This document shows, piece by piece, positions 1 to 64,000 of a stretch of 64,000 bases of DNA. A program made the translations under genes and the position numbers. Within the stretch, counting starts at the first letter, position 1; the number at the start of each line of letters is the position of its first letter. Below the pieces are notes generated by a model. That model did no database searches and was not told where the DNA came from. It saw only the letters and a list, made by a program, of their open reading frames with translations. Source of the DNA: Neoakkermansia glycaniphila (lineage in GTDB: Bacteria > Verrucomicrobiota > Verrucomicrobiia > Verrucomicrobiales > Akkermansiaceae). The stretch is taken from assembly GCF_001683795.1 (NCBI RefSeq), contig NZ_LIGX01000019.1:1-64000 (forward strand), given 5' to 3'.

Positions 1-1361
1 GGTGTGTAGCCGCCGTAGCTGAGGTGGTGCCCGGTGTGGTGGTGGGCAGTGCCGTCTCTCCCGAAGGGGAGGGGGTTCTGGCCGATGGTGCGGTCGAGGT
101 ATTGTTTGTAGGCGCGGAGCCGCTGGTAGCGTTCGGCTTCGTCGGGGATCATGAGGATGGCTCCGGGGAGGTGGGAGGAGTAGTTGTAGAATTGGTCGCA
201 GGAGCTGAAGGGTGCGTCGCTCATCATGGCATGGCCCATGTTGAGCCATGCGGCATTTTTGGCGATGCCGTCGAGGATGCCTGCGCGGGCGAGGAGGTCG
301 CGATGGGCGTAGAGGGCGGGGGTGTAGTAGCGGTAGTCGTAGCCGTTGCCGATCCATCCGAAGTTGCCGCTTCCTTCCTGATGCCCCTGGTCGAGGAGGT
401 GGCGGCAGAGGAGGATGTACATGTTTTCCACCCGCGTGCGGTTTTCTCCCTGTTCTTTGTGGATGGCGGTGGAGAGTTGGCGGAGGAGGGGGACGTAGGT
501 GCGGTTGAAGGAGATGGAGCCGGGGATGGTGTGGAAGCCGTTGTCGGAGAGGGCGAGAGGCGGTCCGGTGACGATGCCGTTTTGTTCTTTGATGCCCAGG
601 GTTTCGAATGTTTTGGCGAGCGATGGGAAGTCGGTGTAGGGGAGGCCGCCGCTGCCCGGTTTTCCAAGGTAGTGGCGGTCGAGGTTGTTCATGTCCTGTT
701 TCGCTTTCGGGGAGATGCGTTCGGCTGGGACGAGGGGAGGGAGGTAGTGGCGGTTGAGGCTGATGTCGTGCTGGCTGTAGCAGGTTTTATCCGGCGTTTC
801 GCGAAGGAGTGCGGGGTTTCCGGCCCATGGCTGCTGGTCGTCGGGCTGGACAGGCGCGGAGAGGAAGGCCGGTTTGACGGCGTCGATCCAGACCGTGCCG
901 GAGGGGGAGTCGGTGCGGAAGATTGCTTTGTCGTATTCCGTGCCGGTTGGGAGGCCGAGGGTGGCGGTGTTGAGTCCGAGGACGCGCCATCCGGTGTAGC
1001 GGAGGTTGTACCAGCAGGAGGCAATGAGGGTGTCGCCTTTGTAGAGGTCGAGGTAGAGGCGTTCCCGTTTTGGGCTTTCGTTGTAGAGCCAGAGGCCGAG
1101 GTGGGTGACGGCGTTTTTGTGGCGGGCCGTTTTTTGCGTGGGAAATGTGTAGGCGAGGGTAGCGTCGGGCCGGGTCCAGGCCCATAAGAGCGCATGGGCG
1201 CCCGATTTGTAGTGGGTTCCGTCGATAGAGATGCGGCTGCCCTGTGAGGCCTGCCAGCCATTCGAGCCTGTTTCAAAGTCGGCTTGCGGCTCTTGCGCCC
1301 ATGCCGGGGTAGTTGTGGCAAGAAGGATGGCGGCGATGGCGTGTCGGAACGTGGCGTTCAT
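1..1361 (-). CDS. PL8-family chondroitin-ABC-lyase-like enzyme (3' end outside window)
   Basis: The minus-strand frame is open from an ATG at 1361 through the window edge, giving 453 codons with the C-terminus missing. Residues 1-22 are a signal peptide ending in AWA. Residues ~25-195 resemble the jelly-roll N-terminal domain of chondroitin ABC lyases (HYKSGAHALLWAW). The helical catalytic domain follows. Near the cut, DGTAHHHTGHHLSY (436-449) has a His and a Tyr seven residues apart (H442, Y449), matching the catalytic His501/Tyr508 spacing known for Proteus chondroitinase ABC I. The inferred role is beta-elimination of uronic-acid-containing glycosaminoglycans outside the cytoplasm. Exact substrate cannot be judged without the C-terminal half. 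It lies 32 bp behind a helix-turn-helix gene on the same strand and may be cotranscribed with it. Confidence 0.82.
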   Translation of the reverse strand, partial: MNATFRHAIAAILLATTTPAWAQEPQADFETGSNGWQASQGSRISIDGTHYKSGAHALLWAWTRPDATLAYTFPTQKTARHKNAVTHLGLWLYNESPKRERLYLDLYKGDTLIASCWYNLRYTGWRVLGLNTATLGLPTGTEYDKAIFRTDSPSGTVWIDAVKPAFLSAPVQPDDQQPWAGNPALLRETPDKTCYSQHDISLNRHYLPPLVPAERISPKAKQDMNNLDRHYLGKPGSGGLPYTDFPSLAKTFETLGIKEQNGIVTGPPLALSDNGFHTIPGSISFNRTYVPLLRQLSTAIHKEQGENRTRVENMYILLCRHLLDQGHQEGSGNFGWIGNGYDYRYYTPALYAHRDLLARAGILDGIAKNAAWLNMGHAMMSDAPFSSCDQFYNYSSHLPGAILMIPDEAERYQRLRAYKQYLDRTIGQNPLPFGRDGTAHHHTGHHLSYGGYT

Positions 1362-1393
1362 ATTCGTACTACGCCGCCATCCTGTTTTTTATT

Positions 1394-1789
1394 TCAAGCT
1401 TTTGCCGGTTGGTCGGATTGTTGCCTGTTGCCGGATGTTTCCGGCGGGTGATCTTTGACGATGTGCGTGAGGGAGTGTATGGCCCATTCGCGCATGATAA
1501 GGCCCTGGTCGAGCGCGGCCAGGTTCCATAGGTCGAAGGTATCGGTGTCAATGGTCAACGTCAATTGATGCGTGCCATCCTGTTCGGGTATGTGCTGACT
1601 GGGAGCACCCCCGACGGGATAGTGTTGCATGAGCAGTTTCAGATGTTTTTCCATTTGAGGCGATATCGTATTCCAGGAGAACCAGGAATCGACTGTGCGT
1701 TTTTTGACTCCGCACTGAGCCCCAAGCCATTCACGGTTTTTACCGATACCTTTCAGCCATTTTCTGATTGCTGTCTGTAAAGGTTGCAT
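1394..1789 (-). CDS. Small helix-turn-helix DNA-binding protein
   Basis: A 131-residue protein. Residues ~6-50 predict a helix-turn-helix of the phage-repressor kind (EWLGAQCGVKKRTVDSWFS). The remainder is unrecognised and ends in a polar tail. The ATG at 1789 is preceded on the minus strand by AAAGGGA at about 5 nt, a good ribosome-binding site for this genome. Upstream lie a promoter-like element and a perfect 12-bp palindrome, so autoregulation is plausible. It sits directly before the PL8 lyase in the same direction, which suggests but does not prove that it controls that gene. No phage genes are nearby. Confidence 0.72.
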   Translation of the reverse strand: MQPLQTAIRKWLKGIGKNREWLGAQCGVKKRTVDSWFSWNTISPQMEKHLKLLMQHYPVGGAPSQHIPEQDGTHQLTLTIDTDTFDLWNLAALDQGLIMREWAIHSLTHIVKDHPPETSGNRQQSDQPAKA

Positions 1790-1816
1790 TTTTCCCTTTT
1801 ACTACAGGACTTGCGC

Positions 1817-1847
1817 TTTATACAAGAAAAATCAATCTAAATTGCAA
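1817..1847 (-). promoter_or_regulatory. Candidate promoter of the helix-turn-helix gene
   Basis: On the minus strand TTGCAA (1842-1847) is followed after 19 bp by TATAAA (1817-1822), which is preceded by TG as in an extended -10. The start codon lies 27 bp downstream of the -10 hexamer. The 19-bp spacer is long, so the extended -10 is the stronger evidence. Confidence 0.5.
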
Positions 1848-1864
1848 TGAGGATAGATATTTTG

Positions 1865-1876
1865 CAATCATGATTG
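1865..1876. promoter_or_regulatory. 12-bp perfect palindrome, candidate operator
   Basis: CAATCATGATTG reads the same on both strands. It lies 18 bp upstream of the candidate -35 of the helix-turn-helix gene, and ATTGCAA motifs occur beside it and in the -35 region. It would suit a dimeric regulator, possibly the gene's own product. Confidence 0.45.
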
Positions 1877-1976
1877 TATAATAATGATATGCGATTCAGG
1901 TGGTATTTTGATGCTTCGGGTATACATTGTTTTTCAATTTTTCCGTATTCTATTATGAAATAGAATGTGTTAGGAG

Positions 1977-3008
1977 CTATTTTTCCGGAAGATCGATTTT
2001 TGGCAAAGGATGAACGACGTTTCCGGGGAGCGGTGCTTTTTTCTGTTGGATTCTCGGGGCGAGTTGTTCACTGGTGGTGTATGCATTGCGAAACATTTCC
2101 AGTTTTGCATCCAGGTTGTCGATGTAGTGTAGGGCGATGGCTTCCGGAGTTTTGGGCGGCACGGGCGAGCCGAATGCGAGTTCTCCATGGTGTGCGGCGA
2201 TGAGGTGGAGGAGGTGGAGCCTGACTTGGTCATTGCCGGGTACGAGGGTGTTCCATTCGGTTTCGTTTTGGGCGACGAGCTGGCGGTAGAGGGTGTTGAT
2301 GAGTTCAATGCCGATGGTAATGTGGCCGAGGAGTTCCCCGAGTTCGTTGTAGGGCATGACGAAGTCATGTTCTCCATAGTTGTTTTCCCAGAGTTTGCCG
2401 CAGTCGTGGAAGAGGCATCCGGCGAGGAGGAGGTCGCGGTTGAGGTGGGGGTAGGCGCCGGCGATGGCATCGGCGCAGTGCATCATGCCGTAGATGTGTT
2501 CGACGAGGCCGCCCCGGCGTGCATGGTGGTAGCCGCGTGCGGCGGCTGCGCGACGGAATGGTTTTTCGAATTGGCGGAGGAAGGTGAGGCAGAGCAGGCG
2601 GAGGCGGGGATCCTGCATGCTTTCGGCGAGGGTGAGGATGCCCCGGTAGCAGGTTTCCTGCTGTTGCCTGAGTTCGGGGTTTCCGGTGAAGAGGTTTTGC
2701 TCTTCTTCCGGTGTGAGGGGGCGGATGTCGAGGTCGGCGGCTTCCATGCCGTAGGCGCCTTTGGTCCACAGGGCGCGGGCGGCGATGCCATCAAGCGGTT
2801 TGAGGGCTGCACATGCGGAGTACCACGGGGAGTTGTCCCATATTTTGAGGGTGAAGGAGGTTGCCGCATCCGCCAGGGTGATTTCGAGGTAAGGTTTGTT
2901 GGTTTTGGTGGTTTTGGTTTGTACCTGTGAGATTTGAGCGTGTATTTCCCCATAGGCTGGGGTGGCTGCTGCTTCCTGCATGAGGGCGTTGATTCCGGCG
3001 AATTGCAT
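1977..3008 (-). CDS. YhaM-like 3'-5' exoribonuclease (OB fold plus HD domain)
   Basis: A 343-residue protein. Residues ~18-100 resemble an OB-fold nucleic-acid-binding domain (TNKPYLEITLADAATSFTLKIW). Residues ~160-310 form an HD-superfamily hydrolase domain, with H-x-RRGGLVEHIYGMM, the HD pair in CLFHDCGKLWE and a later IAAHHGEL. This order matches the YhaM/CBF1 family of metal-dependent 3'-5' exonucleases that trim RNA and single-stranded DNA in Firmicutes. The inferred role here is cytoplasmic RNA turnover. It is followed downstream by an AT-rich region with an 8-bp inverted repeat, and its start lies about 60 bp from the metallophosphoesterase stop on the same strand. Confidence 0.85.
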   Translation of the reverse strand: MQFAGINALMQEAAATPAYGEIHAQISQVQTKTTKTNKPYLEITLADAATSFTLKIWDNSPWYSACAALKPLDGIAARALWTKGAYGMEAADLDIRPLTPEEEQNLFTGNPELRQQQETCYRGILTLAESMQDPRLRLLCLTFLRQFEKPFRRAAAARGYHHARRGGLVEHIYGMMHCADAIAGAYPHLNRDLLLAGCLFHDCGKLWENNYGEHDFVMPYNELGELLGHITIGIELINTLYRQLVAQNETEWNTLVPGNDQVRLHLLHLIAAHHGELAFGSPVPPKTPEAIALHYIDNLDAKLEMFRNAYTTSEQLAPRIQQKKAPLPGNVVHPLPKIDLPEK

Positions 3009-3069
3009 GATAGATGAGCGTAACGGTTCCTGCAGGGGATGTCAAGTTTGCAGGTGAGCGGTATGTGGC

Positions 3070-3924
3070 TCAGTGCAATCGGATGTGTACGATTTCCGGT
3101 GGGCAGAAGAGGCGGATGGGGAGGATGCTGGTGCCGAGTCCGCGTGAGATGTAGATTTGTTTGTTGCCGTGGCGGTGGTAGCCGCTCATGAGTTCTTTGG
3201 TGCAGCGGGTGGGTACCGGAGAGAGGGGGTAGCCCCCCGGCAGGCATATCTGGCCGCCGTGAGTGTGTCCGGCGAGTGTGAGGTCGACATGGGAGGGGAT
3301 GACGGGGAAGGCGCCGGGGCTGTGGGTGATGACGATTTGGGGCGTTTCGGGATGCTGTTTCGGAGGGGTGCTGCCGGCGTGTGCCGGGTAGGTGTCGTCG
3401 TCGCTGATGCCGGAGAGCTGGATGCTTTTGCCGTTTTTGAAGGTGATGATGCGGGATTGCCCTTCCATTTTGATGAAGCCTGCTGCCTGAAAGGCTCGGT
3501 CGAAGGAGGCTGCGCCACAGGCATAGTCGTGGTTGCCGAGGATGTAGTAGACCGGTACCCGGGCTAGCGGGCGGAGTGTTGCCGCGATTTGTTCGGGACT
3601 CATGGTGCTTTCGGCAGTGTGGCCTTGGGCAAAGTCTCCGAGGAGGACGATGATTTCGGGAGCGAGGGCGAGTGTTTTTTCGACGATGTTGCGGATGCGG
3701 TTTTCATCGCCCGGTCCGGCGTGGAGGTCGGCAAGGGCGACGATGGTTGCTGGCTGTTCGGTTTTGTTCCATTCCGGCAGGTTGATGTCGAGCAGGGTGG
3801 TTTCGAGTTTGCGGGGTTCGAGGAAGGTTCCCTGTACGATGAGGCAGATGCCGAGCAGGATGGCGGTGAGGAGAAGGGTGAGCAGGATGGCGGGCAGGCG
3901 TCTGGCGAGGGAATGGCGTGTCAT
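3070..3924 (-). CDS. Membrane-anchored metallophosphoesterase (YaeI/YkuE-like)
   Basis: A calcineurin-like phosphoesterase of 284 residues from the ATG at 3924. The open frame extends to a TTG at 3981, but the ATG places the membrane segment (about residues 9-31) close to the N-terminus. The metal-binding motifs appear in family order: DLHAG, GDFAQGH, GNHDY, THSPG and GHTHGGQ. Relatives such as B. subtilis YkuE and E. coli YaeI act at the membrane or periplasmic face, and YaeI hydrolyses UDP-2,3-diacylglucosamine in vitro. Substrate here is unknown. Confidence 0.87.
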   Translation of the reverse strand: MTRHSLARRLPAILLTLLLTAILLGICLIVQGTFLEPRKLETTLLDINLPEWNKTEQPATIVALADLHAGPGDENRIRNIVEKTLALAPEIIVLLGDFAQGHTAESTMSPEQIAATLRPLARVPVYYILGNHDYACGAASFDRAFQAAGFIKMEGQSRIITFKNGKSIQLSGISDDDTYPAHAGSTPPKQHPETPQIVITHSPGAFPVIPSHVDLTLAGHTHGGQICLPGGYPLSPVPTRCTKELMSGYHRHGNKQIYISRGLGTSILPIRLFCPPEIVHIRLH

Positions 3925-4005
3925 GGGTCGGGTTGATTGTGCGGGTATTGTAAGAGGCTCCTGTGGGAGGGTCAATGGCAAGTGGCGGCAGTTTTACCGG
4001 ATGAG

Positions 4006-4040
4006 ACGAAAAGAACCATGGCATTTGGCGGCCATGGTTC
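4006..4040 (-). terminator. Rho-independent terminator after the sulfatase
   Basis: A 10-bp perfect stem (arms 4013-4022 and 4031-4040, GAACCATGGC) with an 8-nt loop is followed on the minus strand by CTTTTCG. It starts 27 bp downstream of the sulfatase stop. Confidence 0.75.
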
Positions 4041-4066
4041 CGGTTCGGTTATGCTGTGTGCGCTGT

Positions 4067-5566
4067 TCAGGGGGCTGGAGCGGCCGTCGGAGCATTGATG
4101 CGCAGGGCGGGATATCCTTTGGCCGCTTTGTATTCTTTGGCAAGGATTTGTTTGGCCTGTTCGATGAGTTTGCCTTCCGATGCTGCGATGTTGTTTTTTT
4201 CTGCAGGGTCGCTGGCGATGTTGTACACTTCCCAGTTGCCGGGTTCTTTTTTGCCGGGCAGCAGGTTGCGGCGCATGATTTTCTTGTTTCCGAGCCGAAC
4301 GGCAACCTGTCCGCCGTATCCCCCGCCTGCCCAGACCATGGGGCGGCGGTTCGGGAGGGTGTCCGTTTTGCCAAGCCATACCGGGAGGAGGTTTTCGCCC
4401 CGGGGGTCGCCGGGGTTGGCTCCTACCGCTGCACAGAGGGTGGGCATGATGTCGGCATGGTAGGCCGGTTGGTCGATGGTTTTGCCGGGGGCTATTTTGC
4501 CGGGCCAGACGACGATGCCGGGTACGCGGAGGCCGCCTTCGTACATTTGGCCTTTGAGGCCTCGCAGTTGCAGGACGGAGTGGAAGAATTTGTGGTCGAC
4601 TCCTCCGACGTCGTGTGTGGTGCCGTTGTCGCTGGTGAAGATGACGATGGTGTTTTTGTCGAGTCCGTTTTTCTGCAAGGCGTCGAGCAGTCGGCCGACA
4701 TTATGGTCCATCTGGGAGATCATGGCGGCGTAAGCTGCACGGGGGCGGGGGTGGGGCAGGTAGCCGTTTTGCCCGCGGTATGGTTTGGCGTCCCATTCTG
4801 CCGGGTACTGGTCGATCCATTGTTGCAGGGGTTGCATGGCGACGTGGGGTTCTAGGGGTGCGTAGTAGAGGAAGAAGGGCTGTTTGCCGCCTTGTTTCCC
4901 ACGTGTGTTGATGTAGTCTACGGCGCGGTCGATGATGAGTTCGGAGGAGTGGTTTTGCGCCCTGTAGTTTTCTGCTTTGACTTCTCCCTTGGGCTGGTGT
5001 TTATGCCCGGGGATGAAGGGGGCGTTGATGGTGATTTTTTTGCCGTTGTCCCAGAGGAAGGGCGGGTAGTAGGTGTGGCACATGCGCTGGTCGGTGTAAC
5101 CGTAGGCGGTGTCGAAACCGTGTTTGTCCGGAGCACCGGTGGTGCCGTATTCGCCGAGTCCCCATTTGCCGAAGAGGGCTGTGGCATAGCCGAGTTTTTT
5201 CAGGGATTCGGGAAGGGTGTATGCCTGTGCGGAGATGGGCCAGTCGCCCCGGAGATTCATTTCATTGCCTTCACGGGTATCGACGCGTTTGAGGTCCTGT
5301 ACGTCGTTGCATCCGGTGTGGCGTCCGGTCATGAGGACGTTGCGCGAAGGCGAGCAGACGGGAGCTCCGGAGTAGAAGTGTGTCCATCGCTGGCCTTGTG
5401 CGGCGAGCCGGTCGAGGCGGGGCGTTTTGATTTTGTCTTGTCCGTAGCATCCGAGTTCGGCCCAGCCGAGGTCGTCGGCATTGATGAGGACGATGTTCGG
5501 GCGGTCCTGTCCGTAGCAGAGGGGGCTCAGCAGGAGTGCGACGAGGGTGAGGAGTCGGAATTTCAT
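4067..5566 (-). CDS. Secreted S1-family (arylsulfatase-type) sulfatase
   Basis: A 499-residue protein with a signal peptide (residues 1-19, ending LCYG) if the internal ATG at 5566 is used. The frame opens 23 codons earlier, but that extension would hide the signal peptide. Metal-binding NADDLGW lies near the N-terminus. The sulfatase signature CSPSR has Cys71, which must be oxidised to formylglycine for activity. FGKWGLG and TSDNGTTHDVGG follow in the expected order. The role is hydrolysis of sulfate esters outside the cytoplasm, plausibly on mucin or glycosaminoglycan sugars given the PL8 and GH20 genes in the same window. No maturase gene is visible here. Confidence 0.93.
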   Translation of the reverse strand: MKFRLLTLVALLLSPLCYGQDRPNIVLINADDLGWAELGCYGQDKIKTPRLDRLAAQGQRWTHFYSGAPVCSPSRNVLMTGRHTGCNDVQDLKRVDTREGNEMNLRGDWPISAQAYTLPESLKKLGYATALFGKWGLGEYGTTGAPDKHGFDTAYGYTDQRMCHTYYPPFLWDNGKKITINAPFIPGHKHQPKGEVKAENYRAQNHSSELIIDRAVDYINTRGKQGGKQPFFLYYAPLEPHVAMQPLQQWIDQYPAEWDAKPYRGQNGYLPHPRPRAAYAAMISQMDHNVGRLLDALQKNGLDKNTIVIFTSDNGTTHDVGGVDHKFFHSVLQLRGLKGQMYEGGLRVPGIVVWPGKIAPGKTIDQPAYHADIMPTLCAAVGANPGDPRGENLLPVWLGKTDTLPNRRPMVWAGGGYGGQVAVRLGNKKIMRRNLLPGKKEPGNWEVYNIASDPAEKNNIAASEGKLIEQAKQILAKEYKAAKGYPALRINAPTAAPAP

Positions 5567-5678
5567 GGCGGTTTTACGAATTCTGGATGATGTTTCCAGT
5601 AAACGATTACGGTGACGGTTGTGGTTTTCTTTCATTCTGATAGTGTTTTGTTGTGTTTTTCCGTCGGAGATTGCATGC

Positions 5679-5707
5679 TTGACTTTGCCCCGCCGGACGG
5701 TTATTCT
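5679..5707 (+). promoter_or_regulatory. Promoter of the M23 peptidase gene
   Basis: TTGACT (5679-5684), a 17-bp spacer and TATTCT (5702-5707). Only 9 bp separate the -10 from the ATG at 5717, so the predicted mRNA would have almost no 5' leader. Confidence 0.7.
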
Positions 5708-5716
5708 CCGGGTGGA

Positions 5717-6586
5717 ATGATGTCAGACAAGGCTCCTCAGAAAAGCACGGTTCGTATAGTGTTCTATCTTCTGCTGGTTGCGGGGATATGTCTGCTGGGC
5801 TATGCGTGGTTCGCCGCTCGCAAGGATGCGGCGGATTCTTCGTCCCGGAGGGCGAATATTTATGATGCCGATGTGCCGCTGTCGATGATGCCGGAGTCGT
5901 TGCATCCGGGAGCCCTGCTGTTGTCTCCCTATCAGCTGGTGGATGTTCCCGTGATCGACGGGTTTACTGCTCCGATGGGCGACGAGCGGGGGATGGGGAC
6001 GTATGTGGCGCAGCCGTTCGGGGTGATGAATAGTGAGCGCGGCGGCGTGCATGCGGGGCAGGATTGGAACGGTATCGGAGGCGAGGATTCGGATTTCGGC
6101 GATGCGGTGTATGCGGTCGGGCGCGGGTTGGTGGTGTATGCAGGCAAGCCGTCGGACAGCTGGGGCAATGTGGTGGTGTTGGCGCACAGGACGCCTGATG
6201 GCCGGGTGTTGCAGTCGCTGTATGCCCATTTGAGCAAGGTGAATGTGTGCGTGGGTGAGGTTGTGGGCCGGGGAAGGATGATTGGCGAGGCCGGTTCTGC
6301 GGACGGGCGTTATCTGGCTCATTTGCATTTTGAGTTTGCCGAGTCTCTGGCGGTGGAAGCCGGGCAGCCGGGATATTCGAAAGGGTCGATGAATCGGCTG
6401 GATCCGGATGCCGTGCTGAAGCAGTATGCGCTGCCGGATACGGCTCCGCTTGCCGATCCCCTGGGTGATGTGCAGGCGTTCGGTGATGTGGAGGTCGGCA
6501 AACAGGCCGGCAGTCCCGAGTCTGAAGGCGACGGCGTGTTGCGGATCAATCCGGCGATCTGGCTGGATGCCGCGTCTGGTGAATAG
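5717..6586 (+). CDS. Membrane-anchored M23 (LytM-type) peptidase
   Basis: About 289 residues. An N-terminal membrane anchor (about residues 12-31, VFYLLLVAGICLLGYAWF) is followed by a periplasmic M23 domain. GVHAGQDW carries the first zinc ligands (H-x3-D) and LAHLHFE the H-x-H ligand, with SLYAHLS before it. It therefore looks catalytically complete, unlike EnvC/NlpD-type degenerate members. The family cuts peptide cross-links in peptidoglycan. The ORF opens upstream at 5612, but the promoter and the position of the anchor favour ATG 5717 or 5720. It is followed 19 bp later by the OmpA-domain gene, suggesting a shared envelope role. Confidence 0.88.
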   Translation: MMSDKAPQKSTVRIVFYLLLVAGICLLGYAWFAARKDAADSSSRRANIYDADVPLSMMPESLHPGALLLSPYQLVDVPVIDGFTAPMGDERGMGTYVAQPFGVMNSERGGVHAGQDWNGIGGEDSDFGDAVYAVGRGLVVYAGKPSDSWGNVVVLAHRTPDGRVLQSLYAHLSKVNVCVGEVVGRGRMIGEAGSADGRYLAHLHFEFAESLAVEAGQPGYSKGSMNRLDPDAVLKQYALPDTAPLADPLGDVQAFGDVEVGKQAGSPESEGDGVLRINPAIWLDAASGE

Positions 6587-6605
6587 TTTGTAACCCATTT
6601 GTTTG

Positions 6606-7928
6606 ATGATGAATTTTCGACGTTTTCTGGTTCCGTTTTTTGTGAGCGCGTTACTGACGTCGCTTTTGATTCTGGTGGTGCAGTTGCGCCGTCCGTCCGA
6701 GCCTGCTGCCGATTCTACGCGGAAGGCGGCGGCTGAATCTCCTGCCGCCCGGGAGGAGGTTGCCGAGGATGTGCCGGACGAGCATGTGGCGACGGCTCCC
6801 GGCAGGGTAGACCAACCGGAGGTGCCTGTGGTGAATGTGCGTCAGGCGACGCGTTCGGATCGTTCGCTGGTAGATGCGCTCGCCAAGGCGGTGCAGGAGA
6901 AGGATGGCGATGCGGTGGAGAAGCTGGTTCAGTCCGGCGTGTTGGATGAGGAAGGATCTGCCGTGCTGAAGAAGTGGGTTGAGGATAAGGGTGTGAAGCT
7001 GCGCGGCGATAAGGCCGTGGAAGCGGTGGGCAGTGCGGATGGCGGCAGGATGATGCGCTACCGGCTGTATGGAGAGGATGGCCGTAATTTGCTGGTGGAT
7101 CTGGTTCGCGATGCGGAGGGGGCGTGGAAGGTGAAGTCGGTGCAGGAGGAGGATGAGAAGGCCGCGGCGGATTGTACGCGCGATGCGCTGACGGTGGCGG
7201 ATTCTTTCGTGAAGGCGGTGCGGAAGGGCGATTTTCATGCCGCTCGCCGTCTGACGAGGGGCAAGGCGGTGAACGATGCGACGATTGCCGGGCTTTGTAT
7301 GGTGTTCGAGGAGGGGGATTATGCCCTCCGGGATCGCGAGCCGATCAAGGTGATGCTGGAGAATGAGTCGAATGCCGGGTTTCTGGTGTATCTTCGTTCG
7401 GCTGCCGGGAAGACGGCGAATATGGGGCTTGAGCTGGCGAAGGGCGATGCGGGCAAGTGGGCGGTGGAGAATGTGTCGATGGATGCGCTGCTGGATTCGT
7501 ATGCCCAGCGGGGCAATCAGGAGGGCGGGTTCTATTTTCCGCTGGTGAAGAATCCGAAGGGTGGGGATTCCGTGGCTCTGTTTTTCGGTTTCGATGAGGC
7601 GGAGCTGACGCCGCGTTCGTTGCGCCAGTTGGCGATTGTGGCCGATTTGCTGAAGGCTTCTTCCCGCCATCTGGAGATTAGCGGGCATACGGACGATTTG
7701 GGTTCGGATGCGTATAACAGGAGGCTTTCGGGCCGCCGTGCGCAGGCCGTGAAGGATGCTCTCGTGAAGCTTGGAGTGCCTGCTTCGCAGGTGAGTACGA
7801 AGGCGATGGGCAAGATTCAGCCGAGGCGTACCTATGCCGCCGGGTCGGCGGATGAGGAGCTGGAGTCGATTCGCGGCGAGAACCGCCGTGCGGAGATTTA
7901 TCTGGATTTCGTGGAGGAGGATGCCTGA
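6606..7928 (+). CDS. OmpA-domain envelope protein with two repeated NTF2-like modules
   Basis: About 440 residues. A single N-terminal membrane segment (LVPFFVSALLTSLLILVV) is followed by an acidic linker. Two similar modules of about 95 residues follow, one starting near LVDALAKAVQEKDGDAVEKL and one near VADSFVKAVRKGDFHAARRL. Each ends in a W-K/A-V strand, like NTF2-type accessory domains. The C-terminus (about 315-440) is an OmpA/MotB peptidoglycan-binding domain with LFFGFDEAELTP, SGHTDDLGSDAYNRRLS and R-A-x-A-V. It probably links the inner membrane to murein. Starts at 6606 or 6609 are equivalent. The next gene begins 3 bp after its stop. Confidence 0.85.
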   Translation: MMNFRRFLVPFFVSALLTSLLILVVQLRRPSEPAADSTRKAAAESPAAREEVAEDVPDEHVATAPGRVDQPEVPVVNVRQATRSDRSLVDALAKAVQEKDGDAVEKLVQSGVLDEEGSAVLKKWVEDKGVKLRGDKAVEAVGSADGGRMMRYRLYGEDGRNLLVDLVRDAEGAWKVKSVQEEDEKAAADCTRDALTVADSFVKAVRKGDFHAARRLTRGKAVNDATIAGLCMVFEEGDYALRDREPIKVMLENESNAGFLVYLRSAAGKTANMGLELAKGDAGKWAVENVSMDALLDSYAQRGNQEGGFYFPLVKNPKGGDSVALFFGFDEAELTPRSLRQLAIVADLLKASSRHLEISGHTDDLGSDAYNRRLSGRRAQAVKDALVKLGVPASQVSTKAMGKIQPRRTYAAGSADEELESIRGENRRAEIYLDFVEEDA

Positions 7929-7931
7929 GGT

Positions 7932-9923
7932 ATGGCGCGAGCGTATACGATTCACGGGATGCAGCAGCCCGCGCCCGGAAGGGATTATCAGGGGGAGCTG
8001 AATGCCGAGCAGTTCGCGGCAGTGACGACCGATGCCCGGCATGCACTGGTGATTGCGGGCGCTGGTTCCGGCAAGACTCGGACGCTGACGTACCGCGTGG
8101 CCTGGCTGCTGGAGCATGGTGTGGCTCCGTGGCGGATTTTGCTGCTGACGTTTACGAATAAGGCGGCTAAGGAGATGCTGACGCGCGTGCGCGATCTGGT
8201 GCCGCAGGATACGAGCGCGATTTGGGGAGGGACGTTCCATTCGATCGCCAACCGGATTTTGCGCCGCCATGCAGAGCTTGCCGGGTTTACATCGTCGTTT
8301 ACGATTCTCGATTCGGATGACCGGAAGTCGATGCTGAAGGCGCTGATCAAGGCGAAGGCGGATACGAGCAAGGCGGCGCGTTTTCCGAAGGCTGAGGTGC
8401 TTTCCGGTCTGTTCAGCCTGGCGGCGAACCGTGGGGAGAAGTGGGAGGATGTGCTGTTGTCCGAGTATCCCTATTTGCAGCACCACCGCGAGACGATCGG
8501 GGTGATTTACGATGCGTTTGCGGCGCGGAAGCGGGAGAGCAATGCGATGGATTTTGACGATTTGCTGGTGATGGCCGTGGATTTGCTGCGCAGGCATGAG
8601 GAGGTGCGCGAGCGTTATCGCAGCCAGTTTCTGCATGTGCTGGTGGACGAGTATCAAGATACGAATGCTTTGCAGGGCGAGATGATCGATTTGCTGGGGG
8701 GAGGTGAGGAGACGTCGCTGATGGTGGTGGGCGACGATGCGCAGAGTATTTATTCGTGGCGTGGGGCGGATGTGCAGCATATTTTCGATTTCGAGAAGGA
8801 GTTTCCGGATACGGCGGTGTTCAAGATCGAGACGAATTATCGCAGTGTGCCATCGATTCTGGAGTTGTCGAATGCGGCGATTGCGGCCAATAAGCGGCAG
8901 TTTGCCAAGGTGCTGCGGCCCGCCCGCGCGGCGGGCGAGATGGTGCCGGCTCTGGTGCCGCTGCCGGATTCGCGGGTGGAGGGGCTTTTTGTGGCGCAGA
9001 GGATTGCGGAGCTGGTCGATTCCGGGGTGTCTCCTTCGGATATCGCGGTGCTGTACCGCGCGCATTTCCACTGCCTTGATGTGCAGATGGCTTTGACCCG
9101 GGCGGGGATTCCCTTCCGGGTGACGAGTGGGGTGCGTTTTTTCGAGCAGGCGCATGTGAAGGATGTGATGGCTTTTCTCCGGGTGCTGGTGAATCCTCTG
9201 GACGAGGTGGCTTTTCTGCGCGTGGTGCGGATGTTCCCGAAGGTGGGCGAGGTGATGGCTCGCAAGCTGTGGATGCTGTGGCTGGCGGAGCTGCCGGAGG
9301 ATGTGTCTGCGGTGGACGGTTTCGCCCAACGATGGGGTGTATGCAAGGTGGCGGCCGGAGTGAAGGGGGCATGGGAGGAGTTTCTGGAGCTGATGGATTC
9401 CCTGCGGCCGGAGGAGGTTTCTCTGGCTCCGGGGGAGATGCTGAAGCGGATTATGGAGTATTACGAGCCGTTCATGCAGGCGGAGTTCGATAATTATGAG
9501 GATCGCTGGCTGGATCTGGAGCAGTTGTGCGATGCGGCGGATGCGTTTGGCGGTTTGGACGAGTTTTTGGCCCAGACGGCTCTTTTGAGCAATACGGATG
9601 AGGATGAGAAGGGGGAGGCCCGTGCGGAGGTGACGCTTTCCACGATTCATCAGGCGAAGGGGCTGGAATGGAAGGTGGTGTTTTTGATTTCGCTGTGCGA
9701 CGGGATGTTCCCCCACCAACGCGTGATCGATGAGGGCGATCCGGATGGGATGGAGGAGGAGCTGCGGCTGTTTTATGTGGCGGTGACCCGCGCCGAGGAT
9801 CAGCTTTATATGAGTTATCCCCGTGTGAATAGCAGGTCGTACGGTTCCGGCGGGTTTTACCAGTATCCGTCGCGGTTCTTGAGTTATTGCCCGTCGGATT
9901 TGATGGAGCAGTGGGAGGTGTGA
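7932..9923 (+). CDS. UvrD/PcrA-type superfamily 1 DNA helicase
   Basis: A 663-residue 3'-5' DNA helicase. The motifs are visible in order: Walker A AGAGSGKT (42-49), TFTNKAAKEM, GTFHSIANRIL, Walker B VDEYQDTN, GDDAQSIYSWRGAD, TNYRS, TIHQAKGLEW and YVAVTRAEDQLY. The family unwinds DNA in repair and clears RecA or stalled polymerases. It is slightly shorter than E. coli UvrD (720) and lacks an obvious RNA-polymerase-binding Tudor tail. It is translationally close to both neighbours but has no obvious functional tie to them. Confidence 0.95.
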   Translation: MARAYTIHGMQQPAPGRDYQGELNAEQFAAVTTDARHALVIAGAGSGKTRTLTYRVAWLLEHGVAPWRILLLTFTNKAAKEMLTRVRDLVPQDTSAIWGGTFHSIANRILRRHAELAGFTSSFTILDSDDRKSMLKALIKAKADTSKAARFPKAEVLSGLFSLAANRGEKWEDVLLSEYPYLQHHRETIGVIYDAFAARKRESNAMDFDDLLVMAVDLLRRHEEVRERYRSQFLHVLVDEYQDTNALQGEMIDLLGGGEETSLMVVGDDAQSIYSWRGADVQHIFDFEKEFPDTAVFKIETNYRSVPSILELSNAAIAANKRQFAKVLRPARAAGEMVPALVPLPDSRVEGLFVAQRIAELVDSGVSPSDIAVLYRAHFHCLDVQMALTRAGIPFRVTSGVRFFEQAHVKDVMAFLRVLVNPLDEVAFLRVVRMFPKVGEVMARKLWMLWLAELPEDVSAVDGFAQRWGVCKVAAGVKGAWEEFLELMDSLRPEEVSLAPGEMLKRIMEYYEPFMQAEFDNYEDRWLDLEQLCDAADAFGGLDEFLAQTALLSNTDEDEKGEARAEVTLSTIHQAKGLEWKVVFLISLCDGMFPHQRVIDEGDPDGMEEELRLFYVAVTRAEDQLYMSYPRVNSRSYGSGGFYQYPSRFLSYCPSDLMEQWEV

Positions 9924-9925
9924 CG

Positions 9926-10954
9926 ATGTCCGGTTCGGAGGTGTTTTTTGCCATGGAGGTGAAAGGCGGTTCGCCGCGTGCGGGATGGGTGGAGCTGTGC
10001 CGGTTCGTCGGGTTGTACGCGGTGATTCTTCTGCATGTGGAAGCCGGGCAGGCGGGATGGCTCAGGCAGGTGCTCTGGGGGAATTATGTTTCGTGGAACG
10101 GTTTGTTTTTCCTGATTTCGGCGTATTTCCTCGGGCGTACCCGTGCCCCGATGCTGCAGAGGGCCGGTTTTTTTCTGAAGTTCTATTTTTTGTGGAATGC
10201 CGTGTTTTTCCTGTGCAAGACGGTTTGGCTCGCGCCGTGGGCGGAGGGCCATTCTTTTCCCTATACGGTTTGGGATTGCATCCGGTTGATGCTGGGCGTG
10301 GATTGCCAGTCGTGGAGCGATGGAGGGAGTATGCCGTGGGATTATCCTCTGTGGTTCCTGAGGGATTTGATGATGATGATGGCGGTGTTTTCGTTTTTCC
10401 GTACCCGTCGTGTCCGTGCAATCGGTTCGCTTGTGCTGTGTGCCGTGTCCTGCGTGCAGCCGGTGAATGAGGCGGCGGTGTTTTACGGTTTGCCCGGTGA
10501 GCAGTCATGGTGGTTTTTCTGCGCGGGGATGTTGTTGTCTTCGGTCGATTTGGAGGTGTGGCAACGGTTTTTGATGCGTTCCGGGTACTGCTTCGTGGTG
10601 GGTTTTGCTTTTTTCTTCGTTTTCCGCTGTCCTGCTGTTTGGGATGTTCCCGTTTTGTCGATGGTGCTGAGGTTGATTGTCGTGGCGGCTGTGCTGACGG
10701 TTTCTGTATGGATTTGTGCGGCGGTTCCGGCTGTCGGCCGATGGAGCGCGGTGTTTTCTCCCGTTTTTTTCTTTATTTATGCCTCGCATGCGGTTTATCT
10801 CGGTTTGTTGAGCGGGAAGGGTATTGATAGCGTGTGGGCCTGGGCGGCCCTTTCGTTGCTGTATATGGTTGCCGCAGTCGTGTTTTTCCGGCTGGTGAAG
10901 AAGTATCGCCCGTCGTGGACGGGAATTTTGTTTGCAAGGCCCATGAGACGATAG
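9926..10954 (+). CDS. Acyltransferase-3 family membrane protein
   Basis: About 342 residues with roughly ten hydrophobic segments. The N-terminal region has the family pattern of a basic/Glu segment and a first-helix His (GWVELCRFVGLYAVILLHVE) followed by FFLISAYFLGRT, as in OafA/WecH-type O-acyltransferases. These acetylate or succinylate surface sugars. The start at 9926 is supported by GGGAGG about 9 nt upstream and by its position just past the helicase stop. The alternative upstream start at 9887 would overlap the helicase gene. Substrate unknown. Confidence 0.8.
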   Translation: MSGSEVFFAMEVKGGSPRAGWVELCRFVGLYAVILLHVEAGQAGWLRQVLWGNYVSWNGLFFLISAYFLGRTRAPMLQRAGFFLKFYFLWNAVFFLCKTVWLAPWAEGHSFPYTVWDCIRLMLGVDCQSWSDGGSMPWDYPLWFLRDLMMMMAVFSFFRTRRVRAIGSLVLCAVSCVQPVNEAAVFYGLPGEQSWWFFCAGMLLSSVDLEVWQRFLMRSGYCFVVGFAFFFVFRCPAVWDVPVLSMVLRLIVVAAVLTVSVWICAAVPAVGRWSAVFSPVFFFIYASHAVYLGLLSGKGIDSVWAWAALSLLYMVAAVVFFRLVKKYRPSWTGILFARPMRR

Positions 10955-11092
10955 TTTGTTTAATGGCGGGCGGATTTTTTTCCTGTTCGCGCCTGATGCC
11001 CGGATGGAAGGCGTTTCATTAACTCCGCTTGATGAAAGGTTTGCCGTTTCAGAATCTGGTAGAGATTTTTTGCAAAAAATTGAGGTTTGGTG

Positions 11093-11121
11093 TTGACTTT
11101 CCCGGTGTGCTGGGGTGTACT
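11093..11121 (+). promoter_or_regulatory. Promoter of the dcw (division and cell wall) cluster
   Basis: TTGACT (11093-11098), exact 17-bp spacer, TGTACT (11116-11121). The -10 overlaps the repeats that look like MraZ boxes. The mraZ ATG is 26 bp downstream of the -10. Confidence 0.7.
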
Positions 11122-11130
11122 GGGGGTGTC
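11101..11130 (+). promoter_or_regulatory. Candidate MraZ-binding direct repeats
   Basis: TGGGG occurs at 11111-11115 and again at 11121-11125, exactly 10 bp apart, and each is followed by a GT-rich pentamer. The preceding decamer (11101-11110) is a degenerate copy. E. coli MraZ is known to bind TGGGN repeats with 5-nt spacers upstream of its own gene. The placement over the promoter fits autorepression of the cluster. Confidence 0.65.
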
Positions 11131-11147
11131 TCTAAGTGTATTGAGTG

Positions 11148-11603
11148 ATGTCAAACGGGCTTTCCAATGAACTCTGTGGCAAATACGACCACAAGCTCGA
11201 CCCGAAGAATCGCGTGGCGATTCCTTCGGAATGGAGGTGTGGGGACGAATGCCCGGTCGTTTTGCTGGAATCCAGCAAGGAAGGCTATCCCATGGTGAAG
11301 GTGACGTCGCCCGAGCAGTTCCGTGCATGGGTGGAAGAGATTCGCGCTTCCGATCGTCCTATGGGGGCGAAGAACCGCTATGTGGGCAGGATGTACGCCG
11401 AGTGTTTGCACGGGGTGATCAATGCGCAGGGTAAACTGCTGGTTCCGAAGAAGATGTGTGTGCGTCTCGAGCTGGATGCCGATATCAAGCTGGTGGCCCG
11501 CGGCAATTTCTTCGAGCTGTGGAAGCCGGAGTCGTTCACGCTTGCCGATCAGATCGAGCTGGCGGCGATGGAAGAGATGAATGAAGTTTTCGATATTTTC
11601 TGA
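11148..11603 (+). CDS. mraZ: Transcriptional regulator MraZ
   Basis: A 151-residue protein with two AbrB-like swapped-hairpin repeats, each carrying the family D-x-K-x-R-x3-P or Q-G-K-x3-P core (KYDHKLDPKNRVAIPSEWR and GVINAQGKLLVPKKM). It heads the dcw cluster, as in most bacteria. E. coli MraZ represses its own cluster, and matching repeats precede this gene. A GTG one codon before the ATG is a less likely start. Its stop overlaps the rsmH ORF and lies 1 nt before the preferred rsmH ATG. Confidence 0.95.
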   Translation: MSNGLSNELCGKYDHKLDPKNRVAIPSEWRCGDECPVVLLESSKEGYPMVKVTSPEQFRAWVEEIRASDRPMGAKNRYVGRMYAECLHGVINAQGKLLVPKKMCVRLELDADIKLVARGNFFELWKPESFTLADQIELAAMEEMNEVFDIF

Positions 11604-11604
11604 T

Positions 11605-13164
11605 ATGTTGATGCGTTCTCCATCGGCAGGCCCTTCCGGGCTGCCCGGCAGAGGCGAGGTTCCCGATGAGGGCGGCTCGCTTCAAGGGAGCGCGTGGGTA
11701 GGCGAAGAGGCGCCGCCCGGGATGTGCTATGAGGTTTGGCTCTGGCTGGATGATGCTGTGGATGCTGAGGTTCTGGAGGATTGGAAGGCTCGGAAAGCTG
11801 CGTTGTCCACGGAGATGCGGGATGCCGGAATACGGGGTTCCCGCAAGAAGTTGGGCGATTTGGAGAATGAGCTGGCGCAGTGCTTCGAGAGCTGTGTGGC
11901 TGGTGTATTGCGCCGTTCGGTCGGGTGCTGTGCTTTGCGTACGCGCGCAGGCGATATGGCGCGCGGTTTCGAGGCCGTGCCCGGAGCGGTGGTGTACGGC
12001 TGGGATGTGGAGCCGAATTTCGTCCGGATCTGGCTGGAGCTTTCCGGGGAGTGCGGCGTGGATTCCCTGATCGACGGCTGGAAGGAGGCTCTGCCGGATG
12101 TGGCATGGTCCCCGGTGTGCCATGTTCGCGGGCTTTCCGGCCGAGACTGTGCTGCCGCCCTGCGTCGTCTGTCGGCAGCCATGATGGAGGCCGGAGTGGC
12201 GAACGGCTCGGGAACGGTGTCCGCCGCCGAGGCTGGGCCGGAGTTCCGCCATGTGACGGTTTTGCTGGAGGAGTCCGTGGATGCTCTGCTTCCCGCCGAA
12301 GGGAAGGTGATTGTGGATGCAACGCTTGGCGGCGGAGGCCATAGCGAGCTGTTGCTCGAACGCGGTGCGACGGTTTGGGGTATCGATCAGGATCCTTCCG
12401 CCCGGCGTGCCGCTTGCGAACGCTTGGCCCGGTTCGGCAGCCGTTTTCGCGTGCTGGCAGGCAATTTCCGCAATGCCGGAGCGATGCTTCGCGAGCAAGG
12501 TGTGGAAGCGGTGGATGGCGTGCTGGCCGATATCGGCATTTCATCCCATCAGGTGGATACGCCCGAACGCGGTTTTTCGTTCCGTGAAGACGGTCCGCTG
12601 GATATGCGGATGAATCCCGAATCTGCCCGCAGTGCGGCGGTGCTGGTGAATGAGGCTTCGGAAGCTCAGATTGCCGATTGGCTTTGGAAGTACGGCGAAG
12701 AGCGCGCTTCCCGCAGTATTGCCCGTGCGATCGTGAAGGCACGCGAGTCGGCTCCGATCGAGACGACCCGGCAGCTGGCTTCCATTATCGAGGGCGTGTT
12801 GCCCCGCCATGGCAAGCAGCATCCGGCTACGCGCAGTTTTCAGGCGTTGCGCATTGCCGTGAACGATGAGTTGGGCGCTCTGGAGTGCCTGCTGGAATCC
12901 GGTGTGAGCCTGTTGAAGGCCGGAGGCCGCATGGCGGTGATTTCGTTCCACAGCCTGGAAGACCGTGCGATCAAGCAGTTTTTCGATAAGGTGTCGCGGC
13001 CCGAAGTGGATCGCCCCGAATGGCCGGAGCCGCGTCCGAATCCGGAGTACTGCGCCCGCCTTGTCAACCGCAAGCCGATTCTGCCGTCCGAGGCGGAGCT
13101 GGCGCGTAATCCGCGTGCGCGCAGCGCGAAGCTGCGTGTGATAGAAAAAGTGTCCCCCAGATGA
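11605..13164 (+). CDS. rsmH: 16S rRNA m4C1402 methyltransferase RsmH with a ~210-residue N-terminal extension
   Basis: 519 residues, against about 310 for typical RsmH. The C-terminal part from about residue 214 is a normal RsmH: FRHVTVLLEESVDALL, the SAM-binding DATLGGGGHS, GVLADIGISSHQVD, RGFSFREDGPLDMRM and VISFHSLEDRAIKQFF. Residues 1-210 are one uninterrupted, protein-like reading frame that I do not recognise, containing YEVWLWLDD and a charged helical stretch. The ATG at 11605 sits 1 nt after the mraZ stop, which argues for translation of the extension. An in-frame ATG pair at 12181 would give a 327-residue classical RsmH, so an internal start or dual products are possible. The gene ends in an ATGA overlap with ftsL. 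Confidence 0.92.
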   Translation: MLMRSPSAGPSGLPGRGEVPDEGGSLQGSAWVGEEAPPGMCYEVWLWLDDAVDAEVLEDWKARKAALSTEMRDAGIRGSRKKLGDLENELAQCFESCVAGVLRRSVGCCALRTRAGDMARGFEAVPGAVVYGWDVEPNFVRIWLELSGECGVDSLIDGWKEALPDVAWSPVCHVRGLSGRDCAAALRRLSAAMMEAGVANGSGTVSAAEAGPEFRHVTVLLEESVDALLPAEGKVIVDATLGGGGHSELLLERGATVWGIDQDPSARRAACERLARFGSRFRVLAGNFRNAGAMLREQGVEAVDGVLADIGISSHQVDTPERGFSFREDGPLDMRMNPESARSAAVLVNEASEAQIADWLWKYGEERASRSIARAIVKARESAPIETTRQLASIIEGVLPRHGKQHPATRSFQALRIAVNDELGALECLLESGVSLLKAGGRMAVISFHSLEDRAIKQFFDKVSRPEVDRPEWPEPRPNPEYCARLVNRKPILPSEAELARNPRARSAKLRVIEKVSPR

Positions 13165-13505
13165 ATTCGACGATGTCCTCCCGCAAATTCCAGCACCGTA
13201 TCAGTTTCGGCTTCCTGATGTGGATGATCGTGCTTGCCACGCTCCTTTCGGGTTCCGGCGTGTATTATGCCGTGCTGAAGAACAGCCAGCTTGGCGTGAG
13301 CCGCGAGATCGACCGGATGCGCGATGAAATCGCTTCGCTGAATCTTGCCCGCGACCAGTACAAGGCCAAGGTGTCGATGCGGACGAATCGCTGGGCGATC
13401 CGCGACCGTCTGGCGCAGGACCGTTCCGTGCTGGCGGAGATCGACCCTTCCCAAATCGAAGTGATGCAGTCTGAAAACTGCAGGAATGTAGCCATGAACA
13501 AGTAG
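13161..13505 (+). CDS. ftsL: FtsL-like cell-division protein
   Basis: 114 residues: a short basic cytoplasmic tail, one membrane helix (about 15-37) and a periplasmic coiled coil (about 45-75, REIDRMRDEIASLNLARDQY). Size, topology and position between rsmH and ftsI are the hallmarks of FtsL, whose sequence is poorly conserved. It would pair with FtsQ/FtsB-type proteins to activate FtsW-FtsI at the septum. Start codon overlaps the rsmH stop (ATGA). Confidence 0.78.
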   Translation: MNSTMSSRKFQHRISFGFLMWMIVLATLLSGSGVYYAVLKNSQLGVSREIDRMRDEIASLNLARDQYKAKVSMRTNRWAIRDRLAQDRSVLAEIDPSQIEVMQSENCRNVAMNK

Positions 13506-13534
13506 CCTTTGCATCTCTCATACGCATCTCTCCC

Positions 13535-15820
13535 ATGCCGCCTCTGAAAAAAACAAGTCCGTTTACGAAGCGTTGTCTCCACCTCTGCATTGGGGTGGGG
13601 ATTCTCGTGTGTACGGTGGCGTGGCGTCTGGTGTCGCTGCAGATTGTGGATGAGGAGAGGAACGGGGAGCGCGCCGAGAGGGATTGCATCGAGTTCGAAG
13701 TGCTTCCGGCCCAGCGCGGCCTGATCATGGATCGGAACGAGGAGATTCTGACGAATAATATTCTGTATTCCGAACTGGTGGCAGACCGCTACCATCTGCG
13801 TGATCCGAAGATGGTTTGCTGGGGGCTGGCCTATTCGATGGCATCCCATCAGGAGGAGTGGAAGGATATGGACGGTACGCAGCGTACGACCTTGATCCGG
13901 ATGACGTACAAGGCTTTGCTGGCGAATGCTTCAATCAAGAAGGACGATCTGAGCGAGTACCGCAAGGCTGCGCAGGAGGTGGATGAAGGCGCCAAGGGGG
14001 CGATGCAGATGCTCAAGGAGCAGTTCGACGAGAAGATCGTGGCCGAATACTGCGAAGCCCACGATAAGCTGGTGGCCGAGTTGCTGGCTCCCTATCTCAA
14101 TCTGAGCGAGGAGGAGATTCTCGACAAGATTCAGCAGAACGATCGCGAGAAGAAGATTCAGAATATCGTGCTTGTGCAGAATCTGACGGAGGAGAAGGCG
14201 GAGGAGATCAACGAGATGCTGACGCGCGCCCGCATTCACGGGTTCAAGTGCCAGTCGAATCTGCGCCGTTCCTATGTGTCGCCGGAATCTTTGGCTCATG
14301 TGCTGGGGTTCGTGAACCGGGACAATAAGGGGATGGAAGGCGTGGAAGCGAAGTTCGACAGTTATCTGACGGGGCAGCCCGGCAGCCGCGAGTACCGCCG
14401 CGATGCCCGCGGGCTGCGCCTTCCCTGCGCGGAAGACCGCCTGCATCCTCCCGTGCACGGGATGAATGTGAAGCTGACGATCGATATGAAGCTTCAGGCG
14501 ATCGTGGAGGAGGAGTTGCTGAAGGGGCTAACCCATTTCCGCGCACCGCGCGGCTGTATCATTCTTGTCGAACCGAAGACGGGCGATATTCTTGCGCTGG
14601 CGAGTTTCCCGACCTATAATCTGAATACGAAGGAGAACAGGCAGCTTTTGCAGTTCGATTTGGAAACGAAGCCGGAGGACAAGGATCGGCTGGCCGCCCT
14701 CAATTATGCCGTGCAGGGTAACTACGAGCCGGGTTCGACGTTCAAGGTGATTGCCGCCACATCCGCTCTGGATAACGGTAAGGCGACGCTGAATACGCCG
14801 ATCAATTGTACTCCGGTTGTTGTACCCGGAGCCAAGAATCCGGTGAGTGACACTCCGCGTTACTATAGTGGGCTGAAGTTTTACGAAGTGTTGAAGAAGT
14901 CCAGCAATCCGGGGGCCTACCGCATCGGCCTGCTGTCCGGCTGGAAATTGTATAAGCAGTATCTGGAGCGGTACGGTATCGGCAAGACGACGGGAATCGA
15001 GCTGCCCGGCGCGAGTGCAGGCCTGATTACGGACGGTAACAATCTGGTGAATTTTTCGCGTATTACATACGGCTATTCGGTGAATGTGACCCCTCTACAC
15101 ATGGCCATGGTGTATGCGGCGATCGCGAACGACGGTGTGCGCATGAAGCCGAGGCTGGTGAAGAGTATCTACAATGCCGACGGCAGCGAATACGTAGGCA
15201 ACAAGGAATTCGAGCCGAAGGCGGTTTGTACGGTGATGAAACCGAAGACGGCCAAGGATTTGCGGCAGGCTCTCTGGACGGTGACGCAGGAAGGCGGTAC
15301 GGCTCGCCGCGCCCATATTCCCGGCTACCATGTGGGCGGCAAAACGGGGACTGCGCACAAAGTTCAGAATGGCGGCGGCTATCGGGAAGGCCGTTATGCG
15401 GTTTCCTTCGCCGGGATGGTTCCTGTGGAAGATCCTGCTTTCGTGTGCCTTGTCGTGGTCGACGATCCGCGCCCGACGGATTGCAAGGCCGGGGGTGGCT
15501 CGGTGTGCGCCCCGATTTTCAAGGCGGTCGCCACGCGCGCACTGCGCGCCATGAATATCGCTCCTGCCGATCCCGCCGAGGCGGAGAAGGCTGAAAAGGC
15601 CGCTGCGGCAGCTATCGCCTCCGGTGCATCGACCTCCAATCCTCCCGTCAAGCTGTCGTCGGTCAGTCCGTCCACGAAAAAGGCCGCCTCCTCTTCTTCC
15701 CGCAAGTCGTCCGTCAAGAGCAATGCTCCGTCTTCCTCCAAAGTGAAGAAGCCTGCGGCATCCTCTTCGTCACGCCGTTCGGCATCCGCACAACAACGCA
15801 AGAAAACCGCCACCAGATAA
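13535..15820 (+). CDS. ftsI: Septal transpeptidase FtsI (class B penicillin-binding protein)
   Basis: 761 residues. N-terminal membrane anchor (about 13-35), then the dimerisation domain starting VLPAQRGLIMDRN. The transpeptidase domain has catalytic S401 in STFK, SSN at 456-458 and KTGT at 603-606. It forms peptide cross-links in septal murein. Two oddities: residues ~100-235 are a charged helical insertion (rich in E/K, e.g. LTEEKAEEINEMLTRAR) not usual in FtsI, and residues ~690-761 are a low-complexity Ser/Lys/Ala tail. No PASTA domain is seen. It is 29 bp from ftsL and 2 bp from murE. Confidence 0.93.
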   Translation: MPPLKKTSPFTKRCLHLCIGVGILVCTVAWRLVSLQIVDEERNGERAERDCIEFEVLPAQRGLIMDRNEEILTNNILYSELVADRYHLRDPKMVCWGLAYSMASHQEEWKDMDGTQRTTLIRMTYKALLANASIKKDDLSEYRKAAQEVDEGAKGAMQMLKEQFDEKIVAEYCEAHDKLVAELLAPYLNLSEEEILDKIQQNDREKKIQNIVLVQNLTEEKAEEINEMLTRARIHGFKCQSNLRRSYVSPESLAHVLGFVNRDNKGMEGVEAKFDSYLTGQPGSREYRRDARGLRLPCAEDRLHPPVHGMNVKLTIDMKLQAIVEEELLKGLTHFRAPRGCIILVEPKTGDILALASFPTYNLNTKENRQLLQFDLETKPEDKDRLAALNYAVQGNYEPGSTFKVIAATSALDNGKATLNTPINCTPVVVPGAKNPVSDTPRYYSGLKFYEVLKKSSNPGAYRIGLLSGWKLYKQYLERYGIGKTTGIELPGASAGLITDGNNLVNFSRITYGYSVNVTPLHMAMVYAAIANDGVRMKPRLVKSIYNADGSEYVGNKEFEPKAVCTVMKPKTAKDLRQALWTVTQEGGTARRAHIPGYHVGGKTGTAHKVQNGGGYREGRYAVSFAGMVPVEDPAFVCLVVVDDPRPTDCKAGGGSVCAPIFKAVATRALRAMNIAPADPAEAEKAEKAAAAAIASGASTSNPPVKLSSVSPSTKKAASSSSRKSSVKSNAPSSSKVKKPAASSSSRRSASAQQRKKTATR

Positions 15821-15822
15821 GT

Positions 15823-17379
15823 ATGAATTCCATCAAGATATTTTCCGTGCTCCCCATTTCCACGCTGACCGGCTCTCTCCGCGCCCCGTTGTCCGCCCTG
15901 GTGGACGATAGCCGCAAGGTGCAGTCGGACTGCTGCTATGTGGCGTTGCGCGGTGCCCGTGCGGATGGGCACGACTGGATCGAGGAAGCCGTGCGGAAGG
16001 GTGCGCGCGCCATCGTGGCCGAACGTTCCTGCCCCGAGTGGGCGAGGGAACAGGGTGTCGTGTGGGTGCAGGTGCCGGATACGCATGAGGCCGTGGGCTA
16101 CCTGATGTCCGCATGGTACGGGTTCCCCTCGCAGGATCTGGTGACGCTGGCCGTGACCGGAACGAACGGCAAGACGACGACGAGTTATCTGGCGCATGCC
16201 ATTTTCTGCCGGACGTGGCTGCGCTGCGGCTTGGTCGGTACGATTCATTACGATAACGGCCGCGAGCGCATTCCCGCCGTGAATACGACTCCCGGGGCCG
16301 CTCCGCTGCAGGAGATGCTGGCCCGGATGCTGGAGAACGGCTGCCGTGCGGTGGCGATGGAGGTTTCTTCCCATTCTCTGGTGCAGAAGCGTGTGGCGGG
16401 CATGAATTTCCGCGTGGGCATTTTCACGAATCTGACGCAGGACCATTTGGATTTTCACGGTGATATGGAGTCCTACTACGAGGCCAAGAAGTCTCTTTTC
16501 CTGCAGATGGCGGCTTCGGGCGACAAGAAGGCTGTGGCGGTGATCAATATCGACGATCCTTATGGACGCCGTCTGGTCGGAGAGTTGTCCGGCAAGATGA
16601 AGGTGCGTAGCTACGGTACGCTGGAAGGAGCCGATTTCCGCATGAAGCCGCTTCGCCTGTCGCTGACGGGCAGCGAGTACGAGCTGGCCTATAACGGCAA
16701 GACGTATCTGGTGTCCATTCCGCTGATCGGCCGTTTCAATATGATGAATAGTCTTGCTGCGCTGGCAGGCACCGTGTCTGCCGGTATCGGCATCCGCGAT
16801 GCGATCGCCAGCCTTGCGCAGGCTCCGCAGGTGCCGGGACGCCTTGAGCTTGTGGCGAATGTGGATCATGTGATGTCGTTCGTGGATTACGCCCATACGC
16901 CCGATGCGATCGTGAATGTGTGCAAGACGATGAAGGAGCTGTGCCGCGGACGCCTGATTACGGTGTTCGGCTGCGGCGGCGACCGCGACAAGGCGAAGCG
17001 CCCGCTGATGGGCGAAGCCGCCGCGCGGCTTTCGGATTACTGCATTGTGACGTCAGATAATCCCCGCAGTGAGGATCCCGAGGAGATTATCGCCGATGTG
17101 CTGCCGGGTATTCCGGATGGCAAGAGGCATGCGGTGGTTGACCGTGCCGAGGCGATACGCGAGGCTCTGGCGATGGCAAGGCCCCGCGATATCGTGCTTG
17201 TGGCCGGCAAGGGGCATGAGAATTATCAGGAGTTCGCCACAGGGCGCATCGCTTTCAGCGATGTGGCCGAGATCAAGCGTTGCGTGCGTGAGCTGGAGCA
17301 GAGCAGCCTCAAGGAGCGCGCTCTGGAACGCGAACGTTCCGAACAGGAGAAGCAGAAGAAAGGCAAACCCCGCCGATGA
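15823..17379 (+). CDS. murE: UDP-MurNAc-L-Ala-D-Glu:meso-diaminopimelate ligase MurE
   Basis: 518 residues. ATP-binding GTNGKTTT at 113-120, the NTTPG motif, the substrate-binding EVSSHSL and C-terminal GCGGDRDKAKRP. The DNPRSEDP motif is the one that selects meso-diaminopimelate rather than lysine, so the murein should be of the mDAP type. It adds the third residue of the stem peptide in the cytoplasm. The last ~30 residues are a charged tail. The stop overlaps the murF start (ATGA). Confidence 0.96.
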   Translation: MNSIKIFSVLPISTLTGSLRAPLSALVDDSRKVQSDCCYVALRGARADGHDWIEEAVRKGARAIVAERSCPEWAREQGVVWVQVPDTHEAVGYLMSAWYGFPSQDLVTLAVTGTNGKTTTSYLAHAIFCRTWLRCGLVGTIHYDNGRERIPAVNTTPGAAPLQEMLARMLENGCRAVAMEVSSHSLVQKRVAGMNFRVGIFTNLTQDHLDFHGDMESYYEAKKSLFLQMAASGDKKAVAVINIDDPYGRRLVGELSGKMKVRSYGTLEGADFRMKPLRLSLTGSEYELAYNGKTYLVSIPLIGRFNMMNSLAALAGTVSAGIGIRDAIASLAQAPQVPGRLELVANVDHVMSFVDYAHTPDAIVNVCKTMKELCRGRLITVFGCGGDRDKAKRPLMGEAAARLSDYCIVTSDNPRSEDPEEIIADVLPGIPDGKRHAVVDRAEAIREALAMARPRDIVLVAGKGHENYQEFATGRIAFSDVAEIKRCVRELEQSSLKERALERERSEQEKQKKGKPRR

Positions 17380-18767
17380 TCCATACATCCCTCACAGCGC
17401 AGCAGGTGGTTGATGCGACGGGCGGTGCGCTCGTGGCAGGGGATGCTGCGGCCCGCGTGACGGGAGGGATTTTGACGGACAGCCGGCAGGCGGCGCCGGG
17501 TACGTGTTTTTTTGCCTTGAGCGGCGAGAGGTTCGACGGGAACGCATTTGCTCCCGAGGCTTCGCAGCGCGGCGTTTCGGTGGCGGTGGTGAGCCGTGTG
17601 GAGGAGGGGTTCTCTTCTTCCTGCGCGGTGGTGCTGGTGGATGATGTGCTGGAGGCTTTGCAGAAGCTGGCGTCGTGGTGGCGTTCGCAGGTCGAGCCGT
17701 TGCGCGTGGTGGGGTTGACGGGGTCGAGCGGCAAGACGTCTACGAAGGATTTGCTGCTCGGTGTGCTGGGGCAGGCGTTCCGCGTGACGGGTACGCAGGG
17801 CAATTTGAATAATCATATCGGCGTGCCGCTGAGTATTCTCCGCGCCGAGAAGGAGGATGAGGCCGCCGTCTGGGAAATGGGCATGAATCACGCAGGGGAG
17901 CTGGCTCCGCTGTGTGCGATGGTGCGTCCGCAGATCGGCGTGATTACGTCAATCGGTTCCGCGCATCTGGAGTTCCTGAAGTCGCGGGAGGCGATTGCCG
18001 AGGAGAAATGCACGGTGGCGCGCTGCCTGCCGGAGGACGGTTTCATGATTTATCCGGCGGATTGCGATTTCGTGGAGATGATCGAAGCTTCGACCCGCGC
18101 GAAGCTGGTTCCCGTGGGCGGTTCCCGTGGCCTTGTGCGTGCCGAAGGGCTGACGAGCGACCGCGACGGCTGCCGTTTCCGCCTCGTGATCGAAGACTCC
18201 GGTTCCTGCGATGTGGCTCTGCCGCTGCATGGCAGGCATATGGTTTCCAATGCTCTTTTGGCCGCCGCCGCCGGATGGTGCTGCGGGATGGATGCGGAGT
18301 CGATCGCCCGCGGCCTCGGAGAGGCCCGCCTGACGAAGGGGCGCCTGCGCTGCCTCGATGCGGACGGCGTGACGGTGGTGGATGATACATACAATGCCAA
18401 TCCCGAGTCGATGAAGGCGGCTTTGGAGACGGTGGCGCAGTTCCCGTGTTCCGGCCGCCGCGCGGCGGTGCTGGGGCGCATGGGCGAGCTGGGGGATGCC
18501 GCCGTGCAGGAGCATGCCGGAATCGGTGCGTTCGTGCGCGCCTGCGGATACGATTTGTTGATTGTGACGGGGTGCGACGCCGATACGGCGGCGATGGCCG
18601 AAGCCGCACAGGGAGGAAGCGTTCGCGTGGAGCAAGCCTCTACAGCGGAGGATGCCGCTTCTTTGCTGGCTGCCGCCGTGCAGCCGGGGGATCTCGTTTT
18701 GTTCAAGGGTAGCCGCTCTTCCGGCATGGAGCGGGTGATGCATCAGGTTTTTCCATCCAGCAAATAA
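17376..18767 (+). CDS. murF: UDP-MurNAc-tripeptide:D-Ala-D-Ala ligase MurF
   Basis: 463 residues. P-loop GSSGKTSTKD (Ser replaces the usual Thr or Asn around the loop), NLNNHIGVPL, EMGMNHAGEL, ITSIGSAHLE and DDTYNANPESM are the MurF signatures in order. It attaches D-Ala-D-Ala, the product of Ddl encoded later in the same cluster, to the UDP-MurNAc tripeptide. mraY begins at the next base after its stop. Confidence 0.95.
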   Translation: MIHTSLTAQQVVDATGGALVAGDAAARVTGGILTDSRQAAPGTCFFALSGERFDGNAFAPEASQRGVSVAVVSRVEEGFSSSCAVVLVDDVLEALQKLASWWRSQVEPLRVVGLTGSSGKTSTKDLLLGVLGQAFRVTGTQGNLNNHIGVPLSILRAEKEDEAAVWEMGMNHAGELAPLCAMVRPQIGVITSIGSAHLEFLKSREAIAEEKCTVARCLPEDGFMIYPADCDFVEMIEASTRAKLVPVGGSRGLVRAEGLTSDRDGCRFRLVIEDSGSCDVALPLHGRHMVSNALLAAAAGWCCGMDAESIARGLGEARLTKGRLRCLDADGVTVVDDTYNANPESMKAALETVAQFPCSGRRAAVLGRMGELGDAAVQEHAGIGAFVRACGYDLLIVTGCDADTAAMAEAAQGGSVRVEQASTAEDAASLLAAAVQPGDLVLFKGSRSSGMERVMHQVFPSSK

Positions 18768-19901
18768 ATGATTTACTATCTCAACGAATATTTTTCCTTT
18801 CTTGAAGGCGTGTCGCGCCCGGGGTTCCTTTCGATCCGCGGAGCGGCTGCCTGTGCCATCGCCTTCGTGATTTCTCTGCTGGTCGGGCCGAAGCTGATTG
18901 CCATTCTGACCGCATTGAAAGCGGGGCAGCCGATCCGGCAGGCTTCCGAGGTGCATAAGCTGGCGGAGCTTCACGGCAAGAAGGTGGGTACGCCGACGAT
19001 GGGCGGTGTGATGATCGTGGGTTCGTCGCTGGTGGCGACTTTGCTTTGCGCCCGCCCCGACAATCCCTATATCGTCGCCTGCTGTTTCGTGATGGTGGCG
19101 TTGAGTCTGCTCGGTTTTGCGGATGATTTCCTGAAGGTGAAGAAGAAGACTTCGGAGGGGGTGCATGGCCGTGTGAAGCTGCTGGTGCAGGGGGTGGTCG
19201 CGCTGATTGCGCTGTGTTTCCTGTATTTCTTCCCCGAGTCTGTAGCCCGCACGCCCGTGGCGGAGATGGTGGCTCAGGTGTCCGTGCCGTTTTACGGGAC
19301 GATCGATTTGGGCTGGTGGATTATTCCTTTCGGCGTGATCGTGATTATCGGTGCATCGAATGCGGTGAATTTGACGGACGGGCTGGACGGCCTCGCTTCC
19401 GGCTGTACGATTACTTCGGCGATGGCTTATGCGGTGATCGCCTATATTGCGGGCGATGCCTGCCTTGCTTCGCCCGAGGTGCTGAATGTGCCGCAGCACC
19501 CGATGGTGGGTGAGCTGACGGTTTTCGCGATGTCGCTGGTGGGAGCCTGTATGGGTTTTCTGTGGTTCAACTGCCATCCCGCCCGCGTGTTCATGGGGGA
19601 TACGGGGTCTCTGGCTTTGGGCGGCGCGCTGGGTGCGCTGGCCGTGTGTACGTGCCAGGAGCTGCTGCTGGTGGTGATCGGCGGCGTGTTCGTGCTGGAA
19701 GCCGGTTCGGTGATGATGCAGGTGGCGTTTTTCAAGGTGACGAAGAGGATGTACGGCGAGGGCCGCCGTATTTTCCGCATGGCTCCGATTCACCACCATT
19801 TCGAGCTCGGCGGCTGTAAGGAAACGCAGGTGATCGTCCGTTTCTGGATGGTTAGCCTGATTCTGGCCATGCTGGGCCTGTGTCTTTTGAAATTTTGTTG
19901 A
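18768..19901 (+). CDS. mraY: Phospho-MurNAc-pentapeptide translocase MraY
   Basis: 377 residues with about ten membrane helices. Signatures: GTPTMGGVMI, GFADDFLKV (the first aspartate pair), NAVNLTDGLDGLASG and APIHHHFEL. It transfers phospho-MurNAc-pentapeptide to undecaprenyl phosphate, making lipid I at the inner membrane. Directly abuts murF and is 3 bp from murD. Confidence 0.96.
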   Translation: MIYYLNEYFSFLEGVSRPGFLSIRGAAACAIAFVISLLVGPKLIAILTALKAGQPIRQASEVHKLAELHGKKVGTPTMGGVMIVGSSLVATLLCARPDNPYIVACCFVMVALSLLGFADDFLKVKKKTSEGVHGRVKLLVQGVVALIALCFLYFFPESVARTPVAEMVAQVSVPFYGTIDLGWWIIPFGVIVIIGASNAVNLTDGLDGLASGCTITSAMAYAVIAYIAGDACLASPEVLNVPQHPMVGELTVFAMSLVGACMGFLWFNCHPARVFMGDTGSLALGGALGALAVCTCQELLLVVIGGVFVLEAGSVMMQVAFFKVTKRMYGEGRRIFRMAPIHHHFELGGCKETQVIVRFWMVSLILAMLGLCLLKFC

Positions 19902-19904
19902 ACG

Positions 19905-21215
19905 ATGAATCTTTCCGGTAAAAAAGTGGCGGTTTTGGGTTGCGGGCGCAGTGGGCGTGCCGCAGCTCTTCTGGCGTTGCGCGACGGCGCGGCGGATGTG
20001 CGTATTTTCGATTGCTCCGACAGGCCGGAGAGGTATGACGAGGCGGTGCCGACGGTGTTCGCCGCGACGGAAGCGGATGGCCGCGCGTTTGCTGCGGATC
20101 TCGTGGTGATTTCCCCCGGTATCGAGGCTGATGTGCCGTGGACGCTGTCGTTCGCCGAGCAGGCGGAGGAGCTGATCGGCGAGATGGAGTTCTCCTACCG
20201 CCATTACGAGGGGACGATTATCGGTATTACGGGGACGAACGGCAAGACGACTACTACGTCTCTGGTTGAGAAGATTCTGCTGCATTCCGGCCGCAAGGCG
20301 GTGGCCTGCGGCAATTACGGCACGCCTCTTTCCGAGGTGCTGCTGCGCGACGAGGTGCCGGATCATCTGGCTCTGGAGGTGAGTTCGTTCCAGATGGAGA
20401 CGATTCGCGATTTCAGGCCGACGGTTGGCATTTGGCTGAATTTCGCTCCCGATCACATGGATCGCTATCGCAAGGTGGAGGATTATTTTCAGGCGAAGCT
20501 CCGCATGTTCGAGAATATGACGGAGGATCAGGTGGCCGTGGTGCGTGTCGGCGAGAATCTGCCGGGCATCAGGCCCCGCGTGGTCGAGTTCAGTTCGCAG
20601 TCGGATGCCGGGCAGATGTGCTACCGCGATGGATGGATCATGGAGGGCGGTACGCCGGTGATCGATTTGCGCGGTACGGCGATGGAGCAGGCGCACAATG
20701 CCGAGAATGTGATGAGCGCGACGCTCGCCTGCCGTGCGGTGGGGATTCCGCTTGAGGATATTGTGGAGACTCTGCGTTCTTTCCTGCCGCCCGCCCATCG
20801 CTGCGAGACGGTGGCGAATATCGACGGGATTCTGTGGCTGAACGATTCCAAGTCCACGAATCTGCATTCGACGGAGGCGGCCATCCGTTCCCAGACACGC
20901 CCGGTCGTGTTGATTGCCGGCGGCAAGGACAAGGGGCTGGATTATTCTCCCGTGCGCGATCTGCTTCGGCAGAAGGTGCGCGCCTGCGTGGTGTTCGGCC
21001 AGATTGCCGGGCAGCTGCGCGATACGTTCAAGGATGTCGTTCCCACGGAAACGGAGGAGACGGTGGCCGGTGCCGTAGCGGCGGCGGCCAGAATGGCCGG
21101 GCAGGGCGATGTGGTCCTGTTTTCTCCCGGGACCTCCTCGTTCGATCAGTTTACCGGATACGTGCAGCGCGGAGAGGCGTTCCGCGAAGCAGTCAAACAT
21201 ACACTCAACGTCTAA
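19905..21215 (+). CDS. murD: UDP-MurNAc-L-Ala:D-Glu ligase MurD
   Basis: 436 residues. The N-terminal Rossmann-like domain (VAVLGCGRSGRAAALL) is followed by ATP-binding GITGTNGKTTTTSL, EVSSFQME, NFAPDHMDRY, NDSKSTN and the C-terminal SPGTSSFDQFTGYVQRG. It adds D-glutamate to the muramyl peptide in the cytoplasm. The order mraY-murD matches other dcw clusters. Confidence 0.96.
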   Translation: MNLSGKKVAVLGCGRSGRAAALLALRDGAADVRIFDCSDRPERYDEAVPTVFAATEADGRAFAADLVVISPGIEADVPWTLSFAEQAEELIGEMEFSYRHYEGTIIGITGTNGKTTTTSLVEKILLHSGRKAVACGNYGTPLSEVLLRDEVPDHLALEVSSFQMETIRDFRPTVGIWLNFAPDHMDRYRKVEDYFQAKLRMFENMTEDQVAVVRVGENLPGIRPRVVEFSSQSDAGQMCYRDGWIMEGGTPVIDLRGTAMEQAHNAENVMSATLACRAVGIPLEDIVETLRSFLPPAHRCETVANIDGILWLNDSKSTNLHSTEAAIRSQTRPVVLIAGGKDKGLDYSPVRDLLRQKVRACVVFGQIAGQLRDTFKDVVPTETEETVAGAVAAAARMAGQGDVVLFSPGTSSFDQFTGYVQRGEAFREAVKHTLNV

Positions 21216-21227
21216 AGCACCCATACG

Positions 21228-22025
21228 ATGATGAAGAAAAGATCCAGATACACGCAGTCCGGCCTGAGCCGGTCCATTCCCGGGAAGCATTTCCTTCGCA
21301 ACCTGCTGCACGGCCGTATCGGCAGGCATCATACCCGCGTCGAGGATGTGGAAGACGAGACTCCCGGCAGCAAGGTGGTCCGCCTGCTGGTCGTGGTGCT
21401 GTTCGTCCATATCGTCGTGATCGGCGGCGTGGCCCTGCACGGCTATTTGAAGGCGGATTCTCCCAAGACGGCGACGGCTTCGTTGATGGGGTCGGTTCCG
21501 GCTCCGGTCGTGGCGGCTCCCGCCCGAGTGAATACGGAGGTTCATATTACCGATGCAGCGACGATCGGTGACCAGTCTGCACGGACCCAGTCTGCTGCCG
21601 TCGTTCCCGGACAGTCCGTGAATCCGGCGGCCAGCCGTGCAGGTGCTTCCGGTGCGGCATCGGCTCCGGTGCGTGCCGGTTCGGTCTCGCATATGGTCGT
21701 TTCCGGTGAGACGTGGCCTTCCATTGCGGCGCAGCACGGCTGTTCCGTGGAGGATCTGCGCATGGTGAATCCCGACAGGGCCGTGCTCGCCAGCGGGATG
21801 TCTCTGTCCATTCCGGCGAAGCCCGGCGAGGCCTCCGTTGCGGCCGTGGCTGAAGAAGTCGACGAGGACAAGGGCGCCGTGTACATCATGAAGCCCGGAG
21901 ATACGCTGGCCAAGATTGCCCGCAAGCACAAGACGACGACGGCCAAATTGCTTTCCCTGAACAAGATGACGGAAAAGGACGCCCGCAGGCTCAGGCCCGG
22001 GAAGGAAATCAAGCTGCCGCAATAA
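21228..22025 (+). CDS. Membrane-anchored protein with two LysM domains
   Basis: 265 residues: a basic cytoplasmic N-terminus, one membrane helix (about 50-72), an Ala/Pro/Ser-rich linker, then two LysM murein-binding domains (about 152-195 with VVSGETWPSIAAQHGCSVED, and about 219-264 with MKPGDTLAKIARKHKTTTAK). No catalytic domain is visible. It sits between murD and ftsW, a place normally without an extra gene, which suggests a role in localising or organising murein synthesis. That role is inferred from position only. Confidence 0.85.
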   Translation: MMKKRSRYTQSGLSRSIPGKHFLRNLLHGRIGRHHTRVEDVEDETPGSKVVRLLVVVLFVHIVVIGGVALHGYLKADSPKTATASLMGSVPAPVVAAPARVNTEVHITDAATIGDQSARTQSAAVVPGQSVNPAASRAGASGAASAPVRAGSVSHMVVSGETWPSIAAQHGCSVEDLRMVNPDRAVLASGMSLSIPAKPGEASVAAVAEEVDEDKGAVYIMKPGDTLAKIARKHKTTTAKLLSLNKMTEKDARRLRPGKEIKLPQ

Positions 22026-22049
22026 GCCGGTTTTGCCGGAACCCAGTTC

Positions 22050-23192
22050 ATGACCTCCAAGATCAGCATCATCCTCGTATGGTCGAGTGTCATCATCCTC
22101 CTGACGATCGGGTTGATGATGGTGGCCAGTACCGGCGTGTGGACTGAGGCTGACGGGCAGAAGTACGAACTGCTGACGAATCAGGTGAAGTTCGCCCTGC
22201 TCGGGCTGGCGGGCGCCGTAGCCCTGAGCTGTATGGATTACCGCATTTTCCGGCGGTTCATCAAGTGGATATGGCTGAGTTCGGTGGTGCTGCTGGTGTT
22301 CTGCTTTCTTCCGGGCATCGGATACGAGATCAATGGGGAATACCGCTGGGTGCGTTTCGGTAGTTTCCAGTTCCAGCCCAGCGAATGCGCCAAGATTTGC
22401 CTGATGATGACTCTGGCTCACTGGTATGCGACGAATAAGGAGCAGGCGCGTACGATATTCAAGGGGTTCATTCTGCCGGGGCTGCTGTTCGGCGTGCCGC
22501 TGCTGCTGATTCTGGTGGAAAAGGATATGGGTACGGCAGCTTCGCTGGCGGTGGCCGGGTTCGGCGTGATGTATGTGGCCGGCGTGCGCTGGTGGCTGAT
22601 TCTGGGTTCGCTGGTTGCCGGGGCGTTCGTGCTGTATGCGACGACGACGTCCAGCCCGAACCGCATGCTGCGCATTTACGCATGGGAGCATCCCGAGAAG
22701 TACAGTCTCGGTGCGGGGCGGCAGCAATGGCTTTCGATGCTCGCGTTTTCACACGGCGGCATCAAGGGGGCGGGATTGGGAGAAGGCGTGCAGAAGCACG
22801 GCAATCTTCCGTTCGCCCATACGGACTTTATTTTTGCGGAGATCGGCGAGGAGCTGGGGTTTGTGGGTGCGATGGGGGTTGTCCTGCTGTTTTCTCTGCT
22901 GGCGTTCGGAGGCATTGCTGTGGCCCTCCAGACGCGCGATCCCTTCGGCCGACTATTGGCGGTGGGGATTGTTGCGATTATTTTCTGGCCAGCGATGCTG
23001 AATGTGTATGTGGTGACGTCGCTTGTGCCGAATTCCGGCCTGCCTTTGCCGTTTACGAGCTGTGGGGGGACGAGTCTTGTGTTTACGCTGGGTGCGATCG
23101 GCATTCTGACGAGTATTCAGAGGTTCTCCGAGCTGCCCCCCGTGCATTACGAAGTCAAACGCCGAGATATTAACGCCAGAGTACGCCCATGA
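22050..23192 (+). CDS. ftsW: Peptidoglycan polymerase FtsW (SEDS family)
   Basis: 380 residues with about ten membrane helices. SEDS signatures: NGEYRWVRFGSFQFQPSE, KDMGTAASL, NLPFAHTDFIFAEIGEELGF and the C-terminal PFTSCGGTSLV. FtsW polymerises lipid II into septal glycan together with FtsI, encoded in the same cluster. The stop overlaps murG by ATGA. Confidence 0.95.
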   Translation: MTSKISIILVWSSVIILLTIGLMMVASTGVWTEADGQKYELLTNQVKFALLGLAGAVALSCMDYRIFRRFIKWIWLSSVVLLVFCFLPGIGYEINGEYRWVRFGSFQFQPSECAKICLMMTLAHWYATNKEQARTIFKGFILPGLLFGVPLLLILVEKDMGTAASLAVAGFGVMYVAGVRWWLILGSLVAGAFVLYATTTSSPNRMLRIYAWEHPEKYSLGAGRQQWLSMLAFSHGGIKGAGLGEGVQKHGNLPFAHTDFIFAEIGEELGFVGAMGVVLLFSLLAFGGIAVALQTRDPFGRLLAVGIVAIIFWPAMLNVYVVTSLVPNSGLPLPFTSCGGTSLVFTLGAIGILTSIQRFSELPPVHYEVKRRDINARVRP

Positions 23193-24286
23193 GTCAAACT
23201 GAACCACTGACGGTTGTTATTGCATGCGGAGGGACGGGTGGACACCTGTTTCCCGGGATTGCCGTTGCGCAGGAATTGAAGCGCAAGGGGCACAGGCCCA
23301 TTCTGCTGATTTCGATGAAATCCGTGGATGCCCAGGCATCGAACAAGTACGAGGATCTGGAGTTCCGCCCGGTCGAGGCGATTGCCATGCCGAGGCTGGC
23401 TTCTCTGAAGACTTTCGGCTTCGTCTGGAAGCTGGTCCGCACATGGCGTTCCTGCCGCCGCATTCTGCGCGAAGTGAAGGCGGATGTGGTGCTTGGGATG
23501 GGAGGGTTCACGTCCCTGCCGCCCGTGCGCGCCGGGTACGGGCTGGGCTTGCGCACCTATGTGCATGATTCGAATGCGCTGCCGGGCAAGGCGAACCGCC
23601 TGACGGCACGCTGGTGCGATGCCGTGCTGCTCGGTGTGCAGGAGGCTTCCCATTATTTTCCGAAATCGGAGTGTATGGTGACGGGTACGCCCGTGCGTGC
23701 CGAACTGGCGAGGTCGGTGAATGTCGTTTTCGCCCGCGAGGCGTTCGGGCTGGATACGATTCGCCCGGTCGTGCTGTCGATGGGCGGTTCGCAAGGCGCG
23801 AAGCAGCTCAATACGCATGTGCTCGAAGCCGCCCGCCGTGACGCTTCGGTGCAATACCTGCTGCTGGCCGGTACTGCGGATTATGAGCGGGTGCAGAAGA
23901 TGGCTGCGGATTTGCCGCATGTGAAGGTGCTGCCGTTCTGCTCGGATATGGCTTCGGCCTATGCTGCTGCCGATGGCGTGATCTGCCGTTCCGGGGCTTC
24001 CAGCCTGACGGAGCTGGCCGCGCTGGGCAAGGCTGCCCTGCTGGTGCCCTATCCCTTTGCCGCCGACGACCACCAGATGCATAATGCCCGCGTGTATGCC
24101 GCACACGGAGCCGCCCGTGTGAACGGGCAGGAGACGCTGTCTCCGGAAGTTATTCTTTCCTTTGTCCATGAGATCGTTCTGAATCGCGAGGCTCGCGAAG
24201 AGATGGAGTCGGCCGCCCGTGCGCTCTCTTCGGATGATGCCGCCCAGAAGATCGCCCACGTCCTCGAACATTCCACCCTTTCCTGA
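23189..24286 (+). CDS. murG: Lipid II synthase MurG (UDP-GlcNAc transferase)
   Basis: 365 residues, GT28/GT-B fold. N-terminal ACGGTGGHLFPGIAVA glycine-rich loop, GMGGFTSLPPV, the C-terminal-domain VLSMGGSQGAKQLN and ICRSGASSLTELAALGKAALLVP are diagnostic. It adds GlcNAc to lipid I at the cytoplasmic face of the membrane. Confidence 0.96.
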   Translation: MSQTEPLTVVIACGGTGGHLFPGIAVAQELKRKGHRPILLISMKSVDAQASNKYEDLEFRPVEAIAMPRLASLKTFGFVWKLVRTWRSCRRILREVKADVVLGMGGFTSLPPVRAGYGLGLRTYVHDSNALPGKANRLTARWCDAVLLGVQEASHYFPKSECMVTGTPVRAELARSVNVVFAREAFGLDTIRPVVLSMGGSQGAKQLNTHVLEAARRDASVQYLLLAGTADYERVQKMAADLPHVKVLPFCSDMASAYAAADGVICRSGASSLTELAALGKAALLVPYPFAADDHQMHNARVYAAHGAARVNGQETLSPEVILSFVHEIVLNREAREEMESAARALSSDDAAQKIAHVLEHSTLS

Positions 24287-24291
24287 GTATC

Positions 24292-26592
24292 ATGATTGAA
24301 CGCCTCCGCCAACGCCTGCTTGACCGCAGCCATCCCGTCCGCATTCACCTTATCGGAGTAGCCGGTTCCGGCATGTCGGGGCTGGCCCGCATGCTGCTGG
24401 AAATGGGGCACCGAGTGAGCGGTTGCGACCGTGTGACGAGCGATGAAACGGAGAGCCTGCAGAGCTCCGGGCTCGTTTTTTCCTCCCCGCACTCCGCCGA
24501 GGCCGTGGCCGATGCGGAGATCGTGATTTATTCGAGTGCGATCCGCGAGTCGAACGTGGCTTTGGCCGCCGCCCGTGCGAACGGAGCCTTCTGCCTGCGC
24601 CGCGCCGATTGCCTGGCCGCCATTCTGAACGGGAAGAAGGGGATCGTCGTGGCGGGTACGCACGGGAAGACGACGACTTCGTCGATGACGACTCATCTTC
24701 TCCGCGAAGGCCGCCTGCGCCCCTGCCATTACGTCGGCGCGGAAATTCCCGTGCTGGGGGCGAATGCCCACTGGAACGAGGAGAGCGAGTATCTCGTGGC
24801 CGAGGGCGACGAGAGTGACGGTACGCTGGTGAATTATCTGCCGGAGCATAGCATTATGCTGAATATCGAGGCGGAGCATCTGGATTTCTACCGCGATCTC
24901 GACCATATCAAGGAGGTGTTCCACCGTCTGGCACGCCAGACGCGGGGCAGGATTTTCTACTGCGGCGTGGATGCCGGGGCGCGCGATGTCGGCTCCCAAT
25001 ACCCGAATTCCGTTTCCTACGGCTGGAACGATACGGATTACACCGCGTCCGATGTGACGGAGATGCGAGGGCGTACGCTGTTTACGGTGAAGTATCGCGG
25101 CGAGGAGCTGGGGCGCGTGGAGCTGGGCATTCCGGGCCGCCACAATGTGCTGAATGCGCTGGTGGCCGTCGCCGTGGCTCTGGAGCTGGGCTGCAGTTTT
25201 GCCGCCATTACGTCGGGCCTTGCTTCCTTTGCGGGCGCCCGCCGCCGTTTCGAAACGAAGTATCTTTCTCCGAGTTATCGGATTGTGGACGATTACGGGC
25301 ATCACCCCACGGAGATTGCGGCCACTCTTCAAACGGCCCGTTCGCTGAATCCGAAGCGTCTCGTCGTGCTGTTCCAGCCGCACCGCTATACGCGCACGCA
25401 ACTGTTGCAGGAGGATTTCGGCAAGGTGCTTCAGGCCGCGGACAAGGTGTATGTGGCGGATGTGTATCCAGCCAGCGAGACGCCTATCGAAGGCATTTCC
25501 GGCCAGACGATCGTGGACGCGATGCGCCGCCACGGTCCGGTGGAGACGTGTTTCCTGCCGAACCTGTGCCTTGCCCATCATACCGTGGGCAACGATTTGC
25601 GCCCCGGCGATCTGCTGGTGACGCTCGGTGCAGGCAATGTGCATGAAGCGGGTACGAAGATTGCGCGCGATCTCGCCATGATGGAGGATTTGCAGCGCAA
25701 TGTGGAGAATCCCGTTTGCTGGGCCATTTATGAACCGATGCGCAAGCATACGACGCTCGGTGTGGGCGGCGATGCCCAGTACTGGATCGAGCCGGACAGT
25801 TACGCCAATATGCGCGGGGTGGTGAATTTCTTCAAGGATCGCAATATTCCCGTGCATGTGATCGGGCGCGGTTCGAACCTGATCGTGCGCAATGGCGGTA
25901 TCCGCGGCGCGGTCGTGCATCCGTCCGGCGGCGCGTTCGAGGAGTTGCGCGCGGAAGGTACCCGCATCATGGCGGGTGCGGGGATACGCCTCAAGAAGCT
26001 GGCTTCGTTCGCCTCGGCGAACGGTATTGCCGGGTTCGAGTGGATGGACGGCATTCCCGGCCAGGTAGGGGGCAGTCTCCGCATGAATGCCGGAGCCATG
26101 GGCGAGGATATGTGGCAAAGGCTCGTTTCCGTGACCTGTCTTGATGAAGACGGCGAGATTCGAGAACACGCCCGCGAGGAGATGACGGAGGCCGAATACC
26201 GCAGTATGCCGGATCTGTACCGCAATTTCGTGATGGGAGCGGTGTTCAAGGGCGAGGCGGGCGATCCTGCTGAGATCGAGGCCCGCATGGAGGCGAGCCG
26301 CACACGGCGCAAGGCGACGCAGCCGCTGGAACCGAGTGCGGGCTGTACGTTCATGAATCCGCCCGAAGCGCCGGCTGGCAAGCTGATCGATGAGCTGGGG
26401 CTGAAGGGCCTCCGCCACGGCGGGGCGATGATTTCACCCGTGCATGCCAATTTCATCGTGAATACGGGCGGCGCGAATGCCGAAAACGTGACGGAGCTGA
26501 TCGACGTGATCCGCAGGACAGTGCAGGAAGAGCGCGGCATCGCGCTCCGCACGGAAGTGCAGGCGATCGGAGACCGCGAAGCCCAGTTCTGA
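24292..26592 (+). CDS. murC/murB: MurC-MurB fusion (UDP-MurNAc:L-Ala ligase and UDP-enolpyruvoyl-GlcNAc reductase)
   Basis: 766 residues in one frame. MurC occupies about 1-465 (HLIGVAGSGMSGLARM, AGTHGKTTTSSM at 121-132, DDYGHHPTEI, FQPHRYTRT). MurB occupies about 475-766, with FAD-binding RGSNLIVRNGGIRG, GIPGQVGGSLRMNAGAMG and HANFIVNTGGA. The fusion joins two consecutive reactions: MurB makes UDP-MurNAc and MurC adds L-Ala. At the catalytic position of MurB, usually Ser (Ser229 in E. coli), the motif PSAGCTFMNP has Cys685. Cys also occurs in other MurB proteins as far as I recall, so activity is expected. The 5-bp gap to murG indicates cotranscription. Confidence 0.95.
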   Translation: MIERLRQRLLDRSHPVRIHLIGVAGSGMSGLARMLLEMGHRVSGCDRVTSDETESLQSSGLVFSSPHSAEAVADAEIVIYSSAIRESNVALAAARANGAFCLRRADCLAAILNGKKGIVVAGTHGKTTTSSMTTHLLREGRLRPCHYVGAEIPVLGANAHWNEESEYLVAEGDESDGTLVNYLPEHSIMLNIEAEHLDFYRDLDHIKEVFHRLARQTRGRIFYCGVDAGARDVGSQYPNSVSYGWNDTDYTASDVTEMRGRTLFTVKYRGEELGRVELGIPGRHNVLNALVAVAVALELGCSFAAITSGLASFAGARRRFETKYLSPSYRIVDDYGHHPTEIAATLQTARSLNPKRLVVLFQPHRYTRTQLLQEDFGKVLQAADKVYVADVYPASETPIEGISGQTIVDAMRRHGPVETCFLPNLCLAHHTVGNDLRPGDLLVTLGAGNVHEAGTKIARDLAMMEDLQRNVENPVCWAIYEPMRKHTTLGVGGDAQYWIEPDSYANMRGVVNFFKDRNIPVHVIGRGSNLIVRNGGIRGAVVHPSGGAFEELRAEGTRIMAGAGIRLKKLASFASANGIAGFEWMDGIPGQVGGSLRMNAGAMGEDMWQRLVSVTCLDEDGEIREHAREEMTEAEYRSMPDLYRNFVMGAVFKGEAGDPAEIEARMEASRTRRKATQPLEPSAGCTFMNPPEAPAGKLIDELGLKGLRHGGAMISPVHANFIVNTGGANAENVTELIDVIRRTVQEERGIALRTEVQAIGDREAQF

Positions 26593-26619
26593 TTTTTCCC
26601 CAAGCAAGGCGATATTTCC

Positions 26620-27186
26620 ATGATCCGATACACCATCATACGCGATGACCTGCTTCGATGCGCGGAGGCGCAGTTCGAAACGCAGCAGCGCCGTATTCAT
26701 TGGATTGTCGTGGGAATCATGATCGCCCTGTTTGTTCTGGGCGCCGTGTGCCTTCTTCTTTTTCTTCTGCACGAGCAGGACAGGAAAGCGGAATGGGTGC
26801 AGACTGTGCTGGGCGGGCAGGTGCTGCCTCCGTACATCATTGTTTTCGGTGCGAGTATATGCATCATGATTGTTCGCAGGAAGCAGTATGCCGCGCAATT
26901 CAGCTGGGAGAGAAGCAGGCAGACCGCTTCCTATCGGAAACATCTGTCGGCGCATTTGCTGCGGAAGGTGCCGGAAGGCGCATGCTCCGGCGGAGTCGAA
27001 TTCGAGCTGGACGACGACCGCGGCACCGTGTTCGTCGGAGGCCGCGAGAACAGGCATTATCCGCTGCCTGCGCTGTGGAAACAAAAACTCCGTCCGGTGG
27101 GGCCGGGGCTTTTTTATGTGCTTTCGCAAGACGGAAGCAGGAAGCTTTACATCCCCATCAAGTACGATTTCACTCAACAACAATGA
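26620..27186 (+). CDS. Small two-helix membrane protein of unknown function in the dcw cluster
   Basis: 188 residues. Two membrane segments (about 26-50 and 68-88) separate a short N-terminus from a cytoplasmic C-terminal domain with alternating strands (GGVEFELDDDRGTVFVGG and later GPGLFYVLSQDGSRKLYIPI). Overall shape resembles YcxB-like proteins, but I cannot support a family assignment. Its stop overlaps the ddl start (ATGA), so it is translated with Ddl and probably matters for wall synthesis. Confidence 0.75.
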   Translation: MIRYTIIRDDLLRCAEAQFETQQRRIHWIVVGIMIALFVLGAVCLLLFLLHEQDRKAEWVQTVLGGQVLPPYIIVFGASICIMIVRRKQYAAQFSWERSRQTASYRKHLSAHLLRKVPEGACSGGVEFELDDDRGTVFVGGRENRHYPLPALWKQKLRPVGPGLFYVLSQDGSRKLYIPIKYDFTQQQ

Positions 27187-28115
27187 ACAATCTCGCAAAA
27201 GATACGGCTATTGCCGTCCTGCTGGGCGGCCCGGGTGCTGAACGCGAAGTCTCTCTCGTCTCCGGGCGGGCGGTGGCTGAAGCTCTGCGCAACGGAGGAT
27301 TTACGAATGTGACGGAGGTAGAGGTGCATGATACGGCTCCCGAAATCCCTGCCGGTACGGAACTGGCCTACAATATCATCCACGGCACCTTCGGCGAAGA
27401 CGGCGGCGTGCAGTCCTACCTCGAAGAGAGGGGCATTCCGTACACGGGCGCAGGGTCGCGCGTGAGCCGCATGTGTTTCGACAAGCTGGCGACGAAGGAA
27501 GCCATGATCGCCGCCGGAGTGGCGACCCCCGCCTATGAGGTGCTTGTTCCGGCGCAAGACGGATTCGTTCCGAAGATGCAGGCTCCCTGCGTGGTGAAGC
27601 CTACCTGTGAAGGTTCCAGCGTGGGTGTGCATATCCTGAAGGCCGGGGACGATGTGGAGGCTGCCGTTCGGGAATCCGCGCAGCATGGGGGCACTGTCCT
27701 CATCGAGGAATACATTCAGGGCAAGGAGCTCACCGTGGGTATTCTCGACGGCAGGGTGCTTCCCGTGATCCACATTTGCCCGCGATCGGGTTTCTACGAT
27801 CTGAGCAACAAGTACCCGTGGATGAATCTCGGCGGAGGCACGGACTATATTTGCCCGGCTGATCTGCCGGACGATGTGACGGCCCGCGTGCAGGCAGAGG
27901 CTCTCGCGGCCTACAAGGCGCTCGGCGTCGAAGTCTACGCCCGAGTGGATGTGCTGCTCCGCGAAACGGACAATCAACCTTTCGTTCTTGAAATCAACAC
28001 GATTCCCGGCATGACGGGTTCGAGCCTGTTGCCGAAGGCCGCCCAGGCCGTCGGTATCTCCTACGAGGAGCTGTGCGCGACTATTGCCGATTTGTCGTTG
28101 AAGCAGGAGCGCTGA
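27183..28115 (+). CDS. ddl: D-alanine:D-alanine ligase
   Basis: 310 residues from the ATG overlapping the previous stop. The open frame continues upstream to 26658 but that stretch is antiparallel noise inside the preceding gene. ATP-grasp features: VLLGGPGAEREVSLVSG, NIIHGTFGEDGGVQ, VVKPTCEGSSVGVH, EEYIQGKELTVGIL and the metal-binding LEINTIPGMTGSSLLPKAA. It makes D-Ala-D-Ala for MurF. Confidence 0.96.
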   Translation: MNNLAKDTAIAVLLGGPGAEREVSLVSGRAVAEALRNGGFTNVTEVEVHDTAPEIPAGTELAYNIIHGTFGEDGGVQSYLEERGIPYTGAGSRVSRMCFDKLATKEAMIAAGVATPAYEVLVPAQDGFVPKMQAPCVVKPTCEGSSVGVHILKAGDDVEAAVRESAQHGGTVLIEEYIQGKELTVGILDGRVLPVIHICPRSGFYDLSNKYPWMNLGGGTDYICPADLPDDVTARVQAEALAAYKALGVEVYARVDVLLRETDNQPFVLEINTIPGMTGSSLLPKAAQAVGISYEELCATIADLSLKQER

Positions 28116-28157
28116 CCCATTTATGGAAGGTCTCAGCCTTCCGACCGGACAGGAACC

Positions 28158-29090
28158 ATGGCACGCAACTCATACAGGGACGGCCGAAGCGGCAAAGGCA
28201 AGGGGATGCACTCCCTGGAGAAGGCCTTGCCGCTGCATGTGCGTTTCCTGAACCGCGTGGCCATGCTCCGGGGCATGCGCCACCTCCGCAAGTGGGGTAT
28301 CGTCGCTCTGTCTGCCGGGCTCGCCGTCTGGCTCGGGCTGTGGATCAAGGAACAGGTCGATGCCCAAAGCGAGAACTTTCAGATACGGACGGTGGATTAT
28401 ACTTCCGCCGGGATCGTCTCGAAGGAGCAGGCTCTCGAATTGATGGGACTCAAGGGGAATGAAAACCTCGTGACTCTGAATACGGGCAAACTGGAGAAGA
28501 AGCTCATCGAATACCCTTTCATCAGTTCTGCCCGCGTGACGGCGGAATTGCCTGCCACGCTGCATGTGGAGCTTTCCGAGCGCGTACCCGTCGTGCGCCT
28601 GTTCTGCGAGGATATGGCGGATGCCGACAAGTATTTCATGGATCCGGACGGGGTCGTATTCACCTGCGACCATCGTTTGCATGCCCGCTTTCTGGGCATA
28701 CCGATCTGGCTGAACCCCTGTGCGGACGGTTCGCGTATCCATGCCGGAGTGCGGCTGGACAAGGACGAGTTCACGCCCATCGTGCGCCTGCTGCGCCTGA
28801 TGTATGCGCGGGACAACGTGCCGGTGATCCGCGTGATCTCGCGTCCGAAGGAATGGAAACTCGTCGTCGAGCTGGAAACGGGTACGGAAGCCGTATTCGT
28901 GAACGACGATACGCTGGACGACCAGATTTCCCGGCTGATTATGGCCCTGCGCCATGCGAAGGAGTCGAAACGCCACATTCGCCACATCCTGCTGGCTCCG
29001 AAAATGGGTATTCCCGTGGAATACGGAGACGGCCCTGCCCACGGCATGGAGGATGACGGCGAACTGCCCGAAGGAGAGGAAGAAGACTGA
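28158..29090 (+). CDS. ftsQ: FtsQ-type cell-division protein
   Basis: 310 residues. Basic cytoplasmic N-terminus, one membrane helix (about 46-64), then a POTRA-like domain (IRTVDYTSAGIVSKEQALELMG, followed by LEKKLIEYPFISSARVTAELPATLHVELSE written here in parts: LIEYPFISSARV and LHVELSERVPV). The C-terminal beta domain ends in an acidic tail. It would bridge FtsL-type partners and FtsW/FtsI. It closes the cluster; ftsA and ftsZ do not follow. Confidence 0.85.
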   Translation: MARNSYRDGRSGKGKGMHSLEKALPLHVRFLNRVAMLRGMRHLRKWGIVALSAGLAVWLGLWIKEQVDAQSENFQIRTVDYTSAGIVSKEQALELMGLKGNENLVTLNTGKLEKKLIEYPFISSARVTAELPATLHVELSERVPVVRLFCEDMADADKYFMDPDGVVFTCDHRLHARFLGIPIWLNPCADGSRIHAGVRLDKDEFTPIVRLLRLMYARDNVPVIRVISRPKEWKLVVELETGTEAVFVNDDTLDDQISRLIMALRHAKESKRHIRHILLAPKMGIPVEYGDGPAHGMEDDGELPEGEEED

Positions 29091-29186
29091 AGCCGGCCCG
29101 CAGCTGCGGTGGAGCCGCCGCAAAATGCGGCAGGGCTTTCTTCCGCATTGCGCCGCAGAGTGAAGCATGATAGGATAAGCATCGAC

Positions 29187-31367
29187 ATGAACCCCGTGAC
29201 ACTTGAAGGACAGGAGCATTTAAAAGGCAAAGCTTGTTTTCTCGTGCCCAATCAGGTCAATCTGAATGCCCTGATTGAGCTGGAAAAGGCGCTCGGCAAG
29301 GACCGGGTCACCTATCTCGTCGAGGAGAGTTTCGCCCCCTCCGTCGATGTTGCCCGCTATCTGCAGAACAAGGACAGCGACGGCATCCTCTTCAACTTCC
29401 GCCGCGTTGATCCCATCAGCCTGCGCGGCTCCATTCTCGAAAAAATCGATCAGGGCCGCCACGTCGTTTTCCTGCCGGGCCGCGTTGCCGCCATCAAGGG
29501 AACCATGTCGCACGTACCGGCTCCCTTCCTGATGCATTTGAGCGCGCTGCACATTTCCCCCGTGCCCGTGTATGTGGGCTACTTCCGCGACAGCCTGATG
29601 AATGCCGCCTCGAATGCGCGGGACTACACCCGCCTTGTCGTCCGCATCCTTCCCAGGCTCGAGCCCGGCCCTGAAGCGGGAGCTCGCCTCCTGCAGGCAT
29701 GGATGTCCGCCGCTGCGGATGCCTTCGCCGAACTTCCCCAGCTGAAAGGCTCCCTTGCCATGGCTATCGTCGAGGGTATCAAGCAGAATCCGAACGGCCG
29801 CGTGATCGACGGCGTGGACGATTCCTCCCTCACCTACGGCAAATTGCTCGGCGTGGCCATCGCCTTCGCCAAGCACCTCAAAACGCTGACGAGCAGCAAG
29901 CGCGTCGGTATCATCCTGCCTCCGGGCAAAGGCGCGACCATCGCGAACCTCGCCTGCCTGCTGGCGGGAATCACTCCGGTGAATTTCAACTATTCCTCAT
30001 CGGAAGACTCGTTCCGCAGCGCCGTCCGGCAGGCGGGAATCGAGCGGTTCATCTCGGCAGATCGCTTCATGCGGAAGCTGCAGAGCTTTCCGTGGCCGCC
30101 GCGCCGCGACATCATCTTCATTGAGCAGGAGCTCGTGCGCATCAAGAAGAAAATCGCCGTGTGGGTATTCGCCTCGCGCGTGATGCCTTCGAAGATGATT
30201 GCTCGCCTGCTGAAACTTGACGACCGCAGCGGCGAAGACGAAGCCGTGCTTCTCTTCACCTCCGGCTCTTCCGGTGAACCGAAGGGCGTATCCCTCTCGC
30301 ATTCCAATATTCTGGCGAACCTTGCGCAGTGTTCCTCCCGCATCGTGCTGGACGAACACAGCCGCTTCCTGTGCAGCCTTCCCGTCTTCCACAGCTTCGG
30401 CATCACCATCGGCCTGTGGTTCTGCCTGGCGTACGGGCACGATATGGTGACCTATCCCTCGCCGCTGGAGGCGAAGAGATTGTGCGAACTCATCGAGCAG
30501 TACAAAACCGTTCTCGTCGTCTCGACCCCCACCTTCGCCCGCAGCATGATGCGCCGTGCGAACCCCGAAACCTTCAAGAGCCTCCGCTACTTCATCGTAG
30601 GGGCGGAAAAACTGCCTGAAGACCTCTATCTGGCGTACAAGGAACAGTTCCACATCGAGCTGAACGAAGGCTACGGCATGACCGAGGCTTCGCCTGTCTG
30701 TTGCGTCAACCTGCCGGATGCGGCTCCCGTCGAAGGTACGCCGTATTATGTGCCGGGCACCGAACACGGCACCGTCGGCGGTTTCCTGCCGGGCATTGCC
30801 ATCCGCATCACCGACCCGGAGGACGACGAGAAGCAGCTTCCCTTCACCCACCTCGGCATGATCTGGCTCAAGGGGGCGAACATCTTCAAGGGCTACATCG
30901 GCCGCGCCGATCTGAACCCGAAAATCTTCAAGGACGGCTGGTTCAAGACCGGCGACGTGGGACGCATGGATCTCAACGGCTTCCTGAAACTCGAAGGCCG
31001 CATGGCGCGGTTCTCCAAGATCGGCGGCGAAATGGTTCCCCACGAAGCCCTCGAACAGGCGTTGAACAAAATCCTGAAAATCGACCCGGAAGACACCGAA
31101 CGGCACATTGCCGTCGTCTCCATCCCGGACAAGCAGAAAGGCGAAGCCATCGCCATGCTCTCCACACTCCACCGCAACTACCTGCAGCAGGAACTCATCT
31201 CCCTGCGCTACGCCCTGATGGGCGAAGGCCTCCCGGCCCTGTGGTGCCCGAGGGAAATCGTCCCTGTGGAAACGATACCCGTCCTCCCCTCCGGAAAACT
31301 CGATCTCGCCAACTGCAAACTCCTCGCCTACGAAGCATTGAAAATCCCGGTGGAGAAGGGGCGGTGA
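29187..31367 (+). CDS. Aas-like acyl-activating enzyme with a decayed acyltransferase domain
   Basis: 726 residues. Residues ~1-195 align in layout with a PlsC acyltransferase, but the catalytic H-x4-D motif reads NQVNLNA (Q23 and A28 in place of His and Asp), so this half is probably inactive. Residues ~200-725 are an AMP-forming acyl-CoA/acyl-ACP synthetase: LLFTSGSSGEPKG (356-367), NEGYGMTEASP, WFKTGDVGRMD, KIGGEMVP and the C-terminal LPSGKLDL. It likely activates fatty acids; in intact Aas these are transferred to lysophospholipid. The ATG at 29187 is preferred over the earlier in-frame ATG at 29109, which would prepend a basic stretch over the intergenic region. Confidence 0.85.
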   Translation: MNPVTLEGQEHLKGKACFLVPNQVNLNALIELEKALGKDRVTYLVEESFAPSVDVARYLQNKDSDGILFNFRRVDPISLRGSILEKIDQGRHVVFLPGRVAAIKGTMSHVPAPFLMHLSALHISPVPVYVGYFRDSLMNAASNARDYTRLVVRILPRLEPGPEAGARLLQAWMSAAADAFAELPQLKGSLAMAIVEGIKQNPNGRVIDGVDDSSLTYGKLLGVAIAFAKHLKTLTSSKRVGIILPPGKGATIANLACLLAGITPVNFNYSSSEDSFRSAVRQAGIERFISADRFMRKLQSFPWPPRRDIIFIEQELVRIKKKIAVWVFASRVMPSKMIARLLKLDDRSGEDEAVLLFTSGSSGEPKGVSLSHSNILANLAQCSSRIVLDEHSRFLCSLPVFHSFGITIGLWFCLAYGHDMVTYPSPLEAKRLCELIEQYKTVLVVSTPTFARSMMRRANPETFKSLRYFIVGAEKLPEDLYLAYKEQFHIELNEGYGMTEASPVCCVNLPDAAPVEGTPYYVPGTEHGTVGGFLPGIAIRITDPEDDEKQLPFTHLGMIWLKGANIFKGYIGRADLNPKIFKDGWFKTGDVGRMDLNGFLKLEGRMARFSKIGGEMVPHEALEQALNKILKIDPEDTERHIAVVSIPDKQKGEAIAMLSTLHRNYLQQELISLRYALMGEGLPALWCPREIVPVETIPVLPSGKLDLANCKLLAYEALKIPVEKGR

Positions 31368-31385
31368 AGCAAGGATTATCCTTTT

Positions 31386-32759
31386 ATGGCATTGAGTGTT
31401 TCAGAGCTGGTGGCGGAGTTGCGGCGGGCTGTCGAGGGGCAGGTCGGTGATCAGGTGGTCGTGGGCGAGGTGGGGTCGTGCAAGCCTGCTTCGAGCGGGC
31501 ATGTGTATTTTACGATCAAGGATGAGAGGGCGCAGCTGGATTGTGTGATGTACAAGTTTCAGGCGGCGGCTTCTCGCGTGGTTCTGCGGGAGGGGATGAA
31601 GGTGGAGTTGTTCGGCAAGGCGACGGTGTACGAGGGGCGCGGGAGGCTTCAGTTTACGGTGACACGGGTGCGTGAGGCGGGGTTGGGCGAGCTGCAGGCG
31701 CGTTTCGAGGCGTTGAAGCGGAAGCTGGCGGCGGAGGGGCTGTTCGATGCGGAGGGGAAGTTGGAGCTGCCTCCGTTTCCGAAGTCGGTGGGGTTGATTA
31801 CTTCCGCCACGGGGGCGGTGATTCAGGATATGCGGCATGTGTTCGAGCGGCGCGCTCCGTGGATCAAGGTGTTTTTGCTGCCGGTGCAGGTGCAGGGAGC
31901 AGGTGCGGAGCATGGGATTGCTTCGGCGGTGCGTGCGTGGGGGCGGTTCGATGAGTTCGGGCTGCCTCCGGTGGATTTGCTGATTGTGGCGCGCGGGGGC
32001 GGTTCGCTGGAGGATATGTGGTGTTTCAACGAGGAGGTTGTGGCGAGGGCGATTGCGGAGTGTCCGGTGCCGGTGGTTTCCGCGGTGGGGCATGAGACTG
32101 ATTTTACGATTGCGGATTTTGTGGCGGATTTGCGCGCGCCGACTCCGACGGCGGCGGTGGAGCTGGTGACGCCGGATGGTCCGGCTCTGGATGCTTGGTT
32201 GGAGGATTGCGGGGAGAGGGTGAAGCGGCGGCTTTATCAGGTGTGGGAGAGGGCGGATTTGATGCTCGGTTTGCTGGTGCAGAGGAAGTTCAAGAGTCCT
32301 TTGGATGTGCTGAATCCGTTTATCCAGCGGCTGGACGATCTGGAATACGAGTGGGAGGATGCGTGGCAGAAGCGGTTGCAGAGCGGATATGATTGGCTGG
32401 ACAGGATGGAGCTGGAGTTGAAGGCTCGCCATCCGAAACAGTTTTGCCGGATGATGGGAGAGAGGCTGGATGGGCTGGAGGTGCGGTTGAAGTCGGCTGC
32501 GGCGCAGCGATTCGCCGTGGCATCCGGTGCGTTGGAGTTGCTGGCGGCGCAGGTGGAGGCGAGGAGTCCACAGGAGACTTTGAAGCGCGGTTATGCTCTG
32601 GTGCAGGGGGAGGACGGTCGGCTGGTGCGCGATGCGGAGCAGGTGCCGGAGGGGACGAGGCTGCGGGTTTCTTTGGCTCGCGGGAAGATGTCCGTGGTGC
32701 GCCGGGAGGATGGTGGCGAGGCAGCCGACGGGGAGGAGTTGCAGCCGGACGGCGTTTGA
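31386..32759 (+). CDS. xseA: Exodeoxyribonuclease VII large subunit
   Basis: 457 residues. N-terminal OB fold (VGSCKPASSGHVYFTIKDER), then the central nuclease domain (KSVGLITSATGAVIQDM, LLIVARGGGSLEDMWCFNEE, VSAVGHETDFTIADFVADLR, APTPTAAVELVTP) and a C-terminal helical region. The enzyme degrades single-stranded DNA to acid-insoluble oligonucleotides with XseB. The small xseB gene is not next to it in this window. Confidence 0.95.
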   Translation: MALSVSELVAELRRAVEGQVGDQVVVGEVGSCKPASSGHVYFTIKDERAQLDCVMYKFQAAASRVVLREGMKVELFGKATVYEGRGRLQFTVTRVREAGLGELQARFEALKRKLAAEGLFDAEGKLELPPFPKSVGLITSATGAVIQDMRHVFERRAPWIKVFLLPVQVQGAGAEHGIASAVRAWGRFDEFGLPPVDLLIVARGGGSLEDMWCFNEEVVARAIAECPVPVVSAVGHETDFTIADFVADLRAPTPTAAVELVTPDGPALDAWLEDCGERVKRRLYQVWERADLMLGLLVQRKFKSPLDVLNPFIQRLDDLEYEWEDAWQKRLQSGYDWLDRMELELKARHPKQFCRMMGERLDGLEVRLKSAAAQRFAVASGALELLAAQVEARSPQETLKRGYALVQGEDGRLVRDAEQVPEGTRLRVSLARGKMSVVRREDGGEAADGEELQPDGV

Positions 32760-32819
32760 TGGCGTAGGTGCATGGTTGCGCCATATTGATGAATTTTATG
32801 CGTTTTTTACACATATTGC

Positions 32820-32848
32820 TTGACTTTGTCCGCAAGTGCATGTATTTA
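32820..32848 (+). promoter_or_regulatory. Promoter of rplI
   Basis: TTGACT (32820-32825), 17-bp spacer, TATTTA (32843-32848). The rplI ATG is 32 bp further, giving a leader of about 25 nt. Confidence 0.7.
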
Positions 32849-32880
32849 CTCCCTCCACATTTAACTTTTCTATTTACGCC

Positions 32881-33390
32881 ATGGCAACAATGCAAGTAAT
32901 TCTCGCAACGAAACTGGAAGGTCTGGGCTGCGAAGCCGATCTTGTGACTGTAAAGGCTGGCTATGGCCGCAATTATCTGATTCCTCAGGGTCTCGCTTTC
33001 GAAGCGACGCCCGCTAATCAGCGCTTCATCAATATGCTTCAGAAGAAGCGTGCCGAACGCGAAGCCGCTGAACTTGAGAATTTCCGCGAAGTTGCTGCCA
33101 AGATCGCCACGGAAACGGTCGAAATCACTCTGGAAGCCGGTCAGGCCGGTAAGGTGTTCGGTGCCGTCAACAACCAGATGGTGCAGGAAGCTCTTGCTGC
33201 CAAGGGTATCGTCATCAACCGCCACGCTCTGGATATTGAGAAGCCGATCAAGTCTTCCGGTACGTACAGCATCGTCGCCAAGCTTCATCCTGAAGTGGCC
33301 GCTACGGTGAAGGTGGTCGTGAAGGTCAACGGCGAGAAGGCTGCTCCCGCTCCTGCCGCCGAAGAGGTTGCCGAAGCTGCCGCCGAATAA
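32881..33390 (+). CDS. rplI: 50S ribosomal protein bL9
   Basis: 169 residues. The N-terminal rRNA-binding domain has the L9 signature (GLGCEADLVTVKAGYGRNYL, then IPQGLAFEAT). A long central helix and the C-terminal domain follow, ending in an Ala/Glu-rich tail longer than usual. The ORF opens at 32836, but the ATG at 32881 gives the standard N-terminus. It is a single-gene unit here, with its own promoter and terminator, rather than following rpsR as in E. coli. Confidence 0.95.
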   Translation: MATMQVILATKLEGLGCEADLVTVKAGYGRNYLIPQGLAFEATPANQRFINMLQKKRAEREAAELENFREVAAKIATETVEITLEAGQAGKVFGAVNNQMVQEALAAKGIVINRHALDIEKPIKSSGTYSIVAKLHPEVAATVKVVVKVNGEKAAPAPAAEEVAEAAAE

Positions 33391-33415
33391 AGGCAGTTGT
33401 TCCTTTCCTTTTGCA

Positions 33416-33453
33416 AGCCCGGTTCCGACAGTTAGGAATCGGGCTGCTTTTTT
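33416..33453 (+). terminator. Rho-independent terminator after rplI
   Basis: 11-bp stem (33416-33426 with 33435-33445, one G-U pair) around an 8-nt loop, followed by GC then a run of six T. It ends the rplI transcript 25 bp after the stop. Confidence 0.88.
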
Positions 33454-33494
33454 GCCCTTTTTTGCTTCCCTTGCGGGCAAGAAAACTGTATGCT

Positions 33495-33552
33495 GGCCAC
33501 GTAGCCAGGCGGGCGGATGCCCGGTGAGGGGAGTTTGAATCCTTACCCATTC
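33495..33552 (+). promoter_or_regulatory. Structured leader upstream of corA
   Basis: Three adjacent hairpins can be drawn: CTGGC-CACGTA-GCCAG, then CGGGC-GGAT-GCCCG, then GGTGAGG with CCTTACC around an 11-nt loop. They fill the gap between the rplI terminator and the corA ATG at 33561, where no Shine-Dalgarno is visible. This could be a regulatory leader. I cannot match it to a known magnesium riboswitch. Confidence 0.4.
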
Positions 33553-33560
33553 CCACGACG

Positions 33561-34550
33561 ATGATTCGGCTTTATATTCAAAACGAGAATGGTATTGAGC
33601 GGACGGCGGATATCGAGAATCTGTCCTGCCGTCCGGAGGATATTTTCTGGGTGGATCTGTTGACGCCCGATGCTGCGGAGTTGCAGTTCGCCGAACAGTT
33701 GTGCCGTATCGAGATGCCGACGCAGGACGAGATGCGCGAGATTGAGGCGACTTCCCGACTGTATACGGAGGATGGCGCGCGGTTCATGACGACGACGGTG
33801 CTGAGCCGGGTGGAGACGGAGGAGCCGATTCTTTCGGAGATGACGTTTATTCTGAAGTCGGAGCGTATTGTGACGATCCGTCATACGGATTCGTATTCGT
33901 TCCGCGTGTTTTCGCACCAGTTGCTGCGGCAGAAGCAGGTCTCTCGCGACCAGGTGTTCGTGGGGCTGCTGGAGACGATCGTGGACCGCCAGGCGGACGT
34001 TTTGGAGAGGTTTGGCACGGATCTTGATGCTCTGTCGAAGCGGGTGTTTTCGCATCGCCATACGGGGAAGGGTCGCAAGAGAGAGCCGGTGACGCAGGAG
34101 ATGCGCGTGGTTCTGGAGGATCTGGGTAGTATCGGGGATTTGATTACGCGGCAGCGGGACTGCCTTGTGAACTTGCTGCGCCTGCTTTCGTATGCGAGCA
34201 ATGCGGAGACTTCAGATCCTTCGCAGCCGAATTTGTATGTGACGCTGCGTCCGATCAGTCGAGACGTGAATTCGCTGTCGGAGTATGCTTCGTTCCTGTC
34301 GAGCAAGATCAATTTCATGCTCGATGCGGTGCTGGGGCTGATCAATATCGAGCAGAACGAGATTGTGAAGATTTTCACGGTGGCTTCGGTTATCTTTATG
34401 CCTGCGACGCTGATTGCGAGTATTTACGGGATGAATTTCGAGAATATGCCTGAGTTGCGCAGCGAGTACGGTTACGCGAGCGTGCTGGTGGCGATGGCGG
34501 TTTCGATTATTTTGCCGCTGCTGTTTTTCCGCATGAAGCGGTTTATTTGA
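33561..34550 (+). CDS. corA: CorA-type magnesium/cobalt transporter
   Basis: 329 residues. A large cytoplasmic N-terminal domain is followed by two C-terminal membrane helices, the first ending in the pore signature YGMNFENMPEL. This is the standard layout of the pentameric CorA channel that imports Mg2+. It lies 12 bp before argB but shares no evident function with it. Confidence 0.93.
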   Translation: MIRLYIQNENGIERTADIENLSCRPEDIFWVDLLTPDAAELQFAEQLCRIEMPTQDEMREIEATSRLYTEDGARFMTTTVLSRVETEEPILSEMTFILKSERIVTIRHTDSYSFRVFSHQLLRQKQVSRDQVFVGLLETIVDRQADVLERFGTDLDALSKRVFSHRHTGKGRKREPVTQEMRVVLEDLGSIGDLITRQRDCLVNLLRLLSYASNAETSDPSQPNLYVTLRPISRDVNSLSEYASFLSSKINFMLDAVLGLINIEQNEIVKIFTVASVIFMPATLIASIYGMNFENMPELRSEYGYASVLVAMAVSIILPLLFFRMKRFI

Positions 34551-34562
34551 TTTTTTACGCAT

Positions 34563-35483
34563 ATGAATGCTCAAGAGTTGACGACGCGGGTGATTCCCGA
34601 TTTGATGCAGGTGATCGAGAAGGCCGATGTGCTGGTGAATGCCTTGCCTTATATGCAGGCTTACCGCAATAAGACGGTGCTGATCAAGTTCGGGGGCAGC
34701 GCGATGGATGATCCTGCGCTGGTGAAGGATTTGATGCGCGATATTGCCGTGCTTGAGGCTATGGGGCTGAATCCTGTGGTGGTGCATGGCGGCGGCAAGG
34801 CGATTTCGAAGGCAATGGCCGAGTCCGGGCTTGAAGCAAAGTTCGTGAATGGGCTGCGCGTGACGACGAAGGAGGCGATCGGTATTGTGGAGCGTACGCT
34901 GAGCGGGACGATCAATCCCGGGCTGGTGGAGATGCTGCGCGATGCAGGAGGGAAGGGCGTGGGTATTCCCGGTACGGAGGTGTTTGTGGGCGAGAAGATC
35001 CGCGAGAAGGATGCCGAAGGCAATCCGGTGGATATCGGCGAGGTAGGGCGTGTGATCGGTACGCTGCTGCCGCGTATCGAGGAGGCTTTGAATCTGGAGA
35101 TTACGCCTGTGATTTCGCCGCTCGCCAAGGAGCTGGGGACGCACAGTCCGCTCAATATCAATGCGGATTTGGCGGCAGCCGCTTTGGCTCGCGAGCTGCG
35201 CCCGGTGAAGCTGATTTATATTTCGGATGTGCCGGGTATTCTGCGCGATGCCGCCGATCCGACGTCTTTGATTCAGTCGATCAACCGCAAGCAGGCTCTT
35301 CAATTGATTGAGGATGGCGTGGTTTCCGGAGGGATGATTCCGAAGGTGAAGTCCGCCGTGGATGCCCTGAATGCAGGCGTGCGCAAGGTGCATTTCATCG
35401 ACGGCCGTTTGCCGCATACGCTGCTGCTGGAGATTTTCACGACCGAGGGTATCGGTACGGAAATTGTGCGCGAGCAACGGTAG
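34563..35483 (+). CDS. argB: Acetylglutamate kinase
   Basis: 306 residues. Amino-acid-kinase fold with LIKFGGSAMDD, VVVHGGGKAISK, FVNGLRVTTKEA and the NINADLAAAALARELRPVK region, then GGMIPKVKSAVDAL. It phosphorylates N-acetyl-L-glutamate in the second step of arginine synthesis. The N-terminal helix (residues 1-25) before the core is the element that lets arginine-inhibited forms build hexamers, so feedback inhibition is possible. Confidence 0.95.
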   Translation: MNAQELTTRVIPDLMQVIEKADVLVNALPYMQAYRNKTVLIKFGGSAMDDPALVKDLMRDIAVLEAMGLNPVVVHGGGKAISKAMAESGLEAKFVNGLRVTTKEAIGIVERTLSGTINPGLVEMLRDAGGKGVGIPGTEVFVGEKIREKDAEGNPVDIGEVGRVIGTLLPRIEEALNLEITPVISPLAKELGTHSPLNINADLAAAALARELRPVKLIYISDVPGILRDAADPTSLIQSINRKQALQLIEDGVVSGGMIPKVKSAVDALNAGVRKVHFIDGRLPHTLLLEIFTTEGIGTEIVREQR

Positions 35484-35513
35484 GGCGGTTCCTTTTCTGA
35501 TGGAGATCCGGTG

Positions 35514-37104
35514 ATGGAGCACGGCATTGCATGCGTGGCTGGCAAAGGGGTGCGCGATAGCTGGGTGATCGGAGGCGCTTTTTTGCTTCTGGCTCTCCCG
35601 AGTATGATTTTTTGCCTGGGCTGGCTGGAATGGTATGTTTCAGTGCCGCTTGGCGTGGCGTTGGCCGGATGTGTGGCGAGCGTCGTGTTTGGTCGTTCGC
35701 CTCATGTCATACGGTTGTCCCGCGGGCATGTGTGGAAGCTGCTGGTTTTGCTGCTGGTGGTGTTTGTGTATCAGTTTCAGGTGGGCTATACGGGGCATAC
35801 ATACCAACATTTCGATTTTTTCCAGAGAAATGCCTTTTACGGTAATCTGATTTCGTATCCGTGGCCGGTGGTTTTACCGGATGGGAGGGAGATGAGTTAC
35901 AATCTGGCTTTCTGGCTGCCTCCTGCGTTTCTGTGCAAGCTGCTTGCCATGGGCGGAGTGGATTGTTCTTCCCTCAGTGGGGTGCCCGGCTGGGTGATGT
36001 TGTTGTGGAATGTGTTGCTGATGTACGCAACGCTGCTTCTGGTGTTTCTGAAGCTGAAGAAGGTCAGTTTTTTGTTTGTGCTGTTTTTTCTGGGGATCGG
36101 TGATGCTGCGGTCGTGTTCGATTATGTGCCGTCCATGATGGGGTGGCTGGGGCAGCCCATGAGGCCGTGTTTTTGGAGTGGAGAGTTGATGGTTACCTGT
36201 TGCAATCAATTCCCCTTTGCCTATCTTGCTGTTGCGTTGATGCTGCAGGAGGGGAGGCCCGTTTGGTTTTATCTGGTCTGCGGCAGTCTGCTGTTGTTGG
36301 TGGCGCCATTGTCTTCCCTTGTGTTGTTTGTCTTTTTGGCCGGGTGCATGTACAAGGCGTGGACAGTTATGCGGGCTGCAGGTGTGGTGGTTTTCAGCCG
36401 TGGTTTTGTTGCATGGCAGGCTTGGGCGGCCTATGGCCTTGCCGGGGTTGCGGGGGTGTATTACATGCGTGCGGAAGAGCCGATGGCGATGTTTTGCGTG
36501 TTCAGGTATGTCGACGGTTGTTCGGGCGTGCTGAAATGGCTGGTTCCGGTGGCTCTCAATTTTGTTCTGTTGAATTATCTCCCGTGGAGGTATGGGCGTT
36601 GCCGCGTTTGGCTGCTGTGTGCGAATGTCGCTTTGTTGGCGCTTCCCGCCGTTTATATGGGTGGGATGAACAATGAGCTGATCATGAAGGGTATGCCCGT
36701 GGTGATGTTTGTTTTTGCCTGTTTGTGGGCCGAGGGTCCGGAGAGATGTGCTCGTTTGGTGCTGCGTGGCGTATACGGCTGTCCGCCTTTGCGGGTTCGT
36801 AGCCGTGCGCGTGCAGAAGATTTTACCGACATGGGCGAATTGGACGTACAATGTGTGCGATCCGTTTCAAGGGCATTTGTATCACCCCGGTATGGCGATC
36901 GATCAGTCCGTGCCCGGTACCAGGGAGGCGAAGCTGCCTCATGTGTTTTTAACGAAGCCGGGAGCTTCCGAGGAGGGTGCGCTTTGGTTTTTATGTACAC
37001 CGCCGAGCGAGAAGTACGAGAAGGATCGTTATGCGCCTGTGCGGTCGTATGATAATCTGGATAAGCCGCTGCCTTCGATTCCGCATGGATTGAAGGGGTT
37101 GTGA
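35514..37104 (+). pseudogene. Frameshifted polytopic membrane protein gene
   Basis: The first frame starts at ATG 35514 with GGAG about 9 nt upstream and encodes about ten hydrophobic helices. Near 36740-36800 this frame loses its protein character (PLRVRSRARAEDF). The +1 frame continues naturally (GFVAVRVQKILPTWANWTY, DPFQGHLYHPGMAIDQSV) to a stop at 37102-37104. One extra base would explain it. The intact protein would be about 530 residues with a short soluble tail. Topology resembles GT-C-type glycosyltransferases, but no catalytic motif can be assigned. A sequencing error remains possible. Confidence 0.7.
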
Positions 37105-37105
37105 G

Positions 37106-37234
37106 ATGGCTTTCCGGAGGTGGCCGAAGCATATGCGGCCGATTGCGCTGGTGATTACGCTTGAGAGGGGAGGCTCTGTCTTTCGCTTTTGGCTGATGGC
37201 GGAGTTTTTGCCTGTTTTATTTGCTCCTCCGTGA
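37106..37234 (+). other. 42-codon ORF, possible remnant of a truncated gene
   Basis: Starts 1 bp after the stop of the frameshifted membrane gene, the spacing expected of an operon partner. Its first ~20 codons read plausibly (MAFRRWPKHMRPIALVITLE), then it runs into the 3' end of the opposite-strand XRE gene. It may be the head of a gene cut off when this patch was assembled. Coding status is uncertain. Confidence 0.3.
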
Positions 37235-37523
37235 TGATCGGGGGGTGCTGTTTGATGCGGAATACATCGTCATCTGCGCTTGTTCTCAGGGTGTTGAGGA
37301 TTGACTGGGTCAGTTCGTGCGCGTCGATGCCGAGTATTTCGCAGATGAGGACGGCTTCCGTGAAGAGGAGGTAGCGTTCGCCCGATTCGTATTTGGAGAC
37401 GAAGGTGGGGGTGTTGTCGAGCAGGAGGGATAGTTTCCGTTGGGAGAATCCCTGTTCGATGCGTTTTCTTTTCAAGAAGTCGCGCAAGAGTTTCTCTTCC
37501 AGACTGTGCCTGTTCCTCAGCAT
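37155..37523 (-). CDS. XRE-family transcriptional regulator
   Basis: 122 residues. Residues ~13-70 are a Cro/C1-type helix-turn-helix (LKRKRIEQGFSQRKLSLLLD, TPTFVSKYESGER), followed by a polar C-terminal tail. It is divergent from the GT25 gene, and the shared spacer holds two similar inverted repeats. One overlaps the candidate promoters in both directions, so it probably represses itself and its neighbour. The C-terminus carries no metal or ligand domain I recognise. Confidence 0.88.
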   Translation of the reverse strand: MLRNRHSLEEKLLRDFLKRKRIEQGFSQRKLSLLLDNTPTFVSKYESGERYLLFTEAVLICEILGIDAHELTQSILNTLRTSADDDVFRIKQHPPIITEEQIKQAKTPPSAKSERQSLPSQA

Positions 37524-37548
37524 TTTTTAAGAATACACTAATTTCTTG

Positions 37549-37569
37549 ATTCACCCAAATTGGGTGAAT
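37549..37569. promoter_or_regulatory. Operator-like inverted repeat 1 (XRE/GT25 spacer)
   Basis: Perfect 10-bp inverted repeat ATTCACCCAA-A-TTGGGTGAAT. On the minus strand TTGGGT inside it is followed after 17 bp by TATTCT, a candidate promoter for the XRE gene, so binding would block transcription. Confidence 0.75.
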
Positions 37570-37613
37570 AATTTGATTTACATTTTATGGAGTGTGTTGT
37601 AGTGTTTGTGTGT

Positions 37614-37634
37614 ATTCACCTATTTTAGGTGCAT
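37614..37634. promoter_or_regulatory. Operator-like inverted repeat 2
   Basis: ATTCACCTA-TTT-TAGGTGCAT: 8 of 9 positions pair, total 21 bp, with the same ATTCACC half-site as repeat 1. Its centre is 65 bp from that of repeat 1, about six helical turns, and it ends 4 bp before the GT25 ATG. Confidence 0.65.
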
Positions 37635-37638
37635 TTTT

Positions 37639-38439
37639 ATGAATGAGCGAGCCATGGATGCGACAATTTTATTTCTGGCGATCAGTTTGCAGAGTTCCTC
37701 CGAACGCAGGAGGCGCCTGAAGGAGTTTGCGTGCAGGGCGGGGATTGATCTGTCGCTGGTTCCGGCGGTGACGGGCGACGATGTGGCGCAGATGGAGTTG
37801 GGGTTTGACCGGGAGAGGCGGAGGAAGGAGTTTTCTGTCGATCTTTTGCCGACGGAGCTGGCATGCATGGAGAGCCATTTGCGGTGTTTGCGGATGTTTT
37901 TGGGTTCGCCGCATACGCATTGCGTCGTTTTGGAGGATGATGCAAGTTTTGGGCCTGTTCTTCCTTCTGCGGTGAGCCGGTTGATTCGGACGGTGACAGG
38001 GTGGGATTTTGTCAAGTTATGGACGCCGGGCTCCAATTGGCCATTGGGTCGGGTGGTTGGGGTGGACTGTTCTCTTGAGGTGGTATATCCGAAGAATCTT
38101 TCCCGGGATGCCCTGGCGATTCTGTATTCCCGGGAAGGTGCGAGGAGGGTGCTGGAGCGGATGGGCCGTTACTGGATGGCGTTCGATACGCAGCTGGGTT
38201 ATGTGTGCTGCCGTGATGGTGTCGTGGGTGTCGGAGTGTTTCCGCCGCTTTGCGAGCCATCGCCAGATTTGCCGAGTTCGATCGATGCGATGGGGCGGCG
38301 AGCAAGGGCGGTGCCGCCTTCCGTGAAGCAGCTGGTGTACCACCGGGTGCAGCGATTGCTGAATTCATGGTACAAGCGAAGGCTGTACCATGAGGTTCGG
38401 CGTGCGGTGCGGTTTCGGGAACTGGGAGATGCGGAGTAG
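37639..38439 (+). CDS. Glycosyltransferase family 25 (LPS-type) protein
   Basis: 266 residues from ATG 37639; an ATG at 37654 is equally possible. N-terminal ILFLAISLQSSSERRRRL matches the GT25 start (S-x-x-R-R), and CVVLEDDASFGP is the E-D-D motif that binds metal and nucleotide sugar. GT25 enzymes add sugars, often galactose, to lipooligosaccharide. Control by the divergent XRE protein is likely from the operator positions. The gene ends 3 bp from the convergent nadK stop with no terminator between them. Confidence 0.85.
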   Translation: MNERAMDATILFLAISLQSSSERRRRLKEFACRAGIDLSLVPAVTGDDVAQMELGFDRERRRKEFSVDLLPTELACMESHLRCLRMFLGSPHTHCVVLEDDASFGPVLPSAVSRLIRTVTGWDFVKLWTPGSNWPLGRVVGVDCSLEVVYPKNLSRDALAILYSREGARRVLERMGRYWMAFDTQLGYVCCRDGVVGVGVFPPLCEPSPDLPSSIDAMGRRARAVPPSVKQLVYHRVQRLLNSWYKRRLYHEVRRAVRFRELGDAE

Positions 38440-38442
38440 GAG

Positions 38443-39303
38443 TTAGGGGAGTTCGTAACCCTGCCAGCGCAATTTGGCGCGGAGAAGGGAGGCGAAGTTG
38501 CTTCCCGGCATTTGGAAGAGGCGGAGTTTTTGCGGAGCCTTGCGAATTTCGAGCGATTCTTCGAGGCCGATGCTGTGAGTGGTGCGGCCGTCGAGTGAGA
38601 AGATCATGCTGTCTGCTCTGCCTCTGCGTTCGCGGGGGCGCAGGGTGATGGTGACGCTATCCGGCAGGATGACGGCGCGGTTGGTGAGGCTGTGCGGGCA
38701 GATGGGGGTGACGCTGAAGACTTCGGAGCCGGGCCAGATGAGGGGGCCTCCGGCAGAGAGGGAGTAGGCGGTGGAGCCGGAGGGTGTGGCGACGAGGACC
38801 CCGTCCGCATGGTAGCGGTTGAGGAGGGTGCCGTCTACTTCTGCATCGAGATCGACCATTTTACCGGTTTGTGCGCGGAGCAGGGCGAGTTCGTTGAGGG
38901 CAAGCAGTGTGTCCCGGCGTTCTTCGGTTTTTCGATTGTAGGCGGTGACGGCGAGCATGGTGCGTTCTTCGACGATGTAGGTGCCTTCGCAAAGGCTTTC
39001 GACGAAGGCGGGGATGTTCGCCACGGCGCAGGAGGTGAGGAAGCCGAGTCGGCCAAGGTTGATACCGGCGAGCAGGACCCCGTGCCGGGCTGCAGCCGCT
39101 GCCGCCGAGAGCATGGTGCCGTCACCTCCAAGGCAGAGGATGATGTCGAGGTGGCCGAGATTGGCATGCCGGAGGTCGTCCGGTTCGAGGATGCTGGTTT
39201 CGCATCCTTTCCTGGCGAGGGTCTGGAGGACGGTTGCTTTGGTGCCGAGGGCCTGAGCCTGCCGGCTGGGAGCGAGGAGGCCGACTCTACAGGTGGCGTT
39301 CAT
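38443..39303 (-). CDS. nadK: NAD kinase
   Basis: 286 residues from the ATG at 39303. The frame opens upstream, but the promoter lies over that extension. Signatures: LCLGGDGTML, the GINLGRLGFLT segment, ADGVLVATPSGSTAYSLSAGG and PICPHSLTNRAVIL. It makes NADP from NAD and ATP. The N-terminal part (about 1-50) is variable, as in the family. Confidence 0.95.
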   Translation of the reverse strand: MNATCRVGLLAPSRQAQALGTKATVLQTLARKGCETSILEPDDLRHANLGHLDIILCLGGDGTMLSAAAAAARHGVLLAGINLGRLGFLTSCAVANIPAFVESLCEGTYIVEERTMLAVTAYNRKTEERRDTLLALNELALLRAQTGKMVDLDAEVDGTLLNRYHADGVLVATPSGSTAYSLSAGGPLIWPGSEVFSVTPICPHSLTNRAVILPDSVTITLRPRERRGRADSMIFSLDGRTTHSIGLEESLEIRKAPQKLRLFQMPGSNFASLLRAKLRWQGYELP

Positions 39304-39310
39304 GGGATCA

Positions 39311-39338
39311 AGTATAGTGATTTCACGAGTCATGACAA
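39311..39338 (-). promoter_or_regulatory. Promoter of nadK
   Basis: On the minus strand TTGTCA (39333-39338), 16-bp spacer, TATACT (39311-39316). Only 7 bp separate the -10 from the nadK ATG, so transcription should begin at or within a base or two of the start codon. Confidence 0.65.
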
Positions 39339-39456
39339 TGATAATTGCCGCTTTTTGCGGGTTTCCTCTTGATGAGGCATGGCGGATCATGGTGAAGATG
39401 TGCTTGGTTCGGCTGTCGCCGGGCTGCGAAAAAATGTTCAAATTTAATGAATGGTC

Positions 39457-39485
39457 TTGACGAGGAAGCTCGCCGAGTGTATATT
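39457..39485 (+). promoter_or_regulatory. Promoter of the partial spc ribosomal operon
   Basis: TTGACG (39457-39462), 17-bp spacer, TATATT (39480-39485). This is the best promoter match in the window and lies 61 bp upstream of the rplX ATG. Confidence 0.82.
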
Positions 39486-39546
39486 CTGCGCCCCTGCCAC
39501 AGGTGTGGCTGGGGTTTATCAACGCACAAGCGAAGAAATACAGTCT

Positions 39547-39771
39547 ATGAAAACCCACGTGAAAAAAGGTGATACTGTGCAAGTTATCGCCGGTTCGCAT
39601 AAGGGCAAGCGTGGCGCTGTTCTCTCCGTGAATGCAGCTAAAGGTACTGTTATCGTCGAAGGCGCCCGCGTCATCAAGAAGGCGACTCGCCCGAGCGAAC
39701 AGGATCCGGAAGGCGGCATCAAGGAGCTGGACGGCCCAATTCATATTTCCAATGTGAAGAAAGTGAGCTAA
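39547..39771 (+). CDS. rplX: 50S ribosomal protein uL24
   Basis: 74 residues from ATG 39547; the frame opens upstream at 39451 but that stretch contains the promoter. KOW motif ([20 protein letters not shown]) and the C-terminal HISNVKKVS fit L24, though it is shorter than the usual ~100 residues. It is the first gene of this operon; rplN and rpsQ, which normally precede it, are absent. Confidence 0.93.
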
Positions 39772-39844
39772 GGCACAGCCTTGGTTCCGCGCTTAAGCCA
39801 ATCCATTCGTAATCACCTCAAAGAGCTGACCCGCTATTATAACA

Positions 39845-40426
39845 ATGAGTACACCAACGTTACAGACATACTACCGCGAGAAGGTCGTTCCGGCCCTCCA
39901 AGCGAAGCATCAGTATGAAAACGTGCACCAGGTTCCCCGTCTCGAGAAGATCGTGGTGACGTCGTGCATGGGCAAGCATCCCGACCGCAAGCAGGCGGTT
40001 GAAGACGCTGTCGCCGAAATCGCCAAAATTACCGGCCAAAAGCCGGCTATGACCTACGCTCGCAAGAGTGTTGCCAACTTCAAACTGCGCGAGGGCGAAG
40101 TCCTCGGTGCCCGCGTGACGCTGCGCGGACAACGCATGTGGGAATTCCTCGACCGCTTCATCAATGTGACGTCGCCGAACATTCGCGACTTCCGCGGTCT
40201 TCCCTCCAAGTCGTTCGACGGCCATGGTAACTACGCCGTAGGTATCTCCGACCAGTCCATTTTCCCGGAAATTGAATTGGATCAAATCAAACGCCAAATC
40301 GGCTTCGACCTGATTTTCGTGACGACCGCCAAGACGGACGACGAAGGTCGCGACTTGCTGGCTGAGCTCGGTATTCCGTTCCGTGCCACCAAGAAGGCTG
40401 ATGAAACTCAAACCGCCAACGCATAA
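39845..40426 (+). CDS. rplE: 50S ribosomal protein uL5
   Basis: 193 residues. Conserved PRLEKIVVTSCMG, ITGQKPAMTYARKSVANFKL and RDFRGLPSKSFDGHGNYAVG are L5 signatures; it binds 5S rRNA. Residues in the C-terminal 10 are a polar tail. The gene expected next, rpsN (uS14), is missing. Confidence 0.96.
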   Translation: MSTPTLQTYYREKVVPALQAKHQYENVHQVPRLEKIVVTSCMGKHPDRKQAVEDAVAEIAKITGQKPAMTYARKSVANFKLREGEVLGARVTLRGQRMWEFLDRFINVTSPNIRDFRGLPSKSFDGHGNYAVGISDQSIFPEIELDQIKRQIGFDLIFVTTAKTDDEGRDLLAELGIPFRATKKADETQTANA

Positions 40427-40441
40427 CCATTATTCAAGATT

Positions 40442-40843
40442 ATGGCAGTATTAAGTGATCCTATCGCCGATTTCCTGACCCGCGTGAAGAACGCAGGTAT
40501 CGCACGCAACGCAGAGTTTACCGCTCCCTATTCCCGTATCAAGGCCGAACTTGCCCGTATTCTCGAGCAGGAAGGCTATATCTGGGGATATGAAGTGATC
40601 GGTGAAGGCGTCCAGAAGGCTATCAAGGTGAAGACGAAGTTCTCCGCCGAAGGCAAATCCATCGTGACCGATGTGAAGCGCTGCTCCAAGCCGGGCCGCC
40701 GTCAGTATGTCCACTCCAGCGAAATTCCGGTCGTGATGAACGGCCTCGGCATTTCGATCGTTTCGACCTCCGCCGGTCTGATGACAGGCGCGCAGGCCCG
40801 CAAGCAGCAGATCGGCGGCGAACTTGTCGCCCTCGTCTGGTAA
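40442..40843 (+). CDS. rpsH: 30S ribosomal protein uS8
   Basis: 133 residues with the S8 N-terminus (DPIADFLTRVKNAG) and C-terminal GLGISIVSTSAGLMTGAQAR, where E. coli S8 has STSKGVMTDRAAR. S8 is a primary 16S rRNA binder and in E. coli also represses the spc operon. Confidence 0.96.
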   Translation: MAVLSDPIADFLTRVKNAGIARNAEFTAPYSRIKAELARILEQEGYIWGYEVIGEGVQKAIKVKTKFSAEGKSIVTDVKRCSKPGRRQYVHSSEIPVVMNGLGISIVSTSAGLMTGAQARKQQIGGELVALVW

Positions 40844-40863
40844 TCCTCAACAGAACGAAGAAT

Positions 40864-41403
40864 ATGTCACGAGTTGGTAAAAAATCCATCACGGTTCCCG
40901 CTGGCGTCACAGTCAGCAGCAAGGACTCCGTCGTTCTCGTCGAAGGTCCGAAGGGTAAGCTCCAGTGGGCGCTTCCCGAAGGTATCACCGTTTCCGTTGA
41001 AGGTTCGGAACTCAGCGTCAACCGCGCTGACGATTCCCGCAAGCTTCGCGCCCTGCACGGTACGAACCGTTCGCTGATCAATAACATGATCGTCGGCGTT
41101 TCCCAAGGTTTCGTCAAGGAGCTTGAAATCATCGGCGTCGGTTTCCGCGCCGCTGTCAAGGGCAAGATCCTCGATCTGAGCCTCGGCAAGTCGCACCCGA
41201 TCAACCAACCGATTCCGGATGGTTTGACAATCACCGTCACCGACAATACGAAGGTGAAGGTTGAAGGTATCGACAAGCAGATGGTCGGACAGTTTGCCGC
41301 CGAAGTGCGCGGTTACTATCCGCCCGAACCCTACAAGGGCAAGGGTGTCCGCTATGTTGGTGAAAACGTTCGCCGCAAGGAAGGCAAGAGCGTTGGTAAG
41401 TAA
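40864..41403 (+). CDS. rplF: 50S ribosomal protein uL6
   Basis: 179 residues: SRVGKKSITVPAGVTV at the N-terminus, two similar alpha/beta domains, and the C-terminal YYPPEPYKGKGVRYVGENVR signature followed by a basic tail. Normal length and order after rpsH. Confidence 0.96.
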   Translation: MSRVGKKSITVPAGVTVSSKDSVVLVEGPKGKLQWALPEGITVSVEGSELSVNRADDSRKLRALHGTNRSLINNMIVGVSQGFVKELEIIGVGFRAAVKGKILDLSLGKSHPINQPIPDGLTITVTDNTKVKVEGIDKQMVGQFAAEVRGYYPPEPYKGKGVRYVGENVRRKEGKSVGK

Positions 41404-41436
41404 TTCATGAATCCTTAGCATATTTGATATAAGTAT

Positions 41437-41787
41437 ATGAGTACGATCAATCGCAAAGCTATCCGCAACCGCGTTCACCGCCGTATCCGCAAGAAGCTGT
41501 CCGGTACAGCCGTGCGTCCTCGCCTTGCCGTTCACTTCTCCAATCAGCATGTTTATGCCCAGGTGATCGACGATACGAAGGGTGTGACGCTTTGCTGCGC
41601 CTCGACGCTCGACGCTGACGCCAAGCAGGCCAACTGTGCTTCCGCCGCCAAGGTGGGCATTCTGATGGCCGAACGCGCTCTCGCCGCCGGTATCACTGAA
41701 GTCGTGTTCGACCGCGGTGGTTTCCTCTATCACGGGAAGGTCAAGGCTCTGGCCGATGCCGCCCGCGAAGCTGGTTTGAAATTCTAA
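41437..41787 (+). CDS. rplR: 50S ribosomal protein uL18
   Basis: 116 residues. Basic N-terminus ([20 protein letters not shown]), [12 protein letters not shown] and the C-terminal [19 protein letters not shown] are typical. It binds 5S rRNA with L5. Confidence 0.96.
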
Positions 41788-41804
41788 ACGAGAAAGATCA
41801 TCGA

Positions 41805-42476
41805 ATGAACAACGAAGAACAAACGGCTCCGGCCGAAAGTGTTGCAACTCCCGCTGCCGCTCCGAATAACGGTGAGCGCGGTGGTTTCCGCCAGGGCGGT
41901 TTCCGCCAAGGTGGTTTCCGCCAGGGTGGAAATCGCGGTCCTCGTGGTCCTCGTCGCGAAGGCGGTCGCCGCGGTGCCGAAGCTCCCGTGGAAGACGGTC
42001 CTCAGCTCCTGGAAAAGGTTGTGTTTGTCAACCGCTGCGCCAAGGTGGTGAAGGGCGGTCGCCGCTTCTCCTTCTCTGCGCTCGTCGTTTCCGGCGATCA
42101 GGAAGGCAAGGTCGGTTTCGGTTTCGGGAAGGCTAATGAAGTTTCCGACGCTATCCGCAAGGGTACGGAAGCTGCCAAGCGCAATCTCAAGCCCGTGGCC
42201 GTCGTGAACAGCACGATTCCTCACGAAGTTTACGCCGAATTCGGCGGTGGCAAGATTCTCCTGAAGCCTGCCGCTCCCGGTACCGGTCTTATCGCCGGCA
42301 ATACTGTCCGTGCCGTGCTGGAAGCAGCTGGCGTGCGCGACATCGTTGCCAAGTCCCTCGGATCTTCCAACCACGCCAATGTGGTGAAGGCTACGCTTAC
42401 CGCCCTTACTTCGCTGAGGACGGCTGACCAAGTCCTCTCCGCCCGTGGTAAGAAGAAGAAGGATTCCGCCATTTAA
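41805..42476 (+). CDS. rpsE: 30S ribosomal protein uS5 with a Gly/Arg-rich N-terminal extension
   Basis: 223 residues, against about 165 in E. coli. Residues ~25-60 are a repeat tract (three GGFRQ units, then [17 protein letters not shown]) before the S5 core, which has [31 protein letters not shown] and [17 protein letters not shown]5 supports decoding accuracy. The extension resembles RNA-binding RGG tracts. Confidence 0.95.
41883..41927 (+). repeat. Three tandem 15-bp repeats within rpsE
   Basis: GGTTTCCGCCAGGGC and two near-identical copies lie head to tail in frame, encoding the three GFRQG units. Such repeats can change copy number by slippage without breaking the frame. Confidence 0.85.
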
Positions 42477-42501
42477 TCATCCAACGTATTTTTGACGAAT
42501 C

Positions 42502-42960
42502 ATGTTGACACTTCATACTCTCAAGCCCAATCCCGGTGCCAAGCACCGCAAGAAGCGCCTTGGCAACGGAGAAAGCTCCGGCCTCGGCAAGACCTGCGGC
42601 AAGGGCAACAAGGGCCAGAAGGCTCGCTCCGGCGGTTCGATCCGCCCCGGCTTTGAAGGCGGCCAGATGCCCCTGCATCGCCGTCTTCCGAAGAAGGGCT
42701 TCAGCAACACGCGTTTCCAGGACACAATTGCCGTGGTGAACGTTTGCCAGCTCGAAGCTTTCTTTGAAGCAGGTGCGACCATTGATGAAAACTCGCTCCG
42801 CGCCCGCGGTCTTGTCCAGGGTGCATGCGATGCAGTCAAGCTTCTGGGACAAGGTGTTGTCACCAAGAGCTTCACGGTGACCGTGGATTTTGCCAGTGCT
42901 TCCGCACGCGACAAGATTACGGCTGCCGGTGGCACGCTCACCGTTTTGAGCGAAGCCTGA
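42502..42960 (+). CDS. rplO: 50S ribosomal protein uL15
   Basis: 152 residues. N-terminal glycine/lysine-rich region (KHRKKRLGNGESSGLGKTCG, GNKGQKARSGG), then GFEGGQMPLHRRLPKKGF and a regular C-terminal domain. It follows rpsE directly; the usual intervening rpmD (uL30) is absent. Confidence 0.96.
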   Translation: MLTLHTLKPNPGAKHRKKRLGNGESSGLGKTCGKGNKGQKARSGGSIRPGFEGGQMPLHRRLPKKGFSNTRFQDTIAVVNVCQLEAFFEAGATIDENSLRARGLVQGACDAVKLLGQGVVTKSFTVTVDFASASARDKITAAGGTLTVLSEA

Positions 42961-42971
42961 TCAGGTTACCG

Positions 42972-43004
42972 ACGAACCGGGTGGCGCAGCGCCGCCCGGT
43001 TCGT
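42972..43004 (+). other. Strong hairpin between rplO and secY
   Basis: A 15-bp stem (42972-42986 with 42990-43004, one G-U pair) closes a 3-nt loop. No T-run follows, so it is not a classical terminator. It may act as a transcript-processing or attenuation element reducing secY relative to the ribosomal genes. Confidence 0.6.
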
Positions 43005-43125
43005 TCATCAGGTTCTCTTCCCGTCCGCGCCGTCCGAGTGACCCATGCGGCGCCCATGCATACCGGGGGAGGCGAGCCTTTGCGCTGCATGCCCATTTTT
43101 CCTCACATCCATCAGACTTAAGACC

Positions 43126-44604
43126 ATGATTTCAGCATTTACCAATATGATGAAGGTGCCGGATCTTCGCCGACGCATTCTGTTCACTCTGGCCATGATT
43201 GTGATTGTGCGCCTCGGCGTGCATCTCCCTCTGCCGGGCGTGGACGTACAACAGCTTTCCGACTGGATGGCGAAGAATGACGATGGCGGCGGCATGCTCG
43301 GCGGTCTCGGTACGATGCTGACGATTTTCTCCGGCGGCGGTCTGCAGCAGTGCGGTATTTTCGCACTCGGGATCATGCCCTATATTTCCGCTTCCATTAT
43401 GACCCAGCTTCTCGGCGCCGTGGTGCCAGCGTGGCAGAAGATGCTGCGCGAGGAAGGCGGCCGCCAGAAGATGACGAAGTATACTCGTCTTCTCGCGATT
43501 GTCATTGCCATTGTGCAGGGCTACCTTCTCGTCGGTTCTCTGGAGCACCCTGACCGTCTCGGCCTTTCCGGGCTGGGTAATTTGGTCATGTTCCCCGGCT
43601 CCCTGTTCACGATTTCGACGGTGTTTATCATTGTGACGGGTACGATGCTGCTGATGTGGATCGGTGACCAGATTACGGAGCGTGGTATCGGTAACGGCGT
43701 ATCGTTGATCATTGCGGTGAATATCATTCACTCCCTGCCGGGTGCCTTTGCTCTTGCCTGGAAGCGTTTCGTGATGCCAGTGGCGGGTGAAGTGAATCCG
43801 ACCGGAGCGCTGACTCTGGTGGCCATGATTCTTTTCCTGATTCTTGTGATTGCGATGGTGGTGACGGTGACGCAGGCGCAGCGCCGCATTCCGGTGCAGT
43901 ACGCCAAGCGCATCGTAGGCAACAAGATGACGCAGGGCGGTACGCAGTACCTTCCTCTGAAGTTGAACTATTCGGGGGTGATGCCCGTGATTTTCGCGAC
44001 TGCCATTCTTTCGCTGCCGCAGCTGCTGGTGAGCCAGATCTGGCCGAATTCCTGGCTGGATAGTATGATTCGCATCTGGATGGTGCCGACGAGCTTCATG
44101 TATTATGTGATTTCGTCGTTGATGATTTTCTTCTTCGCTTACTTCTGGGTCGCGACGATGTTCCAGCCTTCGCAGATTGCAGAAGACTTGAAGCGCAACG
44201 GTGGCTATGTGCCCGGCGTGCGCCCCGGCCCTCCCACGGCGGCATTCCTCGACCAGACGATGCAGAGATTGACGTTTGCCGGTGCATTGTTCCTGACGCT
44301 GATTTATTTCCTTCCGTACCTGCTTTCCTTGGCAACGAATGTGGAGCCTATCGTTTCGAATTTCTTCGGCGGCACGAGCCTTCTGATTCTTGTGGGGGTT
44401 CTGCTTGATATGATGCGCCAGATCGAAACATCGCTTCTGCAGAAGAATTACGACGGTTTCCTCAAGAAGGGCAAGATCCGAGGCAAGTATGCCCACCTGC
44501 AAGGAACGGGCGAAGCCGCTTCGAGCAGCACGGTGACGGTTGTCTGGTGCGTGATCGCCGCCCTGATTCTGGCCGCTATTACGGTGTATATGGTTGTGCG
44601 CTGA
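43126..44604 (+). CDS. secY: Preprotein translocase subunit SecY
   Basis: 492 residues with about ten membrane helices. PDLRRRILFTLAMIVIVRLG, the GIMPYISASIMTQLL plug-region motif, GIGNGVSLI, and C-terminal YDGFLKKGKIRGK are typical. It is the protein-conducting channel of the Sec pathway, through which the secreted enzymes here would pass. The frame opens at 43045, but ATG 43126 matches family N-termini. Confidence 0.95.
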   Translation: MISAFTNMMKVPDLRRRILFTLAMIVIVRLGVHLPLPGVDVQQLSDWMAKNDDGGGMLGGLGTMLTIFSGGGLQQCGIFALGIMPYISASIMTQLLGAVVPAWQKMLREEGGRQKMTKYTRLLAIVIAIVQGYLLVGSLEHPDRLGLSGLGNLVMFPGSLFTISTVFIIVTGTMLLMWIGDQITERGIGNGVSLIIAVNIIHSLPGAFALAWKRFVMPVAGEVNPTGALTLVAMILFLILVIAMVVTVTQAQRRIPVQYAKRIVGNKMTQGGTQYLPLKLNYSGVMPVIFATAILSLPQLLVSQIWPNSWLDSMIRIWMVPTSFMYYVISSLMIFFFAYFWVATMFQPSQIAEDLKRNGGYVPGVRPGPPTAAFLDQTMQRLTFAGALFLTLIYFLPYLLSLATNVEPIVSNFFGGTSLLILVGVLLDMMRQIETSLLQKNYDGFLKKGKIRGKYAHLQGTGEAASSSTVTVVWCVIAALILAAITVYMVVR

Positions 44605-44638
44605 CCGGTATTGAGTCCGATTTTATCTTGTTCCTGCT

Positions 44639-45289
44639 ATGAAAACTCTCAAGCGTTTCGTTCTGGTGGGTGGCCCTGCATCCGGAAAGGGTACCCAGGC
44701 CCGCTATCTGGCTCAGGCTTTCGGTTTGCATACGTTGAGTACGGGCGCTCTTCTCCGGCAGGAGATTGAGGCTTGCTCGGATCTGGGCAGGCAGGCGCAG
44801 AGTTTCATGGATCGTGCGATGCTGGTGCCCGATGAAGTGGTGAACGATATCGTGCGCGGCTGGCTGTCCAATAATGATGAGACCCCGTGGCTGCTGGACG
44901 GTTATCCCCGTACGGTGGCTCAGGCGGAGACGCTGGATTCGTTTATGCGCGAGCGCGGTCTCGGTGTGGATGTGGTCGTCTGGCTGGATGTGGCGCGCGA
45001 GCTGATCGAAGCGCGTATGCTGAAGCGTAAGGAGTGTACGAAGTGCGGGTTGATTACCCGCGACGGTGAGTCCGTCTGCCCGGATTGCGGGAGTGAGATG
45101 CGTGTGCGTGCCGATGACAATTTGGAGGCATTTGCCCGTCGTTGGCAGGATTATGAGTCTCTGACGGTTCCCGTAGCCAATTACTATGCTGCAAAGGGTA
45201 TGGCTGTTCGCGTGCGTGTAACGGAGGAAGGCGAGCCTGAAGAGGTTTCTCTGCGTATTTCGCAGAAGTTGAAAGAATTTGCCGAATAA
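44639..45289 (+). CDS. adk: Adenylate kinase
   Basis: 216 residues. P-loop VGGPASGKGTQARYL, STGALLRQEI, LDGYPRTVAQAE and the R-x-D-D motif are as expected. The LID carries CTKCGLITRDGESVCPDCG, a four-cysteine zinc site typical of Gram-positive and some other adenylate kinases. It equilibrates AMP, ADP and ATP. It sits between secY and map, a common arrangement. Confidence 0.95.
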   Translation: MKTLKRFVLVGGPASGKGTQARYLAQAFGLHTLSTGALLRQEIEACSDLGRQAQSFMDRAMLVPDEVVNDIVRGWLSNNDETPWLLDGYPRTVAQAETLDSFMRERGLGVDVVVWLDVARELIEARMLKRKECTKCGLITRDGESVCPDCGSEMRVRADDNLEAFARRWQDYESLTVPVANYYAAKGMAVRVRVTEEGEPEEVSLRISQKLKEFAE

Positions 45290-45300
45290 GTTTCCGTATC

Positions 45301-46098
45301 ATGTCCGACCGCATTCCGGTACGCAATCCGAATGAAATTGCGAAGTTGCGCAAGGCGGGCGAAGTGGCTGCCCGTATTTTGATGGATTTGATGCCGGAGG
45401 TGGTTGCGGGGCGAACGACAAGGGAGATTGATGAGTTTGCCGCCGAGCTGTTCAAGCGCGAGAGGTGCGGCAATGCCTTTTTGGGCTATGGCGGTTTTCC
45501 CGGTCAGCTTTGCATTTCGGTGAATGAGGAGGTGATTCACGGTATCGGCGGCGATCGGGTGATCCGGGACGGCGATGTCGTGAGTCTCGACGTGGGTACG
45601 ATTGTGGATGGCTGGTATGGCGATAATGCCATGACGGTGCCCGTCGGGCAGGTTGATCCCGATACGCTGAAGTTGCTGGCTGTGACGGAGGAATCCTTGT
45701 TCCGCGCGATCGCGGAAGCGAAGCAGGGCGGTTCTCTGGCCGATGTGTGCGGAGCCGTGGAAGATTTCGTGAAGCCGTTCGGTTTCGGAATAGTGCGCGA
45801 TTTCGTGGGACACGGCGTGGGGCGGCATTTGCATGAGGAGCCCAATGTGCCGAATTATCGTCCGAATCACAAGTTGCCGCGTTTGAAGCGCGGTATGGTG
45901 CTGGCCATCGAGCCGATGGTGAATGCCGGGACGTTCCGCGTGAAGGTGCTGGATGACAAGTGGACGACGGTGACAGCGGACGGCAAGCCGTCGGCGCACT
46001 TCGAGCATACGGTGGCCGTGAGTTCTCATGGCGGCGAGATTTTGACGGAGAGGCCGCGTATTGCATTGCCTGAACAGCTGGGTATCGCTCCGCTGTGA
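45301..46098 (+). CDS. map: Methionine aminopeptidase, type I
   Basis: 265 residues with the metal ligands in FGIVRDFVGHGVGRHLHEEP, LDVGTIVDGWYGDN, LAIEPMVNAG and SAHFEHTVAV. It removes initiator methionine. It is the last gene of the run; infA, rpsM, rpsK, rpoA and rplQ, which often follow, are absent. Confidence 0.96.
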   Translation: MSDRIPVRNPNEIAKLRKAGEVAARILMDLMPEVVAGRTTREIDEFAAELFKRERCGNAFLGYGGFPGQLCISVNEEVIHGIGGDRVIRDGDVVSLDVGTIVDGWYGDNAMTVPVGQVDPDTLKLLAVTEESLFRAIAEAKQGGSLADVCGAVEDFVKPFGFGIVRDFVGHGVGRHLHEEPNVPNYRPNHKLPRLKRGMVLAIEPMVNAGTFRVKVLDDKWTTVTADGKPSAHFEHTVAVSSHGGEILTERPRIALPEQLGIAPL

Positions 46099-46167
46099 GG
46101 CGCCTCCGCAGCGTGTGATGCCGTTGTTGCGAGAGCCGTGCTTTCGAGTGTGAATGCGGGACAGTTT

Positions 46168-46197
46168 TTGCACTTGTACTCATTGTTCGTTTGTATT
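46168..46197 (+). promoter_or_regulatory. Candidate promoter of the NSS transporter
   Basis: TTGCAC (46168-46173), 18-bp spacer, TGTATT (46192-46197), 41 bp upstream of the ATG. Match quality is moderate. Confidence 0.4.
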
Positions 46198-46238
46198 ACC
46201 ATGGAACGGTTATTTCAATACAATGTTCCCGGTAGTTC

Positions 46239-47972
46239 ATGAGTGAGTCGACTCCGAAATCTAGAGGTAAGGAGGCAGGGTGGAATTCCCGCCTTGGTAT
46301 GATTCTCGCTGTGGCGGGAGGTGCAGTCGGTTTCGGCAATTTCCTGAGGTTTCCGGGGTTGGCAGCCCAGTATGGCGGAGGGGCGTTCATGATTGCCTAT
46401 TTCTGTTCTCTGCTGCTGATGGGGATTCCTCTTGCTTGGGTGGAGTGGGCCGTAGGCCGCAGGGGTGGGGCTTTGGGTGGGCATTCTCCCTCGTCCATTT
46501 TCATGCTGGTGACCCGTTCCCGCTGGTGGAAGTATGTGGGTCTTCTGGGGGTCGCGGCTCCGCTGGCGATTTCGTTTTATTATCTGTTTCTGGAGAGCTG
46601 GACGCTGGGGTATGCGTGGAAGATGGTGTGCGGCGAGTTTGCCGAGGTGACGGATTTCAAAGGTACCTTCGGCGAGTTTGTCGGCGTGGCGGAGAATGGG
46701 GCGGCTTTCGATGTGTCCCGGAGTTCTTTTCTGTGGTGTTTTCTCGTGGCGTTTGTGCTGAATTACTGGCTGATGTATCGCGGTATCGGGAAGGGGATCG
46801 AGTGGTTTTGCAAGTGGTCGCTGCCTGTGTTGCTGCTGACTTCGCTGGTGATTATGGTGCGCGTGCTGACTTTGGGGACGCCGGATGCTGCTCATCCGGA
46901 CCGGAGTGTGGAGCAGGGGCTCGGCTATATGTGGAATCCGAATAAGGTGGTGCTGGAGAGCAGGAATGAGGAGGGGGATTGGAAGATTCTGCAGATGCTG
47001 CCGCAGAATGATAGTGCAGTGCTGCAGGTGAAGGAAGCCCAGGTTGCAGCTTCGGGAGGGGCAGAGAGGATTCGCGAGATTACGATCAGCGAGGGGTTGA
47101 TGAATCCGTCCCTGTGGCTGGCGGCGGCGGGGCAGATTTTCTGGTCTCTTTCCGTGTGTTTCGGTTCGGTGTGTACGTATGCGAGTTATGTGAAGAAGAA
47201 GGACGATATCGCTCTGAGTGCGTTGACGGCGAATTCCGCAAATGAGGTGGTGGAAGTGGGGATTGCCGGGATGATGATCGTGCCTGCTGCGGTGGCGTTT
47301 CTCGGGGTGGCTGCTGCGGCAGCGTCGTCGACGTTCGGGCTGGGTTTCGAGGTGTTGCCGCAGGTGTTTGCGGAGATGCCCGGCGGGCGGGTGTTCGGTA
47401 CGCTGTTTTTCGGGTTGCTGTTTTTGGCGGCGGTGACGAGTTCGATTTCACTGATTCAACCGGCGATCGCCTTTTTGGAAGAGTTCTGGCTGTTGCGCCG
47501 GAGGCAGTCGATCGTGCTGGTTGGGTTTATGGCGTTTCTGGGTACGCTGGCTGTTTCCTGGTTCAGCAAGGGGCTTGTCGGTCTGGATACGATGGATTTC
47601 TGGGTGGGTACGCTGGGGTTGTATATTCTGGCGTTCTGTTTTATTGTGATTTTCTGTTTCAAGATGGGGTTGAAGGAGGGGTACGCGGAGCTGCAGCTGG
47701 GGGCGGATATCGATTTGCCTTTCTGGGTGATGTATGTGGCCAAGTGGGTGTCTCCGATGATTCTGCTGGCCATTTTCCTGTCGTGGCTGTATGAGAATGT
47801 GTTCGGTACGTCGTGCCCGCAGATCGAGAATTTGTTGAATGGCGAGCCGGGAGCCTATGTGCCGCTCGGTTGGGCATTTTTGGTGCTGGTGTTTATGGGG
47901 ATGGTGGCGTGGAGTTCGCGCCGGTTCCATTCCAAGGTCAAGAGTCTTCAATCCCGTCTTCCCATATCATGA
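46239..47972 (+). CDS. Sodium-dependent NSS-family (SNF) transporter
   Basis: 577 residues with about twelve membrane helices. The first helix has the NSS sodium/substrate site GGAVGFGNFLRFPGLAAQYGG shown in parts as GAVGFGNFLRFP and GGGAFMIAYF. These transporters couple Na+ to uptake of amino acids such as Met, Ala, Trp or Tyr. A hydrophilic loop of ~100 residues (about 215-285) between helices is longer than in LeuT. The overlapping small downstream gene indicates a MetP/MetS-type two-part importer. Confidence 0.92.
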   Translation: MSESTPKSRGKEAGWNSRLGMILAVAGGAVGFGNFLRFPGLAAQYGGGAFMIAYFCSLLLMGIPLAWVEWAVGRRGGALGGHSPSSIFMLVTRSRWWKYVGLLGVAAPLAISFYYLFLESWTLGYAWKMVCGEFAEVTDFKGTFGEFVGVAENGAAFDVSRSSFLWCFLVAFVLNYWLMYRGIGKGIEWFCKWSLPVLLLTSLVIMVRVLTLGTPDAAHPDRSVEQGLGYMWNPNKVVLESRNEEGDWKILQMLPQNDSAVLQVKEAQVAASGGAERIREITISEGLMNPSLWLAAAGQIFWSLSVCFGSVCTYASYVKKKDDIALSALTANSANEVVEVGIAGMMIVPAAVAFLGVAAAAASSTFGLGFEVLPQVFAEMPGGRVFGTLFFGLLFLAAVTSSISLIQPAIAFLEEFWLLRRRQSIVLVGFMAFLGTLAVSWFSKGLVGLDTMDFWVGTLGLYILAFCFIVIFCFKMGLKEGYAELQLGADIDLPFWVMYVAKWVSPMILLAIFLSWLYENVFGTSCPQIENLLNGEPGAYVPLGWAFLVLVFMGMVAWSSRRFHSKVKSLQSRLPIS

Positions 47973-48121
47973 CTGCCGCCGGTTGGATTACGATGCTGTT
48001 GTCCGTGGCTTTTGCCTGGACTTTGTTTGTCTGGTGCATTGCCAAGGTTCTCTCGAAGAAGGCGGAGAATCTCGTGTCCAGCAATATGCATACGCCGGAT
48101 ATGGATGAGGAGGACGATTGA
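47969..48121 (+). CDS. MetS-like small subunit of the NSS transporter
   Basis: 50 residues starting with an ATGA overlap of the transporter stop. It has one membrane helix (MTAAGWITMLLSVAFAWTLF) and an acidic C-terminus. Small proteins with this N-terminus accompany MetP-type transporters and are required for methionine uptake in Corynebacterium. It is longer than the usual ~35 residues. Confidence 0.8.
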   Translation: MTAAGWITMLLSVAFAWTLFVWCIAKVLSKKAENLVSSNMHTPDMDEEDD

Positions 48122-48152
48122 TTAGTCTCCTTCTTTTGCCTGTCTAGGTTGT

Positions 48153-49286
48153 TCAGGCGTTGCTTCGCTGCAGGAAGCGGGCGATGGGTTCGGCATAGAG
48201 TTCCGGTTCGAGCAGGAAGGAGTCGTGTCCTTTTTCGGAGCGGATGAGGTGGTATTCGGCCGGGATGCCGATGCGCTGTAGTTGGCGGACGTATTCGCGC
48301 TGTTCTTCCGGGCGGAAGCAGGCATCGGTGTCGATGGAGAAGACGAGGAAAGGGATGCCTGCTGCACGGCAAGGTTCGAGGGCCTGTTCCAGCGTGGCGG
48401 TTCCGGTGATGGTGCGGAGGTCGTAGTTGATCCACATGTCGGCGATGCGTATGTAGGAGTTCGCATCGAAGCGGTTGGCGAATTTGGTGCCTTGGTGGAG
48501 CATGTAGCTCTGGGTGTTGCGCGTGGGGGTGTACCACGTGAGCATGTTTTTGCGGTCGCCGGTGCTTTCGCGTGCGCGTTCGGCAAGCCCTTCCTGATAG
48601 ACGAAGGCTTTGTGTCCGATGATGCGGGCAAAGGCGAGTCCCTGCCGCGGCGGATTGTCGAGCGGGTAGCGGCCTGCGAGGTAGAGGGGGTCCAGTTCGA
48701 TGGCGAGTATTTGCTCGAAGACGCTCAACTGGTGGTCCATGGAGGGTTGGTAGCCCGAGCCGATGGTGATGAAGCTGTGGACGCGCGAGGGGAAGAGCGC
48801 CGTGAAGGCAAGGCCGATGAGTCCGCCGACGGAGGGGCCGACGAGGTGGAGGCGTTCGATGCCGAAGTGGTCGAGGAGGGCGGCTTGCGCCCGTGCCTGG
48901 TCTCCGGCGGCGATGAGGGGGAAGCGGCTGCCCCACGGCGTGCCGTCCGGGTGGGTGCTGCAGGGACCGGAGGAGCCGTAGCAGCTGCCGAGGAGGTTGG
49001 CGCAGATGATGAAGTAGCGGTCGGTGTCGAGGGGGCGTCCGGGGCCGATCATGGCGTTCCACCAGCCTTCGTGGTTTTCTTCCTGCCAGAGGGGCGCTAC
49101 TTCGGGGATGGAGGGGTTGTATCCGTGGGCATGCTGGCTACCGGTGAGCGCATGGAAGAGGAGGACGGCGTTGCTGCGGTCCGCACGGAGTGTGCCGTAG
49201 GTTTCATAGGCGAGTACGGCCGCAGGGACGGTTTCTCCGCAGTCGAGTGCGAGTTCGCCAAGTGGGAAGAAGCGCGTGGTTTCCAT
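48153..49286 (-). CDS. metX: Homoserine O-acetyltransferase
   Basis: 377 residues, alpha/beta-hydrolase fold. NAVLLFHALTGSQHA and the ICANLLGSCYGSSGP loop are MetX signatures; the nucleophile elbow reads GPSVGGL, where GGSMGG is more usual. Asp in FSIDTDACF and His in EKGHDSFL complete the triad. It activates homoserine for methionine synthesis using acetyl-CoA. Some members instead use succinyl-CoA, which cannot be decided by eye. It ends 31 bp from the convergent MetS gene, so methionine uptake and synthesis genes are neighbours. Confidence 0.92.
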   Translation of the reverse strand: METTRFFPLGELALDCGETVPAAVLAYETYGTLRADRSNAVLLFHALTGSQHAHGYNPSIPEVAPLWQEENHEGWWNAMIGPGRPLDTDRYFIICANLLGSCYGSSGPCSTHPDGTPWGSRFPLIAAGDQARAQAALLDHFGIERLHLVGPSVGGLIGLAFTALFPSRVHSFITIGSGYQPSMDHQLSVFEQILAIELDPLYLAGRYPLDNPPRQGLAFARIIGHKAFVYQEGLAERARESTGDRKNMLTWYTPTRNTQSYMLHQGTKFANRFDANSYIRIADMWINYDLRTITGTATLEQALEPCRAAGIPFLVFSIDTDACFRPEEQREYVRQLQRIGIPAEYHLIRSEKGHDSFLLEPELYAEPIARFLQRSNA

Positions 49287-49300
49287 GTGATGCGGATACG

Positions 49301-49333
49301 AAAAAGAGACCGGATGCGAGTTCGCTCCGGCCT
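49301..49333 (-). terminator. Rho-independent terminator after rpmJ
   Basis: On the minus strand GGCCGGAGCG pairs with CGCATCCGGTC (one bulge) around AACT and is followed by TCTTTTT. It starts about 29 bp past the rpmJ stop. Confidence 0.7.
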
Positions 49334-49361
49334 CCCAGAAGATTGTGTGTTCCGGCGCGGT

Positions 49362-49526
49362 TTACTTGACGCCTTTTTTGCTCAGACGGGTGCCGGTGGT
49401 TGCGCCCTGGCGAGCCTTGAACTTCGGGTTGCTCTTGCAGATGACGTAGAGCGTGCCTTTGCGCTTCACGATCTGGCAGTCTGCGTGGCGGCGCTTCATG
49501 GAGGCGAGTGAGGAAAGAACTTTCAT
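49362..49526 (-). CDS. rpmJ: 50S ribosomal protein bL36, zinc-free type
   Basis: 54 residues, too short for most ORF cut-offs. The sequence ([20 protein letters not shown], then [16 protein letters not shown]) closely follows E. coli YkgO, the paralogue lacking the zinc-binding Cys/His set of the standard protein. It has a longer C-terminal tail ([13 protein letters not shown]). It stands alone rather than in a ribosomal operon, with its own terminator. Confidence 0.9.
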
Positions 49527-49680
49527 TGTATGATTCTATGGTTGAAGATTTGCGTCGGGGCGATGATTCTACGGGTTTTCTCCCGTTTGTAAAGTCAAAT
49601 TTTGCATTTTTGTGTTTTTGGCGGGTTTGGTCGTTTGTTTGTGTTTGACGTCGGGTTGGCTGCCGGATATTCTGAAAGGG

Positions 49681-50139
49681 ATGAATTCGATTTGTTTTGC
49701 GGGTGTGCTGGCGTTGTGCTGCGGGTGTGTTTTCGGCGATACGGCGCCTGTGCCGGTGGCGGATGGCGGGAAGATTGTTTTTCACGAGTTTCCCAAGAGC
49801 GGTGGAGGGACAGTGGCGTCCGTTTTGAGCGATAGCGACGATTATGGGGTGATGCTGTTGAATGATGCTTCGGCGGAAGGGGATCCCAAGATGGTGATTG
49901 TGGTGGCAAGGAGGTATCCGGCGGAGGTGTACCGCGTGGTTTCTGTGGATGAGTTGGAGGCGGTGCTGCGGAAGTTTCCGGCAGGAGCGCAGTTTTACAG
50001 GTATGACCGTTGTCTGGTTCCGGCAGGGTACGGTTTGCTGGAGGATGCGTGGGAGGAGATTGAAGGAGTGATGCGCAAGTGCGGGCATCGGCTTGACGAT
50101 GGCGGTAAGTCGCGCATTGTGTGTACGTGTTCCGATTGA
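49681..50139 (+). CDS. Small exported protein of unknown function
   Basis: 152 residues from ATG 49681, which is preceded by GAAAGGG. A short signal sequence (MNSICFAGVLALCCGCVFG) contains cysteines near the cleavage site, so lipoprotein processing is possible. The mature part is acidic, with no recognisable motif; the last residues CTCSD contain two cysteines. The frame opens earlier at 49612 but without a signal peptide. Confidence 0.7.
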   Translation: MNSICFAGVLALCCGCVFGDTAPVPVADGGKIVFHEFPKSGGGTVASVLSDSDDYGVMLLNDASAEGDPKMVIVVARRYPAEVYRVVSVDELEAVLRKFPAGAQFYRYDRCLVPAGYGLLEDAWEEIEGVMRKCGHRLDDGGKSRIVCTCSD

Positions 50140-50162
50140 TGCGGCAGCTGCGGCTCAGGTTG

Positions 50163-51131
50163 TCAGTAGGGGCGGAGATGGCCGTAGTAGCCGTTGTGCA
50201 GTCCGCGGAAGAGGGCGTATGTTTTGCGCCATGAGCAGTCGCCCGCGGTGAGCATGCCGTGGAGGGCGAGGCAGATGTAGGCTCCGCAGGCAAGGAGTCT
50301 TTTGACGGGGTTTTTCGGTGTTTTGAGGCGCTGGAGCCATGCCCAGTTCCGGACTTTGTAGTAGAAGCGGGATGCGTCGAGTCCCGGTTCGTAGAAGAAG
50401 GCGCGGTTGCCGATGCGGCAATGCATGAGTTCGGAGGGCGGCGTGGGGTGGTCGAGCAGGGAGTGCCGGACGGTGACGAAGGTGTAGCCTGCATGGCGGG
50501 CTTTCCACGGGTATTCTTCGTCTTCGCCGCGGATGAAGAGTTCGGGGGTGGGTACGCCGATTTCTTCCCAGAGGCGGCGGGGGTAGAGGGCTCCGAGCCA
50601 TCCGCCGCGGCTGGGGATGGCGGGGGTGTCGGGCAGGTCGGCGCGGAGTGCGATGTTTTGCCAGTCGTAGGGGGCTGCGGAGGGTTCCCGTGCGGTGAGT
50701 GGCCAGCTGAGTTCGTCGTGCCGGGATGGGTCGACGACGAGGCTCATGCGGATGATGGGTTTGTCGGTTCCGGGTGCGGTGTCTTCGATGGCGAGGAGTT
50801 GCGCCAGTGTGTCGGGGCGGGGCCAGGAGTCGTCGTCGAGTATCCAGACGTAGCCGATTTCCGGGTGGGAGAAGGCTTCGTTCATGGCGGCGGCGCATCC
50901 GCCTGCATTGCCCATGTTGGTGTGGAGCTGGACGATGGAGAGTGTGCCGGGCGGGAAGTTTTCTTCGGCGTAGGTTTGGAAGAGGCCGAGAGCCGGGTCG
51001 TCCGGTGTGCTGTTGTTGGCGATGACGATGCGCGTGGGCCGGACGGTCTGTTCCTTGAGGCGGCGCAGGCAGTTCAGAGAGATTTCAGCTCGCGAGTAGT
51101 GCGAGAAGATGGCGCAGATGCGGTCTGCCAT
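50163..51131 (-). CDS. GT2-family glycosyltransferase
   Basis: 322 residues from ATG 51131. GT-A fold with RIVIANNSTPDD, NMGNAGGCAAAMNEAF and the D-x-D-like WILDDDSWPRPD; the later RGEDEEYPWKARHAGY is the acceptor-side ED motif. The family resembles galactofuranosyl or rhamnosyl transferases. Probably builds a surface polysaccharide with the next gene, 38 bp upstream on the same strand. Confidence 0.88.
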   Translation of the reverse strand: MADRICAIFSHYSRAEISLNCLRRLKEQTVRPTRIVIANNSTPDDPALGLFQTYAEENFPPGTLSIVQLHTNMGNAGGCAAAMNEAFSHPEIGYVWILDDDSWPRPDTLAQLLAIEDTAPGTDKPIIRMSLVVDPSRHDELSWPLTAREPSAAPYDWQNIALRADLPDTPAIPSRGGWLGALYPRRLWEEIGVPTPELFIRGEDEEYPWKARHAGYTFVTVRHSLLDHPTPPSELMHCRIGNRAFFYEPGLDASRFYYKVRNWAWLQRLKTPKNPVKRLLACGAYICLALHGMLTAGDCSWRKTYALFRGLHNGYYGHLRPY

Positions 51132-51169
51132 GGGCTGATTATGAGGTGGGAGCCGAGAAAGGGCAAGCG

Positions 51170-52249
51170 TTATTTGTTTTTTTGCATGGCACGGACGGTT
51201 TGGGCTGCAATTTCGTCCCATGTTTTGAGTTGCAGCGGTGCGGTCAGTTGCGGGCGGGCGTAGGTTTCGTCAAGTTTGGCAAGGAAGGCGGCGTGGTCGC
51301 TGTTGGGGAAGAGGCAGTCGGCGGGGATGTTTTCGCGAATGGGCGGGATGTCGGATGCCAAGCAGGGGAGGCCCGCCATGAGGCTTTCTATGGGGGGCAT
51401 GCCATAGCCTTCGTAGGCGGAGAAGTAGATGGAGAGGCGGCATTCCGTGGTCATGATGCGTGTGAGTTCGTCGCGGTGGATACGGCCGTGGCGTATCCAT
51501 TGTGCAGAGGATACGGCGGGCGCCATGTTGTCCGGAAGGGTGCCGATGAGGTGGACGCGGGTGTGCGGATGTTCGGCTAGCCAGGGTGTGAGCCATCGGA
51601 TGGCCTGGGCGGTGAGTTTGTGCGGGTAGGGCGAGGCGTAGAGGAGGAGGTCGGAGCCTTGCGAGAGGGTTGGCGGCGCGGCAGGCGTGTCGAAGCCGAT
51701 GCCGATGACTTCGGTGCGGGCTGCCGGGATGTGGGCGGCGAAGCGTTCCCTGTTGAATTGCGATGAGGTGAGGATGAGGTCGGCCTTGGCGAGGGCTCGG
51801 AGGCCGAGGGTGCGGAAGTAGCGGAGTTCGAACGGGGGGAAGGGGGTGTGCTGCCGTTGTTCGGGAGGGAGTTGTTCGTAGTGTTCCCAGATGATGTCGT
51901 GGACGTAGCAGGCGAGGCGGGTGTTGTCGCAGGGGAAGCAGTAGGGAGGGAAGCCTTTCGGCAGGAGTGCCCAGTCGGGCCGGATGGCGCGGATGGCTTT
52001 GACGAGGCCGAACTGATCCCAGAGGAGGCGTTTCCAGCCGCCCGGGACGGGTGTGTGCATGCGGTGGAGTTTGACGTGGGATGGTACGCCGGCGAAGGTT
52101 TCGGCGCATTCGTCGTTGCCGAGGATGTGGAGTTCTTCGATGCCCGGAGTGTGTATGAGGGCGCGGGCCAGTCCGAGCGATACGTTGAAGATGCCTACCG
52201 ATTTGGTGGCCTTGAAGCTTTGGTCAGAGAGAGAGACGAGCAGTCGCAT
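51170..52249 (-). CDS. GT4-family glycosyltransferase
   Basis: 359 residues from ATG 52249; an upstream ATG at 52288 adds 13 residues. GT-B fold with SVGIFNVSLGLARAL at the acceptor side and the nucleotide-sugar motif FSAYEGYGMPPIESLMAGLP (E-x7-E) near the C-terminus. Together with the GT2 gene and the divergent O-antigen-ligase-like gene it forms a surface-glycan locus. Confidence 0.88.
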   Translation of the reverse strand: MRLLVSLSDQSFKATKSVGIFNVSLGLARALIHTPGIEELHILGNDECAETFAGVPSHVKLHRMHTPVPGGWKRLLWDQFGLVKAIRAIRPDWALLPKGFPPYCFPCDNTRLACYVHDIIWEHYEQLPPEQRQHTPFPPFELRYFRTLGLRALAKADLILTSSQFNRERFAAHIPAARTEVIGIGFDTPAAPPTLSQGSDLLLYASPYPHKLTAQAIRWLTPWLAEHPHTRVHLIGTLPDNMAPAVSSAQWIRHGRIHRDELTRIMTTECRLSIYFSAYEGYGMPPIESLMAGLPCLASDIPPIRENIPADCLFPNSDHAAFLAKLDETYARPQLTAPLQLKTWDEIAAQTVRAMQKNK

Positions 52250-52349
52250 GCGCGGAGGTGTTTTCTCATGGTTTGCTTCGCCGGTCAAGCGTAATTGCTC
52301 TTGTGCTTTGGTCGGGGTTCTGGTAGGCTGCCTGCAATCTCAGTCTGTT

Positions 52350-54323
52350 ATGGGTGTTTCCGACGGTTTTCGCATTTCCGAGTCAGGGTATGGGCGGCTG
52401 GCTGCCTTGCTGTTGTGGGTGGTATGGGTGTGTTGCATGGCGACGCATGGAGCGCAGGCGTACAGTTCCGGTTTGTCGTGTGTGCTGCTGTGTTTGCCGG
52501 TGCTGGTGATTGTTGTGGCGTTGCTGCGCGGAGGGAGGCTGGTGCGCGTGCCTGCGGCGATGTGGTTTTTCCTGGTGGCGGGAGGTGGGTATTTTTTGGT
52601 GCGCTGCGCGATGAGTTATAATGTGTACGATGCGTGGAACGAGGCGGCGCATGTGCTGGCGGCGATGGTGTTTTATCTGGCCGGTTTTTTGTATGCTCCG
52701 TCGAAGGACGGGAAGGGGCGGCTTTTGGTGGCGGTGGGGGCAGCGGTGCTGCTGCAGGTGGGGGCGATGGCGGTTGTGGGTATGGGCGAGGTGCCGTCTC
52801 CGGTCGGGAGGCCGCTGTTTTCCCTGGAAGGGACGATGAATGCGGCGCACAGTTTGTTTGGCTACAAGAATTTTACGGCGGCGTTTCTGGTGGTTTGCGG
52901 TGTGTTTTCTCTGACGTATGCGTTGGTGGAGGGAGGGCGGAGGTCGCTGGGGTGGTGGGCTGTGGCGGGGGTTGCGTTTACGGCGTCGTTTTTCTGTTCG
53001 TCACGTGCGCCGTGGATGCTGGTGCCGCTGGCTGTGGCTGTGGCGTGTTGTTTCTGGCTGCTGGCTCGGGTGTTTGCCGGGAGGAGCGCTGTGGCGGCGG
53101 GGGTGTGCCTGGCGGTTCTGGTGTTGGCCGGGACGGTGGGGTTGAGCGTTCTGCTGGCGCAGGATGGCGGGGCGGATCGTTTGGCGCATTGGCTGGATTC
53201 GCATGATCGGCTGTATTTGTCGAGTCTGGCGCTGGATGCCGGGGAGCGTGCGCCGTGGTTCGGCAATGGGGCGAGGTCGTTTGTGTGGGAGGCGCTGCCG
53301 ATGTCGTGGACAAAGTATGCGCCGAATTATGCGCACAATGAGTATTTGCAGATGTTCGCGGATTACGGTCTGGCGGGGTGCGTGCTGTTGCTGGCAGCTT
53401 TGGTGGTTCATGTGTGGATGGGGCTGCAGCGGCTGGGGTGCGAGGAAGGGCGGCGGCCCGCGCTGGTGGCGGCGGCGATGGCCGGGTTCGCCATGATGGC
53501 TTTGTATGCGGGGCTTGATTTCGTGTGGCATTCGATGGGGCTGCTGGCGGTAGCGGCTTTTTGTGCGGGGGTGATGGCTGCGCCGTGCAAGCCGCCTCTT
53601 CGGGCGGAGTCGAAGGCGGGTCGCGGCGTGCTGTTGGGGGTGGGAGCCGCCGTGTTGGCCGGGCTGGTTTTTTTGAGCGTGCAGTTGTTTCCCACGTGGT
53701 GCCGCCAGTGGGGGTATTCGGAGCTGGTGGACGCTCGTGTTTCGGTGCAGTCCCGAGCTGCGGCGTTGTCGAGCGTGGTGGCCGGGTATAAGGATCCGCT
53801 GTTGGTGAATGAGTATGTGCGGCTGCTGGCGGAGGCATCGCCTTCGGTTTCGACATGGGAAGCAGGGGTTCGCCGATTGGATGAGTCGCTGGCTTTCAAT
53901 CCGAAGTATCTTTACAATGCGGTGATGAAGGCGGATTTGCTGGATCGCCTGGGCAGGTTTCGCGAGGCGGAGTCCGTGCACCGCCGCCTGCATGTGCCGG
54001 GAGGGATGGTTCACAACGGGATTTATCCGTGGAGGCCTGTGTATGCGCTTCATTTGGCGGATTGGGGGATGTCTCTGGTGAAGTCGGATCCGAATGCGGC
54101 GCTTTCCCTGTTGCAGTCGGCCCTTCCGCTGATGAACGGGATGGTGGATGGGTGGGCTCCGGCGCAGAGCCAGCTTCGCATGACGCCAGCCGAGGAACGG
54201 AGGGCGCGCGAGATGCTGCAGACGACGATTTGGTATTTGAAGACGGCGGGCGCGGTGCCGGATGGGGCATGGAAGGCTTCGATGGCTCCCGGCGAGCAGG
54301 GTGCGCTGTACCAGCGGCGGTGA
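52350..54323 (+). CDS. O-antigen-ligase-like membrane protein with a C-terminal helical domain
   Basis: 657 residues from ATG 52350. About twelve membrane helices; a large periplasmic loop carries the Wzy_C/WaaL-type pattern (GNGARSFVWEALPMSWTKYA, PNYAHNEYLQMFADYG), including the conserved NAHNxYLQ-like element. The last ~170 residues are soluble and helical, like TPR repeats (SLAFNPKYLYNAVMKADLLD). The family ligates or polymerises undecaprenyl-linked glycans, or glycosylates proteins. Confidence 0.82.
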   Translation: MGVSDGFRISESGYGRLAALLLWVVWVCCMATHGAQAYSSGLSCVLLCLPVLVIVVALLRGGRLVRVPAAMWFFLVAGGGYFLVRCAMSYNVYDAWNEAAHVLAAMVFYLAGFLYAPSKDGKGRLLVAVGAAVLLQVGAMAVVGMGEVPSPVGRPLFSLEGTMNAAHSLFGYKNFTAAFLVVCGVFSLTYALVEGGRRSLGWWAVAGVAFTASFFCSSRAPWMLVPLAVAVACCFWLLARVFAGRSAVAAGVCLAVLVLAGTVGLSVLLAQDGGADRLAHWLDSHDRLYLSSLALDAGERAPWFGNGARSFVWEALPMSWTKYAPNYAHNEYLQMFADYGLAGCVLLLAALVVHVWMGLQRLGCEEGRRPALVAAAMAGFAMMALYAGLDFVWHSMGLLAVAAFCAGVMAAPCKPPLRAESKAGRGVLLGVGAAVLAGLVFLSVQLFPTWCRQWGYSELVDARVSVQSRAAALSSVVAGYKDPLLVNEYVRLLAEASPSVSTWEAGVRRLDESLAFNPKYLYNAVMKADLLDRLGRFREAESVHRRLHVPGGMVHNGIYPWRPVYALHLADWGMSLVKSDPNAALSLLQSALPLMNGMVDGWAPAQSQLRMTPAEERRAREMLQTTIWYLKTAGAVPDGAWKASMAPGEQGALYQRR

Positions 54324-54382
54324 GGGGGGGAGGGTATGGAATGAGGGGTTGATTTGCCGTTTGTTTGTGGTATTCTGTTGCC

Positions 54383-55840
54383 ATGTTGATGCGTTTTGCC
54401 GGTTTGCTGTGTTGCGGCGTCTGTGCGGTGCAGGCGCAGGAGCCCGGTGCGCCTGCTGTGCCGGATGCTTTGCCCGTGGTTGAGGGTGCTCCGGCAGATG
54501 CCCGGCCTGTTGCGGCAGAGGGGGGTGCGGAGAAGTCGAAGGAGGCCCGCGTTATTTCGAGTTCGCGCCAGTTTGTGGTGATCGCGCAGGATGCTCTTGT
54601 GGCGGGTGCGCTGGCGATGAAGGCGGAGGAGATGCGTTCGACTTTGCAGAAGATGCTCGGGATCGGGAAGGATTGGAAGCATACGATTACGATTCGCCTG
54701 CAGGGCAATTCGAGCGATCCGTCCGCACCGAATCCGATCCGGACCCGTATCAATATTATTGCCGGCGAGCCGAATTATCAAATTCGGGTGTATATCGGCG
54801 GCGGGGTGGATGTGGATAAGCTTTGTTCGTCGATCATTACGATGCTGCTTTATGAGCGGACGCTGAGGAATGTGAGTATCGAGGCGTTTCCGGGGCAGGT
54901 GGAGCTGCCGGAGTGGCTGGTCGTTGGTGTGGAGCAAGCGGTGCAGTGGCATGCGGGGAAGGTGGATCGTTCGGTGTATCAGGCGTTGTTTGCGAGGTCG
55001 GAGATGCTTTCCCTCGAGCAGATTCTGGCGGAGAAGAATCCTGCCCGGCTGGATGCTGTTTCCCGGATGGTGTACGATTCTTCCTGCGGCGTGCTGATGC
55101 TGTGCCTGTTGAACCAGAAGGGCGGCAAGGAGGCTTTGGTGCATTTGCTCGATCAGGCGGTGCTGGGGGAAGGTTCGCCCGAGGAGTTGATCAAGCGCAA
55201 TTTCCATGCGTTGAATCTGACGGAGAATTCCCTGCACAAGTGGTGGGCTCTCCAGCTGGCGATGATGGCGACTCCGACGGCGACGGAGTGTCTGACTCCG
55301 CTGGAGACGGAGAAGCGTTTTGCCGAGGCTTTGATGCTGGTGCGGACGGATCCCGCGACGCGGGTTCCGGTGCCGGTGAGTTTTGATAATATTCAGGAGG
55401 TGGTGAAGATTCCGGATTACAGGGAGCAGCTTTCGCGCAATCTGGATCAGATGGTGCATTTGAGCGTGCGGTGTTTTCCTGCCTACCGCCAGATTATTAT
55501 TCGTTATTGCCAGTTGATGATGCAGGTGCAGAAGGGGCTTTCGACCAAGGAGGCCGTGCAGGAGCTGGGGCCTCTGATCGAGTACCGCGAGGCTTTCGTT
55601 TCGGCTTCGACTCGCGCCCGGGATTATCTCGACTGGCTGGAGATTACATATCTCGGCGGGAAGTCGGGGACGTTTTCTTCCTATATGAGTACGATGGATT
55701 TGCTGAGGAAGGGCAAGGAGGAGACGCCGACGAAGATGTCGCGTTATCTGGACGATATCGAGGCTTTGCATTTGCTTCCCGCCGATGCGCCTACGCCGCC
55801 TTCCATCCGCAGTCTTCTTTCCCGAGATGAACAGAAATGA
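54383..55840 (+). CDS. Exported gluzincin-like protein lacking catalytic residues
   Basis: 485 residues with a signal peptide (residues 1-18, ending VQA). The middle part follows the plan of peptidase-MA gluzincins: a helix where H-E-x2-H should be (SSIITMLLYERTL), then LPEWLVVGVEQAVQW where families have LPxWLxEGxA, then YDSSCGVLMLCLLNQKGGKE resembling the YxxSxxxxxxLxxxxG helix. Both zinc-binding elements are replaced, so it is probably a pseudoenzyme. Assignment is by pattern only. The start overlaps no neighbour, and rnhB begins immediately after. Confidence 0.55.
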   Translation: MLMRFAGLLCCGVCAVQAQEPGAPAVPDALPVVEGAPADARPVAAEGGAEKSKEARVISSSRQFVVIAQDALVAGALAMKAEEMRSTLQKMLGIGKDWKHTITIRLQGNSSDPSAPNPIRTRINIIAGEPNYQIRVYIGGGVDVDKLCSSIITMLLYERTLRNVSIEAFPGQVELPEWLVVGVEQAVQWHAGKVDRSVYQALFARSEMLSLEQILAEKNPARLDAVSRMVYDSSCGVLMLCLLNQKGGKEALVHLLDQAVLGEGSPEELIKRNFHALNLTENSLHKWWALQLAMMATPTATECLTPLETEKRFAEALMLVRTDPATRVPVPVSFDNIQEVVKIPDYREQLSRNLDQMVHLSVRCFPAYRQIIIRYCQLMMQVQKGLSTKEAVQELGPLIEYREAFVSASTRARDYLDWLEITYLGGKSGTFSSYMSTMDLLRKGKEETPTKMSRYLDDIEALHLLPADAPTPPSIRSLLSRDEQK

Positions 55841-55844
55841 CAGG

Positions 55845-56471
55845 ATGAAGCAGGGGCCTTCGATGGAGGAAGAGGAGTCGGCACGCCGTGCGGGGTGCCG
55901 TATGGTGGCCGGGGTGGATGAAGCCGGGCGCGGTCCGCTGGCCGGGCCTGTGGTGGCGGCGGCCGTGGTGCTGCCGAAGGGGTATGTGCCGGATGGGTTG
56001 AACGATTCGAAGCAGTTGACGGAACGGAAGCGCGAGAAGCTGTTCGATGCTTTGATGCAGGATGATTCCGTGTTGAAGGGGATTGCCTGTGCGAGTGTGG
56101 AGGAGATTGATGCGTTGAATATTCTGCGGGCAACGCATCTGGCGATGGCCCGTGCCGTGGAGGCTTTGCCCGTGGCTGCGGATTTCTGTCTTGTGGACGG
56201 TTTGCCCGTGAAGGGGTTGTCCGTGCCGCACAGGGCGATTGTGAAGGGGGATGCCAAGTGCCTTTCGATCGCTGCGGCGAGTGTTCTTGCCAAGGTGTTC
56301 CGCGATCGGCTGATGGCGGAGCTCGACCGGGAGTTTCCCGTTTACGGGTTTGCCAGGCACAAGGGGTACGGGACGAAGGTTCATCTCGACGCGATTCATC
56401 GGTATGGGATTACGGTTCATCATCGCCGCTCGTTTGGGCCTGTTGCACAGATGGCGCTGCCGTTTGTGTGA
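55845..56471 (+). CDS. rnhB: Ribonuclease HII
   Basis: 208 residues. VAGVDEAGRGPLAGPVVAAA holds the catalytic D-E pair; NDSKQLTERKRE, the third acidic residue in FCLVDGLPVKG, and KGDAKCLSIAAASVLAKVFR follow in order. It removes ribonucleotides from DNA. Alternative in-frame ATGs at 55827 and 55863 flank the chosen start; 55827 would overlap the preceding gene. Confidence 0.95.
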   Translation: MKQGPSMEEEESARRAGCRMVAGVDEAGRGPLAGPVVAAAVVLPKGYVPDGLNDSKQLTERKREKLFDALMQDDSVLKGIACASVEEIDALNILRATHLAMARAVEALPVAADFCLVDGLPVKGLSVPHRAIVKGDAKCLSIAAASVLAKVFRDRLMAELDREFPVYGFARHKGYGTKVHLDAIHRYGITVHHRRSFGPVAQMALPFV

Positions 56472-56862
56472 TCGCCGGGGAGATCGGAGGTCGACGGCCT
56501 GGATCGGCCGTTTCGGCGAGTTGCTGGCGGCTTCGTGGTTGCGCAGCCGCGGGGTGAAGGTGCTGCGGGCGAATTTCAGGATGGGCGGGAGCGGGGAGGT
56601 GGATCTGGTTTGCCGGGAGGGGGATGTGCTGTTGTTTGTGGAGGTGAAGGCCCGTACGCGGACGGATTACGGGCCTCCTGCCCGGGCTGTGGATGCGGCG
56701 AAGAGGAAGCTGCTCCGGGAGGGTGCGCGCCACTGGCTGTTTTTTCTGGAGGATGAGGTGCCTTTCAGGTTCGATATCGTGGAGGTTGTGCTGCAGGATG
56801 GGTCTGTGCCGGAGATTTCGCGGGTTGAGGGGGCGTTTGAGATGAGGCAGGAGGGTGGATGA
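56404..56862 (+). CDS. YraN-family (UPF0102) nuclease-like protein
   Basis: The core from IGRFGELLAASWLRSRG through EVDLVCREGDVLLFVEVKAR is the YraN pattern, with the E-x-D-x(n)-E-V-K residues of a restriction-endonuclease fold. It usually neighbours rnhB, as here. The start is unclear: ATG 56404 lies 68 bp inside rnhB and adds an arginine-rich stretch, while a TTG at 56464 would start just before the rnhB stop and match family length better. Function of the family is not settled. Confidence 0.8.
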   Translation: MGLRFIIAARLGLLHRWRCRLCDRRGDRRSTAWIGRFGELLAASWLRSRGVKVLRANFRMGGSGEVDLVCREGDVLLFVEVKARTRTDYGPPARAVDAAKRKLLREGARHWLFFLEDEVPFRFDIVEVVLQDGSVPEISRVEGAFEMRQEGG

Positions 56863-57084
56863 GGCGTTTCGGCGCCGAAGTTGCGGAGAGGTTTTTTGGT
56901 GAGGCTGCGAAGAATTGACCTTTCCGGAGGTTCCGAATTGATGGAATTCTCCTGATTTCCCCTTTTTTCGACAGTTCCCGCATTTGTTTCTTGACAAATT
57001 AGGGTGCCGGATGGTTAAGAAGGGGAGGCGGAATGCAATCTGCATCCGTCGATCTTCCGTTTTATCTCGTATTTTCCCACATTC

Positions 57085-59940
57085 ATGTCCAAAACTCTTG
57101 TCATTGCCGAAAAGCCCAGTGTTGCCACAGATCTCGCCCGCGTTTTAGGGAAGAAGCTGGGCAAGTTCACGAAGGATTCTTCTTCGGCGTTCTATTATAA
57201 TGATGAGGTGGTGATTACATCCGCCGTGGGTCATTTGCTGGAGCAGATGAAGCCGCAGACTGCCGACGGCAAGTCGTTGCCGTGGAAGTTCGATTGCCTT
57301 CCGGTGATTCCGGACCAGTTCAAGCTGGAGCCGATCAAGAAGTCCGCCGACCGTCTGCGCAAGGTGATGAGTCTGGCGAAGGATAAGGAGGTGACGCTGA
57401 TCGTGAATGCATGCGACGCCGGGCGCGAGGGTGAGCTGATTTTCCGCAATATGGTGCGGTACGGGAAGTGGAAGAAGCCGATGAAGAGGCTTTGGATGCA
57501 GTCGATGACGGATGATGCGATTCTGCAGGCATGGGCGCGGTTGCGGACGGATGAGGATATGCTGGATTTGGCGGATGCGGCGGTGTGCCGTTCGGAGTCC
57601 GACTGGCTGGTGGGTCTGAATAGTACGCGGGCGTTGACGGTGCTGCAGTCCCATGGCGGCGGGTTCAATATTACGCCGACGGGGCGTGTGCAGACGCCGA
57701 CGCTGGCGATTCTCGCCCAGCGGGAGAAGGAGATTCAGGATTTTGTGGCGGAGCCGTATTCCGAGGTGCATGCGGTGTTTGGCGCCAAGGCCGGGGAGTA
57801 TGGTGCGAAGTGGTTCGATACGGAGTGGAAGAAGGATGAGAAGAAGCCGCACAGCCGTGCGGAGCGTATCTGGGATCCTGCTGCTGCTGCGGCGATTGTG
57901 GAGCGTTGCACGGGCAAGCCGGGGGTGACGAGCGAGCAGAAGAAGCCGGTGTCTTTGCCTGCGCCGCTGCTGTTCGATTTGACGTCGCTGCAGAGGGAGG
58001 CCTCGAACCGTTTCGGTTTTTCGGCGCGCCGGACGTTGCAGATCGCCCAGGAGTGTTATGAGAAGCATAAGGTGCTGACGTATCCTCGTACGGATTCCAA
58101 GTTCCTGCCGGACGATTATCTGGGGCTGGCCCAGTCTACGGTGCAGTCGATCGCGGAGAATGACGAGGAGATGAAGCCTTTTGCGGAAGGTATTCTGCAG
58201 GCGAAGGGGATCAGGAAGACGAAGCGCGTGTTCGACGGTTCGAAGGTGAGCGATCACTTTGCCATTATTCCGACGGGACGGTTCGTTTCCCTGACGGGGG
58301 ATGCGGCAAAGATTTTCAGGCTGGTGGTGCAGAGGTTTCTCGGCGTGTTCATGCCGAATGCAGAGTATGAGGATACGGAGCGCAGGACGACGATTGCGCA
58401 CGGCGACGGTTCGTCCGATTGTTTCCTGTCCCGTGGCCGCGTGCTGAAGTCGGCGGGTTGGAAGGCTTTGTACGGTAATGCCGGGAAGGGCAAGGAGGAG
58501 CTGGCCGAGGTGGTGCAGGGAGAGTCGGTGCAGACGCTTTCTCTTGAGGTGGTGCAGGATGAGACGCGCCCGCCCGCAAGGTTCAATGAAGCGACGCTTC
58601 TTTCCGCGATGGAAGGTGCCGGGAAGCTGGTGGAGGATGAGGAGCTGAGCGCGGCGATGAAGGAGCGTGGCCTCGGTACGCCTGCGACGCGCGCTTCGAT
58701 TATCGAAGGCCTGATCAGCCAGGAGTACGTGGTGCGCGAGGGGAAGGATCTGATGGCGACGCGCCGGGGTATGGAGCTGATCGAGCTGCTCGGCAAAGTG
58801 GGGCTCCGTACGCTGTCGTCCCCCGAGATGACGGGCGAGTGGGAATACCGCCTGAAGCAGATGGAGCAGGGCGCGCTGAAGCGCGATGTGTTCATGAAGG
58901 ATATCAAGCATTATACGGTGGAGATGGTGGCCCGTGTGAAGGATTTCATGGAGAAGATGCACGAGGTGGAGCTGGAGGATGTGGATGCGAAGTGCCCGGA
59001 ATGCGGCGAGCAGGGGTTGCGCCATACGCACGATTCCGTTTCCTGCCGCAGCTGCAAGTTCCGCGTGCGCAAGGTGGTTTCCGGCAGGACGCTGACGGAC
59101 GAGGAGATTCTGGAGCTGATTACGAAGGGGAAGACGGGTATTCTCGGCGGTTTCCGTTCGCGTTTCGGCAAGCCGTTCGATGCGGGGCTGCAGTTGAATG
59201 AGAAGTTCCGCGTGGAGTTCTATTTCCCGGATCGGGAGGAGGATGCGCCGGATACGCATGCGGGTGAGAGCCGCGGGATGGTGCCGGTGAAGGGGATGGA
59301 GGATCACGAGCTGATGGAGTCCGAGAAGTTCTGGCGGGTTTCCGGTCTCGTGCTGGGGAAGGATAAGAAGGATTTGTCGATTTCCCGTACGATTCTGAGC
59401 TGCGAGATTCCGGTGGAGCAGGTGAAGAAGATTCTGGCGGATGGGAAGTCGGATTTGATGAAGGGTTTTGTGTCCCAGAGGACGAAGAGGCCCTTCGATG
59501 CGTTTCTCGTGCTGGATTTCAAGACGGGGAAGGTGGGTTTCGAGTTCCCGCCCCGCGAGGAGAAGCCGAAGAAAGGGGGCAAGGAGGATGCCGCGAAGAA
59601 GTTTACGAAGGCGGATGCTTCGAAGGAGGATCTTTCCAAGGCTCGCCGCCACGGCGCGGTGAAGGTGAAGCGCAAGGGCGAGATGGATTTGTTCGAGACG
59701 GATAATGCCTGGCATGTGCCGGAGCTGAAGATCGGCAGGTCGGCCAAGGGGCTGGCGATCGCGCACCAGATGTGCGGCTACGATTTGACGGTGAAGGATG
59801 TGGCGAAGTTGCTCGAGAAGGGCAAGACGGATTTGATCAAGGGGTTTTTCTCGCAGAAGTCGAAGAAGAATTTCGATGCCTATTTGGTGCTGGATTTCAA
59901 GACGGGCCGTGTGTCGTACGATTTCCCTCCCCGGGAATGA
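57085..59940 (+). CDS. topB: Type IA DNA topoisomerase (TopB/topoisomerase III type) with C-terminal repeats
   Basis: 951 residues. TOPRIM domain with LVIAEKPSVATDLARVLG and NACDAGREGELIFR, then the active-site region VLTYPRTDSKFLPDD (Tyr nucleophile), PTGRVQTPTLAIL and GLGTPATRASIIEGL. After a four-cysteine zinc motif (CPECGEQGLRHTHDSVSCRSC quoted in part as CPECGEQG and CRSC) come three repeats of about 50 residues. Each has a GKTxLxxGFxS...FDAxLxLxxxxxVxFxFPxR pattern (about 670-717, 777-827 and 902-951), matching the topoisomerase C-terminal repeat family. It relaxes and decatenates DNA. Confidence 0.94.
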   Translation: MSKTLVIAEKPSVATDLARVLGKKLGKFTKDSSSAFYYNDEVVITSAVGHLLEQMKPQTADGKSLPWKFDCLPVIPDQFKLEPIKKSADRLRKVMSLAKDKEVTLIVNACDAGREGELIFRNMVRYGKWKKPMKRLWMQSMTDDAILQAWARLRTDEDMLDLADAAVCRSESDWLVGLNSTRALTVLQSHGGGFNITPTGRVQTPTLAILAQREKEIQDFVAEPYSEVHAVFGAKAGEYGAKWFDTEWKKDEKKPHSRAERIWDPAAAAAIVERCTGKPGVTSEQKKPVSLPAPLLFDLTSLQREASNRFGFSARRTLQIAQECYEKHKVLTYPRTDSKFLPDDYLGLAQSTVQSIAENDEEMKPFAEGILQAKGIRKTKRVFDGSKVSDHFAIIPTGRFVSLTGDAAKIFRLVVQRFLGVFMPNAEYEDTERRTTIAHGDGSSDCFLSRGRVLKSAGWKALYGNAGKGKEELAEVVQGESVQTLSLEVVQDETRPPARFNEATLLSAMEGAGKLVEDEELSAAMKERGLGTPATRASIIEGLISQEYVVREGKDLMATRRGMELIELLGKVGLRTLSSPEMTGEWEYRLKQMEQGALKRDVFMKDIKHYTVEMVARVKDFMEKMHEVELEDVDAKCPECGEQGLRHTHDSVSCRSCKFRVRKVVSGRTLTDEEILELITKGKTGILGGFRSRFGKPFDAGLQLNEKFRVEFYFPDREEDAPDTHAGESRGMVPVKGMEDHELMESEKFWRVSGLVLGKDKKDLSISRTILSCEIPVEQVKKILADGKSDLMKGFVSQRTKRPFDAFLVLDFKTGKVGFEFPPREEKPKKGGKEDAAKKFTKADASKEDLSKARRHGAVKVKRKGEMDLFETDNAWHVPELKIGRSAKGLAIAHQMCGYDLTVKDVAKLLEKGKTDLIKGFFSQKSKKNFDAYLVLDFKTGRVSYDFPPRE

Positions 59941-59972
59941 TGGCCGCCGGACGATGTTTTTTCCGAAAGAAG

Positions 59973-60005
59973 AGGCGGTACGTTGTGCAACGTACCGCCT
60001 TTTTC
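59973..60005. terminator. Bidirectional terminator between topB and the GH20 gene
   Basis: AGGCGGTACGTTG (59973-59985) is complementary to 59988-60000 and is followed by TTTTT on the plus strand. On the minus strand the same stem is followed by CTTCTTT. It ends both convergent genes. Confidence 0.88.
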
Positions 60006-60027
60006 AGAGAGTGGGGAAGAGGGATGG

Positions 60028-61737
60028 TTATTTGATTTCGTCCTTGGCATAGCGGATGCCTTTGGCATCCATGATGGCGCGGAAGTTTTCCATGCGTTTG
60101 AGGAATCCGGCGTAGTTTTTGCGTTCTTTCTGAGTCCAGCCCGTTTCGGCGTGGGCGATGACGCGGGGGTACATCTGGTAGTCGAGCCTGTCACGGTCGG
60201 GTACCCATTCCGTCCACATCTGGCAGCCTATGCCGAGGAGTTTGCCGGGCATGTCCGGTGCCATTCCCTTGAAGGCGGGTTCGAAGCTGTAGGCTTTGGA
60301 GAGTGGCGTGCGTTTGTAGTCGAAGTCGAGGTAGGTGTAGTCGGTGACGGAGTTGACGATGTTGTAGCCGTCTTTCAGGGCTTGAATGGCAATGGACGGT
60401 TTGCCGTACCAGTAGTGGACGACGGAGGAGGTGTCTATTTTGCCCCGGGTGTCGGCGGTGCCTCCGCCGTCGCCGTGGTTGTCGTGGCCGAGGATTTCGT
60501 TCCAGCCCATGAGGCGGCGGCCTTTTTGCCGGAGCAGTTCGGCGATGCGCTGGGTGAAGTACATCTGGACTTCGGCATACTGGGTGTAGCCCTTTTCCTT
60601 CATGAATTTTTCGATGGCGGGTTCGCCTTTCCAGCAGGTGTTGAAGCGTACTTCGTCGCCGCCGATGTGGATGATGGGGGAGGGGAAGAGGGTGATGACT
60701 TCGTCCAGGACGTCCGAGACGAATTCGTATACCCGTTCATTGGTGGGGTCGAGGGCGACGTCCTGCGCGAAGGTGACGGGTACTTCCGTGGGTTGTTTGA
60801 GGGTGAGCTTGAGTTCCGGGTAGGAGGCGCATGCGGCGGCGGCATGGCCGGGGACGTCGATTTCGGGGATGATGGTGATGCCGCGGTCTGCGGCGTAGGC
60901 GACGATGTCCCTGATCTGGTCCTGGGTGTAGTGGCCTTCATGGGGTTTGCCCGCATATTTGCCGCTGCGCCATGTGCCGATTTCGGTGTCGCGACGTTTG
61001 CCGCCGACGCTGGTGAGTTTCGGGTATTTTTTGATTTCGATGCGCCAGCCTCCGTGGTCGGTGAGGTGCCAGTGGAGGATGTTCATTTTGAGGAGGGCCA
61101 TAGTGTCGATGATGCGTTTGACGGCATCTGCTCCATAGAAGTGCCGGGCTTCATCGAGCATGAAGGCTCGCCATGCGAAGCGCGGGTAGTCGGTGATGGT
61201 GAAGGGGGCGTCCGCCAGTTTCCATTCGGTTGCATTCTTGTCCGCCTTGGGGTCGAAGAAGGCGGGCGGGAGCATTTGGGCGATGGTCTGGAAGGCGGGG
61301 TAGATTGCTTTCGGCGATGCGACGGAGATGCGTAGCATGAGGTCGGCGGCGGCATATTTCGTGTCGACGGCGATGCGGTAGGCTTCGTCGCCGTGCTGTT
61401 TCCGGAGTTCCTCATCGGGCTGGATGTCGATGAGCGTGCCTGCCGGTTGAGAGTCGCGGAACCTCCATCCGAGGGGAAGAGCGGGTTTGCCCATGCCTTC
61501 GGCAAGGAACCGGGCGGCTTGTGTGGCGGCCTTGACGTAGGGGGAGGAGGTGCCGGTGATGATGCTTCGGTTGCCGGTGGCAACCCGGATTTCGGGCTGC
61601 CTGTCCATGTAGATCGGTTCTCCGTCCTTGTCGACGGAGATTTCAGCCGGGCGGGGGATGACCTGTTCCTGCGCCCATGTGAGGGGCGGCAGGAATGCGA
61701 GTGTGGCGAGGATGGTGGCGGAGGTGTGGAATTTCAT
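60028..61737 (-). CDS. GH20 beta-N-acetylhexosaminidase, copy 1
   Basis: 569 residues from ATG 61737 with a signal peptide (residues 1-22, LPPLTWA); the frame opens 19 codons earlier. An N-terminal GH20b domain precedes the TIM barrel: YPRFAWRAFMLDEARHFY, LLKMNILHWHLTDHGGWRIE, EIDVPGH and the catalytic pair D361-E362 in HIGGDEV. GH20 enzymes release terminal GlcNAc or GalNAc using the substrate acetamido group as nucleophile. It differs from copy 2 in having TDHGG where copy 2 has SDDGG. Periplasmic or secreted mucin or glycosaminoglycan breakdown is likely. Confidence 0.94.
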   Translation of the reverse strand: MKFHTSATILATLAFLPPLTWAQEQVIPRPAEISVDKDGEPIYMDRQPEIRVATGNRSIITGTSSPYVKAATQAARFLAEGMGKPALPLGWRFRDSQPAGTLIDIQPDEELRKQHGDEAYRIAVDTKYAAADLMLRISVASPKAIYPAFQTIAQMLPPAFFDPKADKNATEWKLADAPFTITDYPRFAWRAFMLDEARHFYGADAVKRIIDTMALLKMNILHWHLTDHGGWRIEIKKYPKLTSVGGKRRDTEIGTWRSGKYAGKPHEGHYTQDQIRDIVAYAADRGITIIPEIDVPGHAAAACASYPELKLTLKQPTEVPVTFAQDVALDPTNERVYEFVSDVLDEVITLFPSPIIHIGGDEVRFNTCWKGEPAIEKFMKEKGYTQYAEVQMYFTQRIAELLRQKGRRLMGWNEILGHDNHGDGGGTADTRGKIDTSSVVHYWYGKPSIAIQALKDGYNIVNSVTDYTYLDFDYKRTPLSKAYSFEPAFKGMAPDMPGKLLGIGCQMWTEWVPDRDRLDYQMYPRVIAHAETGWTQKERKNYAGFLKRMENFRAIMDAKGIRYAKDEIK

Positions 61738-61753
61738 GTGTCGGACTGGGTGC

Positions 61754-63505
61754 TTATTTGATTTTCGAGTGGTCGAATTTGACGTCCATGGCATCGAGGA
61801 TGCGGGTGTAGTTGCGGACGCGTTTCAGGAAGTCGTCGTAGTTTTTGCGTTCCTTGGCTGTCCATGCCGTTTCCGCCAGAGCGATGATGCGGGGGTACAT
61901 TTGCCTGTATAGCTCGTCGGTGTCGGGTATCCATTCCGTCCAGGTGTGGCAGGCCATGCCGAGGACTCGTTTCTGCTGTTCCGGTGTGAGGCCGGGCAAG
62001 GCGGGGTCGAAGCTGTACGATTTCCGGAGGTCGGGCTTGGAGAATTTGGTCATGTAGGTGTACTGCCATTCGGAGTTGACGATGTCGTGCCCCTTTTTGG
62101 CTGCTTCGATGACGGGTTCCCGTTTGCCGTACCAGTAGTTGATGACGGTGTTCGGCGCGAGGGTGCCGGTGGTGGTGCCTCCGCCGTCGCCGTGGATGTC
62201 GTGGCCGAGGATTTCATTCCATCCCATCATGCGTCGGCCTTTCCGGGAGAGGATCTGCGACATGCGGTTGGTGAAGTAGGTCTGGACGTCGTTGAGGGAT
62301 TTGAGTCCCTTCTTTTTCATGAACGCTTCGATGGCGGGTTCACCCTGCCAGCAGTCCTTGTGGCGCACTTCGTCGCCTCCGAGGTGGATGATGGGGGAGG
62401 GGAAGAGGGTGATGATTTCGTCCAGAATGTCGGAGAGGACTTCGTACACCTTTTCATTGGTGGGGTCGAGGGCGATGTTCTGGGTGAAGGTGGCGGGTAC
62501 TTCGGAAGGCTGCTTGAGGGTGAGTTTGAGTTCCGGGTAGGAGGCGCAGAGGGCGGCGGAGTGGCCGGGTACATCGATTTCGGGGATGATGGTGATACCA
62601 CGTTCGGCTGCATAGGCGACGATGTCCCTGATCTGGTCCTGGGTGTAGTAGCCTTCGTGCGGTTTGCCGGAGTATTTGCCGCTGCCCCATTTTTCGATTT
62701 CGGTGTCGCGGCGTTTGCTGCCGATGCTGGTGAGTTTCGGGTATTTTTTGATTTCGATGCGCCAGCCGCCGTCGTCGGAGAGGTGCCAGTGAAGGACGTT
62801 CATTTTGAGAAGGGCCATCTGGTCGATGATTTTTTTGACGGCATCGACTCCGTAGAAGTAGCGGGCTTCGTCGAGCATGAAGGAGCGCCACGCATAGCGG
62901 GGGTAGTCGGTGACGGTGAAGGGGGCATCCGCCAGTTTCCATTCGGTTTTGGCCTTGTCCGCTTTCGGATCGAAGAAGGCGGGCGGGAGCATCTGGGCGA
63001 TGGTCTGAATGGCCGGGATGATGGCTTTCGGCGAGGCGATCTTGACGTTGAGAATGAATTGTTCCTTGTCCGGGTTGATTTTGACGAATGAGGTTTGCAG
63101 TGCGTATGCTTCCGGTCCGTGCTGCTGCAAGAGTCGTTTGTCTACGGAGAAGATGATACGGTCACGGAAGGCGTATGTGGCTTCCGATTTCTTCAAGGCG
63201 GCCTGTATGTTGAGGCCGTTGACAGATGCGGGAAGTTTCAGCCCCGTACCCTGGCGGAGGTAGCTGATGGCATAGGCCGCTTCTTTGCCGGGTTCGGTTT
63301 GTTTACCGTTGGTTCCGGACGTTGCGAGGTCTTCCGAGACGACGATTTCTGTTTGCGGGTCGAGGATGAGGGCTTTCCCTTCTTTTTCAATGGAGATTTC
63401 CGCCGGGCGGGGGATGACCTGTTCCTGCGCATGCAGGGAGGAGGGGGCGAGACATGCCGCGGCTGCGGCTGAGAGGGTGAGGCGCGTGATGGAGGAGGTG
63501 ATCAT
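61754..63505 (-). CDS. GH20 beta-N-acetylhexosaminidase, copy 2
   Basis: 583 residues with a signal peptide (residues 1-26, ending SLHA). Same domain plan as copy 1: GH20b domain, then the barrel with LHWHLSDDGGWRIEIKKYP, EIDVPGHSAALC and catalytic D378-E379 in HLGGDEV. It keeps the consensus aspartate pair that copy 1 changes. It is transcribed first of the two, and a 16-bp gap to copy 1 indicates one transcript. Confidence 0.94.
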   Translation of the reverse strand: MITSSITRLTLSAAAAACLAPSSLHAQEQVIPRPAEISIEKEGKALILDPQTEIVVSEDLATSGTNGKQTEPGKEAAYAISYLRQGTGLKLPASVNGLNIQAALKKSEATYAFRDRIIFSVDKRLLQQHGPEAYALQTSFVKINPDKEQFILNVKIASPKAIIPAIQTIAQMLPPAFFDPKADKAKTEWKLADAPFTVTDYPRYAWRSFMLDEARYFYGVDAVKKIIDQMALLKMNVLHWHLSDDGGWRIEIKKYPKLTSIGSKRRDTEIEKWGSGKYSGKPHEGYYTQDQIRDIVAYAAERGITIIPEIDVPGHSAALCASYPELKLTLKQPSEVPATFTQNIALDPTNEKVYEVLSDILDEIITLFPSPIIHLGGDEVRHKDCWQGEPAIEAFMKKKGLKSLNDVQTYFTNRMSQILSRKGRRMMGWNEILGHDIHGDGGGTTTGTLAPNTVINYWYGKREPVIEAAKKGHDIVNSEWQYTYMTKFSKPDLRKSYSFDPALPGLTPEQQKRVLGMACHTWTEWIPDTDELYRQMYPRIIALAETAWTAKERKNYDDFLKRVRNYTRILDAMDVKFDHSKIK

Positions 63506-63523
63506 GTGGATGTGGCGTGTTTG

Positions 63524-63529
63524 ATAATA
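63524..63529 (-). promoter_or_regulatory. -10 element for the GH20 pair
   Basis: TATTAT on the minus strand, 18 bp before the ATG of copy 2. No clear -35 is visible at 16-18 bp. Confidence 0.4.
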
Positions 63530-63544
63530 CGTCGGTTCCGGTAG

Positions 63545-64000
<456 letters not shown>

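Follow-up and report, generated by a model that had tools for sequence, protein, structure and literature searches.

The palindrome pair between an XRE regulator gene and a divergent glycosyltransferase family 25 (GT25) gene in Neoakkermansia glycaniphila probably forms two operators of the adjacent XRE protein, which would be an autorepressor that also represses the GT25 gene. This reading comes from comparing sequences across relatives of the regulator.

A palindrome pair between an XRE gene and a divergent GT25 gene

We analyzed a window of 64,000 bases, the whole stretch of DNA studied here. Its relevant features are listed in order of position.

37155..37523, − strand: XRE regulator gene (122 aa, Pfam HTH_3), whose product is proposed to bind P1 and P2
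37530..37535, − strand: predicted XRE −10 box TATTCT, positions −12 to −7 relative to the XRE start codon
37549..37569, no strand: P1, candidate proximal operator, ATTCACCCAAATTGGGTGAAT, a perfect palindrome with arms of 10+1+10 (100% complementary)
37553..37558, − strand: predicted XRE −35 box TTGGGT, inside P1
37577..37582, + strand: predicted GT25 −35 box TTTACA, at the same place in five genus cassettes
37600..37605, + strand: predicted GT25 −10 box TAGTGT, 17 bp from the −35 box
37614..37634, no strand: P2, candidate distal operator, ATTCACCTATTTTAGGTGCAT, an imperfect copy of P1
37639..38439, + strand: GT25 gene (Pfam Glyco_transf_25), 266 aa from ATG 37639 (ATG 37654 is possible)

The perfect inverted repeat and near copy described in an earlier note on this DNA were confirmed in the window (65 bp apart, start to start), and the flanking genes are as it described them. 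The XRE protein passes the HTH_3 (PF01381) cut-off (39 bits versus 23), and the GT25 protein passes that of Glyco_transf_25 (37.4 bits versus 24) through residues 14–123, which match the first half of the model only. P1 is centered at −36 relative to the XRE start codon, and the window has no other perfect 10+1+10 palindrome. P2 has 8/10 pairs and is identical to P1 at 16/21 positions (76%) as printed, or at 17/21 in the better orientation. When the intergenic region of 115 bp (29% G+C) was dinucleotide-shuffled 20,000 times, a perfect 10+1+10 palindrome arose once and a P1/P2-like pair never.

A genome search for scattered copies had been proposed in the earlier note as a check. Across the genome (3,157,849 bases, 41 contigs), the only mismatch-free instances of the joint P1/P2 pattern ATTCACC-N7-GGTGNAT are P1 (both strands) and P2. 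With exact sites confined to this locus in the genome, we rejected the reading as a scattered repeat. With up to two mismatches the pattern occurs at 34 forward and 36 reverse sites, versus 4 and 0 for a reversed control pattern. The three one-mismatch sites elsewhere in the genome each lie under a mechanically called ORF of at least 100 aa. As the one-mismatch pattern is present in 58/59 relative genomes (own included), the loose pattern alone is uninformative.

Candidate operator register at −36 among XRE relatives

On a first reading of 13 loci, the upstream palindrome was centered at −36 in 10 and at −38 or −39 in the remaining three, by our own judgement, other palindromes scoring equal or higher in some of these loci. 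For a systematic count, a single start-codon rule was applied to 70 loci and 56 upstream regions were kept, from relatives in the same phylum, in another order and on viral contigs; the matches of relatives that were read are those with a locus. Dropped from the 70 were general HTH matches (L143, L145, L146, L147, L148, L149, L151, L152, L155, L173, L175) and near-identical upstream regions (L084, L128, L179); the upstream region of L161, among the 56, contains N. Outside the 70 were L066, L088 (without an in-frame start codon), L121, L123, L124, L126, L150 and L167, the general matches L089–L112, and the loci of the 387-genome phylum sample except L043 and L063. Many of these excluded phylum-sample loci coincide in position with later loci; exceptions are L051, L057, L058, L060 and L061.

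A palindrome of at least 5/8 pairs was centered at exactly −36 in 18/56 upstream regions; the next offset was −65 (n = 10), and the median was 2. The mean palindrome score at −36 is 9.7 sd above shuffles. The remaining 38/56 relatives fall below this score at −36, and a number of them have a palindrome 1–3 bases off, for example loci unlike that of G000 at −37 to −39. After a helix-motif filter and thinning to below 70% identity, 14/40 regions had a palindrome at −36; across 300 shuffled sets, no offset exceeded 7. We noticed the −36 position on the 13 loci before the count, 12 of the 56 regions are from those loci and some further upstream regions had already been inspected; among the 44 loci outside the initial 13, 9 have such a palindrome at −36 by hand count.

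As controls, we scored two sets. Among 15 general HTH matches of the genus, 2 had a palindrome at −36, against an average of 0.5 per offset and a highest count of 4, at −65; this set is small and contrasts weakly with the −36 peak. Of 132 mechanically called window ORFs of at least 150 aa, 1.5% had one at −36, the mean over offsets being 2.7%. The −65 peak comes partly from L163, L165, L166 and L170, a subfamily with ENSF/EHSFVWR-type helices and TGCGG-type palindromes, which near −36 also carries TTTTGCG, a related sequence. In a further XRE group of this genus (L099, L102, L103, L104), TTCCCG..CGGGAA palindromes lie near the start codon. A search of open-access full texts found neither this locus nor a −36 rule described.

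Predicted promoters of the XRE and GT25 genes

The predicted XRE boxes TTGGGT and TATTCT are 17 bp apart. In the 56 relatives, TANNNT is most common at −12 (12/56), followed by −29 (11/56), with a mean of 1.9; a portion of the operator core could account for the peak at −29. Shine-Dalgarno-like words occur in at most 2 of 56 regions at every position from −40 to −5 and form no peak. Transcription from a −10 box lying at −12 to −7 would begin at the start codon, so the XRE mRNA is likely leaderless, with the operator centered on the −35 box. Leaderless start sites are reported to make up 10% in Akkermansia muciniphila versus 0.4% in E. coli (PMC4782308), and the genes of controller (C) proteins are described as commonly leaderless (PMC4824078).

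A strict σ70 consensus scan of positions 37400–37800 detected no promoter, so the XRE boxes remain predictions. Comparison among relatives argues well for the earlier proposal of paired XRE operators overlapping both promoters, although the strict scan returned no promoter; the earlier interpretation as a whole is upheld in part.

On the divergent side, transcription of GT25 is expected to begin near 37612, and P2 would overlie its first ~20 transcribed bases. By eye, the right arm of P2 contains AGGTG (37627–37631), 7 bases before ATG 37639, a candidate Shine-Dalgarno sequence for GT25. Through this word P2 may act on DNA and RNA alike.

Sister cassettes with unrelated cargo

We compared the XRE cassettes of five genus genomes (G000, G080, G266, G089, G150), of which G080 and G266 are near identical, leaving four independent cassettes; G448 was omitted as its XRE relative has no in-frame start codon. 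In all five, a divergent TTTACA or TTGACA begins 52–54 bp from the XRE start, followed after 16–17 bp by a hexamer starting with TA and ending at 80–82. Shuffles placed a divergent promoter at the same position in 3–12 of 5000 cases per cassette (four tested).

Candidate second operators are centered at 101 (G000), 98 (G080, G266) and 101 (G089), each identical at 16 or 17 of 21 positions to the first operator of its own cassette. Shuffles matched the second operator in 0/3000 (G000), 1/3000 (G080) and 1/3000 (G089) cases. In 4/5 cassettes the second operator lies over the predicted divergent transcription start and would span roughly the initial 20 transcribed bases. G150 has no second operator (1603/3000 shuffles as good), and its GYF_2 gene begins at about the expected transcription start. 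Outside the genus, G328 has the −36 palindrome, with no in-register divergent promoter seen.

The four distinct divergent genes show no mutual BLASTP similarity better than E 1. They encode GT25, a 439-aa PEP-CTERM-like protein, a 193-aa lipoprotein-like ORF and a GYF_2 protein. The PEP-CTERM motif of the 439-aa protein lies over the cut-off of the NCBIfam domain (18.8 versus 16) and under that of Pfam (18.2 versus 20.7); the MKKLRILP start of the 193-aa ORF resembles a lipoprotein signal by eye. The role in surface-sugar modification suggested in the earlier note finds its sole support in the GT25 assignment, and the sister cargo was not recognized as glycosyltransferase. One plasmid XRE relative sits upstream of hsdR, and several farther XRE relatives are divergent from proteins that, by eye, seem secreted or adenine-methyltransferase-like.

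These cassettes could tentatively be read as a modular unit of fixed geometry (leaderless XRE gene with an operator at −36, divergent promoter at 52–54 bp, second operator at 98–101 bp) that in different species has been coupled to surface, secreted or sugar-transfer genes with no relation to one another. Recognition helix and half-site would then change together, possibly insulating the cassettes from one another.

Half-sites and a candidate specificity residue

Other half-sites found upstream of homologues are TTGTACC, AATATCC, TACACC and TTTACC. The predicted recognition helix spans residues 41–47 in the structure model of the XRE protein (pLDDT 84). We related residue 39, just before this helix, to the base preceding the conserved CC: glutamine goes with T in 16/17 loci and histidine with A in 7/10 (Fisher p = 9e-4, uncorrected for shared ancestry). 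Restricted to good palindromes, the counts are 13/14 and 7/8. The helix was readable in 55 loci, 27 of which lacked a CC-N7-GG site in range and so went uncounted. The window XRE protein has P39 and the site TCACC. The apparent association of residue 39 with this base is a lead, not a code.

Distribution and neighborhood of the XRE gene

In the sample of nearest relatives (E 0.001), the XRE protein was found in its own genome only (1/59; none in the 58 others). The wider phylum sample contained matches in 27/387 genomes, the own genome and 26 others. A strong family-alignment match (E <1e-20) was present in 6/76 genus genomes (G000, G080, G266, G089, G150, G448). Presence in few genomes of each sample marks the XRE gene as patchy and accessory. 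Phage records contained no match; viral contigs gave 0 matches with the single XRE protein and 12 loci with alignment A1, in which the XRE C-terminus is ~40 residues longer than that of its relatives. XRE matches were present in two plasmid records, and a search of genome contigs found two XRE loci; one of them, L011, was left out because its family membership is not clear. In the NAD kinase neighborhood of six relatives no ORF was labeled XRE or GT25, a weak result as the script hid many genes (one NAD kinase and one L5 labeled).

Several observations concern the surroundings of the gene. L088 (G448) is a close XRE relative in the genus that may be decayed, and an AATATCC-like sequence lies upstream of it. 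In G080, an IS1595-type transposase gene (Pfam; L067 6864–7889) adjoins the XRE gene, and ORFs with similar starts lie near the XRE gene in G266 (L068, same place) and G089 (L069, further off). In the window, the XRE gene is flanked by a membrane-protein-like ORF of 513 aa without a Pfam match (35511–37104) that looks interrupted: a different frame (36709–37104) encodes a plausible C-terminus, whether through decay, assembly error or a real frameshift.

Comparison with controller proteins and other XRE regulators

The nearest controller protein is C.Esp1396I (PDB 3ufd, 3clc; both operator-bound), which has a small HTH fold like that of the XRE protein. The Foldseek alignment of the XRE model with 3ufd_F has an rmsd of 1.8 at 20% identity and a TM-score of 0.84 normalized to target length. 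C.Esp1396I, C.BclI and C.AhdI are among the matches, in a fold common to XRE proteins generally, and the PADLOC Control_protein model matched weakly (E 0.0014). For the C.Esp1396I system, leaderless transcripts are described, along with palindromic operators that the protein binds both at the regulator's promoter and at the partner gene (PMC4824078), features resembling those proposed here. C proteins have a double C-box at their own promoter, whereas the XRE gene has a single palindrome there and the second lies 65 bp off at GT25; their partners are restriction-modification genes, whereas the neighbor here is a glycosyltransferase gene and the half-site is different (CC-N7-GG). No restriction or methyltransferase gene was recognized beside the XRE gene (Pfam on the flanks; PADLOC on three proteins). 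The XRE protein would work like a controller protein, yet by its linkage and the absent double C-box it is not one.

C.Kpn2I bound ~20 bp downstream of a start site is reported to block elongation, in a system with overlapping divergent promoters (PMC6237814). That roadblock lies at the regulator's own gene, whereas P2 lies at the partner gene. An XRE-type protein of Neisseria is described as affecting the divergent intergenic region of the capsule locus, where expression is increased (PMC12131743). Wang et al. 2025 describe autoregulated XRE proteins with a dimeric HTH and a palindrome within 200 bp upstream of their own gene, and report that 9/10 such palindrome predictions were bound in gel shifts (PMC12565409); in its main text we saw no fixed position rule and no swap of divergent cargo.

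The closest sequence relative of the XRE protein is 3f6w, an XRE-family protein of Pseudomonas syringae (E 2e-4), whose fold matches the model tightly (rmsd 1.0, 30% identity); in the open-access literature we found no paper on its DNA target. HipB-type antitoxins are dimeric XRE repressors of TATCC-type palindromes. The NCBIfam couple_hipB model scored the XRE protein at 23.9 bits, far under its cut-off of 71.65, and no toxin gene was recognized beside the XRE gene.

Proposed mechanism and alternatives

An XRE dimer on P1 would cover the −35 box of its own, probably leaderless, promoter and cause autorepression. A dimer on P2 would cover the first ~20 transcribed bases of GT25 and block initiation or early elongation. 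As P1 is perfect and P2 imperfect, P1 should fill before P2, so that XRE would stay low and GT25 would be repressed as XRE rises. The sites and their genomic uniqueness, the register of the first palindrome in distant relatives and the fixed place of the divergent promoter in the sister cassettes are observed; from there we infer that dimers bind, where the two transcripts start, that regulation is negative, that P1 fills first and that something relieves repression. The XRE C-terminal extension is one candidate for relieving repression.

Unlikely, though the best placed of the alternatives, is a pulse generator in which XRE on P1 represses its own gene and activates GT25 and, at high XRE, P2 silences GT25, as in activator-repressor controller proteins. 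C proteins are described as activating at low and repressing at high concentration (PMC4824078). Of the two palindromes P1 is the better one; it sits a short distance ahead of the GT25 −35 box, and its center falls ~53 bp before the predicted GT25 start. Against this, −53 is not known to be a usual activator position, and the second operator over the predicted transcription start in the sister cassettes points to repression.

We also regard it as improbable that the palindromes belong to a different regulator or function in RNA, as hairpins or terminators, and are not XRE operators. On the + strand, a scan flags both as terminator-like (two found; mean of 0.5 in shuffles), and P2 lies within the predicted GT25 leader and contains its candidate Shine-Dalgarno word. 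However, the leader around P2 (37610–37670) folds no better than shuffles (z = −0.04; 91/200 as good or better), and we rejected the RNA-hairpin reading of P2. The −36 register, moreover, accompanies the XRE family in distant relatives, and the half-site varies with the recognition helix.

An invertible element causing phase variation of GT25, as hinted at in the earlier note, is extremely improbable: beyond the 82% complementarity of P1 and P2 over 22 nt, which follows from the self-complementarity of each, we found nothing in its favor, just 42 bp lie between the two and the promoter direction is the same in the sister cassettes.

Implications for XRE regulators

Repression of both genes through P1 and P2 thus stands as our preferred reading, and it was reasonable to call this locus a compact and testable switch. 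The locus itself is expected, because autoregulation through upstream palindromes is a general expectation for XRE proteins, as described by Wang et al. 2025; the fixed geometry with swapped cargo is less ordinary. Through the comparison, what had been an isolated pair of palindromes becomes a regulator-operator system that can be tested, with a candidate residue for specificity. It suggests that some small XRE regulators are ready-made promoter cassettes for varied cargo. For unstudied XRE regulators, a position rule of −36, under which the operator overlies a leaderless promoter at its −35 box, could aid the search for operators from sequence alone.
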